Assembly (NCBI RefSeq): GCF_002162315.1
Contig: NZ_CP021416.1
Coordinates: 496,001-560,000 of the forward strand
Length of the DNA stretch: 64,000 nt
From: Sulfurospirillum diekertiae
GTDB taxonomy: Bacteria; Campylobacterota; Campylobacteria; Campylobacterales; Sulfurospirillaceae
Direction of reading: 5' to 3'
Below, piece by piece: positions 1-64,000 of this stretch; the first letter of the stretch is position 1, and every line of letters begins with the position of its first letter. Under the pieces are notes generated by a model. That model worked only from the letters and a program-made list of their open reading frames with translations, was not told the DNA's origin and did not search any database. A program made the position numbers and the translations under genes.

Positions 1-112
1 AGAGCTCGGTGGTAAAATTGAGCTTGTTGGCTATGTTCGTTTTGAACTTGGAGAAGGCTTAGAGAAAAAAGCGTGTGACTTCGCTAGCGAAGTTGCAGAG
101 CAACTTAAATAA
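1..112 (+). CDS. tsf: Elongation factor Ts, C-terminal end (partial)
   Basis: Only the last 36 codons are present. The frame begins at base 2 and stops with TAA at 110-112. The tail ([17 protein letters not shown], then AEQLK at the end) matches the C-terminus of EF-Ts, the guanine-exchange factor that recharges EF-Tu. The following order (ABC ATPase, fliR, acidic protein, gmk, tatA, argS) is the one known downstream of tsf in Campylobacter jejuni, which supports the call. Confidence 0.9.
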
Positions 113-170
113 GTATTAAATTATTTGTGGTGAAGAGGAAGCTCTTCACCCTCTTTCTTGAAGGACATTG

Positions 171-815
171 ATGTCTTTACTACAGGTACAAAATATCTCT
201 CATGCTTTTGATTATCTTTTATTTGAAAATGTTAATTTCACACTAGCACCCAAAGAATCAATGGCGATTTTAGGCGTTAGCGGTAGTGGAAAGTCAACGT
301 TACTTCATATTTGTTCTACACTGCTTCAGCCCAATCACGGTGAAGTGCTTTTATGTGATCATAACATTTACAACGATAATGATGACGCAAGATTAAAACT
401 AAGACGTTATGATGTGGGTATCATATTTCAATCGCATTATTTATTTAAAGGCTTTTTTGCGAATGAAAACATTGAATTAGCATCCTTTATCAGTGACAAA
501 AAAATTGATAATGGCATTTTGGAGCGTTTAGGGATTGCCGATTTTATGCATTATCGTGTCGGGGATCTCTCGGGTGGTCAGCAACAGCGTGTTTCAATCG
601 CACGTGTATTGGCTAAAAAACCAAGAATTATTTTTGCTGATGAGCCAACAGGAAACTTGGATGACAAGACAGCTCAAGAAGTTATGAATGTTTTGTTTGA
701 GTACATTGAAAAAGAAAATGCTGCATTGCTTCTAGTGACGCATAATCAGCAGCTAGCAAAACAATGTACATATATGAAACATCTCCATCTGGATGGATTA
801 AAAGAGGACGCATAA
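171..815 (+). CDS. ABC transporter ATP-binding protein, LolD/FtsE-like
   Basis: A 214-residue stand-alone ATPase subunit. Visible motifs are Walker A (GVSGSGKST, about residues 35-43), a Q-loop (IIFQSHYLF), the signature LSGGQQQRVSIAR, Walker B (IIFADEPTGNLD) and the H-loop (LLVTHN). The size and the DEPTGNLD signature fit the LolD/MacB/FtsE branch, which drives membrane-protein complexes rather than solute import. No permease is adjacent, so its partner is unknown. I start at ATG 171, which has AAGGA at 161-165, rather than the TTG one codon upstream. The fliR start follows 3 bases after the stop, so the two are probably co-transcribed. Confidence 0.85.
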   Translation: MSLLQVQNISHAFDYLLFENVNFTLAPKESMAILGVSGSGKSTLLHICSTLLQPNHGEVLLCDHNIYNDNDDARLKLRRYDVGIIFQSHYLFKGFFANENIELASFISDKKIDNGILERLGIADFMHYRVGDLSGGQQQRVSIARVLAKKPRIIFADEPTGNLDDKTAQEVMNVLFEYIEKENAALLLVTHNQQLAKQCTYMKHLHLDGLKEDA

Positions 816-818
816 GCT

Positions 819-1592
819 ATGGAATCGCTTGTCAAACTGTTTGGTGAAAATCAAGTGATTCTTTGTTTTCTTCTCTTTGCTCGTTTGAGTGGTCTTTTTG
901 CTTTTTTCCCTTTTTTTTCCCATGCCAATATCCCTCTTACGATTAAAACTTCTATGACTTTTTTTATGGTTATTTTTTTATATCCACTCTTAACGCCTTT
1001 ACATGTAACGCCAACGTTGCTCAATCTTTCACTGGCCATTGTGGGCGAGCTACTCATAGGTTTTGTAGCAGGACTTTTTTTATCCATAACGCTTTCAATT
1101 TTGCAAATGGTTGGTATGCAAATCTCTTTTATTATGGGATTTACAATGGCAAGTGTCGTTGATCCTCAAACAAGTACATCGATTCCTCTTTTATCGCAAT
1201 TACTCTCTTTTATAGGGTTAATGGTCATTTTAGCGTTTAATGGTCACCACCAAATGCTTTTATTTATTGCTGATTCGCTCAATCTTTTACCGCTTGGAAG
1301 TTTCTATCCTCAGACGAATATGCTCGCATATCTTGCTAAGGCTGTAACAGGCATGTTTATCTACGGGTTCACACTCTCTTTCCCTGTTGTCGCTTTTTCT
1401 ATGCTCTTAGATGCTGTCTTTGGAATGTTGATGAAAACAATGCCACAATTCAACCTTCTTGTTATCGGCTTTCCTATTAAAATTGCTGTTTCGTTTGTTG
1501 TGTTGATTGCAACACTTACCTCTATGATGTTAATATTTAAAAAAGAGTTTTTGGAAGCTCTCAATCATTTAACCATTCTTTTTGTCCGTTAA
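819..1592 (+). CDS. fliR: Flagellar biosynthetic protein FliR
   Basis: A 257-residue integral membrane protein with about six hydrophobic segments. It begins with the ARLSGLFAFFPFF stretch typical of FliR, a component of the flagellar type III export gate with FliP and FliQ in the inner membrane. The mid-protein segment MQISFIMGFTMASVVDPQ and the later PQFNLLVIGFPIKI match conserved FliR/YscT blocks. The gene directly follows the ABC ATPase gene and keeps the C. jejuni order. No other flagellar gene lies in the window, so fliR is detached from the main flagellar loci, as is usual in this phylum. Confidence 0.93.
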   Translation: MESLVKLFGENQVILCFLLFARLSGLFAFFPFFSHANIPLTIKTSMTFFMVIFLYPLLTPLHVTPTLLNLSLAIVGELLIGFVAGLFLSITLSILQMVGMQISFIMGFTMASVVDPQTSTSIPLLSQLLSFIGLMVILAFNGHHQMLLFIADSLNLLPLGSFYPQTNMLAYLAKAVTGMFIYGFTLSFPVVAFSMLLDAVFGMLMKTMPQFNLLVIGFPIKIAVSFVVLIATLTSMMLIFKKEFLEALNHLTILFVR

Positions 1593-1653
1593 AGCAATCA
1601 TAAATTTTTTTATACTACAATGAGAGTTAATTAATTCTCATTCAGGAGTGAGC

Positions 1654-3096
1654 ATGCGCCTGTTACTACTCAATAATAATCCAGCTGTTTCAAGATTGAT
1701 CAAACTTAGTGCCGAAAAAGCAGGGTATGAGTTAGATGAGTTTGAAGACTATGGCTTGGTGCCACTAACAACTTATGATGTCATTTTAGTCGATAATGAA
1801 CTTTATGATGAAGCTTCGATTGTAGGAGCATGTGAAAACACAGGCTGCGACTATATTATTTATATTTGTCAGCGAGGTGCAAAAAAACCCGATATTGCCC
1901 ATGTTGCTTTAGAAAAACCATTTTTACCTACAGATTTTTTAGTGCTTTTAGAAAAAGTCAAAAATGTTATTATTAGTCATAAGGCTGAAGCTACAGAAGA
2001 AGCAACTAAAGTATTGCAATCCTTAGACGAGAGTGAAAAAAAGTCCGCTGCTTTTGATATTGACCAGATAGATACTTTAGAAGATGAGGATGAAGACAAT
2101 ACTTTGCCTATCAATCTTTTAGAAGAGCCTGATGATCTTGAAAAAGAAGAGGATGAAAAAGAACTTACTTTTGATGAGATTGAAGCAGAAGATTTGGGGT
2201 TAGAGCAAGAACTTTCCTTAGATGATATAGTAGATAAAAATGATGAAGATAAAGAGTTGAAAATTGATGATGAATTTTCATTTGATGAGTTAGATTCTTT
2301 AGAAAAAGAAGAAGTATCATCATTGGAAGATTTTGATTTTGATGAGGGAAATACCACTTCCCTAACTCCAACTGAAGCAGAAGATGAGCGTGAAGAAGAA
2401 TTTGCAAATCCATCTATTCTTGATAGAGATGATATCAATGAAGTAAAACAACTACTGGATGAAAGCGAAGAAGAGGCTGAGGAAGAAGAAATTTCTGAAT
2501 TATCTCTTGATGCGTTTGATTTGGATAAAGAGAACGAAGAAGCAGGAAAATTCTTTTTTGATGATATTGAAAAGGAAGATGAATCCTTAGAAAAAGATGA
2601 TACGGAAAACTCATTAAATCTCGAATTAGACGATGTCTCTTCTTTAGATTTTGAAGAAGCAACTCCTGTTGGAGAAGAAGAGGAAGAAGATCAGAGCGTA
2701 AAAATACCTGAAGAGCAAGAAGAAATTATTGACGATTTTGCTGAAGATATTGAAGAAAAAATTGAAGAAGAAAAAGAGCTTGCACTTGAAGAAGATATAT
2801 TGATTCCACAGGTTGATGTTGCCTTTGATGCTTTAGCACAAAGTGGTGACATTGACTCTCTTGATGATCTCAATGAAAATTTACTTAAAAAAGCGTTTGG
2901 TGAAGAGGTAAATGAAGAAGAATCTGCACCAATAAGCGTCCCTGAGGAAAAGGGTGAAAAAATTGAAGTGATTCGAGGCGAAATTGAAAGTAGTATCGCA
3001 AGAAGTATCTCAGGATTAGCACAAAGTGATATTCTACGAGAAGCACTTAAAGGGATGCGTATTAATATTTCTATTACATTTGATGAGAAAGAATAA
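1654..3096 (+). CDS. Degenerate receiver domain with long acidic tail
   Basis: A 480-residue protein starting at ATG 1654 with CAGGAG just upstream (an in-frame GTG at 1648 is less likely). Residues 1-110 have the pattern of a response-regulator receiver: an opening hydrophobic strand, a central strand YDVILVDNELYD with a candidate phospho-acceptor Asp, and a late LEKPF where the conserved Lys-Pro would sit. The usual acidic pair after strand 1 is replaced by Asn residues. Residues 110-430 are almost entirely Asp/Glu-rich with recurring LSLDD/FDFDE units. The last 45 residues are a more ordered conserved-looking segment. It occupies the position of the 'highly acidic protein' of C. jejuni. 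Function is unknown; the receiver reading is an inference. Confidence 0.75.
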   Translation: MRLLLLNNNPAVSRLIKLSAEKAGYELDEFEDYGLVPLTTYDVILVDNELYDEASIVGACENTGCDYIIYICQRGAKKPDIAHVALEKPFLPTDFLVLLEKVKNVIISHKAEATEEATKVLQSLDESEKKSAAFDIDQIDTLEDEDEDNTLPINLLEEPDDLEKEEDEKELTFDEIEAEDLGLEQELSLDDIVDKNDEDKELKIDDEFSFDELDSLEKEEVSSLEDFDFDEGNTTSLTPTEAEDEREEEFANPSILDRDDINEVKQLLDESEEEAEEEEISELSLDAFDLDKENEEAGKFFFDDIEKEDESLEKDDTENSLNLELDDVSSLDFEEATPVGEEEEEDQSVKIPEEQEEIIDDFAEDIEEKIEEEKELALEEDILIPQVDVAFDALAQSGDIDSLDDLNENLLKKAFGEEVNEEESAPISVPEEKGEKIEVIRGEIESSIARSISGLAQSDILREALKGMRINISITFDEKE

Positions 3097-3713
3097 TGGT
3101 AAAAGGTAATCTTTTAGTCATTTCCGGTCCAAGTGGTTCTGGAAAAAGCTCATTGATGAAAGAAGTCATCAATGAAATATCAGATTCTTATTTCTCAATC
3201 TCAAGTACAACACGGGCTATTCGAGAAGGAGAAATTGATGGAATTAATTACCATTTTATTTCAAAAGAAGATTTTGAAAAAGACATTGATGCTGGCTTTT
3301 TTTTAGAATGGGCAAAAGTACACGATAATTATTATGGTACGTCACTCAAACCTATTTTAAAAGAGCTTCATGAAGGGAAGTTAGTAATTTGCGATATTGA
3401 CGTGCAAGGACATAAAATTGCGCGGGAAAAATTTGGTAATTTAATCACTTCTGTTTTTATCACAACGCCAGATCAAAAAAGCCTAAAAGAGCGATTGATT
3501 TATCGTGGAACAGATAGCCAAGAGATTATTGAAAAACGTTTAGCGAATGCAGTTTCAGAAATGACGCGTATCCGAGAGTATGATTATGTTTTAATTAATG
3601 ACGATTTTAAAATAGCGTTACATGACATGTTGGCAATTGCTTATGCTTCACGTAAAAAAATGGAATTGATGGATTTAGGTGAGTTTATTAGCTCATGGGC
3701 AAATATCGATTAA
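3096..3713 (+). CDS. gmk: Guanylate kinase
   Basis: A 205-residue cytoplasmic enzyme that converts GMP to GDP with ATP. It shows the P-loop ISGPSGSGKSSL at residues 8-19, the GMP-binding segment STTRAIREGEIDGINYHF, and the lid region LIYRGTDSQEIIEKRL. Length is normal for the family. The ATG overlaps the previous stop codon by one base (TAATG), indicating translational coupling to the acidic protein. Confidence 0.96.
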   Translation: MVKGNLLVISGPSGSGKSSLMKEVINEISDSYFSISSTTRAIREGEIDGINYHFISKEDFEKDIDAGFFLEWAKVHDNYYGTSLKPILKELHEGKLVICDIDVQGHKIAREKFGNLITSVFITTPDQKSLKERLIYRGTDSQEIIEKRLANAVSEMTRIREYDYVLINDDFKIALHDMLAIAYASRKKMELMDLGEFISSWANID

Positions 3714-3787
3714 AAAGAGTGCTTCATTTTTTGTTTATAAAAAAATGATACAATAAATATAAAGTTTATAAGGACAAAGGAGAGAGT

Positions 3788-4034
3788 ATGGGTTCATTTA
3801 GTATTTCACATTGGTTAGTGATTTTGGCAGTCGTTGTTTTATTATTTGGTGCTAAGAAAATACCAGAGCTAGCTAAAGGTGTAGGTCAAGGTATCAAGGA
3901 TTTTAAGAAAGCCATTAAAGAAGATGAAGAAGCTAAAACGACCGTTGATAAAGTGGAAGTAAAACCAGAAGCTGGTGCTACTCCAACGGCTACAACAACA
4001 GCCGCACCAGCAGATGAAAAAAAAGTCTGTATAA
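3788..4034 (+). CDS. tatA: Sec-independent translocase TatA, frame disturbed at 3' end
   Basis: TatA forms the protein-conducting part of the twin-arginine system. The N-terminus ([20 protein letters not shown]), the FG hinge and the amphipathic helix [23 protein letters not shown] are diagnostic. AAGGAG lies 6-11 bases upstream of ATG 3788. As written the frame runs to 4072, adding [14 protein letters not shown] and overlapping argS by 29 bases. Removing one A from the A8 run at 4017-4024 instead ends the protein at 81 residues (DEKKSV) with TAA at 4032-4034. That stop overlaps an AAGG sequence well placed for the argS start, so I give the corrected end. Confidence 0.88.
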
Positions 4035-4043
4035 GGTTATCTA

Positions 4044-5630
4044 TTGAAAAAATCGGTTATTCGTGCTATTAAAGAGACATTGCAAAGAGAGTTTGTTTTA
4101 GAAAAACCTACCAATCTTTCTTTTGGTCATTATGCAACTCCCATCGCTTTTTCTCTTGCTAAAGAGTTAAAAAAATCGCCTATTGCTATTGCTGAAGAGA
4201 TTTGTAAAAAGTTTACCATTGGAGAAATTTTTCAAGAAGTTACTCCGATTAAAGGTTATATCAATTTTAAACTCAGTGAGAGTTTCTTAGACCAATATGC
4301 GACATGGGCCATTCAAAATGAGGCACTTTTTGGATCTGATGAGCAAAATGAATCTATTTTATTAGAATATGTGAGTGCAAATCCTACGGGACCTTTACAT
4401 ATTGGTCATGCAAGAGGTGCTGTTATTGGTGATGCACTGGCTCGTATTGGAAAGCACTTAGGGTATAAAATTACCACAGAATACTATGTCAATGATGCAG
4501 GTAATCAGGTTGATCTTTTAGGTCTTTCTCTTTATCTCTCCGGACGCGAGCATATTCTAGGTTTTCCAGTAGAGTGGCCAGAAGAGTTTTATCGAGGTGA
4601 ATATATTATTGACCTCGCCCACGTTGCTTCTGCGGAATTGGGGAATGCTATTTTTGAAGATGAGTCCAATATTCCATTGCTTTCTATTTGGGGTAAAGAT
4701 AAGATGCTAGAACTTATCAAGTCCAATCTTGCCGATGTTGGTATTGAATTTGAACAATTCGTCAGTGAAAAGTCGCTTTATAACAAGTGGGACGAAAGCT
4801 TTGCAAAACTTCAAAAAAGTGATAAAACCTATACTGAAGGTGGTAAAGTTTGGATTCGCTCTACTGAACTTGGAGATGAAAAAGATCGTGTAGTTGTCAG
4901 AGAAGATGGCAGACCAACCTATTTAGCGGGTGACATTATTTACCATGACAATAAGTTTCAACGAGGGTATGATAGCTATATCAATATCTGGGGTGCTGAT
5001 CACCATGGGTATATTACCCGCGTGAAAGCTGCTATTCATTTTTTAGGCTATGATGAGCAAAAACTTGAAGTAATTTTAGCACAAATGGTTTCGCTTTTAA
5101 AAGGCGGTGAACCGTATAAAATGAGCAAACGTGCAGGTAATTTTATCTTGATGAGCGATGTTGTGAGTGAAGTGGGAAGTGATGCTTTACGTTTTGTATT
5201 CCTCAGCAAAAAGTCAGATACTCATCTTGAATTTGATGTGGACGTCTTTAAACAAGAGGACAGCAATAACCCAATTTTTTACATCAATTATGCGCATGCG
5301 AGGATTAATCAGATTTTTGCAAAAGCTGGTAAAACACTTGCCGACGTGCAAAATGTTAAGCTTGAAAATTTAAGTGAAGAGGCTCAAAACCTTCTCTTTA
5401 GTGCACTGTTATTGCCAGAAGTTCTTGAAGATACCTTTAGTTCTCGCCAAGTACAAAAGCTGACAGAATATCTTAAGTCGCTTGCTGCTGCTTTACATAA
5501 ATTTTACAATGAAAATCGTGTTGTAGGTAGTGAAGATGAAGAAAAATTTCTCAAACTCTTTGCTGTTGTAGGACTATCACTGCGTGTTGGGCTCAAACTT
5601 ATAGGTATTAATGCGAAAGATAAAATGTAA
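4044..5630 (+). CDS. argS: Arginyl-tRNA synthetase
   Basis: A 528-residue class I synthetase that attaches arginine to its tRNA. Motifs seen are the HIGH signature [15 protein letters not shown] (about residue 120), YVNDAGNQ, the WGADHHGY block, and the KMSK loop [11 protein letters not shown]. The C-terminal helical domain ends with the usual hydrophobic GLKLIG stretch. The start is TTG 4044, preceded by AAGG at 4033-4036 with 7-base spacing. A strong hairpin begins at the stop codon. Confidence 0.96.
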
Positions 5631-5657
5631 AGTGTGATCGTGAATAGATCACACTTT
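5629..5657 (+). terminator. Hairpin after argS, inside the start of the next gene
   Basis: A perfect 11-bp inverted repeat (AAAGTGTGATC / GATCACACTTT) with a 7-base loop spans 5629-5657. It begins in the argS stop codon and is followed by a T-rich stretch. It looks like a factor-independent terminator, but it also covers the first codons of the nuclease frame. Confidence 0.65.
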
Positions 5658-6476
5658 ATTGCTTCTATTATCTCTTTTTTAATTAAAAATCCCAAAGCTT
5701 TTCTTTTAGCACTTCTTTTAGGAGGGCTATCATACTCGTATGAGTTTTTTATTGCACGTGATACAATGGTCTTTCAAGGCGTACCAAAAGCAATAGAAAG
5801 CTCTTTAGAAACATACACGCGAATCTTTCGTAATCGAGCTTATATGGTAGGCTATTCTGACCTAAGAGGAAATCCCTTATGGGTCGTTTACAAGCTCACA
5901 CCTCCTTTTCAAAATGTATCACCTCTCAAACGACCGGATAGTTTTAATGCGGATTGGCGTAATATGGGATTGATTACATCAAGCGATTATGTCAATAGTG
6001 GTTATGATAGAGGTCATATGGCTCCGAATCATGCAATTGCTCTTTTATATGGCAAAGAAGCGCAAGAAGAGACCTTTTTGATGACGAATATTACACCTCA
6101 AAAACCAATGCTAAATCAAAAACTCTGGCAACATCTTGAAGCGATAGAGTTAGAATCCTTTGCTCCAAAATTTAAAGAGCTTTGGGTTTATACGGGTCCT
6201 CTTTTTGATTTTAAAACCACACACTTAAAAAGTTCTCGTTTTATTGAAATCCCCGATGCCTTTTATAAAATCTATGTGGGGATAGAACAAAGTGGAGAGA
6301 TCAAAACACTTTCGTTTATCATTCCTCAAAATGCAAAGGGAAATGATCGTTTGGAAAAGTATTTGGTGAGTATTGATGAAGTGGAACGCCGTAGTGGATT
6401 CGATTTTTTATATGAGTTGGATGATAAAATCGAAAATGTATTGGAAAAAAAGATTGATCAAAGTAGCTGGTTTTAA
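5634..6476 (+). CDS. Exported DNA/RNA non-specific endonuclease (NucA/EndoG type)
   Basis: A 280-residue protein with an N-terminal hydrophobic segment (FLLALLLGGLSYSYEFF, about residues 23-40) that would export or anchor it. The catalytic DRGH motif is present as YDRGHMAPNHA (about residue 123), followed by FLMTNITPQKPMLNQKLWQHLE with the metal-binding Asn. This ββα-metal nuclease family degrades DNA and RNA; periplasmic members act in nucleotide salvage or limit DNA uptake. The only start keeping the membrane segment is GTG 5634 (or GTG 5640), which lies inside the argS terminator hairpin and has no clear ribosome binding site. Confidence 0.88.
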   Translation: MIVNRSHFIASIISFLIKNPKAFLLALLLGGLSYSYEFFIARDTMVFQGVPKAIESSLETYTRIFRNRAYMVGYSDLRGNPLWVVYKLTPPFQNVSPLKRPDSFNADWRNMGLITSSDYVNSGYDRGHMAPNHAIALLYGKEAQEETFLMTNITPQKPMLNQKLWQHLEAIELESFAPKFKELWVYTGPLFDFKTTHLKSSRFIEIPDAFYKIYVGIEQSGEIKTLSFIIPQNAKGNDRLEKYLVSIDEVERRSGFDFLYELDDKIENVLEKKIDQSSWF

Positions 6477-6478
6477 TC

Positions 6479-6490
6479 TTTACATGTAAA
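6479..6490. repeat. Palindrome TTTACATGTAAA copy 1
   Basis: Exact copy, extended to the 14-bp CTTTACATGTAAAG, centred between the convergent nuclease and GGDEF-EAL genes. Confidence 0.97.
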
Positions 6491-6494
6491 GATA

Positions 6495-8402
6495 TTAGGA
6501 GGCTATTGAAGGGGTTGGTTCAGCGAAAAAGAGACCTTGTGAATACTCAATTCCTAAAGATTTTATTTTGTCATAAATCATCTCATTGCTAACATACTCC
6601 GCAATAACTTTTATATGCGCTTCTTTGGCAAAAGAGACAATGTTTTTAACCAGTAAAAATGAGATTTTATCATCCAAAATCTTTTGAATGATAGTGCCAT
6701 CAATTTTAATGAAGTCAGTTTTAATTTCTGTAAGATAGATAAAATTGGAGTAGCCACTGCCAAAATCATCAATCAAAATTCGATATCCCAATTTTTTGAG
6801 CATCAAAAGATTGTTTTTTGCATCATCTCGATGGGTTATCTCTTCGCTCTCTATGATTTCTAATCCCATTCTGTGAGCGATATTTTTTTGCTTTGCATAA
6901 CTCTTTAAAAGAGTAAGGATTGCTTCATCAATAATATCATGAGGATTTAGATTGATATTAATAGCAATAGATGGTTTTTCGACTAACTGTTCATAACAAA
7001 TTCGTAATACTTCTTTCGTAATGTTTCGTAGAACAAAAGTTCCTCTGATCGTTGGGAGAATTTTTTCAGGTAAGATAATGGAGCCATTTTTATCAATAAT
7101 GCGAAGTAAAGCTTCATAGTGCGATAACTTTTGTGTTTGTGTGTCAACAATGGCTTGATAGTAGCAAAGGATTCTATTTTCTTCAATGGCTGCTTTTATT
7201 TCATTGAGTGATAGGCATAGATTTTGGGTATATTCATTTTCATCGTAAATATCGATCGTATTTCTACCTTTATTTTTAGCATTGTAGAGTGCTATATCGG
7301 CTAGCTTAAAGGCTTCAGAGAAGGTTCTTGATTTGTATGGTACTAAATTAACCCCAATAGAGACAGTGACTTTGATCGATTCATTGGAAGAAATATGAAA
7401 TCTCGTTTCTTGAATTGTATGAGAAATCCTTTCAATAACATTCAGTGCGCCTAAGTGATCATCTCTACGCGTTTTGGCCAAAATTAAAAATTCTTCGCCC
7501 CCATAACGTATGACGATATCATCTTTATGGCGAATAGCGAGTAAGATTGTGTCGGCAACTTGTTTTAAAACTTTATCACCGGCATCATGCCCGTAAGTAT
7601 CATTGACTTTTTTAAAGTAGTCAATATCCAAGGTTGCTAAAATATAGTCATTGAGATTAATGAAATCTTCATATTTTTGAAGATAATTTCGGTTGTATAC
7701 ATTGGTGAGTTTATCAATAAAAGCAGTTTTTTTAACGGCTCGAAATCGTACTGCTTGAATAATGACAAAGAACAAGATAATAAATATAACTGCCATAACT
7801 ACGAAAATACCATTTTGTATCATATGAATGATTTGGTTAATTTCTTCAACTTTTTGGATGGAAAAATCAATGGCTAAAATAAGTTCGACATTGTTTTGAT
7901 ACATAATGGGAACAAGGTAGCTCATTGAGAGTTGTTGGAGCATTGAATGCCGTATAATCAAAGCTTTTTTCTGGGCATAAATATCAAGCCATTCGGGGCT
8001 ATCAGCATCAAATTTTTGGTCGATAAATGCCTTATCCTCATGCTTAGAAGCATCTCCTAGAAATCTAAATACACCTCGGCTGTCTCTGTACAAAAGATAG
8101 GCATATTTTATATTGGGGGTGATTAAGGTTTTTAAGCTCTCCTCAATTTTATGTTGAAGCGCACTATTAAGTTTGATATCAGAAGTATAATCGGTACTCT
8201 CTTTTAAGAGAGATTGGATTGATGAAGCACTGTTATTGGTAATCGAAAATACGTCAGAAATTGAAATTTCAAATAGCTTTTTTTCAATGCTTTGTTCCAG
8301 ATTGGCTGTTGAAAAAAGCACGAGTCCTAAAATGGTCGCAATAATAAACGTTGGAAAAATGAAATAGAATGGATATTTAAAAAAGAGCTTGTCGCTATCC
8401 AT
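6495..8402 (-). CDS. Membrane-bound GGDEF-EAL c-di-GMP enzyme
   Basis: A 635-residue protein with a membrane segment at about 12-32, a periplasmic sensor region (about 33-190), a second membrane segment (about 195-217), then GGDEF and EAL domains. The cyclase site is intact as GGEEF (301-305). The phosphodiesterase domain has EALLR (430-434), EIIESEE, IDDFGSGYSN and IKIDGTII, with the metal ligands mostly recognisable, so both activities are possible. It lies 1 base after a small exported protein and downstream of a TonB-dependent receptor on the same strand. This suggests that an outer-membrane or periplasmic signal feeds into c-di-GMP. Confidence 0.93.
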   Translation of the reverse strand: MDSDKLFFKYPFYFIFPTFIIATILGLVLFSTANLEQSIEKKLFEISISDVFSITNNSASSIQSLLKESTDYTSDIKLNSALQHKIEESLKTLITPNIKYAYLLYRDSRGVFRFLGDASKHEDKAFIDQKFDADSPEWLDIYAQKKALIIRHSMLQQLSMSYLVPIMYQNNVELILAIDFSIQKVEEINQIIHMIQNGIFVVMAVIFIILFFVIIQAVRFRAVKKTAFIDKLTNVYNRNYLQKYEDFINLNDYILATLDIDYFKKVNDTYGHDAGDKVLKQVADTILLAIRHKDDIVIRYGGEEFLILAKTRRDDHLGALNVIERISHTIQETRFHISSNESIKVTVSIGVNLVPYKSRTFSEAFKLADIALYNAKNKGRNTIDIYDENEYTQNLCLSLNEIKAAIEENRILCYYQAIVDTQTQKLSHYEALLRIIDKNGSIILPEKILPTIRGTFVLRNITKEVLRICYEQLVEKPSIAININLNPHDIIDEAILTLLKSYAKQKNIAHRMGLEIIESEEITHRDDAKNNLLMLKKLGYRILIDDFGSGYSNFIYLTEIKTDFIKIDGTIIQKILDDKISFLLVKNIVSFAKEAHIKVIAEYVSNEMIYDKIKSLGIEYSQGLFFAEPTPSIAS

Positions 8403-8403
8403 A

Positions 8404-8859
8404 TTAGATTCCTTCTATAAATTGATTGAAGGTGGAAGGCAAGACAATAGCCTTCTTGTCAAGTCTATTTTTAATAAAAACAATATTAGGCCTACTCTTG
8501 TTCCAAAAAAGTGCTCCATAGTATTTGTCATCTGATAATAATTTACGATAGTTATTTGTAAAAAAGAGTCTTTTAGTATTGTCGCATAACGTCTCACGAT
8601 CAACCGTTTTATTGACAAAAACAAAGTTTGATGTTTCACATTTTTGAGTGAGCGTAAAATATTGAGAATAGACTTTCTTCTCCATCTCTGACATATTTGG
8701 AATAAAAAGTTTGATCTCTTCATGAAGAGAGGATGTTGCAATTTCAGAGATGATTTTCGCCTCAAGTTCTATCTCTTTGCTGTAAGGTTGAACCAAAAAA
8801 GTATAGTTTTCTGCCGATAAAAGGCCAAAAAAAGTTAAAAGAAGGATGAGTCTTTTCAT
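8404..8859 (-). CDS. Small exported protein of unknown function
   Basis: A 151-residue protein beginning MKRLILLLTFFGLLSAE, a signal peptide with likely cleavage after residue 16. I choose ATG 8859 because it overlaps the upstream stop codon as TAATG; an in-frame GTG lies four codons upstream. The mature part has two cysteines and the segments LFFTNNYRKLLSDDKYYGALFWNKSR and KAIVLPSTFNQFIEG (first one split here only for description). I do not recognise a family. Its place between a TonB-dependent receptor and a GGDEF-EAL protein suggests a periplasmic go-between, by analogy with YfiR in the YfiBNR system, but no sequence match to YfiR is apparent. Confidence 0.75.
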   Translation of the reverse strand: MKRLILLLTFFGLLSAENYTFLVQPYSKEIELEAKIISEIATSSLHEEIKLFIPNMSEMEKKVYSQYFTLTQKCETSNFVFVNKTVDRETLCDNTKRLFFTNNYRKLLSDDKYYGALFWNKSRPNIVFIKNRLDKKAIVLPSTFNQFIEGI

Positions 8860-10766
8860 TAGAAAACCCACCTAAAGGAGAGAGTGACACTTCGATCATT
8901 GTCATCTAATGCAAAATTGGTTTTTCCAAAATTTTCTAAATACAGTGACTTTGTCGATTTATCTAAAATGTTGCTTGCTTTAATACTATAACTCAAATCT
9001 TTTGTGACATGATAGGTCGCACCAAGGCTCATATCAAAGCTATTGGGAATATCAAGATTAAGGTATTCATAGCCATTTCGATAGATCACTGAAGTGAAGT
9101 AATCAAACTTTTGATACCCACCCATAAATTTGATAAAACCGCCTTTGGTTGAGTTATTGACGGTCTCACTCAAATTGGAAGTATAGTAATTGAGTTTGAT
9201 TTTGTCCCTATTGGAAAAGCTATACTCGTAGTCAAAGATGAGCCCATTTGTGGTGATAGTACGGTCAATATTGATAAATCCAACAGGAGTAAGATAGAGA
9301 AAATTATCCATATCAACATGATTGTAGTTAATGCCAAATTTGGAATCTCCTTCGGTATAAACCGCCTCGAGGGTATAGATATAATACTGCTGAGATTTGA
9401 GATTGGGTTTAGTTCTATCGGCATAATCGACATTGTAAAAAGATGGAGGAAGGGCTGTTTGGGTATAAAAACTTTTAAATCCCCAATTTTCGGTTGGGGT
9501 ATAGATAGCGCCAACTCTTAAAAGCGTCTCTGTACTGTCTTGTAGGTAGGCATTACGATCATAGGAATCAAGTTTTGCATTAGCCACTAAAATAAGTGTA
9601 TCGTTTAGTTTATAATTGTCTTGAAAGAGTATCGATGAAGTGGTCTCTTCATCAAAAGCGTTATAGTTTCCTACATTGCGTGTTTGATTCATGAAATTGG
9701 TGGTTTCACGGTTTTGCACATCATAGGTTTTGTTTTTAACATTGAGTGCTGCGATGAATGAATTGTCTTCAACATCAAATGATTTAGAAAGATAGGCATT
9801 GGTTTTGAAAAATCATAGATCTTCGTTAAAATTTTTAGGAATGGTTGCCCCAAGATTGGAGAAATTTAAAACAGGGATCAGTCCTATACCTTGCGCATTT
9901 GCTTCATCATAACTTCGATCATTCACATCGACAGAGAGGTTGGCTTTAAGCGACTTGTCGTCTAGAAAATAGTGTGTATAGTTAATGAAAAAATCTTTGG
10001 AGAGATTTTGTCCACTATCAGGTGTAGCATCAAGGGCGAGTCCCGCATAATTATTTTTAGAAACATCCGTATAGCCCATGTTGATTTTTGTCGTTTCATT
10101 GCTAACGTCGGCATAAAGATATTTCTTATCGCCATTGGTATTAAGTTTATGACCATCGTAAAGTGTTGTATATTTAATCTGTTCATGGTTGAGAAACATT
10201 AAATAAGACCAACCATTTTCCAAACTTGAAGAGTTGGTAAAACTTTCTGAATGAGAACCTTTTGTTGTGATCAATCCATTGAGTTCAGAGCCATTCTCTT
10301 TCAGCGCTGATTTGGTGTAAATACGTACAAAATAGATACCTGTTTCATTCCCAAAGGAAAAGGAGCTCTCACCATAGTAAATCTCAACGTGATCAACAAA
10401 ATCTAAAGGTAAATCGCTCCAAGAGAGTGAAGTGGATTGATCGTAACCTGAACTGATCTCATGGTCATTAATGAAAAATCTAAAGAAGCCGCTGGTTGTT
10501 GTTTTGGAACCGATAAGAGAGTAATTGGTCAATCCAAATTGGTTGGTATTAACGTTAAGAAGAGGGAGTTCTTTTAAAATATCGTTGAGTTTAGTGTACT
10601 GCATCAATCGAATTTCTTTTTGCGAATAAATAACGACATGCCCAATTTTTTCATTGACGGTTTGCAATGAATTATCAGAAGTTGTTTTATATTCTTGAAG
10701 TAAAGAGTCGAGTGTGTCAGCTAAGAGTAGACCGACACTTAATGCAATCAATAAAATAATTTTCAT
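8859..10766 (-). pseudogene. TonB-dependent receptor interrupted by one TGA
   Basis: Two open segments in the same minus-strand frame (10766-9813 and about 9812-8859) are separated only by a TGA at 9815-9813. Read through, they give a protein of about 634 residues: signal peptide (MKIILLIALSVGLLLAD), a plug domain (LNDILKELPLLNVN, FINDHEISSGYDQ, VDHVEIYYG), then a long β-barrel ending in a C-terminal aromatic residue (LSFRWVF), as in TonB-dependent or colicin-receptor-type outer-membrane proteins. Adjacent homopolymers cannot explain the stop. It is either a recent nonsense mutation or a base error; the rest of the frame shows no decay. The next gene is translationally coupled to its stop. 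Confidence 0.8.
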
Positions 10767-10955
10767 CTGTTTATTCAGTGATTCCTTATATTTGATACTA
10801 TATGCATATGGGAAATATTAGTATAGAGAAGAAGAGCTTAATACTATATTTTTATATCACAAAAAGATTACAAGGCGGAGGATTGTTTATTCTTATCGTT
10901 TGAGAGGCTGTGAAAATCGAATAGATTTAAATTACATGTAAAGAGAAGGCGTAGA

Positions 10956-11300
10956 CTATTCTACGCTTCTTACTTTTTTCATCTCTTCTTCTCTTTCTTT
11001 GAGAAAGAGTTCTAAGTTATATTTGAGACGATACTGTGGTGTCATAAGATGAATGAGTACATCCCCCATATCAATCACCGTCCAGTTATCATCGGCATCA
11101 ACATTTAAAAAGCTTTCACCTGCGCCTTTGAGCTCTGTTTTGAGATGATCTAAAAGTGAAAGCCCGTGTCGCTCACCCATTGTGGTTGCAATAACAACGG
11201 TGTTAACAAAATAATCTTTGCCACTCATATCAAATACTTGTATATCTTCTGCTTTTTTATCGCTCAGAGCAGTTACGATTCTTTCAATTCTATTATCCAT
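10956..11300 (-). CDS. rsfS: Possible separate RsfS from an internal start
   Basis: ATG at 11300-11298 is in frame with nadD and is preceded by AAGGA with a 5-base spacing, a better site than many true starts in this window. It would give a 114-residue RsfS of normal family length. RsfS binds ribosomal protein L14 (uL14) and blocks subunit joining. Whether the cell makes the fusion, the short form or both cannot be decided from sequence. Confidence 0.6.
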   Translation of the reverse strand: MDNRIERIVTALSDKKAEDIQVFDMSGKDYFVNTVVIATTMGERHGLSLLDHLKTELKGAGESFLNVDADDNWTVIDMGDVLIHLMTPQYRLKYNLELFLKEREEEMKKVRSVE

Positions 11301-11837
11301 TGGATTCCTTGTATAAAACGCTATCACTTCATTTTTGATGGCTTTTGGAATAAATCTTGGGTCCAAAAATGAGCGGAGCTTTGAAGAACTGATATTAACA
11401 TTAATTGGTAAAATTTTCAAGTCTTTTGGGGGAGTAAACTCTCCTCTGGGTGCTACTACAAATTCAACAAGCTTACAAAGCTCATCATAGCGGTTCCATT
11501 TAGGAAGAGAGGAAAAACTATCACTTCCAACGAGTAAAAAGAGTTTTGCTTCTGGATACAAACTCTTTACATGTAAAACAGTTTCAATGGTAGGAACTTG
11601 CCTTTTTTGATCACATTCATAGGAAAAAATTTCGACCTTCTCCATACCTTCAAACATCTTAGCCAGCCATTTCTGGCGCATTGATGCGGGGGCGCAAAAG
11701 CTCTCTTTAAAAGGGCTGAGGTAAGTAGTCACGACTAAAAGCTTGTCAATATCAAGAATTTCAAGGGCTTTTTTAACAATGAGTTCGTGCCCAGAGTGAG
11801 GAGGATCGAAAGAACCTCCAAAAATAGCTATATTCAA
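10956..11837 (-). CDS. nadD: NadD nicotinate-nucleotide adenylyltransferase fused to ribosome silencing factor RsfS
   Basis: A 293-residue frame. Residues 1-179 are NadD, which makes NaAD from NaMN: MNIAIFGGSFDPPHSGH with the nucleotidyltransferase GxFDPxHxGH motif, and ISSSKLR near the end. Residues 180-293 are a complete RsfS (DUF143) domain containing KKAEDIQVFDM, VVIATTMGERH and NWTVIDMGDVLIHLM. In related genera these are two adjacent genes. The junction is Met180, preceded by a strong ribosome binding site, so this may be a fused frame that still expresses RsfS separately. It is transcribed divergently from gapA. Confidence 0.9.
   Translation of the reverse strand: MNIAIFGGSFDPPHSGHELIVKKALEILDIDKLLVVTTYLSPFKESFCAPASMRQKWLAKMFEGMEKVEIFSYECDQKRQVPTIETVLHVKSLYPEAKLFLLVGSDSFSSLPKWNRYDELCKLVEFVVAPRGEFTPPKDLKILPINVNISSSKLRSFLDPRFIPKAIKNEVIAFYTRNPMDNRIERIVTALSDKKAEDIQVFDMSGKDYFVNTVVIATTMGERHGLSLLDHLKTELKGAGESFLNVDADDNWTVIDMGDVLIHLMTPQYRLKYNLELFLKEREEEMKKVRSVE
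11566..11577. repeat. Palindrome TTTACATGTAAA copy 2 (in nadD)
   Basis: Exact copy inside the NadD coding region, read as Leu-His-Val-Lys. Confidence 0.97.
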
Positions 11838-11880
11838 CTGTAAGACTCCATGTACTTTAAACTTTTTTATACATCATTTT

Positions 11881-11910
11881 TGCTAAAATAATTCGCTTTT
11901 CTAAAAGCGA
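11881..11910 (+). promoter_or_regulatory. Extended -10 promoter and small inverted repeat before gapA
   Basis: TGCTAAAAT at 11881-11889 reads as an extended -10 (TGn plus TAAAAT), the usual vegetative signal in this phylum where -35 boxes are weak. Just downstream, TCGCTTTT / AAAAGCGA (11893-11900 and 11903-11910) forms an inverted repeat over the expected transcription start, a possible operator or 5' hairpin. Confidence 0.55.
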
Positions 11911-11949
11911 GTATGGATTAAAACGACTATTATATCAAAAGGAATACCT

Positions 11950-12951
11950 ATGGCACTCAAAATTGCTATAAATGGATTTGGTCGCATCGGAAGATGTGTT
12001 GCTAGAATTATTGATTCACGCGATGACGTTGAGCTTGTATGTGTGAATGACACAGCTGAACGTGCTACCACAAAACAACTACTTAAATACGATAGTGTCC
12101 ATGGTGTTTTCCAAGGTCACGTTGAATTGCTTGAAAATGATTATATGCAAATAGGAAAATCAAACGTTAAAATGTTTTCAACCCGTGATGCCAAAGAGCT
12201 CAATTTCGCAGATTATGGCGTGGATGTCGTGCTTGAATGTACGGGGGCGCTTTTAACGCAAAAAGATATGCAGGTGTTTATTGACAATGGTGTCAAAAAA
12301 GTTGTTCTTTCTGCCCCTGCAAAAGATGATACACCAACCTTCGTTTTAGGTGTCAATGAACATACCTATGCAGGGCAAGCCATCGTCTCCAATGCTAGCT
12401 GTACAACTAACTGTTTAGGACCTGTAGCAAAAGTACTCGATGATGCGTTTGGTATTGACAAAGGTTTGATGACAACGGTTCACTCTTACACCAATGATCA
12501 AAATATTTTAGATGTGAAGCATCGTAAAAATGATTTACGTCGTGCACGCGCAGCGGCTGTGAATATGATCCCAACGAGTACGGGTGCTGCCAAAGCGATC
12601 GGCCTGGTTCTTCCGCACCTTAAAGGACGTTTACACGGACAAAGCGTACGTGTTCCAACGCCTAATGTCTCAATGGTTGACCTTAATGTTATCCTTAAGA
12701 AAGAGACAACCAAAGAAGAAATCAATGCGCTCTTTACTGAAAATGCTAATGGTAAACTAAAGGGTATTCTCGAAGTCGATGTTGAACAACGGGTTTCTCA
12801 AGATTTCGTGACTACTTCATGGAGTTCCATTGTTGCAGTCGATTTGACACAAGTTATTTGCGGCAATATGGTCAAAGTGATGGCATGGTATGACAATGAG
12901 TGGGGCTATTCGACACGTTTGATCGATATGGCAGTCCACGTAAGTAAATAA
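11950..12951 (+). CDS. gapA: Glyceraldehyde-3-phosphate dehydrogenase, type I
   Basis: A 333-residue cytoplasmic enzyme interconverting glyceraldehyde-3-phosphate and 1,3-bisphosphoglycerate. The N-terminal NAD fold INGFGRIGR, the catalytic Cys in SNASCTTNCLGP (about residue 151) and the C-terminal WYDNEWGYS are all intact. AAAGGA lies upstream of ATG 11950. It is first in a gapA-pgk-tpiA-fabI run with short gaps, probably one operon serving gluconeogenesis in an organism of this group. Confidence 0.97.
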   Translation: MALKIAINGFGRIGRCVARIIDSRDDVELVCVNDTAERATTKQLLKYDSVHGVFQGHVELLENDYMQIGKSNVKMFSTRDAKELNFADYGVDVVLECTGALLTQKDMQVFIDNGVKKVVLSAPAKDDTPTFVLGVNEHTYAGQAIVSNASCTTNCLGPVAKVLDDAFGIDKGLMTTVHSYTNDQNILDVKHRKNDLRRARAAAVNMIPTSTGAAKAIGLVLPHLKGRLHGQSVRVPTPNVSMVDLNVILKKETTKEEINALFTENANGKLKGILEVDVEQRVSQDFVTTSWSSIVAVDLTQVICGNMVKVMAWYDNEWGYSTRLIDMAVHVSK

Positions 12952-12962
12952 AAGGATAGGGA

Positions 12963-14162
12963 ATGATTCGCTCCATTAGAGATTTGGATATTGAAGGTAA
13001 AAAAGTTTTTATTCGTTGTGATTTCAATGTGCCTTTAGATGAGTTCACCAATATTACGGACGATAGACGTGTACGTTCAGCGATTCCTACCATTCGTTAC
13101 TGTTTAGATCATGGGTGCTCTATCATTTTGGCAAGTCACTTGGGACGTCCAAAAGGTGCTGTGGATGAGAAATATTCACTTGCTCCCGTCCAGATGAGGC
13201 TAAAACGTCTTTTAGACAAAGAGGTCGTTTTGGCGACCGATGTGATTGGTAAAGATGCAACGGAAAAAGCAGCGGCTTTACAACCGGGTGAAATTTTACT
13301 GTTAGAAAATCTTCGTTTCAGTAAAGGTGAAACTGCTAATGACGAAGAGTTTGCAAAAGCGCTGGCTGATATGGCAGAAGTGTACATCAACGATGCATTT
13401 GGTGTATGCCACCGTGCACATGCTTCCGTTGAAGCAATTACACACTATTTTAATGAAAAAAGTTCTGCAGCAGGATTTCTCCTTCAAAAAGAGGTTGAAT
13501 TTTCTAAAAACCTTCTTCGCCGTCCAACACGCCCATTTGTAGCCGTTGTCGGTGGTAGTAAAGTCAGTGGTAAACTTCAAGCTCTGGTCAACTTACTCCC
13601 TCGTGTTGATAAACTTGTTATTGGTGGCGGTATGGCGTTTACCTTCTTAAAAGCGCAAGGGCTGGATATTGGTAATTCAATCGTTGAAGACGAATTACTT
13701 GATGAAGCAAACCGCGTTATGGAAGAGGCTAAACGTTTAGGGGTCAAAATTTACCTTCCCGTGGATGTTGTTGCCGCACAAACGTGCTCTCAAGATGCTA
13801 CGATCAAGTTTGTGACGGTTCAAGAAATTCCAAAAGGTTGGATGGGCTTAGATATTGGGCCTGCAACATCTCGACTTTTTAGAGAGGCACTCGCGGATGC
13901 GCAAACGATTCTCTGGAATGGGCCAATGGGTGTTTTTGAGCTTGAAAAATTTTCCAAAGGTAGTTTTAAAATGTCCCATGTGATTGCAGAAGCTCACGCA
14001 ACAACCGTTGTGGGTGGTGGCGATACTGCCGATGTGGTTGCCCGTGCAGGCGATGCTGATGAGATGACCTTCATCTCTACAGGGGGTGGCGCAAGTTTAG
14101 AGCTTATCGAAGGTAAAGAGCTTCCAGGTGTTAAAGTTTTAAGTAAAGATGAGACTGAGTAA
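12963..14162 (+). CDS. pgk: Phosphoglycerate kinase
   Basis: A 399-residue monomeric kinase passing phosphate between 1,3-bisphosphoglycerate and ADP. Seen are [11 protein letters not shown] near the N-terminus, the substrate-binding SHLGRPKG, the hinge [10 protein letters not shown] and the nucleotide-binding GGGDTADVV. It starts 11 bases after gapA with AAAGGATAGG upstream and ends 2 bases before tpiA. Confidence 0.97.
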
Positions 14163-14164
14163 GC

Positions 14165-14878
14165 ATGATTATTGCTTCAAATTTCAAAACAAACTACACC
14201 AGAGGCGCTGCAAAGGCTTTTATCAAAGAGATTCAATCCTTTATTTCGCAAACAAACAGTGAACAACAGGTACGTATCTTTGCACCCTTTACTGCGCTTG
14301 ATCATTTTGATGAAGTATCAAATCTCAAAGTTGGTGCACAAAACTTTTATCCGGTACAGAGTGGTTCTTATACGGGTGAAATTGGCTTTGAGCAGCTTGA
14401 AGAATTTGGTATTGATACGGTGCTTATTGGGCACAGTGAGAGACGTCATATTCTTAAAGAATCACAAAATTTTATCGCTACAAAATATGATTTTGCGAAG
14501 GCAAGAGAAGTAGAAATTATCTACTGCATTGGTGAGCCTGCTGAGATTCGTGTGCAAGGCATTGATGCTGTCATGAGTTATCTTTGGGAACAATTTGAAG
14601 GTATTGAAATTAACTATGACAAACTCATCATTGCGTACGAGCCTGTTTGGGCGATTGGTACAGGACTCACTGCTAGTTTAGAAGACATTGAAGAAGTTTT
14701 AACACGACTTCGTGAAAAACTCTGCACACCTCTGTTGTATGGGGGTAGTGTAAAAGTTGATAATATAGACGCTATTTTACATGTAAAGGCATGTGATGGT
14801 GTTTTAGTAGGAACAGCTAGTTGGAATGAAAAAGCATTTTGCGAGATGATTCGTATCGCAGATAACGTAACAAAATAA
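14165..14878 (+). CDS. tpiA: Triosephosphate isomerase
   Basis: A 237-residue TIM-barrel enzyme, somewhat shorter than the 250 residues common elsewhere but normal for Campylobacterota. It has the substrate Asn/Lys in ASNFKTN, the catalytic His in LIGHSERR, the catalytic Glu in IAYEPVWAIGTG and the phosphate-binding LYGGSVK. A copy of the 12-bp palindrome lies inside the gene (14776), encoding LHVK just before the final strand. Confidence 0.96.
   Translation: MIIASNFKTNYTRGAAKAFIKEIQSFISQTNSEQQVRIFAPFTALDHFDEVSNLKVGAQNFYPVQSGSYTGEIGFEQLEEFGIDTVLIGHSERRHILKESQNFIATKYDFAKAREVEIIYCIGEPAEIRVQGIDAVMSYLWEQFEGIEINYDKLIIAYEPVWAIGTGLTASLEDIEEVLTRLREKLCTPLLYGGSVKVDNIDAILHVKACDGVLVGTASWNEKAFCEMIRIADNVTK
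14776..14787. repeat. Palindrome TTTACATGTAAA copy 3 (in tpiA)
   Basis: Exact copy inside tpiA, read as Leu-His-Val-Lys. Confidence 0.97.
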
Positions 14879-14888
14879 GAGGAGTTAG

Positions 14889-15713
<825 letters not shown>

Positions 15714-15722
15714 GGTAAACGC

Positions 15723-16688
15723 ATGAAATTAGTGCTGCAAAAACTTGGATATGTAGTACTAATGCTCTGCATTATCTCGTTGATCTCTTTTGGAGCAATT
15801 CATCTTGCTCCAAACTCTTTCTTTGCCAGTGGTGAGCTCAATCCTAACATCACACCTGAAGCATTAGAGCAACTCAAACATGTTTATGGGCTCGATCAAT
15901 CTTTACCAGCACAATTTTTTGCATGGTTTAAAGCGATGCTCCAACTCGACTTTGGTATCTCGTTTGCTAGTGGTAAGGCTGTGCGCGATGAGATTCTAGA
16001 GAGACTTCCTATTACCCTTTTGATGAATGTTGTGAGTTTGATTTTTGTCTTTATACTGGCTTTGTATTGGGGTATAAAATCTGCTATGAAGCAATCAAGC
16101 TTGTATGATAAAAGCATCAAACAGTTTGCGCTCATTAGCTATGCCATGCCTTCTTTTTACCTCTCCCTTCTTTTGGTGATTGTATTTTCCGTTCAATGGA
16201 AATTCTTCCCCATTTCAGGACTACATTCGCAAGGTATCAATGGTAATAGCATGATTTATATACTTGATATGGCATGGCATCTTGTTTTACCTATCTTTGT
16301 AATGGTCTTTGGTGGGCTTGGTAGCTTGATTTTGTATGTGCGAAGTTTGACACTCAATATTTTGAAGAGTGATTATATCTTTTTTGCAAAAAGTAGAGGC
16401 ATTGAAGGAAGAGCACTTTTAACACATTTTATTCTCCCCAATCTCTCTCCTCCGATTGTTACGATTCTAGGGCTTTCGCTTCCTGGGTTGATTGGTGGAA
16501 GTGTCATTTTAGAGTCTATTTTTGCGATTAACGGTATGGGACTCTTATTTTATCAAAGTGCATTAAGTAGGGATTACCCTGTGATTATGGGAATACTGAT
16601 TATTTCATCTTTCTTGACTTTATTTGGCAATATGATTGCCGATTTGATTTTAACAAAACTCAATCCTCATTTTAAACGACGAGGATAA
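15723..16688 (+). CDS. Peptide/nickel-type ABC transporter permease (DppB/OppB family), orphan
   Basis: A 321-residue inner-membrane protein with about six hydrophobic helices. The N-terminal helix followed by the HLAPNSFF/GLDQSLPAQF segment is typical of DppB/OppB permeases, and the cytoplasmic loop YIFFAKSRGIEGRALLTHF is the ATPase-contacting EAA loop. It starts 9 bases after fabI. The usual partners (second permease, two ATPases, binding protein) are absent on either side, so the complex must be completed from elsewhere. Confidence 0.88.
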   Translation: MKLVLQKLGYVVLMLCIISLISFGAIHLAPNSFFASGELNPNITPEALEQLKHVYGLDQSLPAQFFAWFKAMLQLDFGISFASGKAVRDEILERLPITLLMNVVSLIFVFILALYWGIKSAMKQSSLYDKSIKQFALISYAMPSFYLSLLLVIVFSVQWKFFPISGLHSQGINGNSMIYILDMAWHLVLPIFVMVFGGLGSLILYVRSLTLNILKSDYIFFAKSRGIEGRALLTHFILPNLSPPIVTILGLSLPGLIGGSVILESIFAINGMGLLFYQSALSRDYPVIMGILIISSFLTLFGNMIADLILTKLNPHFKRRG

Positions 16689-16710
16689 ATAATTTTAAAA
16701 GGAGCCAACA

Positions 16711-16864
16711 ATGAAAAATATTCTTTTAGTGCTAGTAACTGTTTTATTAATGAGTGGCTGTGCGACATGGGGTGGTATTAAAAAAAGATGCTAAAGATGG
16801 CGCCCAATGGACCAAAGAGAAGGTCAATCATGGTGCTGAATACGTGAAAGAAAAGACAGAGTAG
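16711..16864 (+). CDS. Small entericidin-like lipoprotein, frameshifted
   Basis: ATG 16711 follows AAAGGAGCC. The first 27 codons give a lipoprotein signal with lipobox (LLMSGC, Cys17) and then run into TAA at 16794. Removing one A from the A7 run at 16780-16786 restores a 50-residue protein ending at 16864, whose mature part (DAKDGAQWTKEKVNHGAEY) resembles small entericidin-type lipoproteins. I give the corrected extent. Confidence 0.7.
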
Positions 16865-16878
16865 GTTTACAAAAAAGG

Positions 16879-16912
16879 TTTACATGTAAAGCAAAAAAGC
16901 TTTACATGTAAA
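16879..16912. terminator. Hairpin built from two copies of the 12-bp palindrome
   Basis: Two exact copies of TTTACATGTAAA (16879-16890 and 16901-16912) together form a perfect 14-bp inverted repeat (TTTACATGTAAAGC / GCTTTACATGTAAA) around an AAAAAA loop. It sits between the convergent lipoprotein and nusA genes and could act as a bidirectional terminator. It lacks a long T tail on either side. Confidence 0.6.
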
Positions 16913-16919
16913 GAAGTTC

Positions 16920-18044
16920 TTAAAGTCCGCCAAAAAGATTTTTAAGGGCGTTTGGATCACGATCAAGTTGGTCATCATTGGAAGATTCACCTGCTGTTTG
17001 GGTTGATGAAGCAGACTCGACCAATTCAATTTCAAATCCCGTGAGCATTGATGTAAGACGAATATTGATACCATTCTTACCAATTGCTTTTGATTTTTGA
17101 TCGCTCGGAAGTGTTACAATGGCTTTACCATTTTGAATTTTGACATTAGAAATAATCGCAGGAGAAAGCGCACGTGCGATAAAGATTTCTGGGATATTGG
17201 AGTATTCGATACAGTCAATATTTTCATTATGTAACTCTTTACTGACCGCATTAATTCTCACACCTTTTGTACCGACAGTTGCTCCAACAGCGTCAATATT
17301 AGGGTGCAATGAACTGAGAGCTACTTTTGCACGTTCTCCTGGAATTCTAGCACTGCCAATAATTTTAATAAGTTCATCTTTAATCTCAGGTACTTCAAGT
17401 TCTAAAAGAGATTCTAAAAATTTTGGGCTGGTACGAGAAAGTTCGACATACATCCCTTGTGATTTATCAATTAAAACTTTTCGAATAACACTTTTAACCA
17501 CGTTTCCGACTTTGAATTTTTCACCCTTGATACGGTTTTTGCGTGGCAATACCGCTCGGATTTCTTCTATTTCAATATACGTATTTTCGTCGTTATCAAC
17601 TCTTACAACAGATCCGAAAACAGTTTTGCCTACAAGTTTTTGATATTTTTCAAAAATATTGTTTTCAAGTAAGCGTTGAATGTGGTATTCAAGTTCTTTT
17701 TGAAGCGTTGCAGCGGCTGTTCTACCTAGGTTATCAAGAGGTAATTCATACGTGAGTTCATCACCAATTTCGATGTCTGGGTCAACCTCTTTAGCGTCTT
17801 TAATAGCAATAAAATTTTCATTACCTTCTAAAAGTCTTGTATCATCAGGTTCAACGACAATGACTTTTTGATAGAGTTTAAGTGTTTTAGTTGCTGGATC
17901 AATTTCAGCGCCATATTCGTATTCTGCACCATAAATTCTTTTGGCTGTTTTGACAAGAGCAAGTGTAACGGTATTTTTAACTTCGTTAATATCCAACCCT
18001 TTTTCATGGGCAATAGATTCTATAATGTCTATAATTTTTTCCAT
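16920..18044 (-). CDS. nusA: Transcription termination/antitermination factor NusA
   Basis: A 374-residue RNA polymerase-binding factor. The order is an N-terminal polymerase-binding domain, an S1 domain (about 130-200, VGKTVFGSVVRVDNDENTYIEIEEI) and two KH domains ending in KSKAIGKNGINIRLTSMLTGFEIEL (quoted in part by position, residues about 330-352). It lacks the acidic C-terminal repeats of E. coli NusA, normal for this phylum. ATG 18044 is preceded by AAGGAAACC. Confidence 0.95.
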   Translation of the reverse strand: MEKIIDIIESIAHEKGLDINEVKNTVTLALVKTAKRIYGAEYEYGAEIDPATKTLKLYQKVIVVEPDDTRLLEGNENFIAIKDAKEVDPDIEIGDELTYELPLDNLGRTAAATLQKELEYHIQRLLENNIFEKYQKLVGKTVFGSVVRVDNDENTYIEIEEIRAVLPRKNRIKGEKFKVGNVVKSVIRKVLIDKSQGMYVELSRTSPKFLESLLELEVPEIKDELIKIIGSARIPGERAKVALSSLHPNIDAVGATVGTKGVRINAVSKELHNENIDCIEYSNIPEIFIARALSPAIISNVKIQNGKAIVTLPSDQKSKAIGKNGINIRLTSMLTGFEIELVESASSTQTAGESSNDDQLDRDPNALKNLFGGL

Positions 18045-18224
18045 AGGTTTCCTTAATAAAGATACGTATTTTTATATCATGGTGTAATCGCAATGATGAA
18101 AAATCAAAAATGGAAATTTAAACGATTGCGGTGAAGAGTAAGGATTATAACTAAAATCTTCTTTTATTTTTCTTTATGAGAAGGGGGTTGTTTGCTTTTA
18201 ATGAGGAATTTATTGAAATTAAAG

Positions 18225-18230
18225 TATACT
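18225..18230 (+). promoter_or_regulatory. Candidate -10 box before the HP0268-family gene
   Basis: TATACT at 18225-18230 lies 66 bases before the start codon in an AT-rich stretch without a recognisable -35 element. The 250 bases between nusA and this gene otherwise show nothing I can name. Confidence 0.35.
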
Positions 18231-18295
18231 TCGCGATATATCTTTGTGCGTGTTGTACACATACGATAATTTTTGCGATAGAAAAGAGGTTTACA

Positions 18296-18538
18296 ATGGA
18301 AATCAAATTAGCACGAAATGAAATTAATGGAAAACCAAAGACAATTACATTGGAAAAAGTGACTGAGATTATCGAAAAAGAGGGACAAAAGATCTTCTAT
18401 TTTGATAAAGAAAACTCTCATAAAGACCTCGTAAGCTTAGTGGAGCACTTTGAGGCTCAAGGGTTTAGTGTCTATTTACGAGATATTCGCTACGGTTTGG
18501 GTGAGAGCGATTACATGTACGAAGTACATATCCTTTAA
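18296..18538 (+). CDS. HP0268-family small protein
   Basis: An 80-residue protein starting at ATG 18296 (AGAGG upstream), beginning MEIKLARNEINGKPKTI. Its position immediately before miaB matches Helicobacter pylori HP0268 next to HP0269 (miaB). HP0268 has been described structurally as a small nuclease; whether this homologue keeps that activity is not visible. It ends LRDIRYGLGESDYMYEVHIL, typical of the family. Confidence 0.75.
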   Translation: MEIKLARNEINGKPKTITLEKVTEIIEKEGQKIFYFDKENSHKDLVSLVEHFEAQGFSVYLRDIRYGLGESDYMYEVHIL

Positions 18539-18547
18539 GGCTATATT

Positions 18548-19864
18548 TTGGGTATTTTAGAGGAAAAGAAACTTTATATAGAAACACTTGGTTGCGCGAT
18601 GAATGTGCGAGATTCTGAGCACATTATCGCCGAACTAGGTGATAAAGAAAATTATGTCTTGACCAATAGTTTACAAGAGGCAGATCTTATTTTGGTCAAC
18701 ACATGTAGTGTACGCGAAAAGCCTGTGAGTAAACTGTTTTCAGAGATTGGTAAGTACAACCTTCAAAAAAAAGAGGGTGCAAAAATTGGTGTATGCGGAT
18801 GTACCGCAAGCCATTTGGGGAAAGAGATTTTTAGACGGGCGCCCTATGTGAGTTTTGTCATTGGTGCACGCAATGTCTCCAAAATCTCCACTGCCGTTAA
18901 TACCGAAAAATTTTTAAGTGTCGACACTGACTATGACGAGAGTACATACGCCTTTGGGGAGTACCGTAATAGTCTGTATAAAGCGTATGTTAATATTTCC
19001 ATTGGGTGTGATAAAAAATGTACCTACTGTATCGTCCCTCAAACCAGAGGCGATGAGATCTCCATCCCTGCAGAATTGATTGTTAACGAAGCGCGTAAAG
19101 CTGCTCAAAATGGGGCTAAAGAGATTTTCTTGCTCGGTCAAAATGTGAACAATTATGGCAGACGTTTTAGTGGCAATGTCCAGAACACAATGGACTTTTC
19201 AGACCTTTTAAATCTTATCAGTGAAATCCCCGAAGTGGAGCGTATTCGTTTTACCTCTCCCCATCCACTGCATATGGATGATAAATTTTTAGAGACATTT
19301 GCGACTAATCCAAAAGTGTGCAAATCAATGCACATGCCATTGCAAAGTGGTTCAACCCATATTTTAGAGCAGATGAAACGTGGATACAGCAAAGAGTGGT
19401 TTTTAAATCGAGCGTTAAAACTTCGCGAAATGATTCCTGATGTCTCTATTAGTACCGATATTATTGTAGCTTTTCCAGGCGAAAGTGATGCCGATTTTGA
19501 AGATACACTGGATGTCATGCGACACGTGAAATTTGAACAGATTTTCGCCTTTAAATACTCGCCAAGACCTCTAACCAAAGCGGCAGAGTTTACCAATCAA
19601 ATCGATTCGGAAGTAGGGTCAAAGCGCTTAGAGCGATTACAACTTTTACAAGATGAAATTTTAGATGAGATTGCCGCGAAAAACCTCAATAAAATTTATC
19701 CTGTTTATATTGATGAACTGCGTAATAGTGGTTTTTTGGCAGGACGAAGTGACAATAATGCACTGGTTCAGATTAAAGGTGATGAGAGTTTATTGGGACA
19801 AACCGTAAATATCAAAATTACCAACCCAAAACGTCTCTCCCTCTATGGCGAAATTGTTCTCTAA
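18548..19864 (+). CDS. miaB: tRNA-2-methylthio-N6-dimethylallyladenosine synthase
   Basis: A 438-residue radical-SAM methylthiotransferase that modifies A37 of tRNAs reading UNN codons. The N-terminal UPF0004 domain has its three cluster cysteines ([20 protein letters not shown]). The radical-SAM CxxxCxxC is CDKKCTYC (about 157-164), and a C-terminal TRAM domain ends at LYGEIVL. The start is TTG 18548. The last 20 bases overlap the next gene. Confidence 0.96.
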
Positions 19865-20480
19865 AGAGTTTAAACGTAAACTCTTAGTGTGGATTGTTCC
19901 ACCTCTTATTTATGCATTGATTAAACTTTTATTCTTTACATGTAAAAAGAAATTTTATCGTCCGCAGAATGGTTCTGCTACTCCGAGTATCTATGTTTTG
20001 TGGCATGGAGAGATACTTATGGCAGCCGCAGCTTACACATACTATACGAAACGTGTAGAGGCTGATACCATTGTCAGTAGTCATTTTGATGGTGAATTGG
20101 CCGCAAGGCTAATGCAGCTTTTTGGTGGAGGAACGATACGTGGAAGCTCATCCAAGGGAGGGGCTTCTGTTTTAAGGCAGGCATTAAAGTCACTTCAAAA
20201 AGGACGCGATATCGCTCTCACACCTGATGGACCTAGAGGGCCAAGACACAGTGTAGCCGATGGTGCCGCAGTGCTTGCAATGATGAAAAAAGTACCGATT
20301 ATTACCATGAATTGCAATCCAACCTCGTATTGGAGCATGAAGAGTTGGGATCGCTTTTGTATTCCTAAACCATTTTGTACGATAGAATTCTATTTTGGTA
20401 ATCCTTTCTATGTTCATGAACTCTCACTTGAAGAGGCAAAATCATTGATCCAAAAGCGACTTTTAGAGCATGCGGTGTAA
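19845..20480 (+). CDS. Lysophospholipid acyltransferase family protein (DUF374)
   Basis: A 211-residue protein with a membrane-associated N-terminus. It shows [10 protein letters not shown], a DUF374 form of the acyltransferase His box, then [31 protein letters not shown] and [17 protein letters not shown], the hallmark substrate-binding block. H. pylori HP0270 occupies the same position after miaB. It overlaps miaB by 20 bases, so it is translated from the same message. The substrate is unknown. Confidence 0.88.
19935..19946. repeat. Palindrome TTTACATGTAAA copy 6 (in acyltransferase gene)
   Basis: Exact copy inside the coding region, read as Phe-Thr-Cys-Lys. Confidence 0.97.
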
Positions 20481-20604
20481 GTCCCTTTGGGGATATGGTA
20501 TTACTTTTGCTTGATATTTTACAAAACTTAAGCAATATTAGTCTAATATATAGTATCAATTCAAATTAACACAAGAGTCGTAATGTGAACAAAGAGTCAG
20601 TAAT

Positions 20605-21685
20605 ATGGGCATAAGAACTGTTCTTCAGAAAAAAATTTCAGAACCTTTTTGTGGCTATTGTGTTAAGTGAAACAGAATGTACATTAAGTTGTAAGGTACT
20701 TAAAAATGGTGCCATTATTAGAACTTTTTCCAAAACATTTGAGTTGACTCCTCCACTTGACGCGCTTGATAAATCACTTGAAAATTATCTGATTTCTTTG
20801 CAAGAAGAGTATCAATTTGTGTATATCGCTTTTTTATTAAGCTCTTTAGGACAAGGTGCTATCTCTGGAACAGGCAATACAAGTTTTCATAAGCATAATA
20901 TTGATTTACAAAATGTTCATCATGTTGCTATGTTTAATCAATGGTCAGCATACGCATCATATATTGAAATTAAATGGGCAAAAAACCTTTTTTCTGAAGT
21001 AGGACTTGATCTTGTGTATTCGCCTTTTATTATACTCAGTGATTTTGTTGTTTCTCAAAAGCTTAAAAATAAACCAACCTGTTATATTTTAAATTGCCAA
21101 GATTTTTTTGTTTTAGCCATTTTTGAAGCGAAACAGCTTCACTTTGGAGCCTTTTTTAAGACACAAAGCGATATTTCATTTACACGCAGTAACGATGTTA
21201 ACGATTGGGAAAATGAGCAAGAAGAAGATGATATTGTTAGCTCTGATGAGATGCCAGAAATCAGTGCCGAAGAGCACGAAGATACCGAGCATGAAGGTAT
21301 AGAAGAACTCAGTGAATTTGGGGAATTAGGCGAATTGGAAGATATTGATGATTTGCGCTCCACTGACTCCTTTTCAGATATTGATGATAAAGCAATAAGT
21401 CCTTATAAAGAGATGAAGGATGTTAAAGAAGAAGATATGAGCCTAGAGCTTTATGGGCGCGATCTTTTAGTGTACAAATATCTCAAATCATCGCTTGAAG
21501 AGTATTATCATAACCCTTTGTATGTGAGTGAATTTATTGATGAGATTATCATTTTTGATGGCTATGAGATTAGTTCTGATTTAATTCGTCAACTTGAAGA
21601 TGAATTGATGATGGATGTTGAAATCCATAAAGTAGACGTCAGTGATCGCATGTGCGATATAGCCATAAAAGAGGTTTTTAAATGA
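20605..21685 (+). CDS. PilM-like cytoplasmic protein of a PilMNO-type trio, frameshifted
   Basis: The continuous frame begins at GTG 20651. Removing one A from the A7 run at 20629-20635 extends it upstream to ATG 20605, with the natural-looking start MGIRTVLQKKFQNLFVAIVL and about 359 residues. An acidic Asp/Glu/Ser linker (about residues 200-255) divides it into two parts. The protein is soluble and precedes two small single-helix membrane proteins, the arrangement of PilM followed by PilN and PilO. No clear ATP-binding motif can be picked out, so the PilM label rests on context and is an inference. Confidence 0.6.
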
Positions 21686-22203
21686 GACTAAGTTTCATAG
21701 CACCACGCGCAAAACCTTTCTTTTCACTCTTTAGTAAGATGTGGCTTGTTTTTATTAGCTTGATGTCCTGCTTTATGATTATTTTCAATTTTTATATCGT
21801 GATCGAGATGAGCTCTTTTAAACATGGTGTCGTTGATTTGACGAAAGAGCGTGAAATGCTAGAGAAAAAAATTGATGAAGATGATGAATCTATCGGTCTT
21901 ATTTTGCGCCAAAAAGCGATTTCTGAAGAGATCTTTTCCAATAATACCCTGCTTAAAGAGAGTATGAAAAATCTTTTTGATTTAGTTCCGGATCAAATTA
22001 CGCTGAATAAAGTTCAAATGGAGCGAAACTCACTTATTTTATACGGTGTCTCACCAACACAAGACACTTTTAATTTCTTGTTAGCAGCTCCTTTAAAATC
22101 CATTTTTCACACGAGCAATACGACATTTTATTTAACCAAAGAGGGTTGGTATAATTTTGTGAGCATCAATAAAATTCTTGGCGAGGATGGTTTCCGTGAA
22201 TAG
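21682..22203 (+). CDS. PilN-like single-pass membrane protein
   Basis: 173 residues: a short basic cytoplasmic N-terminus, one hydrophobic helix (about 21-45, LVFISLMSCFMIIFNFYIVI), a charged coiled-coil segment (about 52-90), then a small domain opening with FDLVPDQITLNKVQ. That last phrase is close to the PilN/GspL pattern 'lP.gvwL..v'. It overlaps the previous gene by 4 bases. Proteins of this type form an inner-membrane platform for type IV pili or type II secretion. Confidence 0.65.
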   Translation: MRLSFIAPRAKPFFSLFSKMWLVFISLMSCFMIIFNFYIVIEMSSFKHGVVDLTKEREMLEKKIDEDDESIGLILRQKAISEEIFSNNTLLKESMKNLFDLVPDQITLNKVQMERNSLILYGVSPTQDTFNFLLAAPLKSIFHTSNTTFYLTKEGWYNFVSINKILGEDGFRE

Positions 22204-22735
22204 CCTTGATAGAAGCTTAGAAAAAATAGATATTATGAAATTGCTCATTTTTTTGATGGTGTTTATCATCATTACCTTTAGTTTTGTTTTCTTACTCATT
22301 ATTCCTAATGTAAAAGAGCATCGTGTTCTTCAAGCAGAGTATAAACGGGTCTTGGTGCATAAAACCAGAGTTGAGAACCTTTTCTTAGAGCGAGAAGCAG
22401 AGCTTTCCAAACTCAAAGCAGAAAATGTCCATATAATGAGTGCGTTCAAGCATCCTTTTACACAAGAAGAGTTTATTCGTTATGCGGGAACATTCTTTAA
22501 GCAAGTTTCTTTAACAGAAGTAACCAAATCAGACTATAAAAAAGAGTTTGTTGAGTACGAGCTCAATGTAACATCAACATTGAAAACACCCACAAATTTT
22601 TATAACTTCTTAGAGGGACTTAACCGTTATTCCAGTATTGTTCAAGCAGATTTTCCTATTCATTTAGAATCTGGAAAAGAGAATATTAGCTCTACCTTTA
22701 AGATTAAAGTGTATGATCTAAACGCAACGCGCTAA
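22187..22735 (+). CDS. PilO-like single-pass membrane protein
   Basis: About 182 residues from ATG 22187 (a GTG at 22196 is also possible; both overlap the previous gene). It has one hydrophobic helix (about 17-40), a coiled coil (about 45-85) and a ferredoxin-like C-terminal half. The segment TSTLKTPTNFYNFLEGLNRYSSIVQ (about 128-152) resembles PilO, where residues around 'y..f..fl..l..l.rIv' recur. Its 3' end overlaps the convergent tilS by 32 bases. Confidence 0.65.
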   Translation: MVSVNSLDRSLEKIDIMKLLIFLMVFIIITFSFVFLLIIPNVKEHRVLQAEYKRVLVHKTRVENLFLEREAELSKLKAENVHIMSAFKHPFTQEEFIRYAGTFFKQVSLTEVTKSDYKKEFVEYELNVTSTLKTPTNFYNFLEGLNRYSSIVQADFPIHLESGKENISSTFKIKVYDLNATR

Positions 22736-23690
22736 GATCAATATGCGAAGTAAAGAGGTAAGGGCGAATCTTTGAAGGAATGCGTGCTTGACGGCACCTC
22801 TCTTTAAATTTTTTCTCCATAGCTTGCTTGAGATACGGTGCTATCAAAATCATTTCTTCTTCAAAACAGACTGCAATTTTTCCACCCACCACACAGCTCT
22901 TCGTTTTTAAAATCTCATCCCTTTGCGCTTTTGATAAGAGAATACCGAGGAGTTTGACTATTTTATCAATATGACGAATATTGATCAGGTCATCTTCATC
23001 TTTGGGAAGGAGAAATAAGTCTTTAATGCGAGTAGCCTGATGGGGTAAAAGCCGTTTAGCGTCTTCTTCCATATAGCGAAAACTTTTAGCGATACCCTCC
23101 GCATAATTTTCGATCAATGGATTGGCATAGTGATGGCGAAATTGATTGCGTACGTGTTTGAAAGAGGTGTTGCTTTCGTCAGTAAAGTAAGTAATTTTAT
23201 GATTTTCAAGATAGGCTTGAAGTGTTTTTTTGTTGACATGTAAAAGAGGTCGGATCATCGTGTAATGCTCTCGCGCTTCTATCTCTTGCATACCCAATAG
23301 TTCAATGAGCCCAGCACCACGACTTAGCTGCATTAAGAACCATTCAAGTTTATCGTTTAAATGGTGTGCGCTTAAAAGTGAATTGTAGCCATGTTCTTGG
23401 ATGATGTTTTCAAAAAAGGTATAACGCTCTTTCCTCGCAGAGTGTTCAAAATTGGCATTTTCAAGTTTACATGTAAAGGTGAAAAGTTGTTTATTGTAAG
23501 TATCGGCAAGTTTTTTTGCATATGCTTCTTCGACGTCACTTTGCTCTCTTGTTTGATAATTCACATGAGCAATATCAAAAGGAATATTCTGCTCAAGCAG
23601 TAAAAAGAAGAGGGCGGTAGAGTCTCCACCGCCTGAGAATGCCAAAAGATTTTTGGATGTTTTAAGAAGGTTAATCGTTGCGTTATGCAA
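22704..23690 (-). CDS. tilS: tRNA(Ile)-lysidine synthase
   Basis: An N-type PP-loop ATPase that converts the wobble C of the AUA-reading tRNA-Ile to lysidine. The motif [12 protein letters not shown] is near the N-terminus, with HVNYQTRE and [16 protein letters not shown] following. The start is uncertain: TTG 23690 overlaps the rimO stop by 8 bases and gives the family's usual N-terminal distance to the PP-loop, while upstream GTG 23744 would overlap rimO by 62 bases. No good ribosome binding site marks either. One exact palindrome copy lies inside, at 23466. Confidence 0.9.
23466..23477. repeat. Palindrome TTTACATGTAAA copy 7 (in tilS)
   Basis: Exact copy inside tilS, read as Phe-Thr-Cys-Lys. 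A one-mismatch copy lies at 23233-23244 in the same gene. Confidence 0.97.
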
Positions 23691-24993
23691 CAGAGGTAAT
23701 GGTTGCAATGAGTTGATCTCCCGCACACTCCGTAATCGTTGCACGGTAGCACTTACCTACTTCAATATTTTCAATATCGGAGTCATTAACCAAGACTTCG
23801 CCATCAATACTCGGTGCCCAGAGAAGCTCGCGCGCTCCCATGAAAAGCTCATGTTCGCTACTTTCGCCTTCAACCAAGATAATGACCTCTTTGCCAACCT
23901 CTTTTTCAAAACTTTTTTTTGTTTTGGCTTGGACGAGTTTGTCAAGTTGTTTAATGCGTTTATTGATCATTTTAGTGTCGATTTTCTCGTCCATTTCGTA
24001 AGCGGAAGTGTCTTCTTCATCGGAATACGCAAAGATGTTCACACGGTCGAAATCAAACGTTTTGGTAAAGTCCAAAAGCTCTTGAAATTCAGCATCGCTT
24101 TCCCCGGGATGACCCACAATAAAGCTGGTGCGAATAAAGCTATTGGGCGCTTGGCGCATAAGGTTAAGTTGCTCAATGATACGCTCACGTCCAGCCCCTC
24201 GTTTCATACGTTTAAGCATAGAATCGCTGATGTGTTGGATCGGCATATCAAAGTAATTATGAAAGAGGGGAGAGCTCATAATGCGTTCAATTAAAGCATT
24301 GGATGTTGTCGTTGGGTAAAGATACAAAATGCGCGCACTTTTCACGCCCTCAATCTGCTCTACGGCCTCAATGAGCTTAATCAAACCCTCTTTTTCGCCC
24401 ACATCACGAAGAAAGGAGCTACTATCTTGCGAGATAAAGCTAAAGTCATAAAAACCTTTAGTTACAAGAGCTTTAACTTCTTTGACCAGTGATTCAAGCG
24501 TACGCGAATGGAGTTTGCCTTTAAAGCCAGGAATGGTGCAAAAGCTACACGCTTGATTACAGCCTTCGGAAAGTTTGACATACGCATGCGCGTTTGAGCC
24601 TGTAATAACACGTTCTTCTTCGTTTAAAAGGTATGTTGCAGGGCTAAAACGGTTTTGGCGAAGTGCGATGATTTCATCAATTTTATCATAATCCCCCACG
24701 CCAGTAAACAGATCAACCTCTTTGAGCTCTTTCGTCAAATCTTCTTTATAGCGTTCGGTAAGGCAGCCTGCCATCACAAGCAACGAGCCTTTTTTACGGG
24801 CTTCATGCAGTGAAAAAATGGTGTTAAGACTCTCTTCTTTCGCAGGTCCAATGAAACCACACGTATTGACGATCAGTACATCGGCCTGACTTGGGTCATC
24901 GCACATTTCATAGGCTTGAAGTTTGCCAAGCATGACTTCACTGTCAACGAGATTTTTGTTGCATCCTAATGAAACGAGATGTAATTTTTTCAA
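23683..24993 (-). CDS. rimO: Ribosomal protein S12 methylthiotransferase
   Basis: A 436-residue radical-SAM enzyme that methylthiolates an Asp of ribosomal protein S12. It opens with [15 protein letters not shown], the RimO form of the UPF0004 motif, has the radical-SAM cysteines in [15 protein letters not shown], and the IVGHPGE block. RimO is distinguished from MiaB by the SLGCxKNxVDSE start. It is downstream of panC on the same strand and overlaps tilS. Confidence 0.96.
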
Positions 24994-25025
24994 TGTTATC
25001 CTTAAAATAGTTCTTTTAGAACGTG

Positions 25026-25052
25026 TTTTACACTTTTAAGCAAAGTGTTAAA
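25026..25052 (-). terminator. Weak hairpin between panC and rimO
   Basis: TTTTACACTTT and AAAGTGTTAAAA pair (one mismatch) around a 5-base loop. It could be a weak terminator or processing site after panC. Confidence 0.35.
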
Positions 25053-25112
25053 AACTATGTTTGCCACGGGGCACTCAAGTTTGCCTTTAGCAAGGCAGAA
25101 AGGTTTTTAGCT

Positions 25113-25934
25113 TTAAATCCATAAATTATCAATGAGGCGGGTCGTGCCAACTTTGGCGCAGACGAGAATGATGGAGTTGCCTATTTCAATGGTTTCTATT
25201 GTATCAAAATCCCGATTTAAAATTTCCACGTATTCTACATGTAAAGGCTCTAGGGTGTGCAACATTTCAGCTTTGATAGCCGCAATATTACGCTCTCCAG
25301 CGATAATGTCATGGGTTGCCACTTTCAGGGATTCGCACAGTAAAAGTGCCTCTTTTCGCTCTTTGGCATTCAGATAGACATTGCGGCTGGAAAGGGCTAA
25401 GTCATCATCTTCTCTGACGATTTCACACGGTACGATTTCTAAGTCTAAAAAGAGACTTTTGACCATATTTTGAATCAAATAGAGCTGTTGTGCATCTTTT
25501 TTACCAAAATACGCACGTGTTGGTTTGGTCAGATTAAACAGCTTTAACACCACGCGTAAAACACCATCAAAATGACCTGGACGTGCTAATCCTTCTAAAA
25601 TATAGGCTTTAGCACTGGGTGCAAGGATGGTGGGCTCCATGCTTGAGTACATGACCTCAGGCGTTGGCATAAAGAGAATACTCACGCCTGCAAGTTCACA
25701 AATTTTAATATCGGCTTGGGTACGCTTAGGATAGGTACTAAGATCTTCTCCTACTAAAAATTGGGTAGGGTTGACAAATACAGAGACAATGGCATGATCG
25801 TTTTGAGCTACAGCATTTTGCATTAAAGAGAGGTGCCCATTGTGCAATGCTCCCATGGTTGGAACAAAGCCTATGGTACCTTTTAACTCGCTTCTAGCGA
25901 GCTTAAGTTCATCAATCGTTTTTACTATTTTCAT
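25113..25934 (-). CDS. panC: Pantoate--beta-alanine ligase
   Basis: About 273 residues; makes pantothenate from pantoate, beta-alanine and ATP in coenzyme A synthesis. The N-terminal FVPTMGALHNGHLSLM contains the HxGH-type nucleotide motif, and VFVNPTQF, RPGHFDGV, YFGKKDAQQ and LALSSRNVYL are all family landmarks. I start at ATG 25934; a GTG three codons upstream is in frame and neither has a convincing ribosome binding site. It is transcribed divergently from prfB. Confidence 0.95.
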   Translation of the reverse strand: MKIVKTIDELKLARSELKGTIGFVPTMGALHNGHLSLMQNAVAQNDHAIVSVFVNPTQFLVGEDLSTYPKRTQADIKICELAGVSILFMPTPEVMYSSMEPTILAPSAKAYILEGLARPGHFDGVLRVVLKLFNLTKPTRAYFGKKDAQQLYLIQNMVKSLFLDLEIVPCEIVREDDDLALSSRNVYLNAKERKEALLLCESLKVATHDIIAGERNIAAIKAEMLHTLEPLHVEYVEILNRDFDTIETIEIGNSIILVCAKVGTTRLIDNLWI

Positions 25935-26035
25935 TTTAGGCACTTTTGAGTAAAATATAATACTAGACTTCTAAGAAACGGCTTTTGTTGGAGGTCTCTT
26001 AAATTGAAGCGAGTATTATAGCAAAAGGAAACCAT

Positions 26036-27134
26036 TTGGATAGTTACGAATACACCGAACTTCTCAAAAAAATTAACCACGAAAGTGGATAACATCGCAC
26101 AGATTATTAAGCCAGAAGAGCTGATCTCAAGGCTTAAAGAGATCGAAACGATTGAACAAAACCCTGAGTTTTGGAATGATGCAAAAAAAAGCAGCAGAGC
26201 TACAAAAAAGAAAAAAACAGCACTCAACTCTTTACTCAATCGTTATACCAAAGCAAATACGGTTGTTGTGGATGCCGTAGATTTATATGAAATGGCAAAC
26301 AGTGAAAACGATGAAACAACACTGGAAGAGCTTTATAAAGATGCACACCATTTGGAAGATCACATTACCAATTTAGAAATTGCAATGATGCTCAGTGGTG
26401 AAAACGACAATAACAATGCTATTATTTCTATTCATCCAGGTGCTGGAGGAACAGAGAGCCAAGATTGGGCGAGTATTTTGTACAGAATGTATCTGAGATG
26501 GGCTGAGCGCTTAGGCTTTAAGGTCGAGGTGCTAGACTACCAAGAGGGTGAAGAAGCTGGGCTGAAAGATGTCAGTTTTATTATCAGTGGGGAAAACGCT
26601 TATGGCTACCTCAAGGTCGAAAATGGTATTCATCGTTTGGTGCGTATTAGTCCGTTTGATGCCAATGCCAAACGCCATACATCCTTTAGTTCTGTTATGG
26701 TTTCTCCTGAAGTAGATGATGATATTGATATCGTCATTGAAGACCGTGATCTTAAAGTCGATACGTACCGTTCAGGTGGAGCAGGTGGTCAGCACGTCAA
26801 TAAAACAGATAGTGCCATTCGTATCACACACATGCCAACGGGAATTGTCGTACAGTGTCAAAATGACAGATCTCAGCACAAAAATAGAGCAACAGCTATG
26901 AAAATGTTGAAGTCTCGTTTGTATGAATATGAGCTTGAAAAACAGCAAGCCGTGAAAGATGGTGTTGAAAAAAGTGATAATGGCTGGGGACATCAAATTC
27001 GCAGTTATGTTTTAGCACCGTATCAGCAAGTGAAAGATACTCGAAGCAATATTGCATACTCTCAAGTGAGCAATATTTTGGATGGTGATATTTCAAAAAT
27101 GATTGAAGATGTACTGATTGCACAAAAACGCTAG
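26036..27134 (+). CDS. prfB: Peptide chain release factor 2, several apparent homopolymer insertions
   Basis: RF2 releases peptides at UGA and UAA. The GGQ motif ([14 protein letters not shown]) and the stop-reading SPF tripeptide ([14 protein letters not shown]) are intact. The N-terminus is broken. From TTG 26036 (AGGA at 26026-26029) the frame reads [12 protein letters not shown] and then meets TAA at 26090. Dropping one A from the A7 run at 26066-26072 joins it to the main frame ([12 protein letters not shown]). Further on, the runs at 26183-26190 (A8), 26204-26209 (A6) and 26211-26217 (A7) each appear one A too long: removing all three turns [11 protein letters not shown] into [10 protein letters not shown], the expected family sequence, with the frame restored. 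The corrected length is 364, normal for RF2. Confidence 0.9.
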
Positions 27135-27181
27135 AAGACTTTGCTTTTTGAAGAATAAAAAATATTAAAAGGAAAAAACGT

Positions 27182-27505
27182 ATGGAAAAACAGGCGATCT
27201 TAACACAACTAGGTTATGGGGTTACTCCAAATGCACAAGCGCAACTTGAGCGCGTTATTAACAATACTGTAGGCTTTGAACATATTGAAAAACATCTTCT
27301 TGCTTTACATGATGCACTCAAAGTTTATCACTCATTTGTGGCGCTTTCTAGTAATAAAGATTACTTTAAAATCAAAAATGAAGCTACAGGGGCAGATCTC
27401 ATTGATGAGGTGAATGAGCTAATTAGTAAATGGGCCACAAAGTTCAAAATTACTTTAGAAAAAGTTCCTAACAAAAATACCTATTATGTTATAGGTTATA
27501 AATAA
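27182..27505 (+). CDS. Conserved hypothetical protein downstream of prfB
   Basis: A 107-residue soluble, mostly helical protein starting at ATG 27182 with AAAAGGAAAAAACG upstream. I see no signal peptide, membrane segment or known motif. A gene of unknown function follows prfB in Campylobacter as well, so it is probably a phylum-specific protein. It is 12 bases before the DUF945 gene. Confidence 0.65.
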   Translation: MEKQAILTQLGYGVTPNAQAQLERVINNTVGFEHIEKHLLALHDALKVYHSFVALSSNKDYFKIKNEATGADLIDEVNELISKWATKFKITLEKVPNKNTYYVIGYK

Positions 27506-27517
27506 TAAAGGCCCTGT

Positions 27518-28912
27518 ATGTCAAAAACAAAATATCTGGTTATCTCATCTGTCGTGGTGGCAGCATTAGCTGTAACACCTCTTGTTGTTTCACATAAAGT
27601 TGACAGCAGTATAGAGACCAACAGAGTTCTGCTTGAAAAAAATGGCCAAAAGCTGGAGATTTTGAGCAAAAGCGGTTACCTGACGGGTACAAGAACCTTT
27701 AGTCTTGAAGTCGTTGATGCTAAAAAAGCACGCGACTTTTTACTCACTACTTTGGTTGAAAAGAATGCTCAATATAAGCTTTTTGCAGAAAGCTTGAAAA
27801 CGGAAACTGATGAGGGCATCAATGATGCTTTTGATGGTTTAAAATTTAGTGGTGAGATAACGAATTCAAATTTTTTACCCAGTGATGTTAAAGTCTCTTT
27901 GAGTCTTAATCAATTACCACGTTCGATTCAAGAATCCATTGCAAACGATAAAGTGACAAGTGATGCCATTTTACCCCTTTTAACGCGAGGTGTTTTAGCG
28001 CTTGATATGACATTTGGCAGTGATCAAAAACTCAAAGATGTGAAATTTAAAGACATCAAAGAAGAGATCAAAGCAGAAGGTACTGTTCTGAGCATTAATA
28101 CGGAAAAACAGATGCTGACACTAGCAGAACATGGTGGTAGTGTTCAAGGTGTTCTTGGTATTGGCAAACAAAATTTTGGCATTAACAGTGATATGTTTAT
28201 GTTTAAAAGTGAGCTTCAAGACTTTGTTTACAACTTTAGTTATCAAGACGATCTCAATAACAAAGGTGACCTTAAAATTGGTAAGTACGCTTTTGAAATT
28301 AATGATGAATATACCAACGCAAAGTTTGATCTAGGTTCTCTCAAAGCCAACAGTAGTGTAGAAGATGTCAAAAAAGATCTTCAAATCAAAGCAGACTATA
28401 CGTTTGATGATATCGCCGTCAATAATAGTAGTGCAGATATCACACTTAAAAAACTCTTTGCAAAACTTTTCTTACGAGGCATTAACTCGGATACAATGAA
28501 AAAAGTACAAGCTGATTATAATATGTTGCTTCTTGGAACAGTACCGCTTGAAGATAAAGTTCTTATCGATGATTTTATAGCGCTTGTCAATCATGGTGTG
28601 AAGCTTGATTTAGGGATTGCGCTTCAAGGGTTTAGTACAGAGATGATCAATCTTAAAGATGTCAGTATTGATACAACATTGGTTGTGGCAGAAAATAACT
28701 ATAGTGACAAACAAAGTCCTCTAGCACTTCTTGGGCTTTTAGATATTACTTCCAAAGTCAAGGTTCATAAAGAAGATCGTGCAACCCTCGAGAGCTTGGG
28801 TCTGACATCTGCTGAAGATTTTGCATTAGGAAAAGAGGAAGGTGACTTTTTCATTTACGAAATAGCAATGAAAAATGGCGCCATTAGTGTTAATGGTCAA
28901 ACGATTCAGTAA
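27518..28912 (+). CDS. YdgA-like DUF945 family envelope protein
   Basis: A 464-residue protein with an N-terminal signal anchor (YLVISSVVVAALAVTPLVVS, residues 6-25) and a long β-rich region. The repeated layout of LALDMTFGSDQKLKDVKFKDI and later NHGVKLDLGIALQGFSTEMI (quoted in part) fits the DUF945/YdgA family of periplasmic, inner-membrane-anchored proteins of unknown role. Length fits the family. Confidence 0.72.
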   Translation: MSKTKYLVISSVVVAALAVTPLVVSHKVDSSIETNRVLLEKNGQKLEILSKSGYLTGTRTFSLEVVDAKKARDFLLTTLVEKNAQYKLFAESLKTETDEGINDAFDGLKFSGEITNSNFLPSDVKVSLSLNQLPRSIQESIANDKVTSDAILPLLTRGVLALDMTFGSDQKLKDVKFKDIKEEIKAEGTVLSINTEKQMLTLAEHGGSVQGVLGIGKQNFGINSDMFMFKSELQDFVYNFSYQDDLNNKGDLKIGKYAFEINDEYTNAKFDLGSLKANSSVEDVKKDLQIKADYTFDDIAVNNSSADITLKKLFAKLFLRGINSDTMKKVQADYNMLLLGTVPLEDKVLIDDFIALVNHGVKLDLGIALQGFSTEMINLKDVSIDTTLVVAENNYSDKQSPLALLGLLDITSKVKVHKEDRATLESLGLTSAEDFALGKEEGDFFIYEIAMKNGAISVNGQTIQ

Positions 28913-28918
28913 ATTGTG

Positions 28919-29668
28919 ATGATACAGCAAACACCCAAAACGAATATTTTTACATTGGCTCTTGGAGATACCTTTTCTCCAAGAGTTTTGCTCGTTTCTC
29001 TCCTCTCTTTTATTTTCACACTCTTCGTCTTTATAGGTGCTATTTGGCTTATTTTTGGAGGTGTTGGCGCTTTGTCCGCATGGATTGCACAGAGTTTACA
29101 GAGTTTTGAAGGTAGTGTGGAACAGAGTTGGTTTTTGAGTATGATTTCGCTTCTCTTCATTACCAAAACGATTGTAGCCATCCTCTTTTTCTTTACATCT
29201 GCTATGGTCGTTTACTATCTTTTTCTGATGGTCTATTCGGTTATCGTTGGACTATTTGCAAGCTATTTTATCAAAGAGATAGGTACACTCTATTATCCCA
29301 GTGTGGCATTTCGAGGCATTGGTTTGCTTAGTTACGTGTGGATAGTGCTTAAAACGCTTTTGTGGACAACGTTGATGTTTTTACTGCTCTCACCTTTGAT
29401 TTTTATTCCACTCTTTAACTTTGTGCTTTTAGTGCCTGTGTTTTATTTGTTTCATAAACTTTTGGTACTTGATGTTGCTTCAATGATTAATTCTAAAGAA
29501 GAGTATTTGTCGTTAAAGAAATTATACGCGGGGCAAATGAGAGGGATTTCTTTGATCTGTTTTGCACTAACAGTGATACCTTTTTTAGGTGTTGTGATTT
29601 ATCCCTACTATGTGATTGTAATGAGTCACTTTTTGTTTCGTAAAACAGAGGATTTCCGAGCCCTTTAG
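28919..29668 (+). CDS. EI24/CysZ-like membrane protein
   Basis: A 249-residue inner-membrane protein with five to six long hydrophobic segments. The pattern of two helices, a soluble loop and later helices with LFNFVLLVPVFYLFHKLL resembles the EI24 domain family that includes the sulfate permease CysZ. ATG 28919 is chosen over the overlapping GTG 28916. It begins 6 bases after the DUF945 gene and its stop overlaps the convergent asparaginase-like gene by 4 bases. Confidence 0.65.
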   Translation: MIQQTPKTNIFTLALGDTFSPRVLLVSLLSFIFTLFVFIGAIWLIFGGVGALSAWIAQSLQSFEGSVEQSWFLSMISLLFITKTIVAILFFFTSAMVVYYLFLMVYSVIVGLFASYFIKEIGTLYYPSVAFRGIGLLSYVWIVLKTLLWTTLMFLLLSPLIFIPLFNFVLLVPVFYLFHKLLVLDVASMINSKEEYLSLKKLYAGQMRGISLICFALTVIPFLGVVIYPYYVIVMSHFLFRKTEDFRAL

Positions 29669-30159
29669 CAGAGCTCAAAAATCCCTTTTTGTCTATTTTT
29701 ATAGATATTTCCATGGCTTGCAATTGCCCCATGCATGGCAAGATTGACCCCGTTTTTTTCTCGGCACATTAAGTCACCCAAAGCCATCATGAAATTGCTT
29801 GTTGCTTCAACGGTATCAATACTGAAAGGTACCATGGCACCTGTTAGGGTAATGATCTTATCTTTTACATGTAACGCTAAAAAAGTAGCGGTAACATCCA
29901 TGGTATCAGTACCATGAACGATTAAAATTTTAGAACACTTTGAAGATTGAATGGTTTTTACAATCAATTCACGATCATCTTCGCTCATCTCTAGACTGTC
30001 TTTATGAATGATGTTTAAAAGCTCATACGAGGTATTGTAACAGTAACGTAAAATGGACTCTACTGCGATGCCATCTTCTGGAACTTCAAGCTCACCTTTG
30101 AGAGGATTGTAGCGTTTATTAAATGTGCCACCTGTGTTAATAATAAGGATTTTTTCCAT
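29665..30159 (-). CDS. Asparaginase N-terminal-domain protein (short)
   Basis: A 164-residue protein with the asparaginase fold's first threonine loop (LIINTGGTFNKRY), the second active-site segment ILIVHGTDTMDVTA, and LTGAMVPFSIDTVEA. Full-length type I/II asparaginases have about 330 residues; only the catalytic N-terminal domain is here, ending cleanly with a stop, so it is a naturally short member rather than an obvious truncation. It starts 2 bases after the dnaX stop with AAAGG upstream, so it is co-transcribed with dnaX. Confidence 0.8.
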   Translation of the reverse strand: MEKILIINTGGTFNKRYNPLKGELEVPEDGIAVESILRYCYNTSYELLNIIHKDSLEMSEDDRELIVKTIQSSKCSKILIVHGTDTMDVTATFLALHVKDKIITLTGAMVPFSIDTVEATSNFMMALGDLMCREKNGVNLAMHGAIASHGNIYKNRQKGIFELC

Positions 30160-30161
30160 CG

Positions 30162-31838
30162 TCAAACCTTTTGGTGAATTTGAATCTTTTGAGGGTCAAA
30201 AAGCTCCGTTGCTCTTTGAACAAAAGGAGTATTGAGGACTTCTTTAGCATCAATTTCACGTTGACCTGCCATGATCGCACCTGCGGCACAGCTGTCGCTT
30301 TGAGGGGCACCTTCAAACTCCACACTTTCAATCATTGAAGAGCTTTGATCGTTTGCGCTTAGTTCTGCTTCGCTCATTTGTAATTCATAATTAGGATCAA
30401 ATGAAGGCTCAGGTTTTGATTCAGGTGGAAGTACATGCATTTTAGTAATTTTTATTTTTGTTTCCAGTCCAAAAAGCTCTTGGACAAAGTGCTTGATAAT
30501 GCCATAATTGGTATTCAGCGTTTTACTCGCTTCTCCTTCGGCACTTGAACTGAGCATAAGCTGTTCTTCTGAAAAACTATCAAACTGAATATGCTTTTTA
30601 AAACAATCACCCAGCTCTGCATTACGATCGAGCAATTTATCGCACAGACGGGCAAAAAGCATCTCAGAAGTGACGCCTTGATCTTTTACATGTAAAGACG
30701 TTTCTTCAGCTTCTGCAGGCGTTGTTGGTGCTTCTGAAACATCAGTTTTAGCATGGGCTGTTGTTGGGAGACGAAATTTTTCATTTTCAAGTGAGTCGAT
30801 CATCTCTTCAATCGTTTTAATATTGGTTGCTTCAATCATCTTAAAGAAGATCAATGAGAGCACAAAGCCGTTATTGGCATTGATGTATAAAAGACTTTTG
30901 GCTTCACTGAGAATCTTAAAGAAACGTTCATATAAAAGCGTTGAAAAACGGCGATCTTGGGCAAAAAAGGCATTTTTAAGATAAGCGATTAATTCATCAA
31001 TGACGATCTCGCACTCATAACTTTCGAGCTCTTTAATAATGCTTAGCATCTCACTTTTATTGCCACTTAAAATCGTTGTAAAAATTGTTTCAAGTTGGTT
31101 TGGATCTAAAAGACCAAGCATTGTTGCCACATTTTCAGGTGTGATATAGCCCTTTGAAAAAATGATTGCTTGATCCATGAGTGTCAGTGTATCACGCAAT
31201 GAACCGTTGCCTGCACGAGAAAGCATCTCCAATGCCTCTTTTTCATATTCAATATTTTCAAGATGAAGAATATGGCAGAGATGATTGACGACATCACTTT
31301 GCTTAATCTGTTTAAAACGGAAGTGTTGAGCCCTTGATAAAATCGTTGCAGGCAGTTTTAAAGGATCGGTCGTTGCCAAAATGAATTTGACATAACTAGG
31401 AGGCTCTTCCAGTGTCTTTAAAAGTGCGTTAAAGGCTTGAGTAGTGAGCATATGGACTTCATCAATGATAAAGATTTTAAAGCGTGCGCTAGTAGGTTTG
31501 TATTTGGTGCTCTCGATGAGTTCGCGAATATCATCAATACCACGATTGGATGCCGCATCCATCTCAATGATGTCAATATGACGGTTTTCATTCGCACTAA
31601 TGCAATGTTCACACACTTCACATGGCGTAGAGGTTGGACCTTGGTCACAGACAAGAGCCTTAGCAAAGATGCGTGCAGTGGATGTTTTACCACTCCCCCG
31701 TAGCCCAGAAAAGAGGTAGGCATGAGAGAGCCTATCTTGGTTAAGTGCTAAACTAAGCGTTTGAGTGATTGATTCTTGACCGATCAACTTATCAAACGAA
31801 GAGGGGCGGTATTTGAGAGCAAGTACTTGATGTGACAC
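30162..31838 (-). CDS. dnaX: DNA polymerase III subunits gamma/tau
   Basis: A 558-residue clamp-loader ATPase. Residues about 1-230 hold the AAA+ module with Walker A (SGLRGSGKTSTARIF), a zinc-binding cysteine set (CDQGPTSTPCEVCEHC), Walker B (FIIDEVHMLT), the SRC-equivalent LSRAQHFRFK, and sensor residues. A low-complexity linker precedes the tau-like C-terminal part. I see no A-rich programmed frameshift site that would make a separate gamma. The linker carries one exact palindrome (30685), read as LHVK. Confidence 0.95.
   Translation of the reverse strand: MSHQVLALKYRPSSFDKLIGQESITQTLSLALNQDRLSHAYLFSGLRGSGKTSTARIFAKALVCDQGPTSTPCEVCEHCISANENRHIDIIEMDAASNRGIDDIRELIESTKYKPTSARFKIFIIDEVHMLTTQAFNALLKTLEEPPSYVKFILATTDPLKLPATILSRAQHFRFKQIKQSDVVNHLCHILHLENIEYEKEALEMLSRAGNGSLRDTLTLMDQAIIFSKGYITPENVATMLGLLDPNQLETIFTTILSGNKSEMLSIIKELESYECEIVIDELIAYLKNAFFAQDRRFSTLLYERFFKILSEAKSLLYINANNGFVLSLIFFKMIEATNIKTIEEMIDSLENEKFRLPTTAHAKTDVSEAPTTPAEAEETSLHVKDQGVTSEMLFARLCDKLLDRNAELGDCFKKHIQFDSFSEEQLMLSSSAEGEASKTLNTNYGIIKHFVQELFGLETKIKITKMHVLPPESKPEPSFDPNYELQMSEAELSANDQSSSMIESVEFEGAPQSDSCAAGAIMAGQREIDAKEVLNTPFVQRATELFDPQKIQIHQKV
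30685..30696. repeat. Palindrome TTTACATGTAAA copy 8 (in dnaX)
   Basis: Exact copy in the low-complexity linker of dnaX, read as Leu-His-Val-Lys. Confidence 0.97.
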
Positions 31839-32001
31839 GTAAAGACCTTTATCTAATTTATAACCAATTTTACACTATTTCGAGATTTTTTCCAAAACCT
31901 CATTCTGCCAACATCATTGGCAATCTTTAGTGTCATAGTGGCTAACTCAATCAAAAAAGTTTTGCTTTTCTGACGTTCTGAACTAGACTTTTAAAAAAAG
32001 T

Positions 32002-33417
32002 CTAGTCATTCATAATAGAGAGTAGTTCTTCATTGTCCTTGGTTTTAAGCATTTTTGCATACAAGAATTTAAGTGCTTCAATGTCATCCATTTGGCTGAT
32101 AGCGCTTCTAAGAGCCCAGATTTTTTGAAGACGATCAGGAGTAAGAAGAAGCTCTTCTTTACGTGTTCCTGATTTCATGATGTTAATCGCTGGGTAGATT
32201 CTTCGATCTGAGATATTTCTATCAAGAACAATTTCGCTGTTACCGGTACCTTTGAACTCTTCAAAGATAACTTCATCCATTCGACTACCTGTCTCAATCA
32301 ATGCGGTTGAAATAATCGTCAAACTGCCGCCATTTTCAATATTTCTTGCAGCACCAAAGAAACGTTTTGGTTTATGCAATGCGTTGGCATCGACACCACC
32401 ACTTAAAACTTTACCACTTGAAGGAGTAACGGTATTGTAAGCACGTGCAAGACGGGTGATCGAGTCTAAAAGGATAATGACATCTTTGCCCATCTCAACG
32501 CGACGTTTAGCTTTTTCAATGACAAGGTTGGCGACACGAACATGATTGGATGCTGGCATATCAAACGTAGAGCTATAGACCTCACCTTGAACACAGCGTT
32601 GCATGTCGGTCACCTCTTCAGGTCTCTCATCGACAAGCAGAACAATGAGTTCAGATTCTGGGTGGTTACGTGCGATGCCATGAGCAAGCTCTTTCATAAG
32701 TTCGGTTTTACCACTTCTTGGAGGGGCAACGATCAACCCACGTTGACCTTTACCGATTGGGGTAAAAAGATCCAGTACACGACCGGTGATTTTCATTGGA
32801 TCGTATTCAAGTTTGATTTTTTCAGTTGGGTAAAGGGGTGTTAGGTTTTCAAAAAGAGGGCGTTTTTTGCTCTCTACAAGAGGAAGATAGTTGATGGCTT
32901 CAATTTTAAGAAGGGCGTAGTAACGCTCTTGATCTTTGGGAGGTCTCACTTGTCCTGTAACGATGTCACCGGTACGAAGCGCAAATTTTTTAACTTGGGT
33001 ACTGCTAACGTAGGCATCGTTGGCGCTGTCGGAGAAGTTGGCATCCGTAGCACGTAGGAAACCATACCCTTCACCCGCAATCTCTAAAATACCCGTAAAC
33101 AGAATGAATCCACCTTGGTTGACTTGAGATTTTAAGATCTCAAACATTAAATCTTGACGTTTAAGTTCATTGGGGTTTTCAATGCCAAGTTCAGCAGCAA
33201 TCTCTAAAAGTTTTTCAAGTGGCGTCGTTCTTAGACCCTCAATTTTGTAGCCATCTACGGGAATATGGGTTCGTGATTTGTTATAGTGTGTTGGTTTTGC
33301 TTGTACGTTTCCATTTGTATTACCGTTGGGTTGGGTTGTATTCGCGCAGGGTTGATTGTTTGAGGTGGGAGTGTTTCCGCTCATTGTGCCTTCTTTGTTG
33401 TTAGTTTGATCGTTCAT
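32002..33417 (-). CDS. rho: Transcription termination factor Rho
   Basis: A 471-residue RNA-dependent helicase that terminates transcription. Residues 1-45 form an Asn/Thr/Gln-rich low-complexity extension. Then come the N-terminal Rho domain, the RNA-binding cold-shock-like domain ([14 protein letters not shown]) and the ATPase domain with Walker A ([15 protein letters not shown]), Walker B ([16 protein letters not shown]) and the Q-loop. The 200-base leader upstream contains an inverted repeat (ACTACTTT / AAAGTAGT) that could take part in autoregulation. Confidence 0.95.
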
Positions 33418-33617
33418 GAAGCTAGAGTCTCTTAATATGGTGAAAGATTCCCAAAGATAGAGTTGCTTGAGTCGATTGTTATGAGACTACTTTGTGAGAA
33501 TTTCTAAAAAGTAGTGATGGTGTAATTTTAGTCAAAGTGGCAAGATTTGTCAAGGTGGGCTAAAGAGAAAAAAGATAAAATGGCGCTCATAAATTGTAAG
33601 CTCAAAAGAAGTAAAGA

Positions 33618-34295
33618 ATGAATGATTTAGTGCATTTGGCAATTATTATGGATGGCAATGGCAGATGGGCGCAGCGCCAAGGAAAAGAGCGCTCTTTTGG
33701 ACATAAAGAAGGCGCTAAAAAAGTACGAGAGATTACCAAATATGCTGCAAAGATGGGTATTAAATACCTTACACTCTACGCTTTTAGCACCGAAAACTGG
33801 AATCGCCCCAAAGCCGAAGTAAGCGTTTTGATGAAACTGCTTTCCAAGTATTTGCACAGCGAAATTCCTATACTTCTTGAAAACAACATCTGTTTTGACG
33901 TGATTGGCGATATGAGCAAACTTTCATCCTCTTTGCAAAAAGAGATCGCTTATGCTAAAGAAGCAACAAAACATTGTTCTGGACTGAGACAAATTTTGGC
34001 GATCAACTATGGTGCCCAAGATGAGATTCTTCGTGCCATCAATAAATCTTTACATGTAAAGGGTGAAATTACCAAAGAGATCTTAGAATCTCACCTCGAT
34101 ACAGCAGGTATTCCTTCTGTGGATCTGCTTCTTCGAACAGGGGGAGATTGTCGTCTTTCGAACTTTTTGTTGTGGCAATCTGCGTACGCAGAACTTTTCT
34201 TCACAAAAACCTTATGGCCTGAATTTTCAATGGGAGAATTAGAAGCCATTATTTCCGAATATAAAACATCCGAAAGACGATATGGCAAAGTTTAG
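33618..34295 (+). CDS. uppS: Undecaprenyl diphosphate synthase
   Basis: A 225-residue cis-prenyltransferase producing the C55 lipid carrier for peptidoglycan and other envelope polymers. Motifs are HLAIIMDGNGRWAQRQG with the catalytic Asp, GHKEGAKK, LYAFSTENWNRP and the C-terminal DLLLRTGGDCRLSNFLLWQSAYAEL (by position, about 178-202). The copy of the palindrome at 34049 encodes LHVK in a surface-type loop. Confidence 0.96.
   Translation: MNDLVHLAIIMDGNGRWAQRQGKERSFGHKEGAKKVREITKYAAKMGIKYLTLYAFSTENWNRPKAEVSVLMKLLSKYLHSEIPILLENNICFDVIGDMSKLSSSLQKEIAYAKEATKHCSGLRQILAINYGAQDEILRAINKSLHVKGEITKEILESHLDTAGIPSVDLLLRTGGDCRLSNFLLWQSAYAELFFTKTLWPEFSMGELEAIISEYKTSERRYGKV
34049..34060. repeat. Palindrome TTTACATGTAAA copy 9 (in uppS)
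   Basis: Exact copy, extended to CTTTACATGTAAAG, inside uppS, read as Leu-His-Val-Lys. Confidence 0.97.
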
Positions 34296-34421
34296 CCAAG
34301 AAACAAAAACATGACATTTTAAAAATGGTATAATTAGAAAGAATTACAAATATCAATAAACAGAATAGTGCTATACTAATGTGAGAAGTTTTGATAATTC
34401 GTTAAACTATAGTGAGTTATC

Positions 34422-37400
34422 ATGAAAAAAATAATTTTAATTGTCTTATTTTGCTTATGTCAATATGTAAGTGCTGAAGAGGCTCTTCGTCTTGGAATTT
34501 TAGCGTTTCGCCCAAAAGAGCAGGCGCTACTTCAGTGGCAACCTTTTGCAACTTACCTTCAAAATGCTATTGGGAAACCTATATCCCTTCACATCTATAA
34601 TTATCCAGAATTCACACAAGCGGTTGCCAATCATGAGGTTGACATCATCTTGACCAATCCAGGGCATTACATCGTTTTAAAAAATAAGTTCAAACTCTCT
34701 GCACCTCTTGTTACTCAAATCACACAAAAAAATAATTTTACACTCACCCAATTTGCAGGAGTAATGTTTACACGTCACGATTCACCTATTTTAACATTAC
34801 ATGATATGGAATATAAACAGATCGCAGTAACCGATACCAATTCTCTTGGTGGGTATCAGATGCAAGCCTATGAGTTGGCAAACAGCGGTATTGACCCTCA
34901 TGATACGCGTTTAGTCATAACTGGAATGCCACACGACAAGATTATTGAAGCGGTACTTTCCCATAAAGCCGATGTGGGATTTGTGCGTACGAATGTCCTT
35001 GAAGATATGATTCATGAGGGGAAATTAGCATTATCTGATATTAAAATTATCAATGAACAAAAAGATTTGAACTTTCCTTTTATTCACTCAACAAAACTTT
35101 ATCCCGAATGGCCTTTGGTCGTTGTCCCGGGGTTTGATGAGCATATTGCACGTACCCTAACCGTAGCGCTTTTAGCGTTGCCATCCCAGAGTGAAGCAGC
35201 TACCCGTGCTCAGATTTATGGATTTACGGTTCCTGCGGATTACAAGGGGGTAGAAGATGCGCTGCGAATGCTTCGTGTACCACCTTTTGAAGAAGCGCCT
35301 AATTTTACCTTAGCAGATTTTTGGTCACGATATTCTAATTACATCACAGGGATATTAACTGTTTTCCTTGTTTTTCTTATGAGTATTGGCGCGCAGTTGT
35401 ATAGGCAAAACAAACAAATACGTCAAAATGAAAAATACCTACTTTCGGCTCAAGATAGCTTGCAAAGTACCTTAGATGCCATTCCTGATGCTCTTTTTGA
35501 AATGAGTTTAGAGGGTGTTTATTTTCGTGTGGGAAGAGCGCATGCTCATTTTTCTTCTATGTTGGAAAATTTTATTGGTAAAAATGTGAATGAGATTTAT
35601 CCAAGTCACGTTGCCCTTGTTTTTATGGAAGCATTACAGGAAGCCAATAAAAAAGGGCGTGCTTTTGGGTTTCAGTATGCTTTAGAGGGAACTCATAAAC
35701 TCTTTTGGTTTGAGCTTTCGGTCTCTAAGAAAAAAGAACCCCATAAAATGGCACATTTTATTGTGTTATCGCATGATATTACCGATCGTAAAGAGACAGA
35801 AGCAAAACTCAAACTCGCCGCAAGTGTGTTTACGTATGCTAGGGAAGGTATTATGATTACCAATGCTTCAGGCGAGATCGTTGAGGTTAATGATACCTTT
35901 ACATGTATTACAGGGTATACCCATGAAGAAGTTATTGGGCACAATCCACGCCTGTTAAAATCGGGAAGGCAAGGAGACTCTTTTTACAAGCAAATGTGGC
36001 AGTCGCTCCTTGAAAAAGGGCATTGGTATGGTGAAATCTCTAACCGCCGTAAATCGGGTGAAGTTTATATTCAAATGACCAGCATCAGTGCGGTTTATGA
36101 TGAAAAAAGGGTTATCCAGTCATATGTTGCCCTTTTTACAGATATTACAACGATGAAAGAACATGAAAAGCAACTTGAATACATTGCCCATTACGATGCA
36201 CTTACTTCCCTCCCGAATCGTGTTTTATTTGCAGATCGACTCAGACAAGCGATGGTACAAACAGAGCGAAGGAAAAAAGAGTTAGCGGTTGTTTATTTGG
36301 ATCTTGATGGTTTTAAGGCGATCAATGACCAATACGGGCATCATATAGGCGATGAGCTTTTGGTGATTATTGCAGAACGTATGGAGGAGGCTCTTCGTCA
36401 GGGCGATACGATATCAAGGCTTGGTGGCGATGAGTTTGTCGCTGTCTTGACAGATCTTGAAAGCTTAGAAGAGTGCAGACCTATTTTAGATCGTCTTTTG
36501 CAAGCAACATCAGACCCTATTGTGATCAATGACAACATTATCCAAGTCTCTAGTAGCATCGGTGTGACGCTGTACCCGAAAGATGGTGTGGATGCAGAAC
36601 AGCTTTTAAGGCATGCTGATCTTGCAATGTATCAGTCTAAACAGTCGGGGAAAAACCGTTACCACTTCTTTGATATAGAGTATGACAAGGCGATCCAACA
36701 GCAAAATGCAAGTCTTGGAAATATTTTATCGGCGATTGCAAACGATGAGTTTATTCTCTATTACCAGCCCAAAGTGAACCTTAAAACACATGAATTGATC
36801 AGTGTTGAAGCGTTGATACGGTGGCAACACCCTGAAAAAGGCTTTTTGCTTCCACATGCTTTTTTGCCGATTGTAGAAGATCATGTACTGAGCATTAAAT
36901 TGGGTGAGTGGGTCATTGAGCGAGCATTTAAACAGATGAGTGATTGGATCAAAAAAGGATTGCCTCTTGCTGTGAGCATTAATGTCGGTGCAAGACAACT
37001 TCAAGATGCAAACTTTACGGATTATCTACAAACCATGTTGTTTCGTTATCCGGAGGTGCCATCGCATCTTATTATATTAGAAATTTTAGAAACCAGCGCA
37101 CTGGAAGATATGGTGCATGTTTCGCAAATCATGCATGCGTGTAAAACCTTAGGCGTTCGTTTTGCCCTAGATGATTTTGGTACGGGGTATTCGTCGCTCA
37201 GTTATCTTAGAAAATTGCCAATCGATATTTTAAAAATCGACCAAAGCTTTATCTGCAATCTTCTACATGACCGAGATGACCTTGCCATTGTTGAAGCGAT
37301 TGTGGGCTTAAGTAAAGCGTTTGATCTGAGTGTTGTTGCCGAAGGTGTTGAGACGCAAGAACATGCAGAGCTTCTCTTAAAACACGGCTGTGAGTTAGCA

Positions 37401-37475
37401 CAAGGCTACGGCATCGCACGCCCAATGCACCCAGATGCTATCATTGATTGGAAAAAGACCAGTTCTTACATGTAA
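34422..37475 (+). CDS. PhnD-like sensor with PAS, GGDEF and EAL domains
   Basis: A 1017-residue hybrid. Order: signal peptide (residues 1-18), a periplasmic PhnD/phosphonate-type binding domain (about 20-285, with LRLGILAFRPKEQ and VDIILTNPGHYIVL), a membrane helix (about 305-328), two PAS domains (about 345-460 and 465-590; the second has ITNASGEIVEVNDTF), GGDEF (GGDEF near 668-672) and EAL (VEALIRWQHP near 793, ALDDFGTGYSSLSYL, ILKIDQSFI). Both catalytic motifs are canonical. It probably couples an oxyanion or small-ligand signal to c-di-GMP. The gene ends in a one-mismatch palindrome copy (37465), whose ATG-TAA supplies its stop codon. Confidence 0.93.
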   Translation: MKKIILIVLFCLCQYVSAEEALRLGILAFRPKEQALLQWQPFATYLQNAIGKPISLHIYNYPEFTQAVANHEVDIILTNPGHYIVLKNKFKLSAPLVTQITQKNNFTLTQFAGVMFTRHDSPILTLHDMEYKQIAVTDTNSLGGYQMQAYELANSGIDPHDTRLVITGMPHDKIIEAVLSHKADVGFVRTNVLEDMIHEGKLALSDIKIINEQKDLNFPFIHSTKLYPEWPLVVVPGFDEHIARTLTVALLALPSQSEAATRAQIYGFTVPADYKGVEDALRMLRVPPFEEAPNFTLADFWSRYSNYITGILTVFLVFLMSIGAQLYRQNKQIRQNEKYLLSAQDSLQSTLDAIPDALFEMSLEGVYFRVGRAHAHFSSMLENFIGKNVNEIYPSHVALVFMEALQEANKKGRAFGFQYALEGTHKLFWFELSVSKKKEPHKMAHFIVLSHDITDRKETEAKLKLAASVFTYAREGIMITNASGEIVEVNDTFTCITGYTHEEVIGHNPRLLKSGRQGDSFYKQMWQSLLEKGHWYGEISNRRKSGEVYIQMTSISAVYDEKRVIQSYVALFTDITTMKEHEKQLEYIAHYDALTSLPNRVLFADRLRQAMVQTERRKKELAVVYLDLDGFKAINDQYGHHIGDELLVIIAERMEEALRQGDTISRLGGDEFVAVLTDLESLEECRPILDRLLQATSDPIVINDNIIQVSSSIGVTLYPKDGVDAEQLLRHADLAMYQSKQSGKNRYHFFDIEYDKAIQQQNASLGNILSAIANDEFILYYQPKVNLKTHELISVEALIRWQHPEKGFLLPHAFLPIVEDHVLSIKLGEWVIERAFKQMSDWIKKGLPLAVSINVGARQLQDANFTDYLQTMLFRYPEVPSHLIILEILETSALEDMVHVSQIMHACKTLGVRFALDDFGTGYSSLSYLRKLPIDILKIDQSFICNLLHDRDDLAIVEAIVGLSKAFDLSVVAEGVETQEHAELLLKHGCELAQGYGIARPMHPDAIIDWKKTSSYM

Positions 37476-37480
37476 AAGTC

Positions 37481-37498
37481 TTGATTGAGATCAATCAA
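37481..37498 (+). promoter_or_regulatory. FNR/CRP-family operator before hcp
   Basis: TTGATTGAGATCAATCAA is an 18-bp inverted repeat containing the FNR consensus TTGAT-N4-ATCAA (37481-37494). A -10-like TAAGAT lies at 37521-37526, putting the site centre about 42-44 bases before the expected transcription start, the class II activator position. This fits hcp induction by low oxygen or nitrosative stress through an FNR-family regulator. Confidence 0.75.
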
Positions 37499-37554
37499 TG
37501 ACATCATTTTGTCCTCTTGCTAAGATACGGGAAATTTTTCAAAGAGGATAAAAA

Positions 37555-38886
37555 ATGTCTTTAAACATGTTATGTGATCAATGCTCTATGAGTGCCATCG
37601 GTGGCTGCGGCTCAAAAGGTCAAGATGTTGGAACGTGTGGCAAAGATGCCAATTTGGCGAAACTTCAAGACATCATGATTTACGGTCTTAAGGGTTTAAG
37701 TGCGTACAGAACGCATGCCAATGAATTTGGTGCTAATACCAAAGAAGTCGATGACGTCATCGCACAAACACTTTACTTTACCCTCACCAATGTCAACTTT
37801 AACTTTGACGATCACATCGCTCAACTGATGAAAATCGGCTCTGCAGGTGTTAAAATGATGGACATCTTAAGTGATGCACACATCTCTCACCTTGGCGTTC
37901 CAACGCCTGTTCAAATCAGTCAAAACAGAGCTGAAGGTAAAGCGATCTTGGTCAGCGGTCACAATCTTGATATGTTCTTAGAGCTTTTGAAACAAACCGA
38001 AGGTAAAGGCATCAATATTTATACGCATTCAGAAATGCTTCCAGCACATGCGTACCCAGAGCTTAAAAAATACCCTCACCTTAAAGGTAATATCGGTAAA
38101 TCATGGTTTGATCAAACGAAACTCTTCGAGCAATGGGGCGGAACTATCATTGTCAACACCAACTGTATCGTTCCTCCAAAATCAAACGCAACCTATGTCG
38201 ATAGACTCTACACCTATGACATCGTCGGCATCAAAGAGGGCAAAAAAATCCACAATAACGACTTTAGCGAAGTTATCGCTCAAACATTGGCACTTCCTGA
38301 TGTAACAGGTTTTGACAGTGACGAAACGCTCGTAACAGGTCACCACTATAAAACCATCCTCGGTCTTGCGCCTCAAATTCTTGAAGCGGTACAAGCGGGC
38401 AAAATCAGCCAGTTCTTCGTCATCGCGGGTTGTGACGCTCCAGGAAGTGGTGGCGAATATTACAGAAAAATGGCAGAGAGCTTACCAAATGACTGCGTCA
38501 TCTTGACATCAAGTTGCGGTAAATTTAGATTTAACGACATCGACTTTGGAACCGTTGCAGACACAGGCATCCCTCGTTACCTCGACCTTGGTCAATGCAA
38601 CGACAGCAATGGCGCTGTACACATCGCACTAGCCCTTGCAGGCGCACTTGGCGTAACCGTTCACGATCTCCCTGTTTCGATTGTCTTGAGTTGGATGGAG
38701 CAAAAAGCAGTTCTTATTCTTCTAGGACTCTTTAGCCTTGGCATTAAAAATATCTACCTAGGACCAAAACCACCACAATTTGTCAACGACGACATCTTCG
38801 CGTTCTTGCAAGAGAACTTTAACTTGCATTTGACGGATGATGCGGCAAGTGACGTGGAAAAATTGTTGCTTAAAAAACCTGCGTAA
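37555..38886 (+). CDS. hcp: Hybrid cluster protein (hydroxylamine reductase / NO-related)
   Basis: A 443-residue iron-sulfur-oxygen cluster protein implicated in nitric oxide and hydroxylamine detoxification. The N-terminal cluster cysteines are C7, C10, C18 and C28. Hybrid-cluster ligands can be seen in NTNCIVPP, IAGCDAPGSGG and TSSCGKFRFND. It is shorter than the 540-550-residue classical enzymes, with the helical insertion missing, as in the compact class. AGAGGATAAAA precedes ATG 37555. Regulation is probably through the FNR-type palindrome upstream. Confidence 0.95.
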   Translation: MSLNMLCDQCSMSAIGGCGSKGQDVGTCGKDANLAKLQDIMIYGLKGLSAYRTHANEFGANTKEVDDVIAQTLYFTLTNVNFNFDDHIAQLMKIGSAGVKMMDILSDAHISHLGVPTPVQISQNRAEGKAILVSGHNLDMFLELLKQTEGKGINIYTHSEMLPAHAYPELKKYPHLKGNIGKSWFDQTKLFEQWGGTIIVNTNCIVPPKSNATYVDRLYTYDIVGIKEGKKIHNNDFSEVIAQTLALPDVTGFDSDETLVTGHHYKTILGLAPQILEAVQAGKISQFFVIAGCDAPGSGGEYYRKMAESLPNDCVILTSSCGKFRFNDIDFGTVADTGIPRYLDLGQCNDSNGAVHIALALAGALGVTVHDLPVSIVLSWMEQKAVLILLGLFSLGIKNIYLGPKPPQFVNDDIFAFLQENFNLHLTDDAASDVEKLLLKKPA

Positions 38887-38912
38887 GGTTTACATGTAAA
38901 GATGGGGAAGCC
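38873..38912 (+). repeat. Direct repeat, left copy (end of hcp)
   Basis: The last codons of hcp and following bases (TTAAAAAACCTGCGTAAG, then the palindrome, then GATGGGGAAG) recur with a few changes at 39543-39585, on the other side of the lipocalin gene. Confidence 0.75.
38889..38900. repeat. Palindrome TTTACATGTAAA copy 10
   Basis: Exact copy 3 bases after the hcp stop codon. Confidence 0.97.
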
Positions 38913-38926
38913 TTGAGAGAGGCTTC
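38907..38926 (+). terminator. Rho-independent terminator after hcp
   Basis: GAAGCCT / AGGCTTC stem with a 6-base loop, followed by TCTTTGTCTTT. Confidence 0.7.
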
Positions 38927-39021
38927 TCTTTGTCTTTACATGCATCAATTAAACCCAAAATGAGAGTTTAGAAATAGTCTTTTGAGTGTATACTTTTAAC
39001 ATTACTCAAAAGGGAGTCATT

Positions 39022-39531
39022 ATGTTCAAAATGTTCATCACTTTCATCTGCTCCTTCGTTTTTCTAGGCTGTGCCAAACACTATGCACCCCTTCCAACGG
39101 TTGAAAAAGTTGATCTAAACCGATACCTTGGCACATGGTATGAGATAGCACGGTATGACCACTCATTTGAAAAAGGCTGTACGAACGTATCGGCGACATA
39201 TGCGTTAAATGACGATGGAAGCATAAATGTCCTCAATCAATGCACAAAAGAAGATGGAACGCATAAAGAAGCCAAAGGCATAGCTTACGCAGTAGATGCA
39301 ACAAATTCAAAATTAAGAGTGAGCTTCTTTAGACCTTTTTACGGTAATTATTGGGTGCTGATGTTAGATGAAAACTACACCTACGCGCTCATAGGTGAAC
39401 CCAGCCGCGAATACTTATGGATACTCTCTCGCTCAAAAAACATCGATGAAGTAACAAAACGTCAGATTTTAAATAAAGCAGCGGAATGTAATTATGATAC
39501 GAGTAAGCTTCTTTGGGTGAAGCAGGAGTAA
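39022..39531 (+). CDS. Outer-membrane lipocalin lipoprotein (Blc family)
   Basis: A 169-residue protein starting at ATG 39022 (GGGAG at 39011-39015); an in-frame upstream start at 38986 lacks such a site. The signal ends in a lipobox FLGC, so the Cys is lipidated. The lipocalin hallmark is LGTWYEIARYDHSFEKGC, and GNYWVLML, YALIGEPSREYLWILSR follow as in bacterial Blc. Members bind lipids or fatty acids in the envelope. It sits between two imperfect 40-bp direct repeats, one of which is the 3' end of hcp, suggesting it was inserted or that the flank was duplicated. Confidence 0.92.
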   Translation: MFKMFITFICSFVFLGCAKHYAPLPTVEKVDLNRYLGTWYEIARYDHSFEKGCTNVSATYALNDDGSINVLNQCTKEDGTHKEAKGIAYAVDATNSKLRVSFFRPFYGNYWVLMLDENYTYALIGEPSREYLWILSRSKNIDEVTKRQILNKAAECNYDTSKLLWVKQE

Positions 39532-39542
39532 GGGGAATTACT

Positions 39543-39585
39543 GTTTAAAAAACCTGCATAAATCTTTATATGTAAAAATGGGAAG
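39543..39585 (+). repeat. Direct repeat, right copy (after lipocalin)
   Basis: TTTAAAAAACCTGCATAA, followed by the palindrome variant TTTATATGTAAA and AATGGGAAG, parallels the end of hcp at 38873-38912. Confidence 0.75.
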
Positions 39586-39619
39586 ATCTTCTATTTTTAT
39601 GAAGTTAAAATAATTGGCT

Positions 39620-41239
39620 TTATTCCATCTCTAAAATATTTATCGCTTTTTGATAATTTTCAGTATCTCCGTAAAAATATTCTTCTAGAAGTGGTTTGAT
39701 TTTATAGCTTTTGACAAAATCTAAATCCATATTTTGCATAAAATAACTATGCCCTAACATATAATCTTCTCCAAGTGTTTCTTTAATAAGTTGGTTGAGT
39801 TCATCCATCAAAGCTTTTGATTCCGAATGCGTAACTAATGAAGAATTAGGCTTCATTTTCAAAAAAGTAAACCTTCGTCTTAATGCTATGTCTATGGTTG
39901 CAATAGATTTATCCGTTGAGTTCATAGTCGCTATGATATAAAGATTTTCAGGGATTAAAAAAGGCGTTTTTGAATAAGGCAGAGTTACTTCATACTCTTT
40001 TTTCCCTCGTTTATCTTCTTCAATAAGTGTAATGAGCTCTCCAAAAATTTTAGAGATATTTCCTCGGTTGATTTCATCGATGACAATGTAGTAATTTTTC
40101 CGTGCTTCTTTTCGTTTTTGAATAGTATTCACATTCAATGTTTTTTCAAATTCTGCAATTTTTTTATAAATCATAAAATAATACCTAGCATTTCCATGAG
40201 TACTCTTTTGAGATTCGTAAGTTGGTTTTACATCTTCATAAGATTTTATATTTCCATTTTTAAACTCAAGATAATCTCTTTTTATAATATCTGGAGTCAG
40301 TCTTTGTGTATTTGATTTGATTGAGCCACCTAAAACAAAAGCTCCTCTATCATTGATACTTTCTATAGTAATTTTTTTATCGATAAAAAATTTTTCTTCT
40401 TTATCTAAACTATCTTGAACATGATTTGTAAATTTTTGAATCAATTCATCAAAATTGAGCTGCTTTGCATCTTCATTAATTTGGCTATTTTCCAAATTTT
40501 CTTTTGCTTTGTCAGCTATTCTTTTAAAAATACCACCTTTTTTATCAAGTTCAATATCTCCATTTTCATTAGGTCTAAATCCTTCAATGAAATCTTCATA
40601 TGAATAATTTTGATGAAAGGTTACGAACTCTATTCTTTTTTCATTTTTTATAGTTTCATATAACTCGTCAATACTTCCATCTTCGATTTCATCATTCTTA
40701 TTATTAATGACAAAATCAAAGATTTTACTTTCAGTAAAATCTCCACCTTCAATTAATGCAACAAGTTTTTTACAGTTAAAAGTTTTACCAACGCCTGGAG
40801 CACCATAAAGCATTATATTTTTTATATTCATATTTTTGTTCTCCATATAAGTCTTATTAATAATTTTTTCTAAATATTTGGTATCTTCATCTTCAATATA
40901 ACCAATGCTTCTAGTTGTTTTTTGATTTAATTTATTTGCATCAATACTAAAACCTTGATCTAGAATTTTTAAGATTTCAATTTTTATGACCTTGAATAAA
41001 ATCTTTATCCCGAGCAATGTCAGTCTTTATTTCTCCTAAAAATTTAGCTTTTGCAAATAATCTCTTTACCGTACAAAAAATAAATAATTTCATTTAGGTT
41101 TAATCTTGTTGAATCTCTTTGTATTAAAAAAATAGGAATTATCTCGATTCGGTAAAATATTTAAGAAGAATTTTTGTGTTTCTTCAAAAGTCTCAAACCC
41201 TTTGAGCTTAGTAGATAACCTAAAGATAATGTTACTCAT
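39620..41239 (-). CDS. mcrB: McrB-like GTPase of a McrBC type IV restriction system, frameshifted
   Basis: The GTPase part is continuous (41017-39620): Walker A YGAPGVGKTF, Walker B YYIVIDEINRGNISKIFGEL, and MNSTDKSIATIDIALRRRF, the McrB nucleotide-specificity region. The N-terminal domain starts at ATG 41239, overlapping the mcrC stop (ATGAGTAA), but is broken three times. Removing one base from runs at 41126-41132 (A7), 41049-41052 (T4) and 40981-40985 (T5) gives a continuous 538-residue protein with LIQRDSTRLNLNEIIYF and GEIKTDIARDKDFIQGHKIE in the joined part. McrB recognises modified DNA and drives cleavage by McrC. Confidence 0.82.
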
Positions 41240-42381
41240 TTATTACCTCTATTCTTTTTTTGATTTCATTGATAAAGTCATTATAGATAGTTTTTTCAGA
41301 ATTCAACTCAAGACTTCTCAATTTTAAGATTACTTTTTTATCGTTGATTCCTAGCATATCTTTACTGTAGATTTTGTCTAAATGTTTTGGATATAAAAGC
41401 ATCGTAGTATCAATATCTTTAAAATTATTAGCATACACATACATTTGGTATCTATCATTTCTACTTGCTATACTATTTGCTTTTAATATCTTGTATTTAC
41501 AATCTATTATTTAAATTTTTACTTTTTACGATAATATCTGGCTTTAAATTTAATCCACCAAAGGATATATAACCATTAGGTATTTCTACATCATCATATT
41601 TTTCTTTTAAAATTCTTGCAATAAACTTCTCAAATAGAATATTCATATCAAATAAAAAAGCAAATGACTTTTTATCTTGAGAAAAAAGTGGAATGGATTG
41701 TTTTAAAAGTAATAGTGCAATCTCAAAGCTAGTTTTAAATCTTTGAGTTAGTCTATTGAAATGAAAATTCAATGTATTTATATCGATGTGTTTATATTCA
41801 ACTTCATCGAAAATGAGTTCACATTGTTTTAATAGTTTTTTGTCGTCTACAAATTTTTGAAAAAATTTAACTGCATACAAAAAGAATTGATTCAAACTGT
41901 TATTTTCACAAAATTCGTCATATTGGCAATAGATTTTATCTTTTGTGAAGTTATATTTTAGATTTTCATTGATGAGATATTTGCCTTTTAAAACTCTTAG
42001 ATTGTTCTCTTGAGTAAGATATTCTTTAAAAATTCCTTTTTTAAGTTCTTTTAAAAGATTTTGGGCAAACATTTGAATAAAAATTTCTAAAATAGTATGT
42101 TTTTGATTCTGACAAGAAGCAATTTGTTCATTTGAGAGTTTTATATTATAGGCATACATCAGCATGTATATGAAGATATTTAGATTTTGCTCATCGTTTT
42201 TATTGGCAATTTTGGGCAAAATATAAAAGTCTTGATGGTTGAAATTCAAAATCCCACAATACTGTGCAGCTTTTAACGTTTTCCAATCAAGAGTAAAATA
42301 TTTATGTAATGCTTTATTGTCAATAATATGTTTACATAACTCTTTATGTGTTACTTCTTTATATTCATGGATGATTTGCAT
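41232..42381 (-). CDS. mcrC: McrC-like nuclease subunit, frameshifted
   Basis: As written, one frame covers 42381-41497 and another 41444-41232. Removing one base around 41510-41512 joins them into about 382 residues and restores the nuclease core: LKPDIIV, then NLIIDCKYKIL, i.e. the PD...DxK catalytic pattern of McrC. The C-terminus then runs RNDRYQMYVYAN, the usual McrC helix. It precedes mcrB, the reverse of the E. coli order. TATAAT on the minus strand at 42393-42388 lies so close to ATG 42381 that the message may be almost leaderless. Confidence 0.82.
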
Positions 42382-42387
42382 ATGTCA

Positions 42388-42441
42388 ATTATACTTAAAA
42401 TCTACAATAAAAATTTTAATGCCTTGATTGAAATTAATCAA
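42388..42441 (-). promoter_or_regulatory. Promoter region of mcrCB with FNR-like palindrome
   Basis: A consensus -10 TATAAT (42393-42388, minus strand) is preceded by TTGATTGAAATTAATCAA at 42424-42441, an inverted repeat nearly identical to the hcp operator. Its centre is about 50 bases from the inferred transcription start. Confidence 0.5.
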
Positions 42442-42472
42442 TAAAAGACAAGACTAAATTTTTTATCTATCT

Positions 42473-43351
42473 CTATTCATCTTCAACCAATCTTTTACGA
42501 ATCACCTTCAACTCTTCTTGACGTTTTTCATCCGCTTCGGGGTAGTGCATATCAAGCGCTTTGAAGGCATCGAGAAGAATGTTGGAGATGATGAGGCGAG
42601 CATTTTTTTTGTCGTCTGCTGGGACGATGTACCAAGGGGCATGTTTGGTGCTGGTGGCGCCAAGACACGACTCGTACGCGTGCATGTACTCTTTCCAGTA
42701 TTTTCGCTCTTCAAGATCGGCAAGGCTAAATTTCCAATTTTTATTGGGTTTGTCGATGCGTTCCAGAAAGCGTTTTTTCTGCTCGTCTTTGGAGAGGTGG
42801 AGGAAAAATTTGATGATTTTCGTGCCGTTTCGGTGGAGATGGCTTTCCAAATCTGTGATGGAAGCGTAACGCTCTTTCCAAATACTCTCTTCATCCAGCA
42901 AGCTATCGGGAAGTCTTTGTCCTTTTAAAATCTCAGGATGAACCCGAACGATGAGCACTTCTTCATAATACGAACGGTTAAAAACGCCGATCTTTCCGCG
43001 TTCGGGTAGCACGCACGTCGTACGCCAGAGAAAATCATGCGCGAGTTCTGTAGCCGCTGGGTGTTTGAAGCTGAAAACCTGACAGCCTTGTGGGTTGATG
43101 CCTGAGAGAACATGGCGAATAACGCCATCTTTGCCCGCCGCGTCCATTGCTTGAAAGATCAGTAAGACAGCGTATTTGTTGGAGGCATAGAGGAGTTGTT
43201 GCAGGTCGCTTAAGGCTTCGACACTTTTTTTGAGCGTCTCTTCGTACTCTTCTTTGGATGTGTAAAATTCTTTAACAAGCGTAGGCCATTTTTTAAGCTC
43301 AACTTTGGTGCCCTCAGGTACGAGAAAATCTTCGGTTTTGAGTTTCATCAT
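42473..43351 (-). CDS. Polyphosphate kinase 2 family phosphotransferase
   Basis: A 292-residue protein that transfers phosphate between polyphosphate and nucleotides. The P-loop-like block [20 protein letters not shown], the [22 protein letters not shown] segment (about 89-110) and [19 protein letters not shown] are diagnostic of PPK2. Length fits the one-domain class. Two adjacent ATGs (43351, 43348) could start it. Two exact palindrome copies lie just upstream. Confidence 0.93.
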
Positions 43352-43362
43352 TTACCTTTGTC

Positions 43363-43374
43363 TTTACATGTAAA
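43363..43374. repeat. Palindrome TTTACATGTAAA copy 11
   Basis: Exact copy (CTTTACATGTAAAG) between the PPK2 and YczE/kinase genes; first of a pair 48 bases apart. Confidence 0.97.
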
Positions 43375-43410
43375 GTATACGAATGTATTGTATCGCTTTT
43401 TAAAAAAGAC

Positions 43411-43422
43411 TTTACATGTAAA
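43411..43422. repeat. Palindrome TTTACATGTAAA copy 12
   Basis: Exact copy (CTTTACATGTAAAG); second of the pair, 4 bases after the kinase-fusion stop codon on its coding strand. Confidence 0.97.
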
Positions 43423-43426
43423 GAGT

Positions 43427-44718
43427 TTAGTGCGTAAAATCTTTGAGTAATTCAATAATTTTTTGAGCCGCTTTTTCGGAGCCGTATGAAGAAGCATCAA
43501 GTGTAACATGGTAGTTGGTCGCATCCTTCCAGTCTTTTTTTGTGTAGTGAAGACAGTAATTAGCACGATTTTTATCAGAAATTTCCAAGTCTTTATCGGT
43601 ACACGGTGGAAGTGCTCCGTATTTTTCATTGATCTTTGTTTTACGATACTCTTTGTTTGCGTGAATGAAAACATTGAAACAATTGGGGTCGTCTTTTAAG
43701 ATAAAATTGGCACAACGTCCGACAATCACACACGCACCTTTGGCACAAATATCGCGGATAATCTTACTTTGCACCATAAATAAAACATCAGCAGGCGGGA
43801 GTTGGTTATCCACGTAAGCGTAGTTTTGCTCGTAGAGTTCATACAACAATTCATTGGCTAAATGCTGTTCATTGGCTTGAATATACGCAGCCGTATACCC
43901 AGTCTTTTCTGCTGTGAGTTCAATGAGTTCTTTATCGTAAAAAGGAATGCCAAGCTCTTTGGCAATAAACTGTCCGATCTCATGTCCGCCACTGCCGTAT
44001 TCTCGTGAAATCGTAATCACCAACGCGTTGATACTTGCCGTTTCTTGCGGGCTTTGCGTTTGAGCAGCGGTGTATGTCCCCAACCATTGTTCGACAATCA
44101 CTAACTTGGTACTGTAAAATTTAATCAACGCCCCAACGAGCAATGCCGCGACAATGCTACCTTCACGTATACCTTCTAAACGCTGTAAAAAGGTAAAAGA
44201 GCTGATGACACCTATGATGACCATTGAACTATCTAGGCTGATTTTGACTTTACCAAACTCTTTGCGGTAGGTGTGCGAAATAGCAACCGCCAAACCATCG
44301 AGTGGCAAATAGGTCAAACGTGTTTTTAAGAGTAAAAAGATGCCAAATGCCAGCACACTGCACGCCACTAAACACCAAAAAACTTGTGCCACATAAGACG
44401 TCGGGTTTAACGTGGAGAGCAGATACATCGTAAAATCAATGCAGTACCCAAAAATGATCACGGAAGGGAGTTGAACAAGCTCTGTATCCATTGGTAGTTT
44501 TTGCGCAGAACCGCCATTTGCATAGCAATAAAAATGAGGTTGAGCAAAATGGTCAATTCACCCAAACTCAGCGGCAACGTTAAGCTGTACACGTACGGCA
44601 CACACGAAATCGGTGAAACACCTAAATTGGCTTTAACCGATAATGAAACACCTAACGCCATGATGAATTGCCCTAAAATAAAAACGACAATGCGCTTCGT
44701 CATATTTAACGTTAACAT
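43427..44718 (-). CDS. YczE-like membrane domain fused to cytidylate kinase-like domain, frameshifted
   Basis: The N-terminal half is a five-helix YczE/YyaS-type membrane domain (VVFILGQFIMALGVSLSVKA, GVSPISCVPYVYSLTL). The C-terminal 200 residues are a cytidylate-kinase-like P-loop domain (VITISREYGSGGHEIGQFIA, IVGRCANFIL). Two frames overlap at about 44458-44491. The break can be repaired by adding one base to the T5 run at 44498-44502 (giving RKKLPMDTELVQLP) or by removing an AG repeat unit. The repaired protein has about 430 residues. Its substrate is unknown; the kinase-like half is an unusual attachment for a membrane permease-like domain. Confidence 0.78.
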
Positions 44719-44871
44719 AGTTTAGTAATCCTTCATTGATGCAGTAGCGACAAAAACGTTTATGTGAAAACGGTTGGTTTTTGAGGGTGCATAGTAGTGT
44801 CTAAAACGAAGTAGGTACTATACTACAAACTCAATGAGAGGGAGAACTTTTTGAGCTAAACGCTTCATATT

Positions 44872-45087
44872 TTACTTCTGAGGTGCTTCCATTTCGATGA
44901 TTTCATCATTGATGGAAATAATCTCGCCAGCAACGATTTTAGCGCGTTTTCTTGTCTCCACTTCACCGTTTCGTTTCACGTGTTCTTCTTCGATGAGCAT
45001 TTTAGCCTGCGCACCACTTTCCGCAACGCCTGTCACTTTGAGCAGTTTAAATAATTCGATGAAGTCATCTTCTAGTTCAAATTTCAT
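44872..45087 (-). CDS. S4-domain RNA-binding protein (YaaA/RlbA-like)
   Basis: A 71-residue S4 domain beginning MKFELEDDFIELFKLLKVTG. I choose ATG 45087, with AAGGA ten bases upstream, over an upstream in-frame ATG at 45111. The core GVAESGAQAKMLIEEEHVKRNGEVETRKRAKI (by position, about 20-51) is the standard S4 RNA-binding helix-turn pattern seen in ribosome-associated small proteins. No neighbouring gene explains its role. Confidence 0.85.
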   Translation of the reverse strand: MKFELEDDFIELFKLLKVTGVAESGAQAKMLIEEEHVKRNGEVETRKRAKIVAGEIISINDEIIEMEAPQK

Positions 45088-45128
45088 TTTCAATCCTTTG
45101 TTTACGTGCAATAATATCCGAATCCATC

Positions 45129-45140
45129 TTTACATGTAAA
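45129..45140. repeat. Palindrome TTTACATGTAAA copy 13
   Basis: Exact copy between the divergent S4-domain gene and the Rieske protein gene. Confidence 0.97.
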
Positions 45141-45215
45141 CCTTCTCAAACCTCTATTGATGAAAGTTTTTGGTAAAATAGTCACACACAAAGTGGGGCA
45201 TAAAGGAACAGTGGA

Positions 45216-45716
45216 ATGGATAGAAACCGAAGGGTGGTGAATTACTCGCTCTTAGCATTGGCGGGAACGGGTATGTATTTTAGTGTCGGTACGATGTTCC
45301 AAACCTTAGAACCACCCAAAAAAGCGCGACTGGATGCGGCGACTTTTATAGACACTACAACGTTACCTCTGAATGAGATTTCCTATTTTATGTGGCAGAA
45401 AAAACCGCTTTTTATCCTCAAAAAAGATGCGTCGATGATGCTTGATACAAAGCGAGACATTCACATTGGCGAGTATTATTACACCTTAATGGTGGGGATT
45501 TGCACCCATTTAGGCTGTGTGCCAAAGTACGATGCGACGCTTAAACGCTTTGTTTGTCCGTGTCATAATGGGCAGTTTGACTACAATGGCAACGCGCTTG
45601 CAAGTCCTGTCACAAAGCCCTTGGTGATTCCGCCGTTTAAACTGAACAATGAAATGATTATTGTCGGCGAAGTGGGTGAGGCGTACCTACAATTGATGGA
45701 GGCATCAAAAGCATGA
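45216..45716 (+). CDS. petA: Rieske iron-sulfur protein of a bc-type complex
   Basis: 166 residues. The N-terminus MDRNRRVVNYSLLALAGTGMY has an Arg-Arg pair before a hydrophobic helix, consistent with Tat-dependent insertion. The 2Fe-2S ligands are in GICTHLGCVPKY and FVCPCHNGQFDYNG, giving the C-x-H...C-x2-H arrangement. It passes electrons from quinol to downstream carriers. Its stop overlaps the cytochrome b start by 4 bases. Confidence 0.93.
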   Translation: MDRNRRVVNYSLLALAGTGMYFSVGTMFQTLEPPKKARLDAATFIDTTTLPLNEISYFMWQKKPLFILKKDASMMLDTKRDIHIGEYYYTLMVGICTHLGCVPKYDATLKRFVCPCHNGQFDYNGNALASPVTKPLVIPPFKLNNEMIIVGEVGEAYLQLMEASKA

Positions 45717-46894
45717 ATTTAAAGCTTAAAAACTTCAATATTTTACTCTACACAGGCGCCATCATGGTGGTTTTGTGCCTTTTGCTATTGTGTTCAGGCA
45801 TTTTTCTGGCGATGCACTATATTCCCGATGCGGAGAAAGCCTTTGAAAGTGTCCATACGACGATAATGCAGGAAGTCAATTACGGCTGGCTGTGGCGGAA
45901 AATTCATGCGCTTGGCTCAACCTTTTTCTTTTTACTGCTCTACATTCATTTACTCGGCATGCTCTATTTTGGGTTTTACAAACATGGAAAAACGAAGTAT
46001 TGGTACAGTGGTATGGTGCTCTATTTTTGCTGTATGGTCATCGGTTTTACGGGGTATGTGCTTCCGATGGGGCAGATGAGTTACTGGGCGGCGCAAGTGA
46101 TTACGAGTTTGCTTGAGTATATCCCCGGAGCGGGAGAAGACATCGTGCTGTGGGTTCGAGGCGATTTTAGCGTGAGTGGCATCACGTTATTGCGCTTTTA
46201 CACTTTGCACATTGTGGTGATGCCTATGGCAATTTTAGTGATGATACTCGTGCATTCGGACTTTATGAAGTGGTACGCAACGACGAAGTTTTCATGGACA
46301 CGCAAAGGTTTACATGTAAGCAAAGAGGAGCGCTATAGCAAACACGATAGTATTCCCAAAGCGCCAAAACCGTTTTTCTCCAATGCCGTTTTAAAGCCAC
46401 TGTTGGCATGTACGCTCTTTTTGGCACTCTTTTTTTATTGCGTCTTTTTTCATGATTATTTAGCGTTTGATGCGCTCAATCTCACCCCTGCCAATCCAAG
46501 CGATACACCTGCACACATCTACCCTGAGTGGTATTTTTTATGGATGTTGCAACTGCTTAAGAGTTTTTTCTTTGACATCGGGATGATTAAAGGTTCGTAC
46601 ATCGGCATGTCATCTTTAGTGGTGGTCAATGTGGGGCTTTTACTCATGCCACTGTTAGATAGAAACCCTCGTCGCATTCCCGCACATCAGCGCCCTTACT
46701 TTTTAGTGTGGTTTTGGGCGTTGGTTGTGTCGCTCATAGCACTGAGTATTTTAGGAAAATTGCCAAGTTCGACACTTACTTTGTGGATTGGACTGTTTTT
46801 TTCCACCGTATTAATGGCACCTTTTTTTCATTTTGCCATTTCTTTCTCGAAAGGAGTCTCATGCCAAATCTTAAAATTTTTGCGGCAATCGTAG
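45713..46894 (+). CDS. petB: Cytochrome b of a bc-type complex
   Basis: A 393-residue, roughly eight-helix membrane protein. Heme-binding histidines are in the second helix region (KIHALGSTFFFLLLYIHLLG) and fourth (FYTLHIVVMP, LVHSDF). The quinol-site motif is YPEWYFLWMLQLLKSFF. N- and C-terminal parts are in one chain, as in bc1. The gene overlaps the next by 34 bases. A one-mismatch palindrome (46309) lies in the connecting loop. Confidence 0.93.
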   Translation: MNLKLKNFNILLYTGAIMVVLCLLLLCSGIFLAMHYIPDAEKAFESVHTTIMQEVNYGWLWRKIHALGSTFFFLLLYIHLLGMLYFGFYKHGKTKYWYSGMVLYFCCMVIGFTGYVLPMGQMSYWAAQVITSLLEYIPGAGEDIVLWVRGDFSVSGITLLRFYTLHIVVMPMAILVMILVHSDFMKWYATTKFSWTRKGLHVSKEERYSKHDSIPKAPKPFFSNAVLKPLLACTLFLALFFYCVFFHDYLAFDALNLTPANPSDTPAHIYPEWYFLWMLQLLKSFFFDIGMIKGSYIGMSSLVVVNVGLLLMPLLDRNPRRIPAHQRPYFLVWFWALVVSLIALSILGKLPSSTLTLWIGLFFSTVLMAPFFHFAISFSKGVSCQILKFLRQS

Positions 46895-47133
46895 TGTGCG
46901 TTTTTGTACTTGTTGTGGGGCTTGAGTGGTTGCCAAAACAGTATGCCCCTCAAACGAATGCCGTTGTCATGGAGCAGACGCTTACTGCGCCAACGAATGA
47001 AGAAAAAGCGATCTACGAAAAAGAGATGAGCAGGCGTGATGAGATGGGGTATAGTATCGTGGGGTATTTTCTTTTGCTCTCGGCATTGTTGTACCTTAAA
47101 ATTGTTCTGCAACGCTCCAAGTCAAGTGAGTAA
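46861..47133 (+). CDS. Small two-helix membrane protein of the bc operon
   Basis: A 90-residue protein starting at ATG 46861 with GAAAGGAG upstream. It has an N-terminal helix (FAAIVVCVFVLVVGLEWL), a 45-residue periplasm-sized loop and a C-terminal helix (YSIVGYFLLLSALLYLKIVL). There is no CxxCH heme motif, so it is not the cytochrome c subunit expected here. It may stabilise the complex or bind a separate c-type carrier; I do not recognise a family. Confidence 0.7.
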   Translation: MPNLKIFAAIVVCVFVLVVGLEWLPKQYAPQTNAVVMEQTLTAPTNEEKAIYEKEMSRRDEMGYSIVGYFLLLSALLYLKIVLQRSKSSE

Positions 47134-47141
47134 ACAAACGC

Positions 47142-47153
47142 TTTACATGTAAA
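47142..47153. repeat. Palindrome TTTACATGTAAA copy 14
   Basis: Exact copy (CTTTACATGTAAAG) between the convergent bc-operon and hemJ genes. Confidence 0.97.
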
Positions 47154-47155
47154 GA

Positions 47156-47668
47156 TTAAGGCTTCTTTTTTCCATCCAAAATTACGTCGATAATCATGGC
47201 AAAAATGCCTAGTGTAATGAGTGTAAATGCCCATGAAAAGCTCTTCGTGACTACATACCCGACAATCAAAATAGCCAAAGCCGTAGGGACTTCGTTGTAA
47301 GCTCTAAAAAATTTTCCACTTTTCGTGCAGGTGTCATTGGCAAGCTCTAAACGGTACTTTTCCAATGAAAAAGAGTAGAGGGTGAGGGCAATGAGTACCG
47401 TAAACTTTGCATAAATCCATCCACCGCTTGAGAGTAGTTGCGGGTCAATAAGAATCATGCTAAGACCACTTATCAGTGTTGCCCAAAAGGCAGGAAAACC
47501 GATGTATTTATAGATTTTATATTCTTGAATTTTCACAACTTCCACAAACGCTTTTTTTTCAGCATGTTCCACATGATAGACAAAAAGCCGTGGCAAGTAA
47601 AATAACATCGCCATCCATGACATGAGCGCAATAACATGAAACGCAAGCAACCATTTATAGTGATCCAA
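47156..47668 (-). CDS. hemJ: Protoporphyrinogen oxidase HemJ
   Basis: A 170-residue membrane protein with four helices (UPF0093). The conserved His is in WLLAFHVIALMSWMAMLFYLPRLFVYH (by position, residues 5-31) and the WIYAKFTVLIAL and FFRAYNEVPTALAI blocks match. HemJ oxidises protoporphyrinogen IX in the last steps of heme synthesis, consistent with the neighbouring heme-dependent complex. Confidence 0.9.
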   Translation of the reverse strand: MDHYKWLLAFHVIALMSWMAMLFYLPRLFVYHVEHAEKKAFVEVVKIQEYKIYKYIGFPAFWATLISGLSMILIDPQLLSSGGWIYAKFTVLIALTLYSFSLEKYRLELANDTCTKSGKFFRAYNEVPTALAILIVGYVVTKSFSWAFTLITLGIFAMIIDVILDGKKKP

Positions 47669-47804
47669 TATTTATCCTTTGACATTTTACAGACGTATTA
47701 TAACACCAAAAACTTACCCTAAACTGCTTTACATGTAATCCTTAAAACCTCCTCTAAAGTGAAACTATTCTACAATGACGAAAAGACTCAAAGGATGCCA
47801 AACC

Positions 47805-49046
47805 ATGCCATTTTCTACGCTCAAACTCTGCCCACAAATTCTCCAAGCGCTTAGCGAAGTAGGACACGTCACGCCAACGCCGATTCAAGAAAAAGTGATA
47901 CCTTTAGTGTTAGAGCACAAAGATGTATTGGCGCGAGCGCAGACGGGAAGTGGTAAAAGTGCTTCGTTTGTCCTTCCGATGTTAGAGCTTTGGAATGCGA
48001 GCAAAGGTGAGGGAAAAGCAAAGATCAAGGCATTGGTTTTAACGCCGACTAGAGAGCTTACCGTGCAAGTGGCAGAAGCGTTTGTCACCTTTGGAAAATT
48101 TTTACATGTAAAACCAAAAGTGGTCAGTGTCATTGGTGGTGAGAAGATCGGCGAGCAACTCTATGACATCCAACAAGGCTGCGACATTGTGGTCGCAACG
48201 TCGGGGCGACTGCTGGACATCATGAGCAAAAAGCAGATCGACCTTTCTCGTGTCGAGTTTTTTGTGCTCGATGAAGCGGATAAAATGCTTGATCTTGGGT
48301 TTGAGCAAGAGTTAAGTTCCATCCTTGAAGCCTTACCTGAAAAACGACAAAATCTTCTCTTTTCAGCGACGTACCCTGAAAAGATGCAGATGATAGCTTC
48401 CAAAATCACTCAAAGTGCGGTAGAAGTCAGCATTGAAGCCGAAGCACCAACGGTGGAGCGAATCCATCAACGTGCCATCGAGGTCAATAAAGAGAACCGA
48501 GCACCACTTCTGCGCCAGTTACTACGCGAAAACAAATGGGAGTTGGTGTTGGTGTTTATGGCAAATAAACGTGCCGCCGATAACATCGCCGTGAAATTTC
48601 GCAAACATGGCTTTTTAGCCGAATCCTTTCATGGTGATCTCATTCAAGAAGACAGAGCATGGACACTCAAGTCGTTTAAAGAGCGAAAAATTCGTGTTTT
48701 ATTTGCCACCGACATCGCTTCGCGTGGGCTTGACATCGACGATGTGAGCTGTGTTATCAACTTTGATTTGCCTCGTGCAACGGAAGATTATATCCACCGC
48801 ATCGGACGAACGGGACGTGCGGGCAAAGAGGGTGTAGCGATCTCGTTTATTGACCATGAAGACAAGGCACATTTTAATTTAATCGAAAAGCGTTGTGGAA
48901 TCAAGCTTGAAACAGAGCAGATTAAAGGGTTTGAGCTCGAAGGGGAGGCACCTCAAAAAGAGAAGGGGAGTGCGCCCATCAAAGGCAAGCGCAAAAGTAA
49001 AAAAGATAAATTAAGAGAAGCGCAAAAAGAGGGTGCAAGCTCTTAG
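47805..49046 (+). CDS. DEAD-box RNA helicase (RhlE-like)
   Basis: About 413 residues from ATG 47805 (AAAGGA nearby; ATG 47775 is an alternative). Helicase motifs run in order: Q-motif (TPTPIQEKVIPL), Walker A (ARAQTGSGKSASF), PTRELTVQV, DEAD (VLDEADKMLDLGF), SAT (LFSATYP), ASRGLDIDD and HRIGRTGRAG. A basic Lys-rich tail ends the protein. The short tail fits RhlE-type helicases in ribosome assembly or mRNA decay. An exact palindrome at 48101 encodes LHVK. Confidence 0.93.
   Translation: MPFSTLKLCPQILQALSEVGHVTPTPIQEKVIPLVLEHKDVLARAQTGSGKSASFVLPMLELWNASKGEGKAKIKALVLTPTRELTVQVAEAFVTFGKFLHVKPKVVSVIGGEKIGEQLYDIQQGCDIVVATSGRLLDIMSKKQIDLSRVEFFVLDEADKMLDLGFEQELSSILEALPEKRQNLLFSATYPEKMQMIASKITQSAVEVSIEAEAPTVERIHQRAIEVNKENRAPLLRQLLRENKWELVLVFMANKRAADNIAVKFRKHGFLAESFHGDLIQEDRAWTLKSFKERKIRVLFATDIASRGLDIDDVSCVINFDLPRATEDYIHRIGRTGRAGKEGVAISFIDHEDKAHFNLIEKRCGIKLETEQIKGFELEGEAPQKEKGSAPIKGKRKSKKDKLREAQKEGASS
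48101..48112. repeat. Palindrome TTTACATGTAAA copy 15 (in helicase gene)
   Basis: Exact copy inside the coding region, read as Leu-His-Val-Lys. Confidence 0.97.
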
Positions 49047-49057
49047 GAACTTGCACC
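49032..49057. terminator. Hairpin between convergent helicase and GntP genes
   Basis: GGTGCAAG / CTTGCACC stem with a 10-base loop spans the helicase stop codon, followed by ATTAAGATTATT. Probably a bidirectional terminator. Confidence 0.6.
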
Positions 49058-49067
49058 ATTAAGATTA

Positions 49068-50408
49068 TTAGAGAAGAACGATAGACATCAGAAAAACAAT
49101 ACCAATAGTTACAAGACCTTGAACCAAGGTTGCCATCGTAAAGGCTTTGTATGCGGTTGGAACGTCCATTTGACTGAAACGTGAAACAACCCAGAAAAAG
49201 CTATCGTTGGCATGACTGACCGTAAGTGCGCCCGCACCAATCGCCATAACGGTTAAGACTTTTCCCATTTCGCTGTCAAGTCCTAAATTAGCAAGCAATG
49301 GATACATAATAGTCGAAGTGACTACGAGTGCTGTCGTTGAAGAGCCTTGCGCCGTTTTAAGGGCAGCGGAGATGATGAAAGGTACAAAGATACCAAGGCT
49401 AAGCGTTTGAAGTGTGAGTCCTAGGTAGTCGCCAATACCACTGGCTTTAAGAACGGCTCCCAGTGCTCCACCTGCACCTGTGATAATGAGAATCTCACCT
49501 GCATTTTTAACACCTTCACCAACCCATCCTGAAAGCGTCTCTTCGTTCCATTTTGGAAGTAAAAGACTGGCAAACAGTACACCAACAAAAAGCGCATTGG
49601 CAGGGTGACCTAAGAAAACAAAAAATTTATAGATAAACGTATCACTGGAATCTTTAAAGGCAAGCTTAGCGATACTCTCGATGGCCATTAAAAGGACGGG
49701 AATAAAAATAGGGGCAAACGATTTGAACGCACTTGGAAGTGTGCCATACTTGGCTTGGACTTCGATGTCTTTTTCCAAATCGATGTCCATGTCTTCACCA
49801 CTTTGGTACAACGGTCCTCGTTTGATTGCCCAAAAATAACCTGCAAGCATTGTAAAGATAGCGACAAACAGACCCACAAGAATGACAAGACCAAGATTGC
49901 CTACCATCAAATTACCCGCTGCTGCGATGGGACCTGGTGTTGGAGGAACAAGCGTATGGGTGGCATAAAGTCCTGTTGCAAGGGCGACACTCATCGCCAC
50001 ACCCGAAACTTTAAGCTGTTTGACCATGGAGCGTTTGAGCGCGTTTAAGATGACAAAACCACTGTCACAAAAAACAGGAATCGAAACGATGTAGCCGATG
50101 ATAGACATCGCTAGAATGGGGCGGTCTTTACCCACAATTTTCAGAACAACATTGGCCATTTTAATCGCAGCACCACTTTTTTCCAAGATGACACCGATGA
50201 TGGTTCCAAGCACAATGACGATACCAATGTACGCCAAAATATTTCCAAAACCAGACGTTATAGTTTTAGCGATGTCGGCGTATTTCATCCCGACGCTAAA
50301 CGCGATACCGTATGCTGCAACCAGCAAAGCGATAAAAGGGTGTAACTTCCACTTACTGGTTGAAAGCACGATAAAACCAATAGCTACTAGCAAAATGACT
50401 ATGAGCAT
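49068..50408 (-). CDS. GntP-family gluconate/organic acid:proton symporter
   Basis: A 446-residue inner-membrane carrier with about 12 helices. The opening LIVILLVAIGFIVLSTSKWK and the blocks SIPVFCDSGFVILNAL, THTLVPPTPGPIAAAG and ALKTAQGSSTTALVVTSTI are GntP landmarks. Substrates in the family include gluconate, glycerate and other small hydroxyacids; none can be assigned here. No catabolic gene is adjacent. Confidence 0.92.
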   Translation of the reverse strand: MLIVILLVAIGFIVLSTSKWKLHPFIALLVAAYGIAFSVGMKYADIAKTITSGFGNILAYIGIVIVLGTIIGVILEKSGAAIKMANVVLKIVGKDRPILAMSIIGYIVSIPVFCDSGFVILNALKRSMVKQLKVSGVAMSVALATGLYATHTLVPPTPGPIAAAGNLMVGNLGLVILVGLFVAIFTMLAGYFWAIKRGPLYQSGEDMDIDLEKDIEVQAKYGTLPSAFKSFAPIFIPVLLMAIESIAKLAFKDSSDTFIYKFFVFLGHPANALFVGVLFASLLLPKWNEETLSGWVGEGVKNAGEILIITGAGGALGAVLKASGIGDYLGLTLQTLSLGIFVPFIISAALKTAQGSSTTALVVTSTIMYPLLANLGLDSEMGKVLTVMAIGAGALTVSHANDSFFWVVSRFSQMDVPTAYKAFTMATLVQGLVTIGIVFLMSIVLL

Positions 50409-50527
50409 TCTGACTCCTTTTTTAGTTTTTTAATCTAATGTTTATCTTTAAATTAAAGCATGTCATTATAGTGTAAAAGGAGCCATTTTAAGACGAAAAA
50501 ATTTAAAAAATTAACGTCTTTTATGAT

Positions 50528-50539
50528 TTTACATGTAAA
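50528..50539. repeat. Palindrome TTTACATGTAAA copy 16
   Basis: Exact copy just after the YcaO gene on its coding strand. Confidence 0.97.
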
Positions 50540-50544
50540 GATTT

Positions 50545-52167
50545 TTAAGCAACGATAGACGCCTTCTTAATTTCGAGTCTATCATACATATCGAGGATGT
50601 TTACATAGTGTTGGTGGAGGCTTACATCAATGAAGTAGACTTTACCATCTAAGATGTTCACTGCGTGTTCAACGTTTTCTTTACCAAAAATGTCCCATAG
50701 GGCACTTTCATATTCACTCCAGATAAGATTTTGTCCTCTTAACGAGAGAATTTCACACAGAAGTTTGCTCATAGGATTTTGACTAAAGCCAAGGAGCATG
50801 TGTGCCTCTTCGTAATTTTCCAAAAGGAGATTGACTTGTGCTTTAAGGTCAATCATCTGAAAATTTTGTTCGAAAATGACACCGATGTATTTCTCCATAT
50901 TGAGTGAATCTTCAAGGGGCTCGATGGTTTCAAGTAAGACTTCGTGATTTTCCTCTTTAAAATTAAGGACAGCATGGCGGATAAACTTGCCGCTGTTTCG
51001 GTTTTGATACACCATATCGTCGATAGGATAAACCTCTGAGACACTTGGTACAATCATATGGCATGAGTAGAAGTCTAAATACGTGTATTCACGAAGGTAA
51101 ATCTCTTTACCCATCGATTTGACGATGTTGCATAAAAAAGCATACTCCGCAGCACTTCCCTCATCTTTGTACTTCCATGGGGCGTACTCAAACATTTTGG
51201 AGGCATTTAAAAAGCCAAAGCCTATTTTCCCGTTGGAATCGATGAAGTGCGCTTCAAGGTTGAAGGTGTCACCCACAATGCTCATGTCAAACGTTGGCAT
51301 CTCAAAAGCGTCAAGATTTTCAACACCTCTGCCTTGCATCAGCTCACTCATCGTTCGCTCTAGGCTCACTTCCAAAATAGGATGTGCGCCAAAAGAGACA
51401 AACAGTGTGCCATTGCGCGGGTTAATAAGCGAGATAGCTGTCACAGGAAATTTTCCACCCAAAGAGGCATCAAGCACTTCAACAATGAAGCCTGCTTTTC
51501 TAAGTTCAATCAAATCTGCATGAAGTTTAGGAAAAGTAGCGATAATCGCTTCGGGATATTTTGGAAGTGCGTAACCATTTTTGATGATTTCCATTTTGGC
51601 ATAACGCTCAAAGATCTCGCTCAAAGCTTGTACTTTAGCCTCATCAGGTGTATTGCCACTCGCGAGTCCATTGCTGACATAAAGATTGCTGAGAATGTTT
51701 AAAGGAATGTACACGTGTTCATTGGCAAAAAAGCTTTGAAAAGGAAGAGCGACGATCTTATCTGTATAGTCGCTATTAAAATCAACTAAATCTTCATTGC
51801 TCAGCTCATTGGATGGGTTGTAGATAGTATATAAAGAAGGACTAAGGTACTCTCCACCAAATTCAAATACCTTTTGGTCTGGGTAGTACGCACGATTGGG
51901 AAGGTGAAAATCAATAAAACAGTTGTTGGTTTGAAGTCGTTCGATGTATTCACCAAGAGCACTGGCTTTAGATGCTCCAGAAAGAGTGCCTTTTCCGTTA
52001 GAATAAATATGATTGGGAGCTTCGATGGATGTAAGGTTGACAGAGTAGCAGTTTTTAAGGGGATGCTTTTCCGTTGCAAAGGTGATGCCACACCCAAGGT
52101 CACTTAAGATGGTTTCCATTTTTAAGATAGAGACTTCGAGGGGTGCGTTTTTTGAGAGTATATTCAT
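50545..52167 (-). CDS. ycaO: YcaO-domain protein
   Basis: A 540-residue ATP-dependent cyclodehydratase-fold protein. The N-terminal YcaO core shows NGKGTLSGASKASALGEYIER (by position, about 58-78), where the Glu residues bind Mg-ATP, and later VQALSEIFERYA. The long C-terminal part resembles stand-alone E. coli YcaO, associated with RimO-type S12 modification; rimO is present in this window at 23.7-25.0 kb. No precursor peptide or E1/docking partner is adjacent, so a thiazole/oxazole natural-product role is less likely. Confidence 0.9.
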   Translation of the reverse strand: MNILSKNAPLEVSILKMETILSDLGCGITFATEKHPLKNCYSVNLTSIEAPNHIYSNGKGTLSGASKASALGEYIERLQTNNCFIDFHLPNRAYYPDQKVFEFGGEYLSPSLYTIYNPSNELSNEDLVDFNSDYTDKIVALPFQSFFANEHVYIPLNILSNLYVSNGLASGNTPDEAKVQALSEIFERYAKMEIIKNGYALPKYPEAIIATFPKLHADLIELRKAGFIVEVLDASLGGKFPVTAISLINPRNGTLFVSFGAHPILEVSLERTMSELMQGRGVENLDAFEMPTFDMSIVGDTFNLEAHFIDSNGKIGFGFLNASKMFEYAPWKYKDEGSAAEYAFLCNIVKSMGKEIYLREYTYLDFYSCHMIVPSVSEVYPIDDMVYQNRNSGKFIRHAVLNFKEENHEVLLETIEPLEDSLNMEKYIGVIFEQNFQMIDLKAQVNLLLENYEEAHMLLGFSQNPMSKLLCEILSLRGQNLIWSEYESALWDIFGKENVEHAVNILDGKVYFIDVSLHQHYVNILDMYDRLEIKKASIVA

Positions 52168-52298
52168 AATGTAAAAATTCCTTTTGGGTGTAACGCAATG
52201 TGGTAAAAATGAGTAAAAGTTGAGTAGATTAGGAAGGTAACAGGGAGGAAATAGAAGTTATGAAAACTTCCATTTTGCCGAGTTAAAATCAATTCGAA

Positions 52299-52674
52299 TG
52301 GTGGAGCTGTGGGGGATTGAACCCCAGTCCAAAAATAGCCACCTATGACGTCTACATGCTTAGATATTGTTGATAGTGTTTAATTTTGCTTCGTACAACA
52401 ATCAGAAAACTACGCAAAACGAGCCTTTAACTTCGCTGCATGTAAAGGCGTTCATGCAGTATATCTATCATAGCTATGATACTTCTCAATCCTCCTTAGA
52501 TAGCATTAAAGGGAGAAGCAGTCCTTATGTATTAAACTTATGCAGCTAGTGCGTAAGCAGGACGATAGTTACTGTTGTTAGCAGTTATTGATTGAAGGTT
52601 GTGTAACGGAAGACCCTCACTTCCGACATGCAGCCATAAGCTAAAACTACTCCTGTCGAAGCCATGTCAGCCCC
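52299..52674 (-). ncRNA. ssrA: Transfer-messenger RNA (tmRNA)
   Basis: The minus strand starts GGGGCTGACATGGCTTCGAC (52674 downward), the conserved tmRNA 5' end. It ends with a tRNA-like T-arm (GGGGTTCAATCCCC) and the encoded CCA at 52301-52299. The tag frame starts at GCT 52582-52580 and reads ANNSNYRPAYALAA, then TAA at 52540-52538. tmRNA rescues ribosomes stalled on broken messages and marks products for degradation. Confidence 0.96.
52538..52582 (-). other. tmRNA proteolysis-tag reading frame
   Basis: Encodes ANNSNYRPAYALAA plus a TAA stop inside ssrA. The hydrophobic end LAA is the recognition element for ClpXP-type proteases. Confidence 0.93.
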
Positions 52675-52686
52675 ATTCGGAAACAG

Positions 52687-52721
52687 ATTTTACCATAATA
52701 AACAAGAAACTTTGCTATAAT
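52687..52721. promoter_or_regulatory. Divergent -10 boxes for ssrA and the lipoprotein gene
   Basis: Minus strand: TAAAAT at 52692-52687, about 13 bases before the mature tmRNA 5' end. Plus strand: extended -10 TGCTATAAT at 52713-52721, 26 bases before the lipoprotein start codon. Confidence 0.6.
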
Positions 52722-52746
52722 CCGCAAAAATGTAGAAGGATTTGTT

Positions 52747-53250
52747 TTGAAAAGATTGATATTGCCTCTTTGTGCCGCTCTCTTGTTTATGTTCATGCAA
52801 GGTTGCGCACCAAAATCACCGCCTCCAGCATCAACGCTTAAAACCTATAACACTGAAAAAGATACAACCAACCCAAAACTCACTAAGCTGGTTGGTAAAA
52901 ATTACATCAAGGGTATTGTTCGCACTTTGAAACAAGAGGCGAATTCGTCATTATGGAATTATGAAATTGATGGTATTGATAAAACCAATGGAAAATTATC
53001 TTATGTAAACTTCGATCATAAATCCGTGCTTGCTAATGAAGGAGATCTTGTCTATGCTTCTTTTGATGGTATGCGTTTAACAGAGATGTTTGTAATCAAA
53101 GCAGTCAAAAATACTACCTATACACCGCCTTTAAAGAAAAAGAGCTCGGCTAAAAAGAGTAGTAGTGATGATGATGGCGGCGCTGGTAAACGTAATAAAT
53201 CACATCAAGTGATTGGTGTTCCACAAGAAGAGTCTATTAAATTAAATTAA
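52747..53250 (+). CDS. Lipoprotein of unknown function
   Basis: A 167-residue protein from TTG 52747 (AGAAGGA upstream). The signal MKRLILPLCAALLFMFMQGC ends with a lipobox Cys. The mature region has a compact β-rich part (GKNYIKGIVRTLKQEA, GDLVYASFDGMRLTEMF) and a basic/acidic low-complexity tail (KKKSSAKKSSSDDDGG). I do not recognise a family; it is probably an outer-membrane-anchored protein typical of this phylum. Confidence 0.78.
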   Translation: MKRLILPLCAALLFMFMQGCAPKSPPPASTLKTYNTEKDTTNPKLTKLVGKNYIKGIVRTLKQEANSSLWNYEIDGIDKTNGKLSYVNFDHKSVLANEGDLVYASFDGMRLTEMFVIKAVKNTTYTPPLKKKSSAKKSSSDDDGGAGKRNKSHQVIGVPQEESIKLN

Positions 53251-53334
53251 TTTTACTTTTGTTAACCGATCGTTTACTTTGAGTTTCTATACTTCTCTTA
53301 GCGAATTTCATATTTTCTTCTGAATTATGGAGAC

Positions 53335-54934
53335 TCAAAGGGGCGATCCGCCAAGCGCCTCTTTGAAACCTTTTTCTAACTCTATCGTAAAAATAGCTCC
53401 CCCATTTTCATTCTTCACTTCAAGTTTACCTTTCATACTTTTTTCGATGATAAGTTTTGACATATAAAGCCCAATGCCTGTACCTTCATTTTGTTCTTTA
53501 CTACTAATATAGGGTTCAAAAATCTTTTCAATAGGCTTTATTTTAATGCCACCACCATTATCTTGGATAATCAAACGTACCACATTTTCATCGCTCTCTA
53601 AGCTAATAGTAATCTTCCCCCCTTGTTGTCCTGAAGCAAGGATGGCATCTTTCGCATTGGAAAGTAAATTTAAAACAACTTGTTCATACTCATTTTTGTA
53701 TCCCACAATATACTCATCATGTGGAATGTTAACTTCGACAGTAATCTCTTGATTTGTAATAGACATACCAATAATCCTCAAGACTTCATCAACAGATACT
53801 TGTATGCTAAATGTTTTTTTATCTTTATTGGGCATAAAGAAGTTACGAAAGTCGTCAATGGTATGTGACATATATTCGACGATGTTTTCTGCCTCAATAC
53901 ATTTAATTTCCATGGCGGTTTTATCGAGCTTGTCCATGTTGTATTTGAGTTTGAGTGTCATCAAGAGCGCTGAGAGCTGAGAGAGAGGTTGTCTCCATTG
54001 GTGAGCGATGTTGCTGATCATCTCTCCTAGTGCTATAAATTTAGATTTTTGGATCAAAAGCTGTTCTTGTTCTCGGTTTTTTTGAATCTCCTCGCTGACG
54101 CGGCTTTCCAGTGTACGATTAAGGTTTTCAAGCTCAAGTGTTTTTTGCTGAACCTGTTTGTGGTAGGTTTGCAAAAAGCGTTCAATGCGTTTTCCTAGCA
54201 TGACAGCGAAAGTATTTGCAATAAGAGCAAAGAGCAAGAAAATAATAATAGCTGAAGTCACTTCGAGTTTCATTTTCTTTTGAAAATCAGCCTTAGCAAC
54301 GCCTATCTCCTTTTCAATATCATCCGTATAGGCGCCCGCCGCGATAATGAGATTCCATTTTGGGTAGAGTTTGAAATAAGAGACTTTTGGACGTATGATG
54401 TTGCTCTCAGGTTTTTTGTACATGTAATTGACAAAAGAGTATCCTTTTTCATGAATATCTTGGAGAAAAATTTTGCGAAAAGCTTTTCCGTTTTCATCCG
54501 TATAGGCATCAGAGATATATTCGCCTTCTATATCGGGACGATTAGGATTGATGAGCATTTTGGCAAATTTATTACCACCCTCAATCTGTTCAACTTGATA
54601 GACAAAAATATAGTTATGCTCTTCCCCGCCATAACGAATATGACGTATCCAGTCATAGACCTCTAATTTGAGTGCTTCTTCTTCTTTGGTGGAGGTCAAT
54701 GGTTTTCTTTGTGTTTTGAACTCTATAAATTCAATAATTGCATCGACTTCACGTTTTAAAACATTGCGCTTATTTTCAACAAACGTTTTCTTGCTGTCTT
54801 CAATTTGTGCGGAAAGAATTTCGTACTGTTTGGTGATAAAAAAAATAGCCATTAAACAACATTAAAGAGCTGATGATAAAGATGTTACTAAAGATGATGA
54901 TCGTAGAGATATTGCTCTCTTTGATAATTTTCAT
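53335..54934 (-). CDS. Cache-domain sensor histidine kinase, frameshifted near N-terminus
   Basis: As written the frame starts at 54852. Removing one A from the A8 run at 54838-54845 extends it to ATG 54934 (GGGAG upstream), adding a first membrane helix (STIIIFSNIFIISSLMLF), for about 532 residues. Order: helix 1, periplasmic single-Cache domain (about 45-210, with KLYPKWNLIIAAGAYTDDIE), helix 2, coiled coil, and a kinase core with the H-box NIAHQWRQPLSQL and ATP-binding motifs DNGGGI and GTGIGLYMSK. It is divergent from the response regulator at 55017 and is probably its partner. Confidence 0.9.
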
Positions 54935-55016
54935 AAAAAACTCCCATAGCGACTGCTATAATAATGAAAAGAAAAAGAATCATAGTGATTCTTTGGAGAA
55001 ATGTAAAGGGTGTTTG

Positions 55017-55691
55017 ATGGATGAAAAGATGCTGAAAAAGCTTGCTCAATATAGAGTTTTGTATGCAGAAGACGAAGTTGGGGTCAGAAAAAATGTCAAT
55101 GAACTGTTGAGTCTTCTTTTTAAAGAGGTCTATTTGGCAAATGACGGAGAAGAAGCGTATAAACTTTTTTTACAGCACAAACCTGATCTTATTATTACTG
55201 ATATAAAAATGCCACATTTAAGTGGTATCGAACTGACAAAAAAGATTCGAGAGAGCGATAGCAAAGCGCATGTTATTATTATTACGGCGTACACAGAAGT
55301 TGATTTTATGTTGGAAGCCATTGAACTCTCACTCCTTCGTTACATTGTTAAACCCATTACAGAGACGAAACTTTTTGATGCACTGGAAAAGTTTTTGCAG
55401 TCTAAAGACAAAGCGCATCTTCAAGAAATAGCCGTTGAGTGGTACTATGATTCAATGCAAAAAATGATTACACATAAAAATGAGATTTACGAATTAACCA
55501 AAAAAGAGGCAAAGCTTATTGAGTTGTTGTTGGAAAAAGATTCGATTATTACCTACGAAGAGATTGAACAATATTTGTGGGAGAGTGAATATATGAGTCT
55601 TAATGCCCTTCGCTTGATGATTAAAAACTTAAGAAAAAAATTGCCTGAGGGAACATTGAAAAATATTCAAGGGATAGGATACAGACTCTAA
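55017..55691 (+). CDS. OmpR-like response regulator
   Basis: 224 residues from ATG 55017 (AAAGGG upstream). The receiver begins YRVLYAEDEVGVRKN with the acidic pair, has the phospho-Asp in LIITDIKMPHLSG, the Thr in IIITAYTE and the Lys in YIVKPI. The C-terminal winged helix includes IYELTKKEAKLIELLLE and LNALRLMIKNLRKKLP, and binds DNA. It is paired with the divergent histidine kinase and followed by a TRAP-type binding protein. Confidence 0.93.
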   Translation: MDEKMLKKLAQYRVLYAEDEVGVRKNVNELLSLLFKEVYLANDGEEAYKLFLQHKPDLIITDIKMPHLSGIELTKKIRESDSKAHVIIITAYTEVDFMLEAIELSLLRYIVKPITETKLFDALEKFLQSKDKAHLQEIAVEWYYDSMQKMITHKNEIYELTKKEAKLIELLLEKDSIITYEEIEQYLWESEYMSLNALRLMIKNLRKKLPEGTLKNIQGIGYRL

Positions 55692-55757
55692 AATTAAACC
55701 TTTAAAATAGCGTTACAAAAAGAAGCTTTTAAGAGCATAGTGATAGAGCTTTTACGG

Positions 55758-55769
55758 TTTACATGTAAA
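55758..55769. repeat. Palindrome TTTACATGTAAA copy 17
   Basis: Exact copy between the response regulator and dctP-like genes. Confidence 0.97.
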
Positions 55770-55826
55770 GAGAGTTATTTTTCATCTATAATCAAATTTA
55801 CACCTAAATCTTTATAAGGAATCAGC

Positions 55827-56816
55827 ATGTTCATTTTCTTTAAAGGGTTAATTTTCATAACGTTTTGTATCTCTTCTTCCATCGCAGCAGAATATACAAT
55901 CAAACTCACGCATGTTGTAAGCCCCAATACACCCAAAGGGAAAGGCGCTGATTTTTTAGCTAAAAGAGTAAGCGAGCTCACACACGGTAGAGTAGAAGTC
56001 ATTGTCTATCCCAATTCACAGCTTTATGGCGATGGTGAAGAGATAAAAGCTCTGAAACTAGGTAATGTCCACATTGCTATGCCTAGCTTCTCAAAATTTA
56101 CCAGTATGGTACCCGAAATGCAACTTTTTGATTTACCATTTTTGTTCAGAGATGCAAGCCATGTCCATACGGTGTTGGATGGAGAAGTAGGACAAATCAT
56201 CAAAGATAAAGTAACGGCTAAAGGTTTTGTTGCAATTGATTATTGGGATGCTGGTTTCAAACATTTCTCCTCCAGTAAAAAGGCGATTTTAATGCCTCAT
56301 GATGCGCAAGGGCAAAAATTAAGAATTATGAAATCACATGTACTCGAATCTCAATGCAATGTCATGGGTGCTATTCCTGTCATTCTGCCTTTTGCTTCAG
56401 TCTATTCTGCCCTCCGTCAAGGAAGTGTCGATGGAGCTGAAAATCCACTTTCTAACTTTTACACAAAGAATTTTTACGAAGTACAAACGGACTTAACACT
56501 CTCATCGCATGGTTATCTTGGGTATCTTGTTATTATGAGCGAGAGTTTTTGGAGAAAATTTCCAACTGATCTCAAGCCCATGATACTGCAAGCCGTGAAA
56601 GAAGCGACAGCATATGAGCGTAAACTTGTGGCGCAAGATGATGAAGAGACCTTGGAAAAGTTAAAAATGTATGCCAAAACGTCTGATCATTTTAAAATTC
56701 ATACGTTGAGTGCAGAACAAAAAGAAATATGGCAAAAAACGATGGAGGCACTTTATCCACAGTTTTATGGTGTCATTGGTGAAGATCTTATTAAAAAAGT
56801 GCAAGTAATAAGATAA
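55827..56816 (+). CDS. TRAP transporter solute-binding protein (DctP family), orphan
   Basis: A 329-residue periplasmic protein with a signal peptide (MFIFFKGLIFITFCISSSIAA). Family segments are VVSPNTPKGKGADFLAKRV, VYPNSQLYGDGEEIKALKLG, FDLPFLF and GQKLRIMKSHVLESQ with the ligand-binding Arg. Members bind C4-dicarboxylates and other organic acids. The membrane subunits DctQ and DctM are absent nearby. With an adjacent Cache kinase/regulator pair, the protein may deliver ligand to the sensor rather than to a transporter. Confidence 0.92.
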   Translation: MFIFFKGLIFITFCISSSIAAEYTIKLTHVVSPNTPKGKGADFLAKRVSELTHGRVEVIVYPNSQLYGDGEEIKALKLGNVHIAMPSFSKFTSMVPEMQLFDLPFLFRDASHVHTVLDGEVGQIIKDKVTAKGFVAIDYWDAGFKHFSSSKKAILMPHDAQGQKLRIMKSHVLESQCNVMGAIPVILPFASVYSALRQGSVDGAENPLSNFYTKNFYEVQTDLTLSSHGYLGYLVIMSESFWRKFPTDLKPMILQAVKEATAYERKLVAQDDEETLEKLKMYAKTSDHFKIHTLSAEQKEIWQKTMEALYPQFYGVIGEDLIKKVQVIR

Positions 56817-56973
56817 GTAAAATATACTTTACATATCGTTTAAAAGTTATTTTTTTCGATAACAATTTGATAACAAAAAGCGAATGAGTAGGGTGTTTGT
56901 TGAAAGATTTATTGTAATTTATTATTTTTTGTGATAGACTTGTCTCGCCTTAAAAAAAATTCAAGGAGATAAT

Positions 56974-58296
56974 ATGAAATTAGCTAAACTTAGCTTGGCG
57001 GCTATCGTAGTTGCTGGATTAGCATCTAGCTCATTTGCAGAGAGTACAACTCTTGCAGATGCATTTAAAAACGGAAAAGTAAACGGCGAATTAAGAGCTT
57101 GGTACTTTGACAGAGACAATGGCACATCAACTGAAAATATTTTCAATACAGGTGTAAGCCTTGGTTATGTAACAGACTCACTTTATGGTTTAAGTCTTGG
57201 TCTCACAATGCAATCAAACTATTCTCCATTTGCAAATGATGCTGAGAAAACAATGTATACTTCTGATATGTATGGTTCAGGCGCAGTTCTTTCTGAAGCA
57301 TATGTAGCCTATACAATTGGTAAAACAACGGCTAAAATTGGTCGTCAATACATCGCTACACCTCTTGTAAATGGTTCTGGCTCACGTATGATTAAAGAAT
57401 CATTTGAAGGTGCAGTTGTTGTTAACACAGACCTTCCGTCAACAACAGTATTTGGTGGTTATGCTGATAAATTCCAAGGCAGAACAACAAATATTGATAA
57501 AAGTTTAACAGATAAGACTACAAGTGATATCGGTGAATTCAAAAAAACAGCAGTATTCTATGGTGCAGGTACTACTGGAGGATCAAATGTTTTTGGATTT
57601 GACGGAGCCTACACTATTGGTGCAATCAATAAATCTATTTCAAACTTAACATTAACAGCTCAATATTTATATGTTAATGATGTTAGTAAACTTGATGGCA
57701 CTGTACTTGGTGATGCAAATGGTTTCTATGGCGAGGGTAACTATGTAGTGCCTTTAAGCAATATGAAAGTAATCTTAGATGCAGGCTATCGTGGTTCAAG
57801 AACAACGAGCCTTCTAGATACTGCACATCTTGAAGGTGATTTGTATCAAGCACGTGTTGGCTTTAAAGAGCTAGCAGGATTTGGTGCATCTTTTGCATAT
57901 AGTACCGTATCAAGTGACCAAAGTGTTCTCTTGGGTGCAGGTAATGGCCCAACAACTTATACTGCTCCACTGATCAAGGCTGCTGAAGTTACTTCAGGTG
58001 CAAATACAGATGCATACAAAGTTGAAGCAACTTATGATTTCAGCAAAGTAGGTGTTGTAGGTCTTAAGGTATTAGGACAATATGTATATGTTGATCAAGA
58101 TGCTGTAACAGGTGTTGTATACAATGGTGTGGCTGCTAAAACAAAAAATAAATTTTGGGAAGGACAAGTTTCATATGACATCCCAAATCTTAAAGGTTTA
58201 ACACTATCTCTTGAGTATGAAAATGCTACAAAAGAAGTCGCAAATGCTGATGTAGATTCAAATGAAATGAGATTTAGAGCTAACTACAAATTCTAA
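56974..58296 (+). CDS. Outer-membrane porin 1 (OprD-like / Campylobacterota major porin type)
   Basis: A 440-residue β-barrel protein with a 22-residue signal peptide ending SSSFA. It starts LADAFKNGKVNGELRAWYF, the typical opening of Campylobacterota porins, has alternating β-strand patterns and ends in Phe (FRANYKF), the outer-membrane insertion signal. CAAGGAG lies upstream of ATG 56974. It is closely related to the next gene; the ribosome binding site and leader are nearly identical in DNA. Confidence 0.9.
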   Translation: MKLAKLSLAAIVVAGLASSSFAESTTLADAFKNGKVNGELRAWYFDRDNGTSTENIFNTGVSLGYVTDSLYGLSLGLTMQSNYSPFANDAEKTMYTSDMYGSGAVLSEAYVAYTIGKTTAKIGRQYIATPLVNGSGSRMIKESFEGAVVVNTDLPSTTVFGGYADKFQGRTTNIDKSLTDKTTSDIGEFKKTAVFYGAGTTGGSNVFGFDGAYTIGAINKSISNLTLTAQYLYVNDVSKLDGTVLGDANGFYGEGNYVVPLSNMKVILDAGYRGSRTTSLLDTAHLEGDLYQARVGFKELAGFGASFAYSTVSSDQSVLLGAGNGPTTYTAPLIKAAEVTSGANTDAYKVEATYDFSKVGVVGLKVLGQYVYVDQDAVTGVVYNGVAAKTKNKFWEGQVSYDIPNLKGLTLSLEYENATKEVANADVDSNEMRFRANYKF

Positions 58297-58321
58297 TTTG
58301 TACCTCTCTTAAATCTATAAA

Positions 58322-58344
58322 ACAGTGGCGATTTTCGCCACTGT
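58322..58344 (+). terminator. Rho-independent terminator after porin 1
   Basis: Perfect 10-bp stem ACAGTGGCGA / TCGCCACTGT with a 3-base loop, followed by CCCTTTT. Confidence 0.88.
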
Positions 58345-58432
58345 CCCTTTTAAAATCTTCTTTTACCTCTTAAATTTCTAAAAAGCTTATTTTTTCATCA
58401 CACGTTTTATTTTATTTTACTATTTTTTTGTG

Positions 58433-58438
58433 TATACT
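58433..58438 (+). promoter_or_regulatory. -10 box of porin 2
   Basis: TTTTTTTGTG then TATACT, 46 bases before the start codon. A similar T-run plus GTGATAGACT element precedes porin 1 (56931-56940). Confidence 0.55.
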
Positions 58439-58483
58439 TCGCCTTGTAACCAAATGGTAATCAAACATTTTCAAGGAGAAAAT

Positions 58484-59764
58484 ATGAAATTAGCTAAACT
58501 TAGCTTGGCGGCTATCGTTGTTGCTGGACTCGCATCTAGCTCATTCGCAGCAGACACACTTGCTGACGCGTTTAAAAATGGAACAGTAAATGGTGAGCTT
58601 AAAGCTTATTACTTTCAAAGTGATAATGGTAAATCCACAGAAGATATTTTTACAACAGGTGTTATGCTTGGTTATAAAACAGCATCTCTTTATGGCTTGA
58701 GTTTAGGTGTAACATTCCAAGGTAGCTCATCTCCATTTGCTGATGATGGTGGAAAAGATAGATATAAATATACTATGTATGGTCCTGGCGCTTCTTTATC
58801 TGAAGCATATATCGCTTACAATATCGGTAAAACAACAGCAATGGTCGGTCGTATGTTCTTAGACACTCCACTTGTTGCTTCTTCTAGTTCAAGAATCATT
58901 AAAGATTCTTTTGAAGGTGCTGCTGTTATCAATACAGATTTACCAAATACAACATTAATTGCCGGCTATGTTCAAAAAGGCCAAGATAGAACAGATTATA
59001 ATGATAGTATTGGTAAATTTCAGAAAAAATTTGCAACAGGTTCTCTTTCATACGGAGAGTTACCTGTAAATGCTGAAGATGGTGCATATACTCTTGCTGC
59101 TATCAATAAATCAGTTTCAGGTCTTACTTTAACAGCTGCATATGCTTATGCAAATGACATTGCCCAATTAGCTTACGCAGAAGCACTTTATGAAGGTAAA
59201 GCCGGTGAAATTGGATATACTTTGGGTGGTCAATTTTATTATAATAAAATCGATAATGCATTAACAAATCTAGCCAATACATTAGCAGTAACTCCGTTTG
59301 CTGATGATAGTATTACAAGTTATGCGCTTAAAGCAGGACTTAGCTTCAAAGGCATCAATGGTACAGTTGCTTATTCTCAAACTAGCGATGATGATGTTGC
59401 AACAGGTGTAGTAAATGGCTCATCAACAGATAAAGGACTACATAGAAGTGAGCTTGTTTCAGGCTTAGGAAATGGTGCTGATCTTCTTTATACAGATGCA
59501 GTCATCGCCTCTCCTGGTTACACAAGAGATACAAAAGCGTATCTTATTGATTTAAATTATGATGTAACAGCGGCTGCTAACGTTGGTGTGCGTTATGTTC
59601 TTGCAGATGACAATTATCTTGATGCAAAATATTCTTACAGCAGTGTTTATGGTAGCTACAAATTTGAATCTCTAAAAGGCTTCAGCCTTGGCGCACAATA
59701 CGAACACCAAGGTAAAGATGCAGATGGTGACGACCTTTGGGTTAAAGCTAACTACAAATTCTAA
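58484..59764 (+). CDS. Outer-membrane porin 2, paralogue of porin 1
   Basis: A 426-residue β-barrel protein starting at ATG 58484 with CAAGGAGA upstream. The leader is the same as porin 1 in protein sequence and almost the same in DNA. Mature start: LADAFKNGTVNGELKAYYF; end: DLWVKANYKF. The barrels share the motifs YGLSLG, IGKTTA and SRIIKDSFEGA but differ in the loops. Each gene has its own promoter and terminator, so this is a tandem duplication with independent expression. Confidence 0.9.
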   Translation: MKLAKLSLAAIVVAGLASSSFAADTLADAFKNGTVNGELKAYYFQSDNGKSTEDIFTTGVMLGYKTASLYGLSLGVTFQGSSSPFADDGGKDRYKYTMYGPGASLSEAYIAYNIGKTTAMVGRMFLDTPLVASSSSRIIKDSFEGAAVINTDLPNTTLIAGYVQKGQDRTDYNDSIGKFQKKFATGSLSYGELPVNAEDGAYTLAAINKSVSGLTLTAAYAYANDIAQLAYAEALYEGKAGEIGYTLGGQFYYNKIDNALTNLANTLAVTPFADDSITSYALKAGLSFKGINGTVAYSQTSDDDVATGVVNGSSTDKGLHRSELVSGLGNGADLLYTDAVIASPGYTRDTKAYLIDLNYDVTAAANVGVRYVLADDNYLDAKYSYSSVYGSYKFESLKGFSLGAQYEHQGKDADGDDLWVKANYKF

Positions 59765-59778
59765 TTTCTGCCTTTTTA

Positions 59779-59801
59779 TTCCACCCCTTTTTGGGGTGGA
59801 A
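59779..59801 (+). terminator. Rho-independent terminator after porin 2
   Basis: 9-bp stem TTCCACCCC / GGGGTGGAA with a TTTTT loop, followed by a C/T-rich tail ending in TTTTTTT. Confidence 0.88.
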
Positions 59802-59926
59802 CTCTTCTCTTCCTTTTTTTAATATTTCTTATCTGCATATTTTTTATACAACATCTCCCAAACTTTACATTCAATCTTAAGTAACTTTTTTGTACTATAT
59901 TTCTATTACTACACTAAGGAGTATTC

Positions 59927-61045
59927 ATGAGAAAACTAGCTCTACTAGCTACATCTGTTGCGCTTTTAGCATCGTCTTCTTTTGCTAAAGACGTCAGTGT
60001 TGGTGTCGCCATGTCAATGAGTGGACCACTCGCGGCATACGGTCAAACTGCCTATGAAGGTATTGAGTTTGCAAATTCATTGCAACCAAAACTTAAAAAT
60101 GGGGATACCATTAAATTGGTGCTCATTGATACTAAAGGTGACAAAGTTGAGTCAGCAAATGCTGCAACGAGACTGATCAGTTCTGACAAGGTTGTGGGAA
60201 TTCTTGGAGAACTCACCAGTACAAATACAGCGCAAGTTATGGCAATTGCTGAGAAAAAACAGATTCCTGTTATCTCTCCTGTTGCAACCAATGACAAACT
60301 TACTGAGCAAAAAGAGTTTGCAAATCGTGTTTGTTTTACTGACTCGTTCCAAGGTGCAGTTGTTGCAAACTACGCAACAAAAGATCTTAAACTTAAAACT
60401 GCTGTTGTTGTTGTTGATCAAGCGCAAGTTTATTCACTAGGTCTTGCAAAAGCATTTACGGATGCTTTTAAAAAGGCTGGTGGTAAAGTCATTAAAGAGA
60501 TTAAAGTTAGCTCAGGTGATAAAGACTTTAAAGCTGTTGTTTCTCAAATCAAAGCAGCAAATCCTGATATGTTGTTCTTACCAATGTATCACCCAGAGGT
60601 TTCTATGATCGCTCGTCAAGCAAAACAAATTGGACTTGTTAAACCAATGTTCTCAGGTGATGGTGTTGCTAATCAGACCTTTATTGACTTAGGTGGTGAT
60701 GCGGTTGAGGGTTACATGTTTACAGACTTCTTTGACTATGCTGCGCCTCCAACACAACGTTCAAAAGATTTTATTGCAGCTTATGCTCAAAAAACAGGTA
60801 AACAAGAGGTCAACTCTTTCGTTGCACTTGGTGCAGATGCCTATAATGTTATGATTGATGCAATGAATCGTTGTGCCAATCCAGAAGACAGTGTATGCGT
60901 TAACAAAGAGATTAAATCTACCTCTAACTTTGAAGGGGTCTCTGGTGTTATCAACATGGATAAAACTGGCAACTCTACACGTTCAGCCGTTATCAAAGTG
61001 GTTCAAAATGGTAAAGCTGTTTATAAAGCAACTGTAAATCCATAA
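59927..61045 (+). CDS. livJ: Branched-chain amino-acid ABC transporter substrate-binding protein
   Basis: A 372-residue periplasmic protein with a signal peptide (MRKLALLATSVALLASSSFA). It has the type I binding fold: VGVAMSMSGPLAAYGQ, LISSDKVVGILGELTS, IPVISPVATN and LFLPMYHPEVSMIARQAK. It delivers leucine/isoleucine/valine or related ligands to LivHMGF encoded downstream. Two hairpins separate it from livH, which would allow higher expression of the binding protein. Confidence 0.93.
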   Translation: MRKLALLATSVALLASSSFAKDVSVGVAMSMSGPLAAYGQTAYEGIEFANSLQPKLKNGDTIKLVLIDTKGDKVESANAATRLISSDKVVGILGELTSTNTAQVMAIAEKKQIPVISPVATNDKLTEQKEFANRVCFTDSFQGAVVANYATKDLKLKTAVVVVDQAQVYSLGLAKAFTDAFKKAGGKVIKEIKVSSGDKDFKAVVSQIKAANPDMLFLPMYHPEVSMIARQAKQIGLVKPMFSGDGVANQTFIDLGGDAVEGYMFTDFFDYAAPPTQRSKDFIAAYAQKTGKQEVNSFVALGADAYNVMIDAMNRCANPEDSVCVNKEIKSTSNFEGVSGVINMDKTGNSTRSAVIKVVQNGKAVYKATVNP

Positions 61046-61052
61046 TCTTTTA

Positions 61053-61086
61053 TCTCTCTTTACATGTAAAAGTGTAAAGAGAGATT
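61053..61086 (+). terminator. Hairpin 1 between livJ and livH, containing a palindrome copy
   Basis: 13-bp stem ATCTCTCTTTACA / TGTAAAGAGAGAT with an 8-base loop. The exact 12-bp palindrome (61060-61071) lies in its left arm and loop. Followed by TTT, a weak terminator or processing stop. Confidence 0.65.
61060..61071. repeat. Palindrome TTTACATGTAAA copy 18
   Basis: Exact copy in the livJ-livH gap, built into hairpin 1. Confidence 0.97.
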
Positions 61087-61088
61087 TT

Positions 61089-61126
61089 AGAGCAATTTCC
61101 ACTCGAAACAGTGGGTATTGCTCTAA
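61089..61126 (+). other. Hairpin 2 between livJ and livH
   Basis: Two-step stem: TAGAGCAAT / ATTGCTCTA outer, CCACT / AGTGG inner, 6-base loop; 21 bases before the livH start. It may stabilise the livJ message 3' end or control livH translation. Confidence 0.55.
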
Positions 61127-61146
61127 AATATTTTAGGAGAATCTAT

Positions 61147-62043
61147 TTGGATTTAACAATGTTTATGCAACAGATGGTCAATGGCTTTAGCCTTGGCAGT
61201 ATGTACGCGCTCATTGCCATTGGTTATACAATGGTCTATGGAGTCTTAAGGCTTATCAATTTTGCGCATGGCGATATTATGATGGTGGGTGGATTTTTAG
61301 GGTATTTTGGCATTGCTGTTCTTGGTCTTCCTTTTGGGGCAGCAGTCCTTTTAGCTATTGTGGGCTCAGCGATCTTAGGTATGGCGAGTGATTTCATTGC
61401 CTATCGACCGTTGCGTAGTGCGCCAAAAATCTCACTTTTAATTACAGCAATTGGTGTCAGCTTTTTTCTCGAAAATGCTTTTAACGTCTTTTTTGGTGGC
61501 GTTCCTAGAGCTTTCCCCGTGCCTGCTTACCTCGAAGAAATTGTTGACATTATGGGTTTAACGATGCCGGTTTCTGCAATTATTGTGCCTATTATTACTG
61601 CTTTCTTATTGGCTGCTATTCTATGGGTACTTTTTAAAACTAAATACGGTATGGCTATTCGTGCGCTAGCTTTTGATGTTGGAACGGTCAATCTTATGGG
61701 AATTGATGCAAACCGCATCATTACGCTTGTATTTGGTATGGGCTCAGCACTTGCTGCTGTTGGGGGTATCTTTTGGGCAGTTAATTACCCTTCTGTTGAA
61801 CCAATGATGGGTGTCCTTGTAGGTTTAAAAGCCTTTGCCGCAGCTGTTGTTGGTGGCATTGGAAGTGTCGGTGGTGCTGTTCTTGGTGGATTGATTATTG
61901 GCTTTACAGAAGTCGTTGTTATTGCTTTTTTCCCAGAATTGGGCGGTTATAAAGATGCTTTTGCTTTTATCTTTTTAATTCTCATCCTTCTGTTTAAACC
62001 CACAGGAATTTTGGGTATTGATTTTGAAAAAAGTAGGTTTTAA
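61147..62043 (+). CDS. livH: Branched-chain amino-acid ABC permease LivH
   Basis: A 298-residue inner-membrane protein with about eight helices. I start at TTG 61147 with AGGAGA 6 bases upstream. The opening QQMVNGFSLGSMYALIAIGY, MVYGVLRLINFAHGDIMMVG and the loop GMAIRALAFDVGTVNLMGID are LivH landmarks. It pairs with LivM to form the membrane channel. Confidence 0.95.
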   Translation: MDLTMFMQQMVNGFSLGSMYALIAIGYTMVYGVLRLINFAHGDIMMVGGFLGYFGIAVLGLPFGAAVLLAIVGSAILGMASDFIAYRPLRSAPKISLLITAIGVSFFLENAFNVFFGGVPRAFPVPAYLEEIVDIMGLTMPVSAIIVPIITAFLLAAILWVLFKTKYGMAIRALAFDVGTVNLMGIDANRIITLVFGMGSALAAVGGIFWAVNYPSVEPMMGVLVGLKAFAAAVVGGIGSVGGAVLGGLIIGFTEVVVIAFFPELGGYKDAFAFIFLILILLFKPTGILGIDFEKSRF

Positions 62044-62044
62044 T

Positions 62045-63086
62045 ATGAACAGCCTTATCCTAAAAAAAAGAGCTATTGATCAAGCTCACTATAGTTGCAT
62101 TAACACTATGGTTTATTTGGTTTTCCAACACACACTTTGATGAATACACCGTAAGAATTTTAAATAATATTGCTATTTTTGTTATTTTAGCGGTGAGCTA
62201 CAATCTTATTAACGGTGTAACCGGTCAGTTTTCTCTTGAGCCTAATGGCTTTGTTGCCATCGGGGCCTATGTAACAGCACTTTTACTGGTAAGCCCTGAG
62301 TCGAAACAGTATCAATATGCCATTGTTGATCCTTATCCGTTTATATTAACACTGCATGCTAACTTTGTCGTAGCACTTTTATTGGGTGGTATATTTTCAG
62401 CCATACTGGCAGCATGTCTCTCTTTCCCTGTGTTTAGAGTACGTGGAGATTACCTTGCAATCGTAACACTTGGCTTTGGATTTATTATTAAAATCTTAGC
62501 GATTAATGTACCAGAAGCGACGAATGGTTCTCTTGGGCTTAATGACATTCCAGAATTTTCTAATCTTTACTGGACAGGTGGCATTGCAATGATTGCTGTT
62601 ATTGTTGTGCTCAATATCATCAATTCTAAATTTGGTCGTGCAATGAAAGCGGTTCGTGATGATGAAGATGCTGCCATTGCAATGGGTGTGAATACCTTTA
62701 AAGCCAAAACATTGGCGTTTTGTACAAGTGCCTTCTTTGAAGGAGTCGGTGGTGGACTTCTAGCAGCACTCTTAACAAGTATTTCCCCTGATCTTTTTGA
62801 CTTTTTCTTTACTTTCCAGTTACTTATTATTATTGTTTTGGGTGGTCTTGGTAGTACGACAGGCGCAATTATTGGTACTGTTTTAGTGATGGGTGGAAGT
62901 GAATGGATGCGTTTCTTGGATGAGCCAATACATCTCTTTGGTTACAATGCCCCTGCAATGCCGGGTATGCGTATGGTTGTTTTTTCTCTTGGCCTTATTT
63001 TGATCATGCTCTTTGCACGAGAAGGCATTATGGGCAAACGAGAACTAACAGACTTTTTTAAACCGCGTAAAAAGGGTGACAAATGA
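62045..63086 (+). CDS. livM: Branched-chain amino-acid ABC permease LivM, frameshifted near start
   Basis: The continuous frame begins at 62076, without a ribosome binding site. Removing one A from the A8 run at 62062-62069 extends it to ATG 62045, giving MNSLILKKELLIKLTIVALT and about 346 residues. Helices and landmarks include AVSYNLINGVTGQFSLEPNGF, FRVRGDYLAIVTLGFGFI (both by position) and GRAMKAVRDDEDAAIAMGV. It starts 1 base after the livH stop and overlaps livG by 4 bases. Confidence 0.93.
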
Positions 63087-63856
63087 TCTTGAAAATTGAC
63101 AATGTCACTAAAAATTTTGGTGGTGTCACAGCCATAAAAGAGACCAGTTTTAGCGTTGCGCCTAAAGAAATTTTTGGACTAATTGGACCCAATGGTGCAG
63201 GTAAAACCACGATGTTTAATATCATTACGGGTAATTATACACCGACATCAGGAGAGGTTATTTTCAGAAATGAAGCCATTAGTGGTTTAAAACCTCACCA
63301 TATTGTACGAAAAGGTATTGCAAGAACGTTCCAAAATATTAGACTTTTTTCAAGCATGAGTGTTTTGGATAATATATTAATCGGCTTTGATTTCCAAGCA
63401 CGTTATGGATTTTTAGAATCGATTTTGCGTTTCCCTCGTTTTATTGGGGAAGAAAAGCGTATTAAAACACGTTCAATGGAAATTTTAGACTACTTTGGCA
63501 TGAGCTCTTATGCCCATGATAAAGCGGTTGATTTGAGCTATGGCCAACAACGTAAAGTTGAAATAGCACGCGCTCTTGCAACCAATCCTGATCTTTTACT
63601 GCTTGATGAACCAGCTGCTGGTATGAATCCATCAGAGACAGAAGAGTTGGGTGAGATTATTAAAAAGGCTCGAGTTGATTTTGATTTGACGGTTCTTTTG
63701 ATTGAACATGATATGAAATTTGTCAATCAATTGTGCGATAAAGTTTTAGTTTTAGATTATGGTAAAACTATTTTTGAGGGCAAACCCGCAGATGCGATAC
63801 AAGACCCTGAAGTGATATCTGCGTATTTAGGAGATTTTCTTAATGATCAGTGTTAA
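63083..63856 (+). CDS. livG: Branched-chain amino-acid ABC ATPase LivG
   Basis: 257 residues with Walker A (GLIGPNGAGKTTMFN), the LivG-type IARTFQNIRLFSSMSVLDN, signature LSYGQQRKVEIARAL, Walker B (LLLLDEPAAGMNPSE) and the H-loop LLIEHDMKFV. It overlaps livM by 4 bases and livF by 14 bases, indicating tight translational coupling. Confidence 0.96.
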   Translation: MILKIDNVTKNFGGVTAIKETSFSVAPKEIFGLIGPNGAGKTTMFNIITGNYTPTSGEVIFRNEAISGLKPHHIVRKGIARTFQNIRLFSSMSVLDNILIGFDFQARYGFLESILRFPRFIGEEKRIKTRSMEILDYFGMSSYAHDKAVDLSYGQQRKVEIARALATNPDLLLLDEPAAGMNPSETEELGEIIKKARVDFDLTVLLIEHDMKFVNQLCDKVLVLDYGKTIFEGKPADAIQDPEVISAYLGDFLNDQC

Positions 63857-64000
63857 AAATTTACATGTCTATTATGGACTCATTGAAGCTGTTAAGGGAA
63901 TTGATTTTGAAGTCAAAGAGGGACAAATTGTCTCTTTGATTGGCTCAAATGGTGCAGGAAAAAGTTCAACACTCAAAGCACTTCTTAACAGTGTTAAAAA
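63843..64000 (+). CDS. livF: Branched-chain amino-acid ABC ATPase LivF (partial, runs off the window)
   Basis: The first 52 codons only: MISVKNLHVYYGLIEAVKGI and Walker A SLIGSNGAGKSSTLK. It is the second ATPase of the Liv system, in the standard livHMGF order. The palindrome-like ATTTACATGTCT near its start fits the family's own NLHVYYG motif and is not counted as a repeat copy. Confidence 0.93.
   Translation, partial: MISVKNLHVYYGLIEAVKGIDFEVKEGQIVSLIGSNGAGKSSTLKALLNSVK

Follow-up and report, generated by a model that had tools for sequence, protein, structure and literature searches.

A joined nadD-rsfS frame in Sulfurospirillum diekertiae keeps an inner rsfS start and probably gives two products

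RESULTS

A complete NadD and a complete RsfS in one reading frame

Within a 64,000-nucleotide stretch of Sulfurospirillum diekertiae DNA (contig NZ_CP021416.1, positions 496,001–560,000; hereafter the window), nadD and rsfS occupy a single open reading frame on the minus strand (Table 1). Comparison with related loci suggests that one gene probably yields both a NadD-RsfS protein and free RsfS, the joining being an overlap of the two coding regions that happens to fall in frame 0, with no coupling of NAD supply to ribosome dormancy needed to explain it.

Table 1. Features of the joined nadD-rsfS frame (window coordinates)
Feature	Position	Strand	Remarks
nadD-rsfS joined open frame	10956..11837	(-)	293 codons, TTG start
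NadD domain, nicotinate-nucleotide adenylyltransferase, residues 5-172	11322..11825	(-)	TIGR00482; GGSFDPPH and ISSSKLR present
GGAG, likely nadD ribosome binding site	11846..11849	(-)	read by eye; 8 bases before TTG 11837-11835
AAGGA, internal Shine-Dalgarno-like site for rsfS	11306..11310	(-)	sequence; kept in relatives
ATG180, internal rsfS start codon	11298..11300	(-)	sequence; start codon here in relatives too
Predicted free RsfS, 114 aa	10956..11300	(-)	inferred: start 11300, stop 10956
RsfS domain, residues 184-277	11007..11288	(-)	TIGR00090

The NadD part scored 128.6 bits against the NCBIfam profile TIGR00482 (cut-off 112.45; profile positions 1–189 of 194), and the RsfS part scored 86.9 bits against TIGR00090 (cut-off 56.9; profile positions 2–97 of 99). 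PF02410 matched the RsfS part at 77.5 bits (cut-off 21.6), and a PF01467 match above its cut-off was also present in the joined frame. An earlier note on this DNA, made from the sequence alone, had described NadD and RsfS domains sharing one frame, with Met180 at the domain junction and AAGGA at suitable spacing in front of it. Both points hold, as the two domains each exceed their NCBIfam cut-offs, and AAGGA ends five bases upstream of ATG180. Not one stop codon occurs from the nadD start to the rsfS end. In the genome (2,876,536 bases, one contig) there was one RsfS match, and the only NadD match above the cut-off was the joined frame itself; NadD must therefore function either with RsfS still joined to it or once the tail has been trimmed off.

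The placement of nadD and rsfS in the same frame leaves NadD without a stop. In the mechanism that we propose, ribosomes starting at the nadD TTG would produce the 293-aa NadD-RsfS, since no stop codon lies on the way, and ribosomes initiating at AAGGA/ATG180 would, as conservation of this site suggests, produce the free 114-aa RsfS. The fusion would be tolerated and probably close to neutral. We infer that both proteins are produced and that the long product is active in NAD synthesis.

The joined frame recurs among Campylobacterales

An RsfS match was found in 23 of 24 Sulfurospirillum genomes, and in 18 of these 23 the frame was joined, with lengths of 296–305 aa; four of the remaining five carried sound separate nadD and rsfS genes, and one (L004) was frame-broken. 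S. diekertiae NZ_CP023275.1 contained the same joined frame at 98% identity, and S. cavolei NZ_AP014724.1 also had a joined frame, both chromosomes being titled complete. A joined frame was likewise present in a Campylobacter sp. draft genome.

Across the order, 158 loci from 78 genera were sampled, and removal of 25 that lacked an adjacent same-strand nadD (some of them at contig ends) left 133 adjacent same-strand nadD-rsfS pairs, of which 43, from 18 genera, were joined and 90 were separate. The fraction 43/133 is no frequency estimate, because loci L074–L113 had been picked partly for a joined-looking frame; in the frame-blind subset outside the window's family (L024–L072 and L174–L209), 10 of 65 pairs were joined. 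In the family to which the window belongs, 35 pairs were counted; 27 of them were joined, in all five genera, and none of the 35 had an in-frame stop before rsfS. The count excludes a 36th pair, whose NadD is frame-shifted in a draft genome, as well as a family genome with a partial match (G308). Separate versions of nadD and rsfS occur within the window's own family and genus. Mapped onto a protein tree, joined frames formed 22 all-joined clades and required at least 18 changes of state, as compared to a mean of 36.6 changes with shuffled labels.

Comparison of the junction in relatives, which the earlier note had proposed, thus gave a divided answer: separate genes, named in that note as a possible refutation, do exist (90 of the 133 pairs), but in most of these nadD ends inside rsfS in another frame. 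The length of the open frame on its own was rejected as a test of fusion, as one locus (L025) has a frame of 266 aa, yet its NadD lies in another frame. In one family member (L093; G262, genus g2), 284 bases separate the end of the best NadD match from rsfS, so that the two do not abut, unlike in the five joined members of its genus that were sampled. The frame break of the draft Sulfurospirillum genome mentioned above lies within the NadD core (L004, 900–1500; same place as L138) and is likely an assembly error; L004/L138 were left out of the frame counts, being "separate" only through the frame-shifted NadD core.

The inner rsfS start is maintained at the nucleotide level

A start codon stood at the rsfS position in all 43 joined and all 90 separate pairs, and the combination of a start codon with a Shine-Dalgarno-like 4-mer (AAGG, AGGA, GGAG or GAGG) was found in 43/43 joined and 89/90 separate pairs, counts that overstate independence, as the genomes are related by descent, and that rest on taking the best-scoring candidate between 21 bases before and 6 bases after the extrapolated domain start as the rsfS start, a choice that favours good motifs. 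As a control, same-size intervals elsewhere in the joined frames, scored by the 4-mer only, carried a start codon and a 4-mer in 369 of 10521 cases (3.5%). As a second control, 493 in-frame start codons at other places were inspected, and 8.1% of them had a 4-mer in front.

The rsfS start codons of the joined frames comprised 39 ATG and 4 TTG. Of the 27 joined frames in the window's family, 26 encoded Arg at codon -3 from the inner start, the exception being L122 with His. This Arg codon was AGG in 26 of 26, whereas AGG made up about 5% of Arg codons both in the window (32 of 642) and in the remainder of the family's joined frames (17 of 344). Other families had AAA GGA, GAA GGA, AAG GAG or CAA GGA at the motif position. 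The GG core of the motif occurred in all three codon phases (in 12, 6 and 1 genera, one genus using two of them), and the encoded residues varied (TR, EG, KG, KE, QG) while the DNA motif persisted. Protein constraint cannot account for the motif, given the invariant AGG, the different codon phases and the TTG starts; instead, a motif that persists in varying codon phases, together with AGG in 26 of 26 cases, indicates that the inner start is maintained as a start. Judged by this nucleotide-level conservation, it is free RsfS that selection can be shown to preserve. Among the options that the earlier note had listed for this frame, the presence of start and motif in joined and separate pairs alike best supports a dual-product gene.

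The joined frame probably corresponds to a common overlap that falls in frame

In most of the sampled Campylobacterales with nadD and rsfS as neighbours, the two coding regions abut or overlap. With overlap in the other frames defined as nadD ending inside or at the start of rsfS, and with L004 excluded, 43 of the 53 frame-0 pairs, which are the joined ones, ran into rsfS without a stop, and 60 of the 79 pairs in the other two frames showed rsfS overlap (Fisher p 0.53). The result was similar when each genus state was counted once (18/26 in frame 0 versus 41/55 in the other frames, p 0.61) and for the frame-blind loci outside the family (10/15 versus 36/50, p 0.75). The three relative frames were used about equally by genus state (26:23:32, p 0.46).

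Overlap rates are thus similar across frames, and we therefore regard the joined frame as the usual overlap that falls in frame: NadD in frame 0 cannot end at rsfS, whereas in the other frames it encounters a stop codon just after the beginning of rsfS. By this comparison of frames, the fusion looks like the in-frame version of a common overlap and not like a purpose-built NAD sensor. Equal overlap rates are compatible with neutrality but do not prove it. All 27 frame-0 pairs of the window's family are open, but they are kin by descent; the absence of in-frame stops in the family mostly reflects this shared descent, but it is the one result with which selection for joining would be in keeping.

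A structure model shows two domains with practically no linker

An AlphaFold2 model of NadD-RsfS, built from an alignment of 20 joined relatives (A1), showed two folded domains (mean pLDDT 86.7), the mutual placement of which is uncertain (pTM 0.62). A helix comprising residues 164–176 is followed by a helix comprising residues 178–192 (model numbering, i.e. ORF numbering minus one), leaving a one-residue break and practically no linker. Core residues of both domains are invariant across the joined relatives, which share 42–92% identity, and the 20-sequence alignment revealed no residue pattern conserved at the joint apart from the Met. PDB sequence matches included MALSU1 chains with N-terminal extensions (chain residues 88–187 of 228). 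Purely by analogy, the RsfS tail of NadD might dock on the ribosome.

DISCUSSION

Alternative explanations of the joined frame

The earlier note had entertained a true bifunctional protein. According to this explanation, the joined form would have been selected because it couples NAD supply to ribosome dormancy, and the inner start would be minor or a relic. Conservation speaks for it to some extent, as the frame is joined in five of five genera of the family without an in-frame stop before rsfS, and the invariant cores of both domains have been kept among divergent relatives. Nevertheless, we consider it unlikely: start and Shine-Dalgarno motif are retained at the nucleotide level in every joined frame, separate versions exist in the same family and genus, and the model leaves practically no linker between the domains. 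Wolinella succinogenes, a member of the same bacterial order as Sulfurospirillum, offers a further point of reference.

The NadD-RsfS fusion itself is already known, having appeared in print in 2011 as NadD-YbeB (PMC3223725). As described there, the W. succinogenes version has the same two domains within a single protein as the joined frame in the window. According to a table in that paper, the Wolinella fusion was tested for a proposed NAD-linked role, and no NAD cleavage or pyrophosphatase activity was detected (PMC3223725), which argues against a bifunctional enzyme. The passage concerned treats the fusion as an NAD-linked candidate and does not mention an inner start (PMC3223725). If the fusion is a recurrent frame-0 overlap, then functional conclusions drawn from domain fusion, such as those once proposed for NadD-YbeB, have little evidential weight. 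Of the bifunctional protein, then, the long frame stands as real and conserved, but a purpose-built double function lacks support. The argument from domain fusion to a coupling of NAD and dormancy was set aside, and the earlier note's idea that NAD status might be tied to dormancy is rejected as unsupported.

A different form of selection would retain both products. In the Sulfurospirillum family, every NadD would bear a ribosome-docking tail, free RsfS would come from the inner start, and the ratio of long to short product would set the share of NadD on idle large subunits. Given zero in-frame stops among 27 frame-0 pairs from five genera, we allow this explanation a slim chance.

Synthesis of the long product alone, followed by proteolytic cleavage into NadD and RsfS, is quite improbable. 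Each of the two is a complete domain, and the joint is a one-residue break between helices, but proteolysis leaves the kept AAGGA and start codon unexplained, and the joint bears no conserved residue pattern except the Met in the 20-sequence alignment. We see equally little prospect for the idea that free RsfS is the sole product of importance and that the tail which NadD carries is degraded or inert. The nucleotide-level evidence does support the inner start alone, but no stop codon separates the nadD start from the rsfS end, and in the model the tail adopts a domain fold (mean pLDDT 86.7).

Finally, a missing base or a miscalled stop as the origin of the joined frame can practically be discounted: four genus members with sound NadD do have separate frames, and in the draft genome of L004/L138 the NadD frame is clearly broken, but the same open frame is present in single-contig genomes such as NZ_CP023275.1 and NZ_AP014724.1 and in 18 genera. 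This conservation of the open frame, in finished as well as draft genomes of relatives, refutes the lost stop codon that the earlier note had considered, in the sense of either a read error or an accident of recent date.

Relation to other overlapping and internal-start genes

It is established that some genes, rpn among them, contain an internal start from which just the C-terminal part is translated (PMC10327210). Like nadD-rsfS, for which this is a prediction, rpn gives rise to a full-length protein and, by means of a ribosome binding site and start codon within the gene, to a separately translated C-terminal domain (PMC10327210). The short rpn products inhibit the long ones (PMC10327210), whereas RsfS is an ordinary housekeeping protein encoded by a separate gene in most relatives. 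Compared with the same-strand overlapping gene pairs, including frame-0 overlaps, described in another study (PMC2542354), the frame-0 case of nadD-rsfS recurs within one orthologous pair in many genera. Among the open-licence papers searched, PMC3223725 alone named the fusion, and we found none that deals with the inner start in it or with the explanation by frame.

An apparent "bifunctional protein" can arise repeatedly as the frame-0 result of a tight overlap, with the downstream gene retaining its own start. An annotation that calls just the long frame would miss the free RsfS. For the dual-product gene that we favour, the locus offers a simple, testable pair of products.

A split TonB-receptor-like gene nearby

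A neighbouring TonB-receptor-like gene (8859–10766, minus strand), with a Plug domain in its 5' part, is split into two frames (9813–10766 and 8859–9719). In an S. diekertiae relative (L128, 2572–3879, open at the end), one continuous frame extends over the TonB-receptor-like stretch. The split gene in the window is either a broken gene or the result of a read error.
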